DNA of 33,080 nt. Origin: Planctomycetota bacterium (GTDB taxonomy: Bacteria > Planctomycetota > Phycisphaerae > Phycisphaerales > SM1A02). The stretch is from assembly GCA_022571635.1 (NCBI GenBank), contig JACZXL010000004.1, positions 1-33,080 of the forward strand, given 5' to 3'. Of the stretch, positions 1 to 33,080 are shown piece after piece (the stretch's first letter is position 1; each line of letters begins with the position of its first letter). The notes under the pieces were generated by a model. That model did not search any database. It was not told the DNA's origin and saw only the letters and a list, made by a program, of their open reading frames with translations. Both the position numbers and the translations under genes were made by a program.

Positions 1-566
1 CCGTTCATGAGGCAGTTGACGAGCGCCGGGTTGCCGTAGAGGTTGTATATCGCGCCGCCGTCGCTGACCTGGGCGCAGTTGCCGCGAAACGTGCACCCGA
101 TGATCGCGGGGCTCGAGTTCTGGAGGAACAGAGCGCCGCCGGCGTCGGCCGTGTTCTCACTGAACGTGCAGTTGGTCACCGTGGGGGAGCTGTTGATGTT
201 GCGCATCCCGCCGCCGAAGCCGGCATTGCCACCGGTGATCGTGAAACCCTCCAGCACCGAATCCGGTCCCTCTGCACTGTCACAGGTTACCACCGTGCCC
301 GTTTGTTGAGCATCGATGATCGTCACGTCAGGGCCGTCAGTGCTGTACACTCTGATGGCCTTGCCGAGGAAGTTGATGGTCTCGTTGTACGTGCCTGGAT
401 GGACCTCCACCTCGTCACCATCCATGGCTGCATCGATGGCCTCCTGAATTGTCGGGAAGTCGTCGGGAACGTGCAGTATGTCGGCGGCAGGGGGGGGTGT
501 CCCGCCAATGAGGCAGAGACTAATCGCAGCGACCGCCGGGATTGTGAAGTTCGACTTGAACCACAT
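1..566 (-). CDS. Secreted parallel beta-helix protein, N-terminal part (3' end outside window)
   Basis: The reading frame is open from an ATG at 566 to the window edge, 188 codons, with no stop. A strong ribosome site (AAGGAGG, 574-580) lies 7 nt upstream. Residues 1-28 form a signal peptide, followed by 'LHVPDDFPTIQEAID', the usual opening of right-handed beta-helix (choice-of-anchor Q / NosD-like) proteins. After residue 105 come short repeats of the kind 'GGGMRNINSSPTVTNC' and 'GGALFLQNSSPAIIGC', about 23 residues per helical turn. The protein is probably exported and attached to the cell surface; its ligand is unknown. The leader upstream is homologous to that of the beta-helix gene ending at 9825, so the two are probably members of one family. 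The family assignment is firm, the function is not. Confidence 0.85.
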   Translation of the reverse strand, partial: MWFKSNFTIPAVAAISLCLIGGTPPPAADILHVPDDFPTIQEAIDAAMDGDEVEVHPGTYNETINFLGKAIRVYSTDGPDVTIIDAQQTGTVVTCDSAEGPDSVLEGFTITGGNAGFGGGMRNINSSPTVTNCTFSENTADAGGALFLQNSSPAIIGCTFRGNCAQVSDGGAIYNLYGNPALVNCLMN

Positions 567-733
567 CGCTCAACCTCCTTCAAGGTAGAGGCCGCACAGT
601 GGTGCCCGTCGTCCCGATTCCATCGGGATGGCCGCCCCCGGAGACCCCGATTCCATCGGGGCCCCCGTGCAGCCGGTCGGGAACAGTGTAACACAGGCGG
701 GCTGTATCCAAGCGGCATTTGTGAGATATCAGC
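567..733 (-). promoter_or_regulatory. Leader of the beta-helix gene, homologous to 9826-9981
   Basis: Positions 661-733 match 9909-9981 at about 64 of 73 bases by eye, and 588-606 match the sequence around 9865-9883. Both copies lie upstream of minus-strand beta-helix genes. A possible promoter, read on the minus strand, is TTGGAT (711-706) and TACACT (690-685) with a 15-bp spacer; the other copy has TTGGAT and TACCCT at the same spacing. The spacing is short, so the promoter assignment is weak, but the duplication itself is clear. Two hairpins of the TCCCGATTCCATCGGGA type (612-628 and 645-661) are inserted in this copy only. Confidence 0.55.
612..661. repeat. Two copies of a 17-bp palindromic repeat
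   Basis: TCCCGATTCCATCGGGA lies at 612-628 and the variant with C/G outer bases at 645-661. Each has a perfect 7-bp stem around the loop TCC. The first copy is identical to the sequence at 23666-23682, inside the astA-like gene. They look like a small dispersed REP-like element. Confidence 0.7.
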
Positions 734-776
734 CCAGACGCCCACTGTCGTATCCTGTTGCCGGAGGAGGCGGGAT

Positions 777-932
777 ATGCGATATCCCCGACTTGCCCTC
801 GTAGCCGTCCTCGCCCCCGTTTGGGTCCCGGCTGCCTGGGGCCAGCCTCAAGCCGAGCTGATCGTGCACGTCGTTGAGATTGGCCAGGGCGATTGCACGC
901 TCATCGAGTGCGCCGCGACCCGGTGTCCGTAG
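777..932 (+). pseudogene. Remnant of a secreted metallo-beta-lactamase-fold (ComEC-like) protein
   Basis: An ATG at 777 follows a good ribosome site (GGAGGAGG, 763-770) and opens a frame of 51 codons that ends in TAG at 932. It encodes a signal peptide (about residues 1-23) and then 'LIVHVVEIGQGDCTLIEC', which closely resembles the first beta strand of MBL-fold/ComEC-like hydrolases ('hVIDVGQGDs..iE'). All metal-binding motifs are missing. Past the stop the same frame continues with an acidic 'DADGNGVVEPGDG' stretch, and another frame near 1080-1110 reads 'INGLMSVERI', faintly like the region after the HxHxDH motif. The gene is therefore probably broken by a nonsense change and frameshifts. 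A real short secreted peptide is the alternative. Confidence 0.5.
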
Positions 933-1244
933 GATGCGGATGGCAACGGTGTCGTGGAGCCGGGCGATGGTCATCGATTCGTCGTAAGAATCCGGCAACT
1001 GCGGGGGATGAACGGGTCGGCGAGATCGTACTATCCAACGAGGGCGTCATGCTTCGATGGTGGAGGATGCCCCGGTTGCGCATCAACGGTTTGATGAGCG
1101 TTGAACGGATCGCCAACGAGCGTACACCGAATGAGAATCCAAAACTCGGCCCTTGGAAAATGTCGATGATTTCTCGAAATAATGGGTGCGCAGTCACCGT
1201 TTAAGTTTGACGGGCTTTACACGCTCCTCAGGAGAATCCTCACG
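933..1244. other. Gene-free stretch, likely decayed coding sequence
   Basis: No convincing gene is visible here. The plus strand may hold decayed downstream parts of the metallo-beta-lactamase-like gene. The end of the stretch contains the ribosome site (AGGAG, 1230-1234) of the next gene. Confidence 0.4.
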
Positions 1245-2315
1245 ATGCGAAGCAGTTATTTACTTGTTGCCGTCGTAGCCCTTACGCTTTCACTCGGCAG
1301 TTGGAGCTACGGACAGAATGAGACACCGGACGGCGCCACGTCCGGCCAGCCACAGCGAGAACGCCCCAACCGTCCCCGTCGCGATCAAATCGATCCGAGC
1401 ACCGACGAGGTCTTGCAAACGATCCGGGCTGCCGTCGGGCCGACCGATGAACAAATGGAGCAGATCGTTGCCCGTTATCGGCAGCTTCGCCGTGACCAAC
1501 GCAGCGCGATGCGCGAGATGATGCCTGATATGCGGCGCGGCGGTCAGCGACCCCGCGACCGTGAGGGCCAGCAAGGTCGCAACCGCCAGGGTCGTCGCGG
1601 GATGATGGAGAAAATGCGAGCCGTGCTGAAACCGATCAACGCCCAGTTTCTCGCCGATTCTCGCGCCATTCTGGATGCCGCGCGACAAGAAGCGTGGGAC
1701 GGCTGCGCTGCCGGGTTGGATCTGATGCCGCAGCGAGGGCGAGGCGGCCGCGGGGGCTTTGATCCCGCCACGGGACCCAACGTTGGGGACGAAGCTCCCG
1801 ATTTTGAGTTGACGGATCTCGATGAGAACAAGCTCAGCCTCAGTTCGCTGCGCGGCAAACCGGTGGTGATTGAGTTCGGCAGCTACACCTGTCCGGTCTT
1901 TCGGCGAAAAGTGAACGACCTGGCGGACCTTCGATCCGAATACGGCGACGATGTGCAATGGATCATGATCTATACCCTCGAAGCGCATCCCACGGACGGC
2001 CGGGTTGCCCCAGTCAACACGCGGGCCGGCATCGAGATTCCGCAGCACACCTCGTTTGAAAAGCGCCTGGAATGTGCGAAGCTGTGCGCCGAAAAGCTCG
2101 ACCTCAAACTGCATGTGCTTGTCGACGGCTACGAGAACAAGGTGACAGACGCCTACAGCGGCCGTCCGAACCGAGGCTACGTTCTCGATGCCGAGGGAAA
2201 GGTTGTCTCCAAGCAGGTGTGGATCGAGGTTGGGGCCACCCGCACAGCGCTGGACGCGATCCTGCAGCAGCGCAAGGATTCCGACAAGCCAACGCGCACA
2301 ACAAGGCCCTCGTAG
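1245..2315 (+). CDS. Secreted deiodinase-like/redoxin protein with Cys at the Sec position
   Basis: 356 residues from the ATG at 1245, which has AGGAG 10 nt upstream and starts a clear signal peptide (residues 1-23); an in-frame upstream start at 1182 would bury that signal. Residues 30-130 are Arg/Gln/Gly-rich and probably disordered or helical. A thioredoxin-fold domain runs from about 178 ('VGDEAPDFELTDLDENK') to 345. It carries 'FGSYTCPVFRRK' (Cys216) and 'IYTLEAHPTDG', which match the iodothyronine deiodinase family: GS.TUPPF with selenocysteine, and Y..EAH.sDGW. Cys replaces selenocysteine. Bacterial members are probably periplasmic peroxidase- or reductase-like enzymes; thyroid hormone is not an expected substrate. 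The gene converges with a thioredoxin-like lipoprotein gene, which fits a shared role in envelope redox chemistry (inference). Confidence 0.85.
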   Translation: MRSSYLLVAVVALTLSLGSWSYGQNETPDGATSGQPQRERPNRPRRDQIDPSTDEVLQTIRAAVGPTDEQMEQIVARYRQLRRDQRSAMREMMPDMRRGGQRPRDREGQQGRNRQGRRGMMEKMRAVLKPINAQFLADSRAILDAARQEAWDGCAAGLDLMPQRGRGGRGGFDPATGPNVGDEAPDFELTDLDENKLSLSSLRGKPVVIEFGSYTCPVFRRKVNDLADLRSEYGDDVQWIMIYTLEAHPTDGRVAPVNTRAGIEIPQHTSFEKRLECAKLCAEKLDLKLHVLVDGYENKVTDAYSGRPNRGYVLDAEGKVVSKQVWIEVGATRTALDAILQQRKDSDKPTRTTRPS

Positions 2316-2375
2316 CGCACAGTTGGGGCGTTCGCGCCTTCCGCGGCCCGACGCGACGGCGGTATGCTCCGAGTA

Positions 2376-4886
2376 TCACTCGTTGCTTGAGGCGGCGACG
2401 ATCCTGATCGGCAGAATGCTGCGCGTCGGCGCCAGACACACCTTATCCGTGCAGACCTGATAGGTAACCATGAGCTTCGGCTGGCCTTGCACCGGGCCGG
2501 ACTGCGTGATCCGCACTGATAACGTCACCCGACCACTGTGCACGCGCAGTTCACTGTCGCCCAGCGGGCCGCGGTACGGCGCACCGGCCGGGTAGTTCAC
2601 CTCCACCTCCAGCCCCTGGCCGATCACCTGCACGGTCAACCCGACAAGTTGGGCCAATCCGGGATCGTGCGCGTTCACATGGTAGCCGTCGCTGATCTGA
2701 AGCGTCACTTCCACGTTACCTGGTTCGGTTGGCGCGACGCGCACGGTATTCGTGCTCGTCGTGATCGTAACTGGATCGGGCGGCGCCGCGGTACGCTGTG
2801 ATTGGCCCGGAAGGTAGGCAGGATACGCCTCAGCGAAGCGATTGAGCGCCAACACAGCGATCGAACTACCGGTCGGCTGGGTCTTGATCTTGCGGCTTAG
2901 GAACCTCAGTGTGGCCGCGGCGTCGTTGAGATATCGTGGATCGCCTGTGAGTTCATAGAGGTCGAGGAGATTATGAATCATGACGGAGTTGCCGCTCGGT
3001 ACAACGCCGTCGCGCGTGGACTTCGTACGAACGAACAGATCCGCTTGGCCCTGGAGCGTGTCGAAGAAGCCGCCGGAGGAATCATCCCAGAAACGGCCCC
3101 GCGCCGCTTCGGCCAGTTCGATCGAATGTTGCACCAATCGATTGTCGCCCGTCGCCCGATGCAATGCCAGCAATCCACGGATGAGGAACGAATAGTCCTC
3201 CAGGAGACCGTCTATCCTCGCCGTGCCTGATCGGTAGGTGCGCAGTAGTCCGCCGTCGGAGGTACGCATATTCGTGAGGATGAACCGAACCGCATTGTTG
3301 GCCGCCTCGAGATATCGCGGATCATCGAGCACCCGCCCGCCGTCCGCCAGACCGGCGATCATCAATCCGTTCCATGCTGCAAGCGTCTTGTCGTCGGTGA
3401 TCGGCTGCACACGTGCGTTGCGCGAGGTCAGCATCGCCCGTTGAACCTTCTTGAGACGCCCCTGGAACTCGGGCAGCGACATGCCCAGCGACCGCGCCTG
3501 GCTGGCCGGTTTACTCGACAGGTACAAAACATTCTTGCGACCGTCCTCGCGATGGTGCGGATCCTGGAAGTTCGGACCGCGATCGAGGCCGTAGACCGCA
3601 AGCGCAAAGTCGGTATCGTCGCCGAGTCCGGCCTCGTACAGCGCCGCCCGGAGCTGATCCTTCGTCCAGACGTAGCTGCTGCCTTCGCGCTCGTTGGCTT
3701 CTGCGTCCTGAGCGCTGTACAGTCGGCCTTGCGGGCTCGTCATCTCGCGCAGAACATAGTCCAGGGTTTGGCGCAGCACCTCGGCGTAAAAGGGGTCGCC
3801 GGTACGCTTATATGCCTCGGCATAGACGGACGCCAACTGCCCGTTGTCATAGAGCATCTTCTCGAAGTGCGGCACGAGCCAGCGCGCGTCGGTGCTGTAG
3901 CGATGAAAGCCGCCGCCGATCTGGTCGTATATCCCGCCCATCGCCATGCGGTCCAACGTAAACAGCAGGGCCTGGCGCATCGAGGGGTTGTCCCAGCCCG
4001 CGTAGATCAGCAGCTGAAGATTGGTCGGGATCGGGAACTTCGGCCTTCCGCGACGAAAACCGCCGTTCGTTTGGTCGAACCCGGAGAGGAATCTGGTGAC
4101 GGCGTTGTCCACGTCGCGGCCGTCAATCGTCTGTGGCCGCGATAACGATCCGAGCCGCCGGGTCACGTTGAGCGCGGTCTGATCGGCCTTTTGCAAAAGT
4201 TGTGAGCGTTGGCTGGTCCATTGGCCCGCGATCTGTCGCAGGAGCGCGAGGAAGCGCGGCTTCCGAAAGTAGGTGCCGCCGAAGAATGGCTTGAGCGACT
4301 GCGGCTCGAGGAACACCGACATCGGCCAGCCGCCTCGCCCCGCCAGTGTCTGCACCGCCGCCATGTAGATATCGTCCACATTCGGCCGCTCTTCGCGATC
4401 GACCTTGATCGCAATGAAGTGCTGGTTCATGTACGCGGCAACCTGCTCATCTTCGAAGCTCTCGCGCTCCATGACGTGACACCAGTAGCACGTGGAGTAG
4501 CCGATGCTCATGAAGATCGGCTTGTCCTCGCGTCGCGCGGCTTCGAACGCCTCAGGTCCCCACGAATACCAGTTCACCGGGTTATGCGCGTGCTGGAGAA
4601 GGTAGGGGCTGGTTTGGTTGATCAGTCGATTGGTGTACTCGTGCTCGCCGCTGGTCGCGTCAACGAGGTTTGGCACGTGCCCGGTTATCAACCGCAGGTC
4701 CGACGATCCGTCCGTCAGTTCCGCCTCCTTTTGCGCCGACTCGGGCGATCCGTCCGCGACGGGCCCGCCCGCCACTTGTGCATCATCCTCTTGCTGATCG
4801 CCCCCGCATCCCGAAAGAGAAATCAAAGCCGACGCCCCAATCACGACGGAGGCGCTGGCGAGAGTGGTTTGGAGTTGGTGCCTCAT
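2376..4886 (-). CDS. DUF255/YyaL-type thioredoxin-domain lipoprotein with DsbD-like C-terminal domain
   Basis: 836 residues. A lipoprotein signal ends in 'LISLSGC' (Cys27), so the protein should be anchored in a membrane outside the cytoplasm. Residues about 85-240 are the DUF255 (spermatogenesis-associated protein 20-like) thioredoxin domain: '[19 protein letters not shown]', then '[15 protein letters not shown]' with Cys133 and Cys136, and '[12 protein letters not shown]'. Residues 250-690 are the helical six-hairpin-like part typical of YyaL ('[20 protein letters not shown]'). Residues about 735-830 add a beta domain ending in '[18 protein letters not shown]' (Cys812, Cys817), which resembles the DsbD N-terminal (alpha) domain. 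The family is usually cytoplasmic and about 680 residues long, so both the lipobox and the DsbD-like tail are unusual. A disulfide-exchange role is inferred. Confidence 0.88.
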
Positions 4887-5077
4887 CGTGTCTTCCCTTT
4901 GAACTCAGCTTGCATCCATGCTAACAACTCGGACCTTGGTTCGTCGTCGATAACCTCTTTTGGGCTGGTCCTGCGTGGTTCTTCGGGCAGGTCCCAATGA
5001 TGCATCAGACGGTCAGGTAACGCGGGATCGGCCCGCTGTTGGTGAATGCGCCTGGCGCGTCGCCTCGCACCTCGTTC

Positions 5078-6070
5078 TCAGCGACTTGCGAGGGTCGGTG
5101 CATACCCCATCGTGTCGATCAGGCGCAAGGCGGCCATCGCCGTCCGGCCGACCTTGCTTTGCGGCTGGTTGTCGACGACCTGCTGGAGCGCAGCCGTGCC
5201 GGCTTCGCCGTGGGCGAGCAGCCCGGCCGCCACCACAATGCGCTCGTTACGGCTGATCTGTGGACGGCGCAGCGCATCGAGTAATGCGGGGATAGCCCGC
5301 GCGTCGTGAAGTCTTGCCAGCGCGCGCACCGCCCAGGTTTCCAGACGGCCTCCCCGACCCGACGTCTCCACCCGCGCGACGAGGAGAGGGATGGGGTCAG
5401 CCCGGCGCATGAGCTCGATCCGCTCAACCGCGCGCCGGGCAATATCCAGTTCGGTCTCGTCGCGCGGTGACGTAGCGACGGACCGAAGAAACTCCAGCGC
5501 GGACGGGTCGCCGATCCTGCCCAGCGCTTCCAGCGCCATACTGCGTGAAGAGTCTGACCGGCCCAGATCGATCAACGCATCGACCGAGCTCGGCGACGCA
5601 ATCTCACCCAGGGCGAGCGTCGCACAGGCCCGGAGGTCGAGATTACGAGCTTGCTTCGCCGCCGCGACCAACGTCCCAACCCATTGCTCGTCACCTAATT
5701 GTCCCAAGCTGTGAGCAAGTTGGCAGGGACGCCAGGTTCCCGCGTCGGCCATCGCGGCCGCGATCTGTGGACCCGCGTCCCGCACGCCGCGCGACGCCAG
5801 CCAATCAGCCGCCCGGACACGCTTCTCGCCATCTCGGCTACGGAGCAAGGCGACATGTCGGTTGATCTCATTCGCGCTCACCCCAACGGACAAGCCGTCA
5901 GTCGTGAGACCCCACGATACCAGCGTCGCCGCTATACGGACGCTCGTATCCGGGGCCGCGCGCTTGGCGGCGATAAACTGCCCAAGGGACATGGCCAAGG
6001 AGAACGCTGCCACCAGTCCGAAGAGACCCCAAAGGCCGCTACGCTGTTTATCTGGGCGCTTCTGGTTCAA
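5078..6070 (-). CDS. Membrane-anchored HEAT-repeat protein
   Basis: 330 residues. The start is a TTG at 6070 with GGAG about 7 nt upstream; a stop lies a few codons further up, and no ATG occurs before the membrane segment. Residues 13-33 form one N-terminal transmembrane helix, with the basic 'MNQKRPDKQRSG' before it. From about residue 70 there are successive alpha-helical HEAT-like repeats of about 30 residues, for example 'LRACATLALGEIASPSSVD', 'MALEALGRIGDPSALEFL' and 'WAVRALARLHDARAIPAL'. Such repeats normally bind other proteins; no catalytic motif is visible. It lies 191 bp upstream of the DUF255 lipoprotein gene on the same strand, so co-transcription is possible. Partner unknown. 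Confidence 0.8.
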   Translation of the reverse strand: MNQKRPDKQRSGLWGLFGLVAAFSLAMSLGQFIAAKRAAPDTSVRIAATLVSWGLTTDGLSVGVSANEINRHVALLRSRDGEKRVRAADWLASRGVRDAGPQIAAAMADAGTWRPCQLAHSLGQLGDEQWVGTLVAAAKQARNLDLRACATLALGEIASPSSVDALIDLGRSDSSRSMALEALGRIGDPSALEFLRSVATSPRDETELDIARRAVERIELMRRADPIPLLVARVETSGRGGRLETWAVRALARLHDARAIPALLDALRRPQISRNERIVVAAGLLAHGEAGTAALQQVVDNQPQSKVGRTAMAALRLIDTMGYAPTLASR

Positions 6071-6511
6071 CGAAGACTCCAGTTAGGGTTCACTCTAACC
6101 AACTTAAACAGAATCGCCAGATCTGAGTCTCTATTCAAGTATATTCGCAGGAAGTCAGGTAGTCTCAACACAAGAAAAAAGCGCCCCTGCCAGGTGTGTC
6201 GCAAGGGCGCTTGGGAGGAAAGAATGCTCAAGATTTCGCTATTCGCAGGGCAAGGACTGGTTGGTGGGTTCGGGTGAGTTATGGAACCGGGCGACCACCG
6301 TAGGCTTGCTTGACCGAATGCGGACAAGTAATGAAACCATCCCGGGAGGCGAAGTCAGGAACTCGCGAGGCGGATGCCGGAGGCTGCGTTGGCTACCTGC
6401 TCCGGTGGGAGCGGCGGTCCATCCCATCCCATCATGCCTTGGATCGGGTACGAAGCAGCATACAGCTTCACTGCTCGTCGAATGGAGTTTGCGCCCCGTT
6501 ATCGCTGCGCG
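6071..6511. other. Gene-free stretch with a minus-strand terminator
   Basis: No supported protein gene is visible. A strong intrinsic terminator for the minus strand lies at 6172-6212, 300 nt beyond the lpxD stop. On the plus strand a 17-codon frame (ATG at 6224, GGGAGGAAAGA just upstream) codes for a short peptide; it is too short to support. The minus strand could carry a long lpxD 3' UTR or a small RNA. Confidence 0.5.
6172..6212 (-). terminator. Intrinsic terminator
   Basis: Read on the minus strand: AAGCGCCC (6212-6205) pairs perfectly with GGGCGCTT (6186-6179), extended inward by four more pairs including one G-T, with a 10-nt loop. It is followed by TTTTTTCTT (6180-6172). The nearest upstream minus-strand gene is lpxD, about 300 nt away. 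Confidence 0.8.
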
Positions 6512-7552
6512 TCAAACGTCATCCGGGTGCAGCGTTTTCTTTCGCAGCGCGTCGGGGAGCTTGCGGAGTGCGGCGAGCTCGCGGAAGGCGGTGGTGGCCT
6601 TGCGGGCGGGGATGCCGAACCATTGCTCGCCGGGCGGGATGTCGTGCATCAGGCCGGCGCCGCCGGCGAGCTGCGCGCCCGCGCCGACTTTACAATGCTC
6701 CTTGATCACAGCGTGGCCGCCGATCTGCGCGCCGTCCTCGATTACCACGGACCCGCCGAGGGCGGCCATGCCGGCGATAATCACGCAGCGGCCGATGCGG
6801 CAGTTGTGGCCGATCTGGCAGAGGTTGTCGATCTTCGTGCCGTCACCGATTACCGTCTGGGAAAACTTGCCGCGATCGACACAGGTGCCGGAGCCGAGTT
6901 CGACGGCCCGGCCGAGGCGGACCGTGCCGATGTGGGGGATCTTGACGAGCGACATTCCGTCGGGCGCGGGGCGATAGCCGAAGCCGTCGGAGCCGATGAC
7001 GACGTTGGGGTGGAGGATGCAGTCGTCGCCGATCTCGCACCGCTCCCGGATTACCACGCCGGGCCAGAGTGTGCAGCCGGCTCCGATGGTCGAGTCGTCG
7101 AGGATGGTCACGTTCGGGTGGATGACCGAGCCGGCCCCGATCGAGACGCGCCGGCCGATCACACTGCCGGCGCCGATCGCCACGGAATCGCCGAGCGCGG
7201 CATCGGTCGCGACCGTTGCCGTGGGATCGACTCCAGGGGCAGGCGTCGGCAGCGGGGGCGCGAACAATTCCAGAACCGCCGCCATCGCCAGATCAGGGTT
7301 CTCCACGCGGATGAGCGTGCGTCCTTCGCCCGGCTCGAGATCGATATCGCGCTTCACGAGGGCGGCGCCGGCGCTGCAGCTTGGCCACGCCCGGGCAAAT
7401 TCGGTGCTCCCGATCAGGGTGATCTGCGCCGCCCCGGCGCGATCGACGCTGTCCACGCCCCCGATCCGCAGGTCCGGCGAGCCGACGAGTTCGCCGCCCA
7501 CGTGCTGGCAGATTTCGCCGGTGGTGTAGGTTGTGGTCGTGGAGTCGCTCAT
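6512..7552 (-). CDS. lpxD: UDP-3-O-acylglucosamine N-acyltransferase (LpxD)
   Basis: 346 residues. Transfers an R-3-hydroxyacyl chain from acyl carrier protein to UDP-3-O-acylglucosamine, the third step of lipid A synthesis, in the cytoplasm. Residues 1-105 are the uridine-binding domain ('ELVGSPDLRIGGVDSV'). From 108 onward there is a left-handed beta-helix of hexapeptides ('AIGAGSVIGRRVSIGAG'). 'KIDNLCQIGHNCRIG' carries the catalytic His249, and 'VELGSGTCVDRG' is also conserved. The ATG at 7552 fits the family start ('MSDST..YTTGEI'); an open frame to 7618 is Arg/Pro-rich and unlike the family. A possible extended -10 element (TGGTATTCT, minus strand, 7630-7622) lies about 70 nt upstream. 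No other lpx gene is adjacent, which is common in planctomycetes. Confidence 0.95.
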   Translation of the reverse strand: MSDSTTTTYTTGEICQHVGGELVGSPDLRIGGVDSVDRAGAAQITLIGSTEFARAWPSCSAGAALVKRDIDLEPGEGRTLIRVENPDLAMAAVLELFAPPLPTPAPGVDPTATVATDAALGDSVAIGAGSVIGRRVSIGAGSVIHPNVTILDDSTIGAGCTLWPGVVIRERCEIGDDCILHPNVVIGSDGFGYRPAPDGMSLVKIPHIGTVRLGRAVELGSGTCVDRGKFSQTVIGDGTKIDNLCQIGHNCRIGRCVIIAGMAALGGSVVIEDGAQIGGHAVIKEHCKVGAGAQLAGGAGLMHDIPPGEQWFGIPARKATTAFRELAALRKLPDALRKKTLHPDDV

Positions 7553-7980
7553 ATCGAGATTCACCGGTCGCCGCCGCGCCCGCGGCCTGCCGACTGGGGC
7601 GTGCGCGACGACGGACACGGCAGAATACCAGCATCAGCGACGGCGGGGGCCCCGCTGCGCCCCAGTGATCGACAGGTCGGTGGCTGGCGGGGTCATCAAG
7701 GCGGCCTACAACGGCCGCCGGCCGGACTTCATCAACATCCCGTCCGGCCGATGTCACTTCTATCGCGGCCAAATCTGGCGCTCCGCGGACCCGCGCTAGC
7801 GACGGGCGCGTCCCCATCACCCATCACTAATCGACGTGCAGTGCGTAGGTCAGGCCTTGGGCCTGACTCGCTTGTGATTGGGCCAGCTCAAACCCTCCCC
7901 TACACCCTGCCTCTCGATCCCATGATCCCACGATGCCATCCTCACTAATTCCTAATGCCTGATGCCCAGTGCCTTCTTCT
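7553..7980. other. Gene-free stretch with degenerate short tandem repeats
   Basis: The first part holds the lpxD leader. A plus-strand frame at 7665-7799 (GTG to TAG, 45 codons, ending 'FYRGQIWRSADPR') could be a coding remnant; it has no ribosome site and no family is recognised. The second part (about 7811-7835 and 7914-7975) consists of degenerate 7-8 bp repeats. Confidence 0.5.
7914..7975 (+). repeat. Degenerate heptamer/octamer tandem repeats
   Basis: From 7915 there are three 8-bp units of the form GATSCCAY, then, after a few bases, 7-bp units AATTCCT, AATGCCT, GATGCCC and AGTGCCT. A shorter patch with the same 7-bp spacing is at 7811-7832. The consensus, roughly RAYNCCY, is the same as at 22608-22649. 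The pattern resembles the short tandemly repeated heptamers known from cyanobacteria. It sits directly beyond the stop of the minus-strand beta-helix gene. Confidence 0.55.
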
Positions 7981-9825
7981 TCACGGACACGACCCCCAGT
8001 TGCCCAGCAGGATGAGGAGATCGGTGACGCCGACGTTGCCGTTGATATCCAGGTCGGCCAGACAGCAGCCCTTGCCGCACACACCCCAGCTGCCCAGCAA
8101 GAAGAGCAGATCCTTAACGCCAACCGAGCCATCACCGTTCAGATCGGCAAAGGTGATTTGGTCAGCTGGATCGAACTGATACTCGTACGCGCCCATGTCC
8201 ACGACGACAGGTACGCCGCACCCGGGATCGACGTCCGTTTCGTCGCCGTTGAAGCGTGGGTTGCCGTCAAGATCAACGGGGAACAGCTCACACAAAAAGA
8301 TACCAGCTTGGTCGTAGTCCAAATGCATACCCCAGTTGTTCCCGGCATCGACGCATGGCGAGCCGGACGCAAGACGAAAGTCGCCACTTCCGGGGGCGAC
8401 GAACATCGGATCGGCGTCGATATTGTGCCCGCCGTTGCCGGTCCAACCGCCTTGTACGTCGCTGTACTTCACAGTGGTGACGGCGTTATCCTCGTCCACA
8501 ATAATCGGCTGTGGACCGTTGTCCCACAAGATGCAGTTGATTAGCAGAGGCTCACTATCACCGTAGTTATAGAATGCCCCACCTCCTTTCGCCGACGTGT
8601 TCCCGGTAATCGTGCAGTCTACGTATGTTGCATTTGCACCTAGAATGTTGCTGAGTCCACTCCCGAGATCTGCGGAGTTTCCCGCTACTAAGCAGTTGAC
8701 GAAATATGGACTGCTGGCCTGAACCTGGAAGGCACCGCCCAAACTTCCAAGCGATCCATTGGCCGAGTTTCCACGAAAATCACAGTTCACAACTCGGATA
8801 CCTGATCCTTGGAGCGCCAATCCTCCGGCCACTGCGTAAGTGTCTGCACTGCTGGCAGTGTTGTTGTAGAAGTTACAATCCTGAATCACCATCTCTTGTT
8901 CGAATTGAGTGAGTACTGCCAGTCCGCCTCCTCCTGCCGCAGCAATTGACGGACCAGTCACAGTATTATTCTCGAACGTACAGTTCGTAATCGTTATAAA
9001 GCTTCCAGGTTTGTAATACATTCCTCCACCGATGTTGGTCGCTGAGTTTCCTGCGAAGGTACAACCTTCCACTCGGGACCATCCGGATGCGTATATCAAT
9101 GCCATTCCGCCTCCTGAGGCTGGGGAATCGCTACCTGCTTTGTTCCCAACAATGGTCGAGTGCAGCAAATCCAGACGGCCACTTCGTGAATAGAGCCCAC
9201 CACCATCTCCACTGGAGAAATTCGCTTCGAACTTGCAAAATGCAATCATTGCATTAGTCGGGTAAGCATAGAAGCCCCCCCCGCGATCGTTTGGATCTAC
9301 TCCGTTGGCGTTCCCGGCTGTGATTGTGAATCCTTCAAGCAGAGCGGTGTCATCATTACCAGTTCCCATCGTGACGTGGTAGCTGTTCTCCTCGTAGTTA
9401 ACGAAGTCAGGCTCATCGTTTCCGATCAGATCGCCGGAGAGGATCGTTTCAAATAGCTCGATGTCCCGGGCATCAGGGTCTTTCGCGCCGAGACCGGCAT
9501 AACCACCCATCAGCGCCACGCCGTTTAGCAGTTGGAATGTTGCTTCACGGTTGCCGGTGCCGTCGGGATTCGCTTCGTCACGGTCAGGCTTGTAGGTGCC
9601 TTGCCCTACGCGAACCTCTGTGACGCCGCCGCCGGAAGCATCAGCCAGGGCGTCCTGAAGGAAGCGATAGGCCGTATTCCACATCGTTCCGTCGCCGCCC
9701 GGCGGTGCGTCATCATCGACGAACAGAATAGCTCCGCCGTGAACTGCGCCTGAGATCACGAACATCGTGGTCATCGCCGCGAAAGCACGACTCGCGCGAT
9801 TCTTGACTAAGTGACGATGTAGCAT
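7981..9825 (-). CDS. Secreted beta-helix protein with C-terminal dockerin-like domain
   Basis: 614 residues. The ATG at 9825 has GGGAGGAG 7 nt upstream. A signal peptide covers about residues 1-30, followed by 'ILFVDDDAPPGGDGTMWNTA', the standard opening of choice-of-anchor Q proteins. Residues 130-440 are a right-handed parallel beta-helix with Gly-rich turns, e.g. 'GGGMYYKPGSFITITNCTF' and 'GGAFQVQASSPYFVNC'. Around 440-540 come 'ILWDNGPQPI' and 'GSPCVDAGNN', typical of the helix end cap. Residues 560-614 are two EF-hand-like calcium loops ('DLNGDGSVGVKDLLFLLG' and 'DLDINGNVGVTDLLILLG'), the dockerin-like or type-I-anchor domain common in planctomycete exported proteins. Likely surface-located; the target is unknown, and no catalytic residues are evident for a polysaccharide lyase. 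Confidence 0.9.
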   Translation of the reverse strand: MLHRHLVKNRASRAFAAMTTMFVISGAVHGGAILFVDDDAPPGGDGTMWNTAYRFLQDALADASGGGVTEVRVGQGTYKPDRDEANPDGTGNREATFQLLNGVALMGGYAGLGAKDPDARDIELFETILSGDLIGNDEPDFVNYEENSYHVTMGTGNDDTALLEGFTITAGNANGVDPNDRGGGFYAYPTNAMIAFCKFEANFSSGDGGGLYSRSGRLDLLHSTIVGNKAGSDSPASGGGMALIYASGWSRVEGCTFAGNSATNIGGGMYYKPGSFITITNCTFENNTVTGPSIAAAGGGGLAVLTQFEQEMVIQDCNFYNNTASSADTYAVAGGLALQGSGIRVVNCDFRGNSANGSLGSLGGAFQVQASSPYFVNCLVAGNSADLGSGLSNILGANATYVDCTITGNTSAKGGGAFYNYGDSEPLLINCILWDNGPQPIIVDEDNAVTTVKYSDVQGGWTGNGGHNIDADPMFVAPGSGDFRLASGSPCVDAGNNWGMHLDYDQAGIFLCELFPVDLDGNPRFNGDETDVDPGCGVPVVVDMGAYEYQFDPADQITFADLNGDGSVGVKDLLFLLGSWGVCGKGCCLADLDINGNVGVTDLLILLGNWGSCP

Positions 9826-9981
9826 GGCTGGTCTCCTCCCGCCATAGTGGCCGTACAGTGCATAGTGGCCGTACAGTGGTGCCTAGCGGCAAGTCCTTGG
9901 CCACTGGCGCCCCCGTGCGGCCGAATGGGAACAGGGTACCACAGGTTGGCTGTATCCAAGCGGCATTTGTGAGAGATCAGC
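9826..9981 (-). promoter_or_regulatory. Leader of the beta-helix gene, homologous to 567-733
   Basis: 9909-9981 matches 661-733 with about 9 differences in 73 positions, and the part near the start codon is also related. Candidate promoter on the minus strand: TTGGAT (9959-9954) and TACCCT (9938-9933), 15-bp spacer. Unlike the other copy it has no palindrome inserts; instead an 18-bp stretch is duplicated in tandem (9843-9860 and 9861-9878). The homology is directly visible; promoter activity is inferred. Confidence 0.55.
9843..9878. repeat. Perfect 18-bp tandem duplication
   Basis: CATAGTGGCCGTACAGTG occurs twice head to tail in the 5' leader of the beta-helix gene. The related leader at 567-733 has a single diverged copy (around 588-600), so this is a local duplication. 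Confidence 0.85.
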
Positions 9982-10028
9982 TCCAATTGACCTGAAGGAT
10001 GATTGGCTCGCTTATGGGGGCGATGTCT

Positions 10029-11150
10029 TCAGCACTCGTCACGATGCAGCGGGTCGAGGAGATCGTGGGCTGCGTCATGGTAGAGGCTGCGGAGTAGATC
10101 CGGCGGAACGGACTTGCCTACGAGTTGCGGGGCGTCCATCTCGTCGTAGCGATCCGGATCAACCATCGACAAGTCGGGGTCAGCGATCGGCGATTCACCG
10201 TCGTAGTCCGTCTCGAAGAGCGTGCGAAAGACCCAATACCGGCTGGCGTACAAGTCGAACGCCTCGTCGGCCGAGTTGGCCCGAGCGTGAACATCGTTTT
10301 GCGTCTCACCTGTCTTGAGATGTTCATCCGACGTCACGATGTCTGAGCCGAACATGATGCGGCCTTTCCATCGCTCAAGAAACGCGACGAACTCCAGGCG
10401 CGGGTGCTTGCTCAGCTCGCGGATCATCCACTTCGCGGCGCTCGTGTCGAGGTAGAGATTGTCGTGGCGCGACAGCAATCCGGACAGGAACTGAAGGTCC
10501 TCCGGCCAACCGCCCATGTGCGCGGCGATCCACGGCACGGGAAAGCGATCCAACAGCGCCTCGAACGGCTCATACTGTTGCGCCTTTGTCCCATACACCG
10601 AGGCGTCGGCGTATTTGGCGGTGAACCACGTGTCGGGGTCGGCGATGTGCGTCATGAACATCATGCCGAGGTCCGCCGCCAGCTCCATCGTCTTGAGACG
10701 AGCCGATCCATCCAACCGCAACAGGTCCGGCTCGCCGATCTCTCGACCGAAGTCGATACCGCGCGGGGCGGCCCAGAACTTGACGATCCGCACGCCCAGT
10801 TCGTGGAACTGCTTGATGCGCTTGTCGAACCCCGGCCCGTGGTGGTGCCTGCGGTCCTCGCCGGTGTAGTTGGGCACGGCGATGAACCGCACCCGCCGGC
10901 CGAGGATCGCACGGATCGCCTCGACCTCCTCCAACTGGGTCATGGAGTAGGTGAGGCTGACCCCGTACAGGTCGGCGACGCGACGATAGATCTCGGCCGC
11001 GGTCGTGCCGTTGAGGTGGCTGTGAACGTCTATGATCGGGGCTGTCGGGTCGCCAAGGCTGCGGGCTTGGGCGGCGTAGTCCAATCCAAGCCGGTTGGCC
11101 GGATGCACTGCGATTCCAGTGTCTGCGGTCTTTGGCGGCGGCGATGACAT
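10029..11150 (-). CDS. Amidohydrolase-2 family metal-dependent hydrolase
   Basis: 373 residues from the ATG at 11150. Member of the TIM-barrel amidohydrolase superfamily (amidohydrolase-2 / ACMS-decarboxylase-like group). Visible metal-site motifs: 'IIDVHSHLNG' (His43, His45) at the end of strand 1, 'FMTHIADPDTWF', 'WIAAHMGGWPEDL', and 'IMFGSDIVTSDE' with the Asp near the C-terminal end of the barrel. The substrate cannot be told from sequence; family members hydrolyse or decarboxylate small cyclic or aromatic compounds. The open frame continues to 11516, but that part is Arg-rich and overlaps the divergent glycosyltransferase gene. The chosen start leaves 6 bp to that gene's ATG and has no Shine-Dalgarno sequence, so the true start could lie slightly downstream. 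Confidence 0.85.
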   Translation of the reverse strand: MSSPPPKTADTGIAVHPANRLGLDYAAQARSLGDPTAPIIDVHSHLNGTTAAEIYRRVADLYGVSLTYSMTQLEEVEAIRAILGRRVRFIAVPNYTGEDRRHHHGPGFDKRIKQFHELGVRIVKFWAAPRGIDFGREIGEPDLLRLDGSARLKTMELAADLGMMFMTHIADPDTWFTAKYADASVYGTKAQQYEPFEALLDRFPVPWIAAHMGGWPEDLQFLSGLLSRHDNLYLDTSAAKWMIRELSKHPRLEFVAFLERWKGRIMFGSDIVTSDEHLKTGETQNDVHARANSADEAFDLYASRYWVFRTLFETDYDGESPIADPDLSMVDPDRYDEMDAPQLVGKSVPPDLLRSLYHDAAHDLLDPLHRDEC

Positions 11151-11156
11151 CGGCGG

Positions 11157-12269
11157 ATGATACACAACCAATCCAAACCGAGGATCGCACTGGCTCACGA
11201 CTGGCTGGTCGGCATGCGCGGCGGTGAGTTCGTGCTCGATCGTCTGGCGCGGCAGTTCGGCCCGACCGAGCTGTACACCTTGGTCAGCAACGGCCGACCG
11301 CTCACCGAGGCCATCTCGGCCTGCCGCGTCATTACGTCGCCGCTGCAACGGTTTCCCGGGGCGTCGGGTCGGCTTCGGCGTCAGTACTTGCCATTGATGC
11401 CGTGGGCGGTCGGTCGGCTCAAGGTTGCGCCGTGCGACTTGCTCATCTCGACCAGCTCCGCGGTGATGAAATCGATTCGCCCCCCCAAGGGCACGCCGCA
11501 CCTGTGCTATTGCCATTCGCCGGCTCGGTACATCTGGGCCCAGACTCAGGAGTACGCGACCGGGTCAGGCGGCCGTTGGCGCGGAATCGGCCTGGGGCTG
11601 GTGGGGCCGGTCTTTCGACGCTGGGACCGGGCGACAGCTGATCGCGTGACAATGTTCCTGGCCAACAGTCAGCACACGGCCGGGCGAATCCAGCGGTACT
11701 TCGGCCGAGAGGCACAGGTCGTCTACCCGCCGGTGCGGACGGATTGGTTCACACCTGATCCTGGGGTTCAACGGGAGGATTGGCTGCTGGTGGTATCGGC
11801 GTTGGAGCCGTACAAGCGGACCGAGCTGGTGGTGCGGGCCGCTTCCCACGCTGGGCTGAAGTTGAAAGTTGCCGGCGACGGATCACAGCGAAAGGCGTTG
11901 GCCGGGGCGGCCGGGCCGACCGTTGAAATGCTCGGTCGCGTGGACGACCTGACGCTGCGTGAGCTGTACCGGCGGGCGAAGGCGCTGGTGTTCCCGCAGG
12001 TCGAGGACTTCGGGCTCATCCCGGTCGAGGCCCAAGCGACGGGATGCCCCGTGATTGCGTTTGCCGGTGGCGGCGCGCTGGAGACGGTGACGGCGCAGAC
12101 CGGCATTTTCTTTAGCCAACATACGGTGGAGGCGTTGGTCGAGGCGATCGCGGCTTTGGATGAGGCCCAGATCGATCCCGTGCAGTGTCGCCGAAACGCT
12201 GAGCGCTTCAATGAGCAGGCGTTTGACGAGGCGATCAGCCGGGCCGTGAACACGGTTCTGGGCCAATAG
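11157..12269 (+). CDS. GT4-family glycosyltransferase
   Basis: 370 residues. A GT-B fold retaining glycosyltransferase that uses a nucleotide sugar, acting at the cytoplasmic face of the membrane, probably on a surface polysaccharide or glycolipid. The N-terminal acceptor domain starts with 'RIALAHDWLVGMRGGEFVLD', typical of the group. 'LCYCHSPARYIWAQ' (about 116-129) and 'ANSQHTAGRIQRYFG' (about 169-183) are conserved. The donor domain has 'LLVVSALEPYKRTELVV' and the EX7E-like motif 'VEDFGLIPVEAQATGCPV'. No Shine-Dalgarno precedes the ATG, and the start lies 6 bp from the divergent amidohydrolase start. No other polysaccharide genes are adjacent, so the product is unknown. Confidence 0.9.
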   Translation: MIHNQSKPRIALAHDWLVGMRGGEFVLDRLARQFGPTELYTLVSNGRPLTEAISACRVITSPLQRFPGASGRLRRQYLPLMPWAVGRLKVAPCDLLISTSSAVMKSIRPPKGTPHLCYCHSPARYIWAQTQEYATGSGGRWRGIGLGLVGPVFRRWDRATADRVTMFLANSQHTAGRIQRYFGREAQVVYPPVRTDWFTPDPGVQREDWLLVVSALEPYKRTELVVRAASHAGLKLKVAGDGSQRKALAGAAGPTVEMLGRVDDLTLRELYRRAKALVFPQVEDFGLIPVEAQATGCPVIAFAGGGALETVTAQTGIFFSQHTVEALVEAIAALDEAQIDPVQCRRNAERFNEQAFDEAISRAVNTVLGQ

Positions 12270-12284
12270 GCCGGCTCGTGTCGT

Positions 12285-12758
12285 TTATGCGACCAGATCG
12301 CTGTCGCGCAAGAACACGGCTGGTTGCCCTTCGTTGAGCACGCCGCCCTGGCGGACCTTGCCGACGTACAAGGCATAATCCGTCTCAAGGTCGATGTGGC
12401 GGACCAGTTCGCAATCCAGATACGCGACCGCTTGTTTGACGATGGGAGCGCCGCTGGCGGCGGTCATCGTCGGAATGGTGACGAAGGGATCCTCCCGCGC
12501 ATCCGGCGGCGTGGCAAACTTCCGCTGCAAAAGCCGGTCGTCCTGGGCAATCTGACACAGGACGAAGCTTCGGCTGTCGCGTATCAGCGGCTCGACGGGC
12601 AATCCCTTGCTCATGGCGACGATCACCATGGGTGGCCGGACGGCGCATTGCTGAACCCACTTGACGAGAACGCCGCTGCGGTGGCCGTCGTAGCTCGTCG
12701 TCAGCAGGAACAGGCCGGAGGGAATCTGGCCAAGTGCTCGGGGAAGCTCGCCATCCAT
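12285..12758 (-). CDS. Flavin reductase-like FMN-binding protein
   Basis: 157 residues from the ATG at 12758. Flavin reductase-like domain (split-barrel, FMN-binding): 'ALGQIPSGLFLLTTSYDG' matches the family's 'alGrfpTGV.vvTt', followed by 'VLVKWVQQCAVRPPMVIVAM' and 'FVLCQIAQDD'. The C-terminal half has 'YLDCELVRHIDLETDYALYVGKV', close to the family's 'HxLfiGeV'. It may reduce flavin for a partner monooxygenase or bind FMN for another reaction; no partner is nearby. The frame is open to a TTG at 12869, which would add 37 poorly conserved residues, so the start is uncertain. It converges with the GT4 gene with 15 bp between stops. Confidence 0.8.
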   Translation of the reverse strand: MDGELPRALGQIPSGLFLLTTSYDGHRSGVLVKWVQQCAVRPPMVIVAMSKGLPVEPLIRDSRSFVLCQIAQDDRLLQRKFATPPDAREDPFVTIPTMTAASGAPIVKQAVAYLDCELVRHIDLETDYALYVGKVRQGGVLNEGQPAVFLRDSDLVA

Positions 12759-13006
12759 CTGGTTTACCGTGCCTGGTGATGGCCCGCTGAGTCTGACGCC
12801 GGTGCGAGAATCATGAGCGTCCGGTCCAGCGGGATCGGTCAGAGGTTTGATCGGTTCGGTGGCGGGCAACCATTATCTGCGTTCCGGCCGGGGTGAGCAG
12901 TTTTTTTTTCGCAGGGGGGAGGTGGCCCAACCGACGCGGTGGCGGTGACTTACCGTGCATTCCGGGCCGGTGGTGAGGGCGTGATGGGACCAGATTATGA
13001 GGAAAA

Positions 13007-13046
13007 GTGGGGAAGGGTGTTGCAAAGTGGCGAGCGGTGGGTTAAG
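13007..13046 (+). promoter_or_regulatory. Candidate MraZ operator: four 10-bp repeats
   Basis: Four contiguous decamers begin at 13007, 13017, 13027 and 13037 with GTGGG, GTGTT, GTGGC and GTGGG, each followed by five unrelated bases. MraZ is known in other bacteria to bind direct TGGGN repeats spaced by 5 bp upstream of its own gene. The array ends 31 bp before the mraZ start. A weak promoter (TTGCAA 13020-13025, TAAGTT 13043-13048, 17-bp spacer) would lie inside it, which fits autorepression. Repeat 2 keeps only GTG. Confidence 0.7.
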
Positions 13047-13077
13047 TTGTGCCGCCACCTAGCCGAGGCAGGAATGC

Positions 13078-13560
13078 GTGCTATTTACAGGCGAATACGA
13101 GTATACGATCGACGCGAAGCAGCGACTGGCGATACCCGCCGAGATTCGCTCGCGCCTTCACCCCGAGCGAGACGGCCTGGCGTTCTACGTCACGGCCGGG
13201 TCCAACGATGCGCTGTGGCTCTGGCCGGAGCGGACGTTCGAGCGCATGGCCGGGGCGATCGAGGTCTCACTACTACCGGCCGAGGAGATGATGGCGTTCG
13301 ACGAGATCACCTTCCCCAGCGCCCGGCGTCTGGAGATGGACAAGACCGGCCGGGTGCGCTTGCCACAGGCGATGCTCGACGCCGCGGGGATCGGATCCAA
13401 GGTCGTCATCCTGGGTATGCGCGACCATCTGGAGCTGCGGGACCCGAGGCAGTGGGAGCAAAGAAAGCAGGAGAAGCTGACCGAGAAAACCACGATCTTT
13501 CACCGCGCACGGCAAGCCCTCATCGAGCAGCCGCGGCCCGAGCGCGATCCGGGTTCATGA
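13078..13560 (+). CDS. mraZ: MraZ, transcriptional regulator of the division/cell wall cluster
   Basis: 160 residues from a GTG at 13078 with an AGGCAGGA-like ribosome site just upstream; the start gives the invariant 'LFTGEYEYTIDAKQRLAIP'. It contains two SpoVT/AbrB-like repeats: residues 1-60 and about 78-125 ('RRLEMDKTGRVRLPQAML'). MraZ forms a ring that binds repeated boxes in front of its own gene and represses the cluster. Here the usual next gene (rsmH/mraW) and the rest of the cluster are missing: the gene is followed by a long gene-free tract and a terminator, and csrA points towards it. The operator repeats upstream suggest it regulates at least itself. Confidence 0.95.
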   Translation: MLFTGEYEYTIDAKQRLAIPAEIRSRLHPERDGLAFYVTAGSNDALWLWPERTFERMAGAIEVSLLPAEEMMAFDEITFPSARRLEMDKTGRVRLPQAMLDAAGIGSKVVILGMRDHLELRDPRQWEQRKQEKLTEKTTIFHRARQALIEQPRPERDPGS

Positions 13561-14161
13561 ACTGGGCACGACGATCTGCGGCACGTGCCCGCCCCGGGTG
13601 TACTCAGGGCCACGCGCACATACGACGGGGGGAGTCGGCCGGCCGAGCACGGAAGCTTGGCCTAAGGACGGATTCGAGCCGTACTCCCCTAAGGACCGGC
13701 CGTTCGGTCAGGATCGGACCGCAATGTCGGCAACCCATCAACGCACCAGACGTTGTGCCGGCGTTTTCGGCCCGATCGGCTGCGGCGGATCGGTCAGTTT
13801 GCGATCAACGTCCCAGATGGTCAAGGAGGACGCGGGACGAATGAGCGCGGCGAGCCGTCAGCGCGGCGAAGAGGCCCATCGGCCGCGACCGATGGGAGGC
13901 ACTGGGCCAAGACGCCCTCGCCATCATTCTGTTCGTCTCCGGTCCTCGCCCGGACCGGAGGCCTTTCCTGCCACAAGGCTCTTCTGACTGGTTGTCAGGG
14001 TTGAGCCTGTCTGTTCCCTTCCCCCGCTCGCAGCGTGACCCACCACATGCTGCGAGCTTTTTAGTGGGCTGGCCACAAGACGGTCGCCGCGAAGCGCACC
14101 CGTATCGCTCACCGGCCCTCTCACGCCAGCGGTGATCCCCGAGAATCGGTCGACGGAGACG
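13561..14161 (+). other. Gene-free tract beyond mraZ, with hairpins
   Basis: Open frames exist but have Arg/Pro/Ser-rich, family-less translations, so I do not call a protein. Features seen: a near-repeat of CCTAAGGAC at about 13662 and 13689, an excess of GGA triplets between 13655 and 13960, a 9-bp-stem hairpin at 13937-13960 (CTCCGGTCC paired with GGACCGGAG), and the terminator at 14026-14062. It could be the 3' UTR of mraZ or an independent small RNA; neither is proven. Confidence 0.45.
14026..14062 (+). terminator. Intrinsic terminator
   Basis: GCTCGCAGC (14026-14034) pairs perfectly with GCTGCGAGC (14049-14057), loop of 14 nt, followed directly by TTTTT (14058-14062). It ends plus-strand transcription about 470 nt beyond the mraZ stop and in front of the convergent csrA. 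Confidence 0.8.
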
Positions 14162-14389
14162 CTAGGTGCCGCCGTCGCCGCTGGCCGGACGGATTGTCCC
14201 CACGACCGTCGGATTCGCCGCCGCAATCTGGTCGGCGACCTCGCGTCGATGGATGTCGATATGACGGGGAAACTCGAACGCCAGCCGGACTCGCTCACCT
14301 TTGATCGAGGCGACCTTCACGATGCCGTAGGGGTTCGCGGGGTCCCCAATGACGACCTCTTCCCCTTCGCGTCTGGTAATGACAAGCAT
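14162..14389 (-). CDS. csrA: Carbon storage regulator CsrA
   Basis: 75 residues. RNA-binding dimer that blocks or stabilises mRNAs at GGA-containing hairpin loops. The ATG at 14389 is preceded by AGGAGG with 8 nt spacing and gives the canonical start 'MLVITRREGEEVVIGD', continuing with 'GIVKVASIKGERVRLAFEFP' and 'IHRREVADQI'. The N-terminal beta strand and the 'VRLAFEFP..I.IHR' RNA-binding surface are intact; the Gly-Val/Ala position before 'P' reads EFP rather than the enterobacterial GVNAP. About 17 extra C-terminal residues follow the core. The leader forms a hairpin with the ribosome site in its loop, suggesting self-control. No flagellar genes are adjacent. Confidence 0.95.
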   Translation of the reverse strand: MLVITRREGEEVVIGDPANPYGIVKVASIKGERVRLAFEFPRHIDIHRREVADQIAAANPTVVGTIRPASGDGGT

Positions 14390-14393
14390 GCAC

Positions 14394-14408
14394 TGGACCT
14401 CCTGTCCA
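14394..14408 (-). promoter_or_regulatory. csrA leader hairpin with Shine-Dalgarno in the loop (candidate CsrA site)
   Basis: On the minus strand TGGAC (14408-14404) pairs with GTCCA (14398-14394) around the loop AGGAG, which is most of the ribosome binding site. ACAGGAG matches the known CsrA target core (ACARGGAUG, GGA in a hairpin loop). The start codon follows at 14389. This fits translational autoregulation by CsrA. Confidence 0.6.
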
Positions 14409-14411
14409 AGT

Positions 14412-14433
14412 GATCGCGCGATCATGCGCGATC
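14412..14433 (-). repeat. Inverted repeat in the csrA leader
   Basis: GATCGCGC (14412-14419) and GCGCGATC (14426-14433) form a perfect 8-bp stem with a 6-nt loop, directly upstream of the Shine-Dalgarno hairpin. It lacks a T run, so it is not a terminator. It may be a second leader structure or a protein-binding palindrome. Confidence 0.5.
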
Positions 14434-14565
14434 CCACCACTGCGTAGGGTACACTAGATCGCGGGCCCAGTCAGCAAGTTTTGCCCATTTTCGGCGGTTG
14501 TCCGGGTGCCGCGGGTCGGCGGTCAGCCCCGGCTCAATCGACACAAACACTTATAGTGCAAGGGT

Positions 14566-14841
14566 TTAGTTCACAGACACGACGGCTGTGACTTCCGGGA
14601 CGTGTTCTTTGAGATTTCGCTCGATTCCCATCTTGAGGGTCATCTCGCTGGAGGGGCAGTCCGCGCAGGCCCCGAGGAAGCGCACACGCACCACGCCCTC
14701 GTCACTGATATCGACAAGCTCCACGTCGCCGCCATCGGACTGGACCGAGGGGCGGATGAGATCGAGGATCTTTTCAACGCGTTCTTGCAAGGATGATCCC
14801 AACGGCCTGCTCGCGAGGGATTCCCGGTCGTTCTGCGACAT
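14566..14841 (-). CDS. NifU-like C-terminal domain Fe-S cluster protein
   Basis: 91 residues from the ATG at 14841, which follows GGAGCGGGGAAG; two upstream in-frame ATGs (14880, 14919) add basic, unconserved residues. The whole protein is the NifU C-terminal (Nfu) domain: 'LIRPSVQSDGGDVELVDI' and the CxxC motif in 'FLGACADCPSSEMTLKMG' (Cys59, Cys62). Two monomers together hold a Fe-S cluster that is passed to target enzymes in the cytoplasm. It stands alone here, with no suf or isc genes next to it. It is divergent from the lipoprotein gene at 14940, with 98 bp between. Confidence 0.92.
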   Translation of the reverse strand: MSQNDRESLASRPLGSSLQERVEKILDLIRPSVQSDGGDVELVDISDEGVVRVRFLGACADCPSSEMTLKMGIERNLKEHVPEVTAVVSVN

Positions 14842-14939
14842 CTTCCCCGCTCCACGACCTTCACGCCAAGGTGCGCTCATCGTAGGGCGGCCGTGCGCAA
14901 CCGGCCACCGCTGTTCCACCTGCCCGATACACTACCCGC

Positions 14940-16370
14940 ATGTTCGCCGGTCGCAAGCCAGCGGGATTCGCCGTCTCCCTGACACTCCTGACACTGTGGG
15001 CAGGCTGCGCCGCCCCGCCGACGGTCGCCGATCCCCTGGCCACCCTTGGCACCACCCAGACCAGCCCGCGGAACCATATTGCGGCGATGGAGATGCTCGA
15101 CGCCCAGCCGGACGATCCGCAATACAACGCGGCCTTGCAGGACATGATCTGGCGGGCAGGTTTCATCACGAGCATTCGCGAAGCGGCCTTTACGCGCCTC
15201 GTCCGCTCCGATCTGGATGGGCTGAAGCGCACCATTCGCCAGCGCCTGCCCCGAATGCAGGCCCGCGCCTGGGCGGAACGGCTCTGTGAACTGATCGTTG
15301 AAAACGGCTGGCGGGATTTGAGTCCGGCGTTGATCAGCGCCTGGGCCAACCGAATCGGCTTCGTCGACGATACCGATCGTGTGGAGTACCACGCGCTGGT
15401 GAGTCTCCACGGCGAGCAGAATGTCGTGGATGTCGTTTTCGATCTCTTCGTAGGATCCAACAAGGTGTATCAGCAAGGACTGCGCACCCGGTGCTGGGAG
15501 TTGCTGCATCGCCTCGGGCACCGCGATCGTCTCATCGAGCTGCTCGCCGACACCACGGTCGGCCAGGACGATCCGATGCTGATCGATCTCCGCGCTGGTG
15601 CGGTGGAGCTTGATCTGGTGCCCCGCAACCGCGAGGAGATCCTGTGGATGCGGAAGCTGCGTGAACCGCAGCGGGCGGAGTTCTGGTCACAAGCGGTGCA
15701 GGCCGTGGCCGGGTTGCCCGAGGCCCGCCGTCGTGAGCTGGAGCTGCGAACGCTGCCCATTGTTGTCGCGGCCTCGATCCATGACCCCTGGCTTCTGGAC
15801 GCGTCCGTCGAGGAGTTGTATCAGCGCGTCAGGGATCACATCCACGCCAGTCGGCTTCACATCAATTCCCGCCGCTTCGAGGGTTTCCCCGGCACCTACG
15901 GCCAGCAACTCGGCGCGCATCGGGCCGAGCTGACTTGGGGCGACCTGGCGGCGATGCTGCTGGCCATCCGGGCGATGCGCACCGGGCCGATCGTGGAGCA
16001 TCTGTTCGACTACGCTGATCGCGATCACGACGATGAATCCTGCGAATATGGCGGCGTGATCGGATTGGACGAGCAGGGCCGATTCGAGCTTCTGGAGTTC
16101 CCACCGCGGTATCGTACGGCCGACAATCGCTTCGACGCATCGCAGGCGATGATGGATGCCGGCTACACCGCGGTCTTTCACTTTCACAACCACGCCCAGG
16201 AATATCGCAATACGCGGCACGCCGGACCGGGCATCGGCGATCTGAACTACGCGGACAACACCCGCCCCAACTGCTTGGTGTTCACGTTCGTCACGAAGGA
16301 CACGCTGAACGTGGACTTCTATCGCCACAGCCGGGTCATCGTCGATCTGGGGGAGATCAAGCGGCCATGA
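14940..16370 (+). CDS. Lipoprotein with helical body and JAMM-like C-terminal domain
   Basis: 476 residues. The lipobox is 'LLTLWAGC' (Cys23), so it should be lipid-anchored outside the inner membrane. Residues 40-330 are mostly helical with a HEAT-like flavour ('IREAAFTRLVRSDLDGLKR'); a family is not recognised. Residues about 365-476 hold 'EYGGVIGLDEQGRFELLEF' (Glu369), 'FHFHNHAQ' (His414, His416, His418) and 'GPGIGDLNYA' (Asp434). The order E...HxH...D resembles the JAMM/MPN metalloprotease motif (E, HxHP, PSxxD), with Gly for the conserved Ser and a longer loop. This would be a zinc peptidase outside the cytoplasm, but it is only a motif reading. It lies 79 bp upstream of an M48 peptidase on the same strand. 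No clear Shine-Dalgarno. Confidence 0.8.
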   Translation: MFAGRKPAGFAVSLTLLTLWAGCAAPPTVADPLATLGTTQTSPRNHIAAMEMLDAQPDDPQYNAALQDMIWRAGFITSIREAAFTRLVRSDLDGLKRTIRQRLPRMQARAWAERLCELIVENGWRDLSPALISAWANRIGFVDDTDRVEYHALVSLHGEQNVVDVVFDLFVGSNKVYQQGLRTRCWELLHRLGHRDRLIELLADTTVGQDDPMLIDLRAGAVELDLVPRNREEILWMRKLREPQRAEFWSQAVQAVAGLPEARRRELELRTLPIVVAASIHDPWLLDASVEELYQRVRDHIHASRLHINSRRFEGFPGTYGQQLGAHRAELTWGDLAAMLLAIRAMRTGPIVEHLFDYADRDHDDESCEYGGVIGLDEQGRFELLEFPPRYRTADNRFDASQAMMDAGYTAVFHFHNHAQEYRNTRHAGPGIGDLNYADNTRPNCLVFTFVTKDTLNVDFYRHSRVIVDLGEIKRP

Positions 16371-16449
16371 TGGATCGCGCGGCGCCCCTGATGCCGGCGC
16401 CCAAGGGTCCGCACGCCGACACGTTGGCTGCTGCCGATGATCGCACCTC

Positions 16450-17925
16450 ATGCCGCTCTACCCCATCGTCCTGATCGCAGTGGTGCTGGCTTGGGACGGC
16501 GGGCTGAGGCTCGCGCCCGACGATGGCTGGTCGATCGGGGCGTGGATGGTGACGGCGCTGGCCTGCGGGCCGGTCCTTGTGCTGGTGGGATTGACCCAAG
16601 GCGGCCTGTTGTGGTGTGACCGAAGGCTAGCCCGCGGCGATACGCCTCGAGCCGTACTGGTTGCCGACCGGCTGGCACACGGTGCGCGCTGGTTGATCCT
16701 GGTGAATCACGCCGTCGCCGTGCTTGTGTTCGGTTGGATGGGGACGGTGCGCAACGCCATGGGTGACCTCATTCTTCTCGACGAGTTGGTGACGATCGGT
16801 CCGCCTTTGCTGGGCTACCTCGGGACCTGGTGGGCGTACTACCCCATCGAGCGCCGCATCCGCGACGCGGTCCTGCTCCGCCGGCTGGACCTCGGCCAGC
16901 CGGTGTACCCCGCGCCGAGTCGCGGGCGGTACGTGCTGATGCAGGCTCGTCTCCATCTGCTTCTGCTCCTTGTCCCGCTCATGGTGATCCTCACCCTTTC
17001 GGAGATCATCAACCTCTCGCTGGCCCCGTGGTCGGATCGGGAATGGTTTGCCGCGGTCGCTGATCTGAGCACCCTGGCCGCCGGCCTCACGGTGTTCGTG
17101 TTTGCCCCGCTGATGGCCCGGTGGGTCCTGGGCGTCGTCCCCATGCCCGACGGCCCCATCCACGACGATCTGCTGACCGTCTGCCGCGCCCATAAGGTCA
17201 AGGTGCGGCGATTGCTCGTGTGGAAGACCGATGGCTCCATGCTCAACGCCGCGGTCATGGGTGTGTTCGGCTGGTTACGCTATGTCCTGCTCACCGACGC
17301 GCTGTTGGAGACGCTCGCTCGGCGCCAAGTCCGGGCCGTCATGGCCCACGAGATCGGGCACATCCGTCGGCATCACATGCCCTGGCTTCTCGCGACGTTG
17401 TTCGCGACGATTTTGGCCACCAGCCTCATCTTCAGCTTCGTCCTGTTCCTTTTCGCGTCGTCGGATGTTGATCCGGCTGTCGACGATCAGCCATGGGTGG
17501 ACTTTCTCGGCACCGCCGTGGCTGTCCTTGTGCTGTTCATGGTCTTCGGATGGGTCTCGCGGCGCTTCGAGCGGCAAGCCGATACCTTCGCCGTGCAACA
17601 TCTCAGCCGATGGCCCAGCCCGAGTGAAAACGAATCTGACCCGCAGGCCCAATCGCGAACTTCTGAGCGGGCTGGCGAAACGATCACCGTCGAGGCGGTC
17701 CAGACCATGCAGCAGGCGTTGCACCTGATCGCCCGGCTCCACGCGGTGGCCCCGACCCGGCACAGTTGGCGGCACGGCTCCATCGCCTGGCGGTCGGCGT
17801 ACCTGGCGTCGCTCATTGGCCGTGACGCCTCGACCCTGCCCATCGACCGGCAGGTGAGGTGGATCAAACTGGCCGCGGCCATCGCCTTGGGACTCGCCGG
17901 GGCCTATCTATTCCTCGGCGCATGA
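16450..17925 (+). CDS. M48-family membrane metallopeptidase
   Basis: 491 residues. Integral membrane zinc endopeptidase of the M48 (Ste24/HtpX) family, cleaving proteins at the cytoplasmic side of the inner membrane. The zinc site is 'MAHEIGHIRRHH' (His300, Glu301, His304), with the third ligand Glu374 in 'RRFERQADTFAV'. Before it, 'NAAVMGVFGWLRYVLLTDALL' matches the family strand 'NAxxxG...vvvtdgLL'. About seven hydrophobic segments: near 1-20, 30-52, 80-100, 112-130, 165-190, 205-228, and two after the zinc helix (312-336, 353-370). It overlaps dapF by 4 bp (ATGA), so the two are probably translated together. The overlap with lysine/murein synthesis may be operon convenience only. Confidence 0.92.
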   Translation: MPLYPIVLIAVVLAWDGGLRLAPDDGWSIGAWMVTALACGPVLVLVGLTQGGLLWCDRRLARGDTPRAVLVADRLAHGARWLILVNHAVAVLVFGWMGTVRNAMGDLILLDELVTIGPPLLGYLGTWWAYYPIERRIRDAVLLRRLDLGQPVYPAPSRGRYVLMQARLHLLLLLVPLMVILTLSEIINLSLAPWSDREWFAAVADLSTLAAGLTVFVFAPLMARWVLGVVPMPDGPIHDDLLTVCRAHKVKVRRLLVWKTDGSMLNAAVMGVFGWLRYVLLTDALLETLARRQVRAVMAHEIGHIRRHHMPWLLATLFATILATSLIFSFVLFLFASSDVDPAVDDQPWVDFLGTAVAVLVLFMVFGWVSRRFERQADTFAVQHLSRWPSPSENESDPQAQSRTSERAGETITVEAVQTMQQALHLIARLHAVAPTRHSWRHGSIAWRSAYLASLIGRDASTLPIDRQVRWIKLAAAIALGLAGAYLFLGA

Positions 17926-18818
17926 ACCAACACCACGCGCCGACGATGAGACCAACCCCCATGGTGCGCTTCACCAAGATGCACGGCCTCGGCAACGACT
18001 ACATCTATGTCAACGGTTTTACCGAAACCGTCGCTGATCCTGCGTCGTTATCGCGCGCCATCTCCGATCGACACACCGGCGTCGGCGGCGATGGCTTGAT
18101 CCTTATCCTCCCGCCCCAGAACGGTGTCGAGGCCGATCTGCGTATGCGCATGTTCAATGCCGACGGCTCTGAATCTCAAATGTGCGGTAACGGCATCCGC
18201 TGCGTTTGCAAGTACGCCCACGATCACGGTTTGTCCACCGCCAAACCCATGCGCATCGAGACCGGCGCCGGCGTGTTGGCGCTCGATTACACCGTCAACG
18301 GCCACGGGGAGGTCGAGACCGTGACCGTCGACATGGGTGAGCCGACCCTCGAACTTGCCGCGATTCCCGTCGATGCGAAACACTTGGATGGTTCCGAAGA
18401 ATCGACGCACCGCTTCACCGTCGATCGTGAATCACTCGTAGCGACGTTCGTCTCGATGGGTAATCCGCATGCGATTATCTTCGTCGATGATGTGGCCGGG
18501 ATTGATTTGTTGCGCCTCGGTCCGCCAATCGAAACGCACCTAGCCTTTCCCCAGCGCATCAACGTTCACTTCGTCCAAGTAACTTCCGTCAGCGAAGTGA
18601 CGATGCGCTCCTGGGAACGCGGAAGCGGCGCGACACGAGCCTGCGGCACCGGCGCGTGCGCCGTGTGCGTGGCCGGCGTCGTCGGGAATCGCACCGATCG
18701 CAAACTGCGTGTGCATCTCCCCGGCGGCGATTTACAGTTGAACTGGGACGAACAAACCAATCACGTTTTCATGACCGGCCCCGCCGTCGAAGTCTTCACC
18801 GGCGATTGGCCCATGTAA
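17922..18818 (+). CDS. dapF: Diaminopimelate epimerase
   Basis: 298 residues. Converts LL- to meso-diaminopimelate, for lysine and murein synthesis, in the cytoplasm; a PLP-independent two-cysteine epimerase. 'FTKMHGLGNDYIYV' opens the domain; Cys88 in 'ADGSESQMCGNGIRC' and Cys241 in 'GSGATRACGTGACA' are the catalytic pair, one in each half. I chose the ATG at 17922 because it overlaps the M48 stop by 4 bp; ATGs at 17946 and 17961 are possible, and the last fits the family start best. The C-terminus 'DWPM' and the stop TAA at 18816 lie inside the first unit of a REP repeat array, so the present end was probably created by that repeat. Confidence 0.95.
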   Translation: MNQHHAPTMRPTPMVRFTKMHGLGNDYIYVNGFTETVADPASLSRAISDRHTGVGGDGLILILPPQNGVEADLRMRMFNADGSESQMCGNGIRCVCKYAHDHGLSTAKPMRIETGAGVLALDYTVNGHGEVETVTVDMGEPTLELAAIPVDAKHLDGSEESTHRFTVDRESLVATFVSMGNPHAIIFVDDVAGIDLLRLGPPIETHLAFPQRINVHFVQVTSVSEVTMRSWERGSGATRACGTGACAVCVAGVVGNRTDRKLRVHLPGGDLQLNWDEQTNHVFMTGPAVEVFTGDWPM

Positions 18819-19042
18819 AGCCGCCGGCAGTGCCGGCGGGAAACGCTGGCCCCTGTAAAGCCGCCGGCAGTGCCGGCGGGAAACGCGCCCGTCACGACGA
18901 TCGACTCCCGTTCGTCGCGAGCCGCTGCTCGCGGCTTTACAACGGACTCGCGTCTGTAAAGCCGCCGGCAGTGCCGGCGGGAAACGCGCCCGTCACGACG
19001 ATCGACTCCCGTTCGTCGCGAGCCGCTGCTCGCGGCTTTACA
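18814..19042. repeat. REP/BIME array, left of the transposase
   Basis: Five repeat units of two kinds. Type A (TGTAAAG, then CCGCCGGC-AGT-GCCGGCGG, then GAAACGC) at 18814-18846, 18854-18886 and 18955-18987. Type B, in reverse orientation (CGCGAGC-CGCT-GCTCGCG, then GCTTTACA), at 18916-18941 and 19017-19042. Read backwards, B also starts TGTAAAGCCGC, so A and B are inverted REPs with a common foot but different hairpin heads. Linkers between A and B are about 30 bp and nearly identical. This is the layout of bacterial BIMEs, mobilised by RAYT enzymes. Confidence 0.92.
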
Positions 19043-19048
19043 TCTTGT

Positions 19049-19585
19049 ATGATGGACGCGATGCCGCGCACCATCGGATATCACGTTGTCAAATCGGGGT
19101 ACGGCTTGTGGTTGCCGGGCGATGACCGTGGATCATGGTCGGAGGCGTGGGACGCCGAGATTGGCTTCATTGAACCGCACACGCTGCACGAGGGCGATCC
19201 CGTTCGACAGCGCATGGCCCGGGAGCGGATGATCCATCCGCCGGTGCATCTGACCGACGCGATGATCGACGCCGTTGCCGCTGCTCTTGCGTTATGCGTT
19301 GATCGATCGGGCGGCGGCCTGTCAATCGTCGCGGTGACGATCCAACCCACGCACATGCACCTGTTGATCCCATATTCCGGGCGCGATATCCACCGTACCG
19401 CGCGTTGGATCGCCGATCAGACGACCAAGGCTGTTCATCGGACCACCGACCACCTCGGCCCGATTTGGTCCAAGGGAAAGTGGTGCTCGTACGTGTTCGA
19501 TCAGTCGCATTGGCACAACACGATGCAGTACATCCAAAGACATGATCCCGCGGCACGTCCATTTTCGTTCGTCACCCCCATGTAA
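19049..19585 (+). CDS. REP-associated tyrosine transposase (RAYT, IS200-like Y1 family)
   Basis: 178 residues. Single-stranded DNA transposase of the Y1/HUH group. It opens with 'GYHVVKSGYGLWLPGDDRGS', typical of the planctomycete branch; the HUH motif is 'IQPTHMHLLIP' (His102, His104) and the catalytic tyrosine is Tyr161 in 'WHNTMQYIQRHDP'. All catalytic residues are present, so the enzyme looks intact. ATGs at 19049, 19052 and 19061 are all in frame; no ribosome site is visible because the repeat array reaches to 19042. The gene is flanked on both sides by REP hairpins, as usual for RAYTs, which process REPs rather than an IS with fixed ends. The stop TAA at 19583 lies in the first repeat unit of the right array. 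Confidence 0.92.
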   Translation: MMDAMPRTIGYHVVKSGYGLWLPGDDRGSWSEAWDAEIGFIEPHTLHEGDPVRQRMARERMIHPPVHLTDAMIDAVAAALALCVDRSGGGLSIVAVTIQPTHMHLLIPYSGRDIHRTARWIADQTTKAVHRTTDHLGPIWSKGKWCSYVFDQSHWHNTMQYIQRHDPAARPFSFVTPM

Positions 19586-19787
19586 AGCCGCCGGCAGTGC
19601 CGGCGGGAAACGCGCCCGTCACCGCGATTGACTCCCGTTCGTCGCGAGCCGCTGCTCGCGGCTTTACAACGGACTCGCGTCTGTAAAGCCGCCGGCAGTG
19701 CCGGCGGGAAACGCGCCCGTCACCGCGATTGCCCCCGTTCGACGCGAGCCGCTGCTCGCGGCTTTACAACGGACTCGCGGCTTTACA
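19581..19787. repeat. REP/BIME array, right of the transposase
   Basis: Type A units at 19581-19613 and 19682-19714; type B (reverse) at 19643-19668 and 19743-19768; and a half B unit at 19774-19787 (CTCGCGGCTTTACA). Linkers resemble those on the left but share CACCGCGATT instead of CACGACGATC, so the two arrays have diverged as blocks. The array ends 38 bp before the M20 peptidase start. Confidence 0.92.
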
Positions 19788-19825
19788 TGTCGTGTCGCAT
19801 CGCTCATTTCCTCTACCATGTCCGC

Positions 19826-21064
19826 ATGCCGCTGACCGATATTGATCGTCGCCTGTGTGAACTGATCGACGCCCGCGCGGATCAACTGCTCGCGCAGCTT
19901 GTTGAGCACGTCGCCATCCCCACCGGGCACAACTACACGACCGGATTGGATCAGTACCGCGATGTACTGATCCATCGACTCTCTGCTCTCGGCGCAGTCA
20001 TCGAGCACATTCCGGGTGAGCCGCGCCCACAATGGCTTGAGCAACCGGGCGCGGGATCTGCATCACCTGCATCACAGGCGTCGATCCCGCCGGTGGTGTT
20101 GGCAAAGCACCATTCAGGTACATCGCCTTCCATACTGATCGTCGGCCATCTCGACACCGTTCACGATCCGCACGGATCGTTCCAGAAACTGAACGTCGAT
20201 CGCTCGGCCGGTATTGCCGTTGGCCCCGGCTGTGTGGACATGAAAGGCGGCGTGCTGATTGCGATCACGGCGCTGGAAGTCTTGGCCGAAGCCGGCGTTG
20301 ACCTGAACTGGACGGTGCTTCTCAATAGCGACGAAGAGATGGGTTCGTTTCACTCTGAAGCGGCGCTGCGCGAAGCCGCGAGCGGCCATGATTTGGGTAT
20401 TGTGGTGGAGCCGGCGCTCGCGGATGGATCGCTGGCTATCGAGCGCATGGGTTCGGGCCAATTCAAGATCGAAGTTCACGGCCGATCCGCTCACGTCGGC
20501 CGGGCGTTTGCCGATGGCGAAAGCGCCGTCAACAAACTGGCCCAGATCATCACCGCATTGAGCAAACTCGCTGATCCCGATCACGGGATGATCGTGAATG
20601 TAGGTCCATTACAAGGCGGCGCTGCGACCAACATCGTCGCGGATTATGCGGCATGTTGGGGTAACGTGCGTTTTGCAGATGCCCAAAAGGGCGAACAACT
20701 CGCGGTTGCGATCGATGCGCAATCGACGTCCGCCGATGCGATGCCGCGGGTGGTTGTGCATCGAAATTGGAACCGTCCCGCCAAGCCGCAGACCGAGGCG
20801 GTGCGCCAGTTCGCGCAGGCGGCGGCGGCGACGGCCGACGATCTGGATCAGTCGCTGCCGTTCGCCTCAACCGGCGGCGTTTGCGATGGCAACATCCTTC
20901 AGGCCGTGGGCCTGCCCACGCTCGACACGCTCGGCGTTCGTGGCGGGAACCTGCACCGCCCCGACGAGTTCGTCGAGCTATCAAGCCTGGTCGAGCGCTG
21001 CCAACTCCTGGCCGTGCTGCTGGCGAGAATCGCTGACGGGCGTGTGAGAATCCCTGCCCGCTAA
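19826..21064 (+). CDS. M20-family peptidase/deacylase, carboxypeptidase G2-like
   Basis: 412 residues. Di-zinc hydrolase of amide bonds in small N-acyl amino acids. Zinc ligands and catalytic residues: 'LIVGHLDTVHDP' (His108, Asp110), 'GPGCVDMKGGVLI' (Asp138), 'LLNSDEEMGSFHSE' (Glu170, Glu171), Glu in 'GIVVEPAL', and a C-terminal His in 'GVRGGNLHRPDEFVEL'. 'HGRSAHVG' marks the dimerisation domain. 'NSDEEMGSFHS' and the neighbouring helices are closer to carboxypeptidase G2, which releases glutamate from N-acylglutamates, than to DapE. Beside astA and astD it may hydrolyse N-succinylglutamate, replacing AstE (inference). The start at 19826 fits the family; an ATG at 19787 is possible. No Shine-Dalgarno. 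Confidence 0.88.
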   Translation: MPLTDIDRRLCELIDARADQLLAQLVEHVAIPTGHNYTTGLDQYRDVLIHRLSALGAVIEHIPGEPRPQWLEQPGAGSASPASQASIPPVVLAKHHSGTSPSILIVGHLDTVHDPHGSFQKLNVDRSAGIAVGPGCVDMKGGVLIAITALEVLAEAGVDLNWTVLLNSDEEMGSFHSEAALREAASGHDLGIVVEPALADGSLAIERMGSGQFKIEVHGRSAHVGRAFADGESAVNKLAQIITALSKLADPDHGMIVNVGPLQGGAATNIVADYAACWGNVRFADAQKGEQLAVAIDAQSTSADAMPRVVVHRNWNRPAKPQTEAVRQFAQAAAATADDLDQSLPFASTGGVCDGNILQAVGLPTLDTLGVRGGNLHRPDEFVELSSLVERCQLLAVLLARIADGRVRIPAR

Positions 21065-21185
21065 GCGATTGCGACTGTGGCTGTCCACATGCTCCGCCGA
21101 TAAAGAAGATCAGCCGGTCGATGTCGGATAGGATGCGCCGGATTCTTCGATCGAACCGGCACGCCCGGTGGAGTACGCCTTGACA

Positions 21186-22607
21186 ATGACCCCACGCACC
21201 TCAGAAATCACCGCTGCGAAAGCGTTGGCCCAAAGCGCGGGCCTCAACGACGCGATCCAAACGATTATCGCAGAATTGGTCGAGGTTCAATCGACGCTCG
21301 TTGGTGCTCGCCCCGCCGTAGATGATCTGAAACAGTCATACGAAGATGCCCTGGCGCGGTACGGTGAATTACGCGGTCGCCCGGCGCTGTACCCCTATAT
21401 CGGCTCCGGCATCGGGAACGGCCCGCTGGTAGAGTTGGCGGACGGATCGGTCAAGTGGGACATGATCAACGGCATCGGCGTCCACATGTTCGGGCACGGC
21501 GACCCGGACTTGATCGAAACCGCGCTCCGAGCCGCGCTGAGCGACGTCGTCATGCACGGCAACCTCCAGTTCAACGCTGAGGTGATCGACTTCGCAGAGT
21601 TGATCGTCGCCGAGGCGAGTCGAAGCTCCGATCTCAAGTATTGTTTTCTCACCAACTCCGGCACCATGGCCAACGAATCGGCGCTGAAGGTGTGCGCGCA
21701 GAAGCACGATGCCGCGCCGCGCGTCCTTGCCTTCGCTGACAATTTCATGGGGCGATCCACCACGATGTCGCAGATCGGCGACTCATCCGCGAATCGTGTC
21801 GGCGTTCCGCTGAATGTACAGGTTGACTACATGCCGTTTTATGATCCCGAGCACGGTGATCGCTCAACGGAGTACGCCCTGCGCCAATTGCAGCAATACA
21901 TCCACCGCTATCCGAATCAGCATTCGTGCTTCGTGATGGAACTTGTGCAAGGCGAGGGCGGGTTCAACATCGCGCCGCGCGAGTTCTTCGTCCCGTTGAT
22001 GGAGGCGTGCAAAGCGAACGGCATCGCGGTGTGGATCGACGAGATTCAGACTTTCGGACGCACCAACGAAATGTTCCACTTCGATGCGTTGACGCTCGGC
22101 GAATACGTGGATGTGGTCACGATCGGAAAGATGAGTCAGATCTGCGCGTGTCTGTACACCGAGGCGTACAACCCCAAGCCGGGCTTGCTCAGTGGGACGT
22201 TCGTCGGCTCGGCCGTCGGGTTGCAGGTCGGTCGCCGATCACTACAACGCCTGCGCGAGGGCGCGTACTACGGTCCCAACGGGAAGATCGCAAAGTTACA
22301 CCGTGCGTTTTGTGAACATGCCGAGGCGCTCGTTACCCAGCACCCGGAGTGGTTCAGTCCGATTCCGCACGCAAGCGGGTTCTACGGCGGCGTGGGCGGG
22401 ATGATGCGTATGACGCCCTTCGGCGGTGACAAGAAGACGATTACCAGTGTACTACGAATCATGTTCGACGAAGGCGTCATTGCGTTTTACTGCGGCCACG
22501 ATCCGTATCACATCCGGTTCCTCCCCCCCGTCGGAGTGATGGAGCCGCAACAGTTTGACGATGTGTTCGAGATCGTCGAGTCCTCGTTCGCCAAAGCCGC
22601 ATCTTAG
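21186..22607 (+). CDS. Class III (PLP) aminotransferase, putative succinylornithine transaminase
   Basis: 473 residues. PLP-dependent fold type I aminotransferase of the ornithine/acetylornithine group. Visible: 'FLTNSGTMANESALKVC' (cofactor phosphate loop), 'ELVQGEGGFNIAP', 'WIDEIQTFGRT' (Asp285 pairs with the PLP ring nitrogen), and Lys315 in 'VTIGKMSQICACLY' as the PLP lysine. About 60 residues at the N-terminus are extra compared with AstC/ArgD. Placed between the M20 gene and astA, it would fit transamination of N-succinylornithine to the semialdehyde (inference). Start: ATG at 21186; a TTG at 21180 has a better-spaced GGAG (21170-21173). The gene belongs to a subgroup I cannot name exactly. 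Confidence 0.88.
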   Translation: MTPRTSEITAAKALAQSAGLNDAIQTIIAELVEVQSTLVGARPAVDDLKQSYEDALARYGELRGRPALYPYIGSGIGNGPLVELADGSVKWDMINGIGVHMFGHGDPDLIETALRAALSDVVMHGNLQFNAEVIDFAELIVAEASRSSDLKYCFLTNSGTMANESALKVCAQKHDAAPRVLAFADNFMGRSTTMSQIGDSSANRVGVPLNVQVDYMPFYDPEHGDRSTEYALRQLQQYIHRYPNQHSCFVMELVQGEGGFNIAPREFFVPLMEACKANGIAVWIDEIQTFGRTNEMFHFDALTLGEYVDVVTIGKMSQICACLYTEAYNPKPGLLSGTFVGSAVGLQVGRRSLQRLREGAYYGPNGKIAKLHRAFCEHAEALVTQHPEWFSPIPHASGFYGGVGGMMRMTPFGGDKKTITSVLRIMFDEGVIAFYCGHDPYHIRFLPPVGVMEPQQFDDVFEIVESSFAKAAS

Positions 22608-22649
22608 TCTCCCTAACCCCTAACTCCTGATCCCCGACTCCTTCCCCCA
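22608..22649 (+). repeat. Degenerate heptamer tandem repeat
   Basis: Six consecutive 7-bp units starting directly after the aminotransferase stop, consensus about RAYYCCT (AACCCCT, AACTCCT, GATCCCC, GACTCCT). Related to the repeats at 7914-7975. The pyrimidine-rich tract replaces the place where a ribosome site for astA would be. Confidence 0.6.
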
Positions 22650-22652
22650 CTC

Positions 22653-23750
22653 ATGTTCCTCATTCGCCAAACCACGGTCGACGACGCATCCACGCTGCTG
22701 AAGCTGGCGAAGATGGTGCATTTCATCAATCTGCCCGCTGATCCGGACATCATTCGCACCAAGATCGTGCGGTCGCGCAAGAGTTTCGCCGGCAAGGCTG
22801 ACAGCGATCGTGAGCGCGAGTTCATGTTTGTGATTCAGGACACAGAAACGGGGAACGTGATCGGGACGTCATCAATCGTGTCCGTGGTGAGCTGGCCGGG
22901 TCATCCCCATACGTACTTCCAAGTCAGGAAGCGCGAGCACTACAGCGATGACCTTCAGACCGGTCAGGTGCACACCACGCTCGAATTCGGAACGGACGAA
23001 ACCGGGCCGTCGGAGATCGGCGGCTTGATTCTCGGGCCGTCATACCGCGGCCACAAAGACAAGCTCGGTATGCAGTTGAGCCTGGTCCGATTCCATTTCA
23101 TTGGCCTGAACCGCCGGTGGTTCGCCGATCGCATCCTCGCCGAGATGATGGGTCCGCTCACCCCGGATAGCCGCAATCTGTTGTGGGAGTATCTCGGCCG
23201 GCGATTCATCAACCTCAGCTTCACCGAGGCCGACCGGTTCTGTCAGCGCTCCAAGGAATTCATTACGTCGTTGTTTCCCAAGGGCGAGATTTATCTGTCG
23301 CTGTTGCCGCCGGAGGCGCGCAATCTCGTCGGTCGCGTGGGTACGGAGACGGAACCGGCGAAACGATTGCTCGAGCGGATCGGTTTTGCGTATGAGGGGC
23401 GCATCGATCCGTTCGACGCCGGACCATACCTTGAGGCGAACGTCGATGACATCTCCCTGGTCAAGACGACGAAATCCGTCACGCTCAAAGGGACAGGGAC
23501 GAACTTCTCCAGTGTTGGCTTTGTCAGTACACACGGCGCTGCCGGCTTCCGCGCCATGCGCTGTCCGATCGCTGAATCCGACGATGGCGTGTCGATCCCC
23601 CCGGAAGTCGCGGACGTGTTGGAGGTCAAGCCGGGCGAGTCGATCGGTGTGACCCCGCTCCCAATCCCGATTCCATCGGGAAGCGATTCCGCCAACAAGT
23701 CGGCCGATGAACGCGCAGCCTCGAGCACCTCGCCCGAGGCCGTGCGGTGA
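22653..23750 (+). CDS. astA: Arginine/ornithine N-succinyltransferase (AstA family)
   Basis: 365 residues. Transfers succinyl from succinyl-CoA to the alpha-amino group of arginine or ornithine; GNAT-like fold. Hallmarks: 'MFLIRQTTVDDASTLLKLA', 'SRKSFAG', 'GPSEIGGLILGPSYRGH', 'LVRFHFIGLNRRWFADRILA', 'SRNLLWEYLGRRFINLSF' and 'EFITSLFPKGEIYLSLLP'. The family is usually about 340 residues; the extra tail (about 335-365) is Ser/Pro/Ala-rich and includes residues encoded by an inserted 17-bp palindrome (23666-23682). No Shine-Dalgarno is visible in the pyrimidine-rich repeat before the ATG. Overlaps astD by 4 bp. Whether arginine or ornithine is preferred cannot be read from the sequence; the missing astB favours ornithine. 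Confidence 0.93.
   Translation: MFLIRQTTVDDASTLLKLAKMVHFINLPADPDIIRTKIVRSRKSFAGKADSDREREFMFVIQDTETGNVIGTSSIVSVVSWPGHPHTYFQVRKREHYSDDLQTGQVHTTLEFGTDETGPSEIGGLILGPSYRGHKDKLGMQLSLVRFHFIGLNRRWFADRILAEMMGPLTPDSRNLLWEYLGRRFINLSFTEADRFCQRSKEFITSLFPKGEIYLSLLPPEARNLVGRVGTETEPAKRLLERIGFAYEGRIDPFDAGPYLEANVDDISLVKTTKSVTLKGTGTNFSSVGFVSTHGAAGFRAMRCPIAESDDGVSIPPEVADVLEVKPGESIGVTPLPIPIPSGSDSANKSADERAASSTSPEAVR
23666..23682. repeat. 17-bp palindrome inside astA, identical to 612-628
   Basis: TCCCGATTCCATCGGGA, 7-bp stem and TCC loop, in the variable C-terminal tail of the AstA-like gene, in frame and without a stop. Exact match to the first of two copies at 612-661. Confidence 0.8.
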
Positions 23751-25246
23751 CCGATGCGCTCACTCATCCGCCCAGTGATTATGTCGGTGGCCGTTTCCTG
23801 CCAATCGCAGGTGATTCGATCGTCTCGACAAACCCGGCCGAGCCGCAGCACGTCATCTGGCAGGGGCAGCCGGCGCCCCAACACGCTGACGACGCTGTAC
23901 ACGCAGCGCGGCAGGCGCTGCCCGAGTGGTCGGGCGGGTCGTTTGATGACCGTATAGAGGCGCTTCGCCGTTGGCAACAGGTCGTTCGTGATCACGCTGA
24001 TCGTCTCGCCGCGCTGATTACCGACGAGATGGGAAAGACGCTTGCTGAGTCTCGCTTCGAGGCGCAGGCGGTTGCGGCGAAGATCGACGTCACGCTGGAC
24101 GACGTCAGCCTCGGTCGAGTGCGTGAATATGAGGTGGCGGTGACGGAATCTCGCGCCGGTCATTGCCGGTTCAAGCCGCACGGCGTGATGGCGGTCATTG
24201 GGCCGTTCAACTTCCCCGCTCATCTTCCAAACGGACATTTCGTGCCCGCGCTGCTGCTGGGCAACACGATCGTCTTCAAGCCGTCGGAAAAGACGCCGGC
24301 CGTGGGGCAGTTGCTCGCGGAATTGATGCACGAAGCCGAACTCCCGCCCGGGGTGTTCAACGTTGTCCAAGGCGGCGCTGACGTCGCGTCGCGCCTGGTC
24401 GAAGGCGACGGCATCGACGGCATTCTTTTCACCGGCTCATGGTCCGTGGGGCGGAAGATCCTTCACGCCAATCTCGATCGCCCGGGGCGCATCATTGCGC
24501 TGGAAATGGGCGGGAATAACCCAGCCGTGGTTATGGATGACTGTCACCTGAAGCAGGCGGTCATCGAATGTGTGCGAGCATCGTTCGCTACAACCGGCCA
24601 ACGGTGCACGTGTACGAGGCGGATCATCGTGCAGCGCCCAATTGCGGAGCGGTTCATCCCCGCGTTTTGCAAAGCCGCCTCCACATTGCTCATCGGCCCC
24701 GGCGCTTCGGCCGAGCCTGTCTTCATGGGACCGCTCATCTCCGATGCCCCGGTGCAGGGTGTGCTTGATTTCCAACGAGACCTTGCGAGGGCCGGCGGAC
24801 GGGTCCTGGTGGAAGCAACCGCGATGGATCGGGCCGGCCATTTCATCACGCCGGGCGTCGTTGAAGTTGACCGCTTCAGTCTCGATCGAGATTGCGAGGT
24901 CTTCGGTCCATTCGTGCAGATCGCGATCGTGGATGATCTCGATCAGGCCATCGAGCAGGCCAACGCGACGCGCTACGGATTGGCCGCCTCGATCTTCACG
25001 ACCGACGATCAGGCGTATGAGGACTTCTTCCGCGGCGTCAAGGCGGGATGTATCAATCGAAACACGGGCACGGCCGGCGCGAGCGGCACGCTTCCCTTCG
25101 GCGGGCTCGGTCACAGCGGCAACCACCGCCCCGCCGCCGCGTTCGCTGTGGACTACTGCGCCTATCCGATCGCGAACATGGTGGAAACGTCGGCTGACGT
25201 GGAGGTGCCGGGCGGTATTCATTGGGATGACCGGTGGGTGAACTGA
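23747..25246 (+). CDS. astD: Succinylglutamate-semialdehyde dehydrogenase (AstD)
   Basis: 499 residues from a GTG that overlaps the astA stop (GTGA), indicating translational coupling. NAD-dependent aldehyde dehydrogenase. 'GVMAVIGPFNFPAHLPNGHF' and 'GNTIVFKPSEKTP' are characteristic of AstD rather than general ALDHs; 'ILFTGSWSVG' binds the cofactor; Glu253 in 'ALEMGGNNPA' and Cys287 in 'TTGQRCTCTRR' are catalytic. 'RCTCTRR' is very close to the AstD form 'RCTCARR'. It oxidises N-succinylglutamate semialdehyde to N-succinylglutamate. The C-terminus 'GIHWDDRW' is usual for the family. High confidence by its position next to astA. Confidence 0.94.
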   Translation: MTDALTHPPSDYVGGRFLPIAGDSIVSTNPAEPQHVIWQGQPAPQHADDAVHAARQALPEWSGGSFDDRIEALRRWQQVVRDHADRLAALITDEMGKTLAESRFEAQAVAAKIDVTLDDVSLGRVREYEVAVTESRAGHCRFKPHGVMAVIGPFNFPAHLPNGHFVPALLLGNTIVFKPSEKTPAVGQLLAELMHEAELPPGVFNVVQGGADVASRLVEGDGIDGILFTGSWSVGRKILHANLDRPGRIIALEMGGNNPAVVMDDCHLKQAVIECVRASFATTGQRCTCTRRIIVQRPIAERFIPAFCKAASTLLIGPGASAEPVFMGPLISDAPVQGVLDFQRDLARAGGRVLVEATAMDRAGHFITPGVVEVDRFSLDRDCEVFGPFVQIAIVDDLDQAIEQANATRYGLAASIFTTDDQAYEDFFRGVKAGCINRNTGTAGASGTLPFGGLGHSGNHRPAAAFAVDYCAYPIANMVETSADVEVPGGIHWDDRWVN

Positions 25247-25251
25247 CCGCG

Positions 25252-25968
25252 ATGCTCTCGTTCATCATCCCCGCCTACAACGAAGAGGTGCTGATCGCAG
25301 CGACGGTCAAGCAGTTGCAAGTCTCGGCCGAGGCCCTGGGGCGTGACTACGAGATCATCGTTGTCAACGACGCCTCAACTGATCGCACAGCGCAGCTCGC
25401 CGAGGCGGCCGGCGCTCGGATCATCAATGTCAAGAATCGCCAGATTGCGGCGACACGAAATGCCGGCGCTGCGAATGCGGCGGGCGACGTGTTCATCTTC
25501 GTTGATGCGGACACGCTGGTACCTGCTGCGACGCTCCGCGCTGCGATTCGTGCGCTTGAAAGGGGCGCGATCGGCGGCGGGGCTACGATCAAATTCAGAG
25601 GTCGACTCTCACTCGCAGCACATTTCACCGCGGCGATCGTTCAACAGCTCATGCACCTCAGTGGAATGGTCGGCGGATGCTTCATGTTCATGTCGCGCAG
25701 CGCATTCGAGGCGGTCGGCGGGTTCGATGAGGCGTTCTATGCCTCGGAAGAAGTGTGGCTCGCGATGGCGCTGCGTCGTCGAGGGCGATTCGTGGTCTTG
25801 ACCCAGCATGTCCAAACGTCCGGACGCAAGCTCCGACAAAACGGCGTCTTTCAATTGCTCAAGGGTGGTGCGGTCATAATGCTCCGAGGCCCGGCAGGCG
25901 TCCGAAAACGTGACGGTTTGGATCTGTGGTACGACGGCCGGCGCGAAGAAAAGGGCCAGGACGACTGA
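25252..25968 (+). CDS. GT2-family glycosyltransferase
   Basis: 238 residues from the ATG at 25252; a GTG at 25234 inside astD would add six residues. GT-A fold inverting transferase: 'LSFIIPAYNEEVLIAATVKQ', 'YEIIVVNDASTDRTAQLAE', the DxD motif in 'VFIFVDADTLVP', and 'VGGFDEAFYASEEVWLAMAL' with the catalytic-base region. No transmembrane domain is evident apart from short hydrophobic stretches. The nucleotide sugar and acceptor are unknown. It lies 5 bp after astD and 47 bp before a ureohydrolase gene, i.e. inside an amino acid catabolic cluster where no sugar transfer is expected. Confidence 0.88.
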   Translation: MLSFIIPAYNEEVLIAATVKQLQVSAEALGRDYEIIVVNDASTDRTAQLAEAAGARIINVKNRQIAATRNAGAANAAGDVFIFVDADTLVPAATLRAAIRALERGAIGGGATIKFRGRLSLAAHFTAAIVQQLMHLSGMVGGCFMFMSRSAFEAVGGFDEAFYASEEVWLAMALRRRGRFVVLTQHVQTSGRKLRQNGVFQLLKGGAVIMLRGPAGVRKRDGLDLWYDGRREEKGQDD

Positions 25969-26015
25969 TAGAGGAAGCGACTTGCGTTTTGCGCCAAACC
26001 GCCGACCATGTCCAA

Positions 26016-26999
26016 ATGGCTTCCGACAAGACTCCACGAACCACCTTGCCCGATGCTCGCAAGCACCCGCGGTTTGCCGGCGTGGCGACGTTCTGCCGCT
26101 TCCCGCTGATTGATTCCGTCGATCCGAGCCGCCGGCCCGTCGATTGGGCCCTGTACGGAATCCCATTCGACGGCGGCGTGACGTACCGGCCCGGCGCGCG
26201 CTTCGGCCCCCGCGCGATTCGAGATGCGTCGCAATACATCAAGCCGGTGCATATCGAACACAACTTGAATATCGCAGAAATATTTTCGTTGGCCGACGCC
26301 GGCGACGCCCCGGTTCATCCATACTCATGCAAGGAAACCCTCCACGCCGCTTGCGGCTTCGCGCAATCCCTCGGCGACCCCAACCACACAAAGCTCCTCG
26401 CCATCGGTGGCGACCACTCAACCGCCTACGCCAACATCCGCGCGACATGGGAGCGCCGCGGCAAACCGACCGGCGGCCTGGCGCTACTCCACTTCGATGC
26501 GCACCTTGATACCTACGACATAATCTGGGACGAGAAGTGGACGCACGGCTCGCCGTTCATCCGCGCGATTGAAGATGGTTTGATCGACCCCCAGCGGATG
26601 CTCACCGTCGGTATCCGTGGTCCGGTCAATTCGGCCGACGACTTCGACTACGCTGACGAGCACGGCATCGAAGTGGTGACGTACGAGCAGTGGCGCACCG
26701 GCAACGGCCCCGAGCGAATACGAACGTTTCTCGAACGCCTCGGCGACGCTGAAACGTATCTCTCGTTCGATATCGACTGCGTTGATCCCGCCTACGCCCC
26801 CGGAACCGGGACGCCGTGCTGTGGCGGATTCACATCGGCCGAGGTCTTCGGGCTTCTGCGGCAATGTGCGGGTCTAAATCTCGTCGGGGCCGACGTCGTC
26901 GAGGTGCTTCCTGCACTGGATCACGCGAACATCACGACCCTGCTCGCCTCGCACGTGATCTTCGAAATCCTCTCGCTCGCCGCCGCCAGCGTGGCGTAG
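26016..26999 (+). CDS. Agmatinase/arginase-family ureohydrolase
   Basis: 327 residues. Binuclear manganese enzyme that releases urea from a guanidino compound. Metal ligands: His134 in 'AIGGDHSTAY', Asp161, His163 and Asp165 in 'LLHFDAHLDTYD', Asp252 and Asp254 in 'LSFDIDCVDPAYAPGTGTP'. 'YGIPFDGGVTYRPGARFGPRAIR' and 'VVEVLPALDHANITTLLAS' are agmatinase/guanidinobutyrase-type rather than classical arginase. Substrates possible: agmatine, guanidinobutyrate or arginine. At the end of an astA/astD cluster without astB, an arginase role feeding ornithine to AstA is attractive but unproven. The start at 26016 fits the family; an upstream frame to 25926 is basic and unconserved. No Shine-Dalgarno. 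Confidence 0.9.
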   Translation: MASDKTPRTTLPDARKHPRFAGVATFCRFPLIDSVDPSRRPVDWALYGIPFDGGVTYRPGARFGPRAIRDASQYIKPVHIEHNLNIAEIFSLADAGDAPVHPYSCKETLHAACGFAQSLGDPNHTKLLAIGGDHSTAYANIRATWERRGKPTGGLALLHFDAHLDTYDIIWDEKWTHGSPFIRAIEDGLIDPQRMLTVGIRGPVNSADDFDYADEHGIEVVTYEQWRTGNGPERIRTFLERLGDAETYLSFDIDCVDPAYAPGTGTPCCGGFTSAEVFGLLRQCAGLNLVGADVVEVLPALDHANITTLLASHVIFEILSLAAASVA

Positions 27000-27029
27000 G
27001 TCATTTGTGCTTGTTGCGCGGGACATCCC

Positions 27030-28463
27030 TTACACGCCGGGCAGACGAAGGCCGACGCGGTCGCTCGTGCCGGGGCGGCCGATGAGCTTCCAGGCGTGGC
27101 GGCCCAGCACGACCGAGAGCAGATCCCCGCCGCCGGCGTCGAGCACGCGCCCCAGCAGCAGGCCCAACGCCACCGCAACACCGACCAGGAAGCCGCCGAC
27201 GTGCGCCCAGTGTGCGGTCCCCGTCTCCATCCCGATCAAGATGTACAGCACGTCGAAGGCGATGAACGCCAGCACGGCCCAGCAGCCGCGCATCGTCCAA
27301 AACTTGATGCGAAAGTAGAACCACCAGCGGAACCAGGCGCTCATGTGCATGCGGTTCACAGGGAACAGCACGAGGTACATGCCGGCCATCCCCATGATGG
27401 CCCCGGAGGCACCGAGCATCGCCATCGGCTCCGTATCGGCGCTGGTGAGCATCTGGATCCCTGCCGCGGCCACGGCGAGCAGGGGATAGACGATGACCGT
27501 GGCGATGTTGCCGATGAGGCAATTCACCCGCGCGCCCAGGATCAGCAGGAAGATCAGGTTCCCCGCCAGATGAAAGATGTCCCCGTGCAGTAGAGCGTGC
27601 GTCAGGAGCTGATGCGATTGGAAGCGGCCGACGAACTGCTGATTGGGGGTGAGCGTGTCGTGCGCCTCGACGATGATCCGGTCCATGTCGATGCGGTTGG
27701 AGTTCGACGCCTCGGCCGCGGCCGTCGCTCGCATGATCGCCGCGTCGAGCGCATCGGCGTCACCCCAATCCGTCCACTGGTAATTCATCGTGATGTGCTC
27801 GGCGGTCAACGGCGCGCTGCCCGACCAGAGCATCAGGTTCTTGCGGGTATTCATCTGTGCGCTGGTGGAGAACCAGAACCAGGACGTGACCAAGATCGTC
27901 AGGAGAACGACGGCCCATGTGGTGAAGGGGCGCCGCATCCCCATAGCTTCGGAGGCGAGTGGGGAGAATCCAAAGGGTACGAGCCAGCTCACCCAGCGCA
28001 GAATCCGCTCGGCGTTGTTGTAGACGAGGTTCTCGTCGAGCCGCCGGCTGGTCACGATCGAACGGCCGGTCTCGACATTGATCCCGCAATTGACGCAGAT
28101 CTTCGTGCCGAGCGGCAGGGGCTGGTCGCACCCGGGGCAGTTGAAGGTGGCCTCGGCCGGGACCGACTCAGACGCCGCCGCCGCCTCATCCGCGAACTCG
28201 GCCATCATGTTGTGATCGATCATGCCCAGCGCCGGGGCGGGCTCTTTCGCGGCGGGGGTCGGGTGTCGGCGCGCCTCTGGGCGCTTCTCGCGTTGTGCGC
28301 GGATCGCCTTCTCGTAGCAAGCAGCGCAGTAGTACCGGCCGTGGCGATCCTTCGTGCGCGGCTTGCCGCTGCAGTCCTCGTCACAGATGACGCAGATCTT
28401 TTCCAACGGACCCTCCCCGACCAAGTCAATGCGGACATCACCCGACATTTCCCATTCGACCAT
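27030..28463 (-). CDS. Rhomboid-family intramembrane protease with two N-terminal zinc-finger motifs
   Basis: 477 residues from the ATG at 28463, with GGTGGAG upstream. Residues 24-49 contain 'CVICDEDC' and 'YYCAACYEK' (Cys24, 27, 31, 46, 49), and residues 109-126 'CPGCDQPLPLGTKICVNCG' (Cys109, 112, 123, 126), a zinc ribbon. A membrane helix lies at about 182-200. The rhomboid core starts about residue 286: 'THALLHGDIFHLAGNLIFLL', catalytic Ser353 in 'MLGASGAIMGMAG' and His421 in 'AHWAHVGGFLVG'. It should cleave membrane proteins within the bilayer; the zinc fingers face the cytoplasm and may bind a partner. Substrate unknown. Convergent with the ureohydrolase, 30 bp between stops. Confidence 0.9.
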   Translation of the reverse strand: MVEWEMSGDVRIDLVGEGPLEKICVICDEDCSGKPRTKDRHGRYYCAACYEKAIRAQREKRPEARRHPTPAAKEPAPALGMIDHNMMAEFADEAAAASESVPAEATFNCPGCDQPLPLGTKICVNCGINVETGRSIVTSRRLDENLVYNNAERILRWVSWLVPFGFSPLASEAMGMRRPFTTWAVVLLTILVTSWFWFSTSAQMNTRKNLMLWSGSAPLTAEHITMNYQWTDWGDADALDAAIMRATAAAEASNSNRIDMDRIIVEAHDTLTPNQQFVGRFQSHQLLTHALLHGDIFHLAGNLIFLLILGARVNCLIGNIATVIVYPLLAVAAAGIQMLTSADTEPMAMLGASGAIMGMAGMYLVLFPVNRMHMSAWFRWWFYFRIKFWTMRGCWAVLAFIAFDVLYILIGMETGTAHWAHVGGFLVGVAVALGLLLGRVLDAGGGDLLSVVLGRHAWKLIGRPGTSDRVGLRLPGV

Positions 28464-28638
28464 CGCCCGACTCCACCGTCGAGCTATCCGGGGGCGGGGG
28501 CGAGCACGAGTGTAACGCCTCACCCCGGGAACCCAAGTTCCGTACCGCTTGCTTGTGAGCGGAATCGACGGTGACATGCCGGCCCCAAGACGGCGACCTG
28601 GAGACTCTGTCGGGCCGCTTGATCCGTCAAGGTCACAG

Positions 28639-29184
28639 CTACCGATCGCGTAGTGACAGGATCAGCTCGACCTTGCCGACTTGCTCATCGAGCTCCTGGG
28701 CGATCTGGATGGGCTGGTAGCCGGTGTCGGCGAGTTCGTACACCGACTGGGTCAGCGGGTCCAACGAGACCGGCGGGCCGTTCGCCGCCACGGGGGTGCG
28801 GGCGCGATCCAACTCGGCGGCCTTGGTCCGCGGCGGTCCGTCTTGGGCGACCGCGCCCGTCCCGCTCAGTTGCGACATCAGCGAAATCCGCTCGTCTGCC
28901 TGTTGGATCAGCACCTCGAGGCGGGCCGCTTTGTTGTCCAGCTTGGCGGCGAGTACCCGGGCCGATTCCATAAGCTCCGCCGAGGCCGACTGAGCGTCAC
29001 CGCGGTGCCGGCCGGCTGCCTTCAGTTGCTCGATCAGCTCGCGCGGCGAGGGGCGATCGGCGTTTCGACGGGCGATCTTGCTGCGAACCGAAATCATCAG
29101 CAGCACGCCGATCCCCACTATGGCCACCACCGCCATCATGGGGAGGTAGCTTCCCTCGAACACCGATGAGCCCGTCACAGCCAA
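28639..29184 (-). CDS. Small membrane-anchored protein with DUF2802-like C-terminus
   Basis: 181 residues from a TTG at 29184 with GGAGG 6 nt upstream; a GTG two codons later is the alternative. One N-terminal transmembrane helix (about 14-33, 'LPMMAVVAIVGIGVLLMI'), then a basic stretch and a helical, probably coiled-coil, section (60-105). The C-terminus 'SVYELADTGYQPIQIAQEL' plus 'GKVELILSLR' resembles DUF2802/SwrB-like small helix-turn-helix tails found in proteins linked to flagellar operons. No flagellar genes are in view. Function unknown. It is 175 bp upstream of the rhomboid gene on the same strand. Confidence 0.72.
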   Translation of the reverse strand: MAVTGSSVFEGSYLPMMAVVAIVGIGVLLMISVRSKIARRNADRPSPRELIEQLKAAGRHRGDAQSASAELMESARVLAAKLDNKAARLEVLIQQADERISLMSQLSGTGAVAQDGPPRTKAAELDRARTPVAANGPPVSLDPLTQSVYELADTGYQPIQIAQELDEQVGKVELILSLRDR

Positions 29185-29275
29185 GTCAAACCTCCATGAT
29201 CAACCCCGGTGGGGCGAATATCGGTCATCCTTCGCTCTCTTTCGGCGTGTCGCCGTCTGGACGTATCATTTTGCC

Positions 29276-30358
29276 GTGACGATTCCTGCTCAACCCCGAC
29301 CATCGCCCTCGGTAGACCGGCCCCGGCCTGACCGGATGCTGCTTCCCATTGCGGCCAGACGGCATCGGTTCGTGGCCCAGGTCGAGCGCCAACTGCGAAC
29401 GCGCTGCGGCGTGGAGGTGGGGGCGCGGCTGATCATCGGCGTCAGCGGGGGGCCCGACTCAGTGGCCCTGCTGGGCGCTTGCCAGGTGCTCTCACACCGC
29501 CGGGCCCACGGGCAGGTCGTGCTCCAGCCGACGGTCGTGCATGTCAATCACCATCTGCGAACGGCGGCCCAGGACGATGCAGCGTACGTCGCAGATCTGT
29601 GTGATCGACTTGGCGTTGAACATCACGCCAAAGACATCTATCCCGCCCAGGAGCCGGGCAATGTTGCCGCGAACGCCCGGCGGCTGCGGTACGCGGCCCT
29701 GGCCGAGGTCGCACGGACCGTGCAGGCGCCGTACGTTGCGGTGGCCCATCATGGCGACGACCAGTTGGAAACGATGCTGATCGCCCTGTGCCGTGGGGCC
29801 GGTCAGGACGGACTGTCCGGCATGGCGTGGCGTCGGTCGCTGGATGGTGATCTCACACTCGTGCGTCCGCTACTTGGCTTGCGCAAGGTGAATTGTGAGG
29901 CATTTTGTCTGATGGCTGAGTTGACGTTCCGGCGCGACCCTACTAACGACGACGCGACACAGGTTCGCGGCCGACTGCGGCGCGATGTCCTGCCCGTGCT
30001 GGAAGAGCTTTGGCCGCAGGTCGGTCGCCGCGCTACCGGCGCTGCCGACGCCCTGGCCATGGCCCGTGATGCGCTGGAGGCCCAGCTCGAAAGTTCCTTT
30101 GGCCCGTCGACCACACGGGCGTGGGATCGGGCTGCGCTGGCGGAGTTGCCGTTGCCGGTCATTGCGGCCGGCCTACGCCGCGCTGCCCTTTGCGCCGCAC
30201 CGGATATCGCTGACACATTGGGTCAAGACTCGCTCAGTCAAGCCGCCGAAGCGATCAGCGCCGACGATCGTTCACCCAAACAGTTCCACTGGCCGGGGGT
30301 GTTGGTCCTAACCGTGACCTCCAAACTTGTCGAGCTAGGCGGAATCGCGAATGCTTAA
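29276..30358 (+). CDS. tilS: tRNA(Ile)-lysidine synthetase
   Basis: 360 residues. Attaches lysine to C34 of tRNA-Ile(CAU) so that it reads AUA; cytoplasmic, ATP-dependent. The PP-loop is 'LIIGVSGGPDSVALLGAC' (57-62 SGGPDS), followed by 'VVHVNHHLRTAAQDDAAYV', 'NARRLRYAALAEVA', 'VAVAHHGDDQLETMLIALCRG' and 'DPTNDDATQVRGRLRRDVLP', all TilS hallmarks. The C-terminal substrate-binding domain of the long E. coli form is missing or short. The GTG at 29276 is the upstream start; an ATG at 29336 would remove a 20-residue Pro/Arg-rich stretch and is also possible. It overlaps the next gene by 8 bp. Confidence 0.92.
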   Translation: MTIPAQPRPSPSVDRPRPDRMLLPIAARRHRFVAQVERQLRTRCGVEVGARLIIGVSGGPDSVALLGACQVLSHRRAHGQVVLQPTVVHVNHHLRTAAQDDAAYVADLCDRLGVEHHAKDIYPAQEPGNVAANARRLRYAALAEVARTVQAPYVAVAHHGDDQLETMLIALCRGAGQDGLSGMAWRRSLDGDLTLVRPLLGLRKVNCEAFCLMAELTFRRDPTNDDATQVRGRLRRDVLPVLEELWPQVGRRATGAADALAMARDALEAQLESSFGPSTTRAWDRAALAELPLPVIAAGLRRAALCAAPDIADTLGQDSLSQAAEAISADDRSPKQFHWPGVLVLTVTSKLVELGGIANA

Positions 30359-30818
30359 CTGGCTACGATCAGTCTTCTACGCTTTGCGACAAACATTTCG
30401 ATCTCGCGGTACGTCGTCATCAACAGGAAAGTTAGACGTGAGCAATCCCAAGACGGTCGTTCTCGTCGGTCATTGCGGCCCCGACATGTTCATGCTCAAG
30501 ACGGCGGTCGGCCGGGCGCTTCCTGAGGCGACTATCGTCTTCGTAAACGATACTGTTGCGCTCAGCGAGTACCTCACGTCCGACTCGTTGCTCCTCGTGA
30601 ATCGCGAACTAGACGGCGGCTTTGATAGACAAAGCGGTATTGACTTGATCAGCCAAATCGCGAAGCAAGATGACCCGCCCATCGCGATGTTGATATCAAA
30701 TCTTGAAGATGCCCAATCCCAAGCTGTCGCTGCCGGCGCAAAGCCCGGCTTCGGCAAATCACAACTTTATGAAGAATCAACTGCCGAGATTCTGCGTGAA
30801 TCCATGTCGCTACGGTAG
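30351..30818 (+). CDS. Receiver-like (CheY-fold) protein lacking the phosphoacceptor Asp
   Basis: 155 residues from the ATG overlapping the tilS stop. A basic amphipathic N-terminus (1-29) precedes a CheY-like alternation of strands and helices: 'KTVVLVGHCGPDMFMLKTAV', 'SLLLVNRELDGG', 'IAMLISNLEDAQSQAVAAGA' and 'GFGKSQL'. The position of the phosphoacceptor Asp is Asn84 ('LLVNREL') and the first acidic pair is absent, while Ser116 and Lys136 match the conserved Thr/Ser and Lys. It is thus a pseudo-receiver, possibly a protein-binding module. A GTG at 30438, with AGGAAAG upstream, would give a receiver domain alone and is a real alternative start. The family is inferred from fold-like pattern only. 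Confidence 0.68.
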   Translation: MLNWLRSVFYALRQTFRSRGTSSSTGKLDVSNPKTVVLVGHCGPDMFMLKTAVGRALPEATIVFVNDTVALSEYLTSDSLLLVNRELDGGFDRQSGIDLISQIAKQDDPPIAMLISNLEDAQSQAVAAGAKPGFGKSQLYEESTAEILRESMSLR

Positions 30819-30853
30819 AATAAGGGACGATCGAAACGTCGAAGGAGAACTCC

Positions 30854-31654
30854 ATGATTCGCCATTCCATCCGTTGGTTGACCTTGCTGGGACTGTGCAG
30901 CTTCCTTTTCGCCCAGCCGCCGGAACGTTCATCGCCGTTTGATGAGGCCCAAGAGTTCGGTGTCTACGTTCAAGCACTAGAGATCACGGTCGAGCCAGAC
31001 GATGTCGATCGTTTCGAGAACGCCGTTGGAACGATTGCACGCGAGGCGGCGACATCGGATATAGGCGAAGATCATGAGTGGATTCTTTACCGCGCCGGCC
31101 TACACAGGTATTGGGCGATTCTCTTCAGTGAGAAACTACAGGATTTCGACACAATGGAATCTCTCAGGCAGGCGTTCGCCGGCACTGCGTCCGAGGTTCG
31201 TTTTCAAACTGCCGTTGATGAACTACTGGAAACGCGCTTCCTTGTTGAGAGCCAGGTCATCACTCAGATGGTAAATCCTTGGAGCACCGTGGAAGGGATG
31301 TCTACCGCGACACACCCCAAGGCGCGAGTGGTCAAGTACGCGGTGAAGCCGAATATGCATGATGAATTCGACGCGGCGATTCGCGATTATGTGCGGCTAC
31401 TCAAGGAGATCGAATATCCCTATCCTATCGAGGGTTTCCGATGGCAATTTGGTCGGCCCGGGGAGAATTGGCTCGTCACGTTCCCAGATAACTGGTCTGA
31501 TTTTCACGGCGTAAACGATCTTGACACAATTGCTCGCCAGCACGATGCACACGAGCGACTCCAAGTCATTCGATCCCGAATTGACAATGCGGTGAGGGCC
31601 ACGACACAGCACGACCTCGACTTCGTCGCCTCATTGAGTTATTCGTCCGAGTAA
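30854..31654 (+). CDS. Secreted protein with two tandem ferredoxin-like repeats
   Basis: 266 residues; AAGGAG 6 nt before the ATG. Signal peptide 'MIRHSIRWLTLLGLCSFLFA'. Two similar halves follow: about 36-125 ('VYVQALEITVEPDDVDRFEN', then 'WILYRAGLHRYWAILFSEKL') and about 155-250 ('VVKYAVKPNMHDEFDAAIRD', then 'FRWQFGRPGENWLVTFPDNW'). Each has a beta-alpha-beta-beta look like the dimeric alpha-beta barrel (ABM/EthD/NIPSNAP-like) fold, so the protein may fold as an internal dimer. No catalytic residues can be named and no family is recognised. It lies 35 bp after the receiver-like gene on the same strand and 7 bp from the convergent serS stop. Confidence 0.75.
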   Translation: MIRHSIRWLTLLGLCSFLFAQPPERSSPFDEAQEFGVYVQALEITVEPDDVDRFENAVGTIAREAATSDIGEDHEWILYRAGLHRYWAILFSEKLQDFDTMESLRQAFAGTASEVRFQTAVDELLETRFLVESQVITQMVNPWSTVEGMSTATHPKARVVKYAVKPNMHDEFDAAIRDYVRLLKEIEYPYPIEGFRWQFGRPGENWLVTFPDNWSDFHGVNDLDTIARQHDAHERLQVIRSRIDNAVRATTQHDLDFVASLSYSSE

Positions 31655-31661
31655 CGCTTCC

Positions 31662-33080
31662 TCATCCAATCCGCTCCTGCCCGTTCATGTGCGGCTGGAG
31701 AACCTGCGGAACCGTCACCGAACCATCCTTGTTCTGATACATCTCCAGAATCGGAATCAGAATCCGCGGGCTGGCGGCGACGGTGTTGTTCAGCGAATGA
31801 CAGATCACCGTTGAGCCGGACGAGTCGCGGTATCGCATGTTCAATCGTCGGCACTGATAGTCATACAAGCGCGACGCGGAATGTGTTTCGCCCCAATCGC
31901 CGGACGGTTTATTACTATTCTCGCCCGTCGGCGCGCTTCCGGGGGCGGGGGTTCGGCCGGGCATCCAACATTCGATGTCGATCATGTCCGCGTTCTTGGG
32001 GCCAAGATCGCCCGTGCAACATTGCACCAGTCGATAGGGCAGCTCCAACCGTTGCAAGAACGATTCAACGATCCCGATCATCGTCTGATGCCATTGGCGA
32101 CTTTCCGCTTCATCCGCTTTGCAGATTACCACCTGCTCGACCTTGTCGAACTGATGGACGCGAAATAGCCCGGCCGTGTCCTTGCCCGCAGCCCCGGCTT
32201 CTCGTCGAAAACACGTGGAGACGGTCGCGTATTTCAACGGCAACGAATCGGCATCGAGAATCTCATCACTGTGCAGCCCCATCAGGCTGACTTCGCCGGT
32301 GCCGATGAGAAACAGATCGTGCCCCGCGCCGCGCTTGGATTCCTCGATGTGGTAGGCCTGATCGCGCCCGGTGGGGAAGAAGCCGGTGCCCACCATCGCT
32401 TCTTCGCGGACGATCACCGGAGCCGACAACGCGGTAAATCCGTGTTCGTTGACGACGTAGTCCAGTGCCAAGCGAAGCACCGCTTGATGCAATCGAGCGC
32501 CATCGCCTCTGAGAACATAAGAGCGCGTGCCCGCCATCTTCACGCCGCGCTCAAAATCAACGAGGTTCAGATCGCGCACCAACTCCAAATGTGTCTTGGG
32601 CGCAAACCCCTTATTCTCGACGAACGGCTTATCAGGATCAAACCAACTCGGGCTCCAACGGCGAAGTTCGACATTGTCCGCGGGCGAGTCGCCGGCGGGC
32701 ACATCCCGATCCGGCGGCTGCGGCACTGCGAGCCAAAGCTCCTTCCACGGAGGCTCGATCTCAGCAAGCTTCCGATCGACCGACTGAATCTCGGTTTTGA
32801 GTTCGGCGGGCTTTTCCTGGAGCGCCTGAATCTCTTTCTGAATCGCATCGCGCTGCGGGCCTTGGGCTGATTTGAGCTGCCCTTGGAGCGTTCCGATTTG
32901 CGGTCCGATCTCCTTGCTGAGGCGCTTTTGCTCAGCTCGTTTGGTTTCCCGCTCGGCCGTCAACGCTCGTCGCTGCTCGTCCAGATTCACGAGCCGATCG
33001 ACGTCGACATCGATGCCCTTGGCGAGAGCGCCGCGGCGAAAAACATCGGGGTCCTGGCGAAGGAGCTTCAGGTCGATCAT
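31662..33080 (-). CDS. serS: Seryl-tRNA synthetase
   Basis: 472 residues; the ATG is the last codon of the window, so anything upstream is unseen. Class II synthetase charging tRNA-Ser. Residues 1-125 form the N-terminal tRNA-binding coiled coil ('DLKLLRQDPDVFRRGALAKG' to 'KLAEIEPPWKELWLAVP'). Motif 2 is 'TVSTCFRREAGAAGKDTAGL', followed by 'FRVHQFDKVEQVVIC'. The serine-binding region is 'MIDIECWMPGR', then 'GETHSASRLYDYQCRRLN', and motif 3 is 'ASPRILIPILEMYQ'. Between 'WMPGR' and 'GETHSAS' there is an insertion of about 16 residues rich in Pro, Gly and Asn (about 377-395). Everything else is of usual length. Confidence 0.95.
   Translation of the reverse strand: MIDLKLLRQDPDVFRRGALAKGIDVDVDRLVNLDEQRRALTAERETKRAEQKRLSKEIGPQIGTLQGQLKSAQGPQRDAIQKEIQALQEKPAELKTEIQSVDRKLAEIEPPWKELWLAVPQPPDRDVPAGDSPADNVELRRWSPSWFDPDKPFVENKGFAPKTHLELVRDLNLVDFERGVKMAGTRSYVLRGDGARLHQAVLRLALDYVVNEHGFTALSAPVIVREEAMVGTGFFPTGRDQAYHIEESKRGAGHDLFLIGTGEVSLMGLHSDEILDADSLPLKYATVSTCFRREAGAAGKDTAGLFRVHQFDKVEQVVICKADEAESRQWHQTMIGIVESFLQRLELPYRLVQCCTGDLGPKNADMIDIECWMPGRTPAPGSAPTGENSNKPSGDWGETHSASRLYDYQCRRLNMRYRDSSGSTVICHSLNNTVAASPRILIPILEMYQNKDGSVTVPQVLQPHMNGQERIG

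Follow-up and report, generated by a model that had tools for sequence, protein, structure and literature searches.

A ureohydrolase in the place of AstB: a candidate urea-releasing arginine succinyltransferase pathway in Phycisphaerae

How might an arginine succinyltransferase (AST) operon work without AstB and AstE? This question is raised by a window of 33,080 nucleotides (the whole stretch of DNA that was analysed) from contig C341 of a Phycisphaerales MAG (G000; 3.5 Mb, 85% complete). The original prediction described a cluster of six genes, all on the plus strand, as a variant AST operon, and Pfam and NCBIfam assignments bear out that cluster at 19826-26999, where spacing is mostly tight or overlapping (AstA and AstD share 4 bp; AstD and the GT2 gene share 13 bp). 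The genes, with their upstream neighbour, are:

17859..18818, plus strand: DapF (TIGR00652, 302 bits), a conserved upstream neighbour outside the pathway
19826..21064, plus strand: M20 hydrolase (PF01546, 6e-21), proposed N2-succinylglutamate desuccinylase and AstE stand-in
21168..22607, plus strand: class III aminotransferase (PF00202, 7e-40), proposed N2-succinylornithine transaminase and AstC stand-in
22653..23750, plus strand: AstA, arginine (or ornithine) N2-succinyltransferase (PF04958, 2e-94), of a divergent Phycisphaerales clade
23747..25246, plus strand: AstD, N2-succinylglutamate semialdehyde dehydrogenase (TIGR03240, 470 bits; NF006992, 501 bits, slightly under the cut-off of 514)
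25234..25968, plus strand: GT2 glycosyltransferase (PF00535), probably an operon passenger
26016..26999, plus strand: ureohydrolase (PF00491, 2e-77), candidate AstB replacement; proposed N2-succinylarginine amidinohydrolase (urea-releasing), or arginase

The ureohydrolase starts at the ATG at 26016, within a reading frame open from 25926 and ending at 26999. The GT2 gene was considered as a pathway member and rejected, being found in genomes with AstB and with the ureohydrolase alike and missing from many. Between DapF and the M20 gene (18656-19585 and 18807-19785) lies an ORF weakly resembling a REP-associated tyrosine transposase, with a score of 27 bits where the cut-off is 80. Five copies of a 40-nt element carrying the GC-rich palindrome CCGCCGGCAGTGCCGGCGG flank it, together with copies of a second element; the arrangement looks like a REP/RAYT unit.

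Profile searches that recovered the E. coli positive controls gave no match to AstB (PF04996) or AstE (TIGR03242) anywhere in G000, so the predicted lack of both enzymes extends from the cluster to the whole of this 85% complete genome. The ureohydrolase is the sole PF00491 gene found in G000, and the operon aminotransferase scores far under every equivalog cut-off, including those for AstC/ArgD. The missing AstB and AstE are neither an assembly gap nor chance, because the pattern recurs in many relatives. A genome scan with AstA returned 80 loci, nearly all from Planctomycetota and mostly from Phycisphaerales, and most of these loci keep M20-aminotransferase-AstA-AstD in synteny, in agreement with the expectation that this gene order would be conserved. 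DapF often lies upstream in the relatives, the ureohydrolase follows AstD in many, and the GT2 gene is found in some only. In other orders or classes of the phylum (L105, L107, and L108) the operon reads M20-aminotransferase-AstA-AstD-AstB; the cluster in the window is therefore a real AST operon, and its description as a variant one stands. Four contigs labelled Bacteroidia, Kuenenia, Limnohabitans, and Cyanobacteria (L034, L031, L045, and L077) also carry Phycisphaerales-type AstA loci and are probably misnamed or mixed MAGs.

The outgroup operons with AstB include both the M20 enzyme and the aminotransferase (the latter in the same slot, with 42–44% identity), and we therefore propose that both are members of the AST pathway, predicted to stand in for AstE and AstC, respectively. 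Other Planctomycetota have the M20 gene in AST operons that include AstB, and AstE is absent there too, which supports the predicted role of the M20 enzyme as the desuccinylase. Among 55 AstA-bearing or related genomes, 33 contained the M20 enzyme and none contained an AstE over its cut-off. The M20 metal ligands (H108, D138, E171, E195, and H377) are invariant across 16 relatives, and among solved structures the enzyme is closest to carboxypeptidase G2, which hydrolyses N-acylglutamates, taking glutamate off N-acyl compounds. By analogy, such an activity would be a good fit for succinylglutamate as the substrate.

The distribution of the ureohydrolase indicates which missing enzyme it stands for. 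Among 77 AstA-bearing genomes, 40 had only the ureohydrolase and 34 only AstB, while none had both and 3 had neither. This exclusion held in both sets of genomes: a sample of 392 Planctomycetota, in which the 25 AstA-bearing genomes of the window's class included 14 with AstB, 10 with the ureohydrolase, 1 with neither, and 0 with both; and 50 further genomes reached via AstA loci (18 AstB, 30 ureohydrolase, 2 neither, 0 both). Orthologues in the 392-genome sample, defined by at least 58% identity to the window's ureohydrolase, were found in no genome lacking AstA, where the next matches reached at most 45%. The ureohydrolase is unlinked to AstA in three genomes (G368, G278, and G384); since the ureohydrolase, AstA, and M20 genes lie far apart in the complete genome G368, the association with AstA is not due to gene proximity. 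In several relatives, the ureohydrolase occupies the very slot held by AstB in outgroup operons.

Fisher's test over the 77 rows gave 1e-18, a value that ignores relatedness. With independent pairs drawn over supported branches, the two states were opposite in all five informative pairs (p 0.06); using all branches gave 10 pairs instead of 5. Genomes with AstB and with the ureohydrolase are interleaved on the AstA tree, with 10 switches, at least 6 of which are forced by supported branches. Mutual exclusion together with this repeated switching strongly supports the conclusion that the ureohydrolase takes the place of AstB. Distant PF00491 genes downstream of AstD were considered as substitutes for the ureohydrolase, and in the two loci checked they encode formimidoylglutamase (HutG); the actual substitute in genomes without the ureohydrolase is an AstB elsewhere in the genome. 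Three AstA-bearing genomes (G401, G409, and G342, with loci L016, L026, and L101) have neither AstB nor a ureohydrolase of the window's type, reflecting either incomplete assembly or a third solution. Outside the window's class, AstB is lacking in five AstA-bearing Planctomycetota (G004, G061, G221, G354, and G374), two of which (G004 and G354) have distant ureohydrolases with 30–35% identity.

AstA itself changes little across these switches. In the closest opposite pair, L021 (AstB) and L023 (ureohydrolase), the AstA proteins are 85.5% identical; across the five chosen opposite pairs AstA differs each time at variable positions only, and no fixed AstA column separates the two states. Given the close pair and the lack of a separating column, AstA probably yields one and the same product whichever of the two enzymes accompanies it. 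To our knowledge, N2-succinylarginine is the only known substrate of AstB, so with AstA making an unchanged product, the ureohydrolase would be expected to cleave N2-succinylarginine as well. The resulting route would begin with AstA converting arginine and succinyl-CoA to N2-succinylarginine, which the ureohydrolase would hydrolyse to N2-succinylornithine and urea; the class III aminotransferase would then yield succinylglutamate semialdehyde, AstD would oxidise this to succinylglutamate, and the M20 enzyme would release glutamate and succinate. We consider it an even call that the operon encodes such an arginine-to-glutamate AST pathway, with AstB replaced by a ureohydrolase that cleaves succinylarginine.

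Features of the ureohydrolase itself are consistent with this assignment. The motifs GGDH, DAHxD, and DxDxxDP are kept, as are both metal sites and the catalytic His and Glu, and H124, D151, H153, D155, H167, D242, D244, and E286 (numbered from 26046) are invariant in 25 sequences; these are the metal and catalytic residues (compare E. coli agmatinase, PMC8125230). Profile scores were highest for GpuA (292 bits), proclavaminate amidinohydrolase (PAH; 286 bits), and GbuA (275 bits) and lower for agmatinases (226–235 bits), plant arginase (142 bits), and bacterial arginase (89 bits). An AlphaFold2 model (pLDDT 88.7) returned PAH (1GQ6) first in a fold search, followed by guanidinopropionase, with 1GQ6 and 3NIQ as the nearest structures. 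The score against the arginase model TIGR01229 was 64 bits (cut-off 228), and the carboxylate-binding Asn130 of arginase, which helps to set specificity for arginine (PMC8125230), is replaced in 37 ureohydrolase sequences by Val, Leu, Ala, or Tyr (Val in most of the family, Tyr in the window). Tyr at this position is also found in E. coli agmatinase and plant arginase (PMC8125230, PMC7370999). Tyr64 and Lys66 are conserved in a loop that shapes the active site of the neighbouring subunit and, by analogy, would line the substrate pocket; the Lys66 position is Arg in GpuA and GbuA, His in PAH, and Ala in agmatinases. These two residues would favour a substrate with a carboxylate over agmatine, with arginine and succinylarginine both compatible. 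Three points favour cleavage of succinylarginine: the nearest solved relatives are PAH and guanidino-acid hydrolases rather than arginases; the arginase residue Asn130 is not kept; and AstB, with which the ureohydrolase trades places, has N2-succinylarginine as its substrate. The ureohydrolase may thus act on a succinylated compound and not on free arginine.

The original prediction had instead placed the ureohydrolase first, as an arginase splitting arginine into ornithine and urea, with AstA acting on ornithine ahead of the aminotransferase, AstD, and the M20 enzyme. Such an order would use the same genes and produce the same mutual exclusion with AstB, and an arginase paired with a broad AstA that accepts ornithine would be compatible with the same genomic data. 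The AstA of E. coli, for one, can use ornithine as well. Both of its components have precedents, in AstO of Acinetobacter baumannii, an ornithine succinyltransferase of the AstA type that serves ornithine entry (PMC12375414), and in plant arginases, agmatinase-like ureohydrolases able to use free arginine (PMC7370999). However, AstA would then have to switch between arginine and ornithine among close relatives with no column changing in step, and the repeated swaps with AstB, which leave AstA unaltered, agree no less well with cleavage of N2-succinylarginine. Profiles and fold search, moreover, group the ureohydrolase with PAH, guanidinopropionase, and guanidinobutyrase and not with arginases, and neither Asn130 nor the Tyr191/Asn99 pair conserved in plant arginases is a feature of the family. 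We therefore regard the arginase-first order as possible but somewhat improbable.

Two further readings would dissociate these genes from arginine succinylation. The ureohydrolase could be a mere neighbour of the AST genes, an agmatinase or other guanidino-acid hydrolase of polyamine or guanidinobutyrate metabolism; it does pass the NCBIfam agmatinase cut-off, if only just (TIGR01230, 181 versus 174 bits), and GpuA and GbuA are its closest solved relatives besides PAH. Yet it has Lys66 where agmatinases have Ala, and it is confined to genomes that have AstA and lack AstB, even where unlinked (G368, G278, and G384), which makes this reading highly improbable. Still more improbable is that the substrate of the cluster is a different diamine or amino acid (e.g., lysine), with no arginine pathway involved. 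The very divergent AstA clade with its lost His229, an aminotransferase under the cut-off of every named family, and DapF upstream would suit such a role, but AstB, a succinylarginine-specific family, accompanies the same genes in 34 of the 77 genomes, and the outgroups carry all of these genes plus AstB in a single operon.

The divergence of AstA nevertheless bears on its name. The window's protein scores 210 bits against an equivalog cut-off of 391, and the Phycisphaerales clade forms a long branch, though its AST partners are present. The model (pLDDT 91) has as its best fold match 1YLE, a subunit of Pseudomonas AOST (TM 0.84–0.88). The canonical His229 (E. coli numbering; aligned position 230), which we take to be the proton donor of AstA, is Gly in the window and almost throughout the Phycisphaerales clade, whether a genome has AstB or the ureohydrolase. 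The corresponding residue of A. baumannii, H229, has been mutated as a predicted catalytic residue (PMC12375414). Because this His is lost in the clade, the substrate of its AstA appears less certain than the name implies.

Returning to succinylarginine cleavage, we see about equal chances for and against the ureohydrolase being a new activity, an N2-succinylarginine amidinohydrolase repeatedly swapped with AstB among Phycisphaerae and making their AST pathway urea-releasing; a search of openly available papers turned up none that describes a succinylarginine ureohydrolase or deals with AST in Planctomycetes. The AstB step releases CO2 and two ammonia, and exchanging AstB for a urea-releasing enzyme would alter the nitrogen yield. 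Urease is nearly absent (the alpha subunit was found in 1 of the 76 genomes searched and in none of the other 75), which makes urease an improbable route for using the urea; the cells may lose the urea or share it with their neighbours. That single urease compares with urea as the predicted product in about half of the 76. The locus would represent a recurrent exchange of two unrelated enzyme folds at one AST step. The pathway would be overlooked in metabolic models of these Planctomycetes, since the ureohydrolase is at present annotated as an agmatinase and the M20 enzyme as a glutamate carboxypeptidase or a peptidase.

The operon shares with the AST systems of E. coli (astCADBE) and Pseudomonas (aru) the joining of AstA and AstD homologues, an aminotransferase, and a hydrolase in one operon, and we infer the overall conversion to be the same as in classical AST. 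It differs in having a ureohydrolase for AstB, an M20 enzyme for AstE, and a different class III aminotransferase for AstC, so that three of the five standard enzymes have apparently been replaced by unrelated ones, and in an AstA without His229. The AstNOP operon of A. baumannii likewise has an AstA-family enzyme and no AstB of its own (PMC12375414), but it is a side operon beside a full astCADBE and has no ureohydrolase, whereas no AstB was found in the window's genome. GpuA (3NIP) and GbuA (3NIO), among the closest profile matches, resemble the ureohydrolase in their guanidino-acid substrates and in a basic residue at the Lys66 position, though those substrates are short and have no acyl-amino group; we know of neither enzyme as an AstA partner. 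PAH, the best fold match (41% identity in the fold alignment), belongs to clavulanate biosynthesis and has a beta-lactam substrate, unlike the proposed role here, with His at the Lys66 position and Asn where the ureohydrolase family has Val/Tyr157. It also accepts N-acetylarginine, which we did not use as evidence. The acid from which PAH releases urea is derived from arginine and substituted at N2, and we propose that the ureohydrolase in the window would act on a substrate of this kind.
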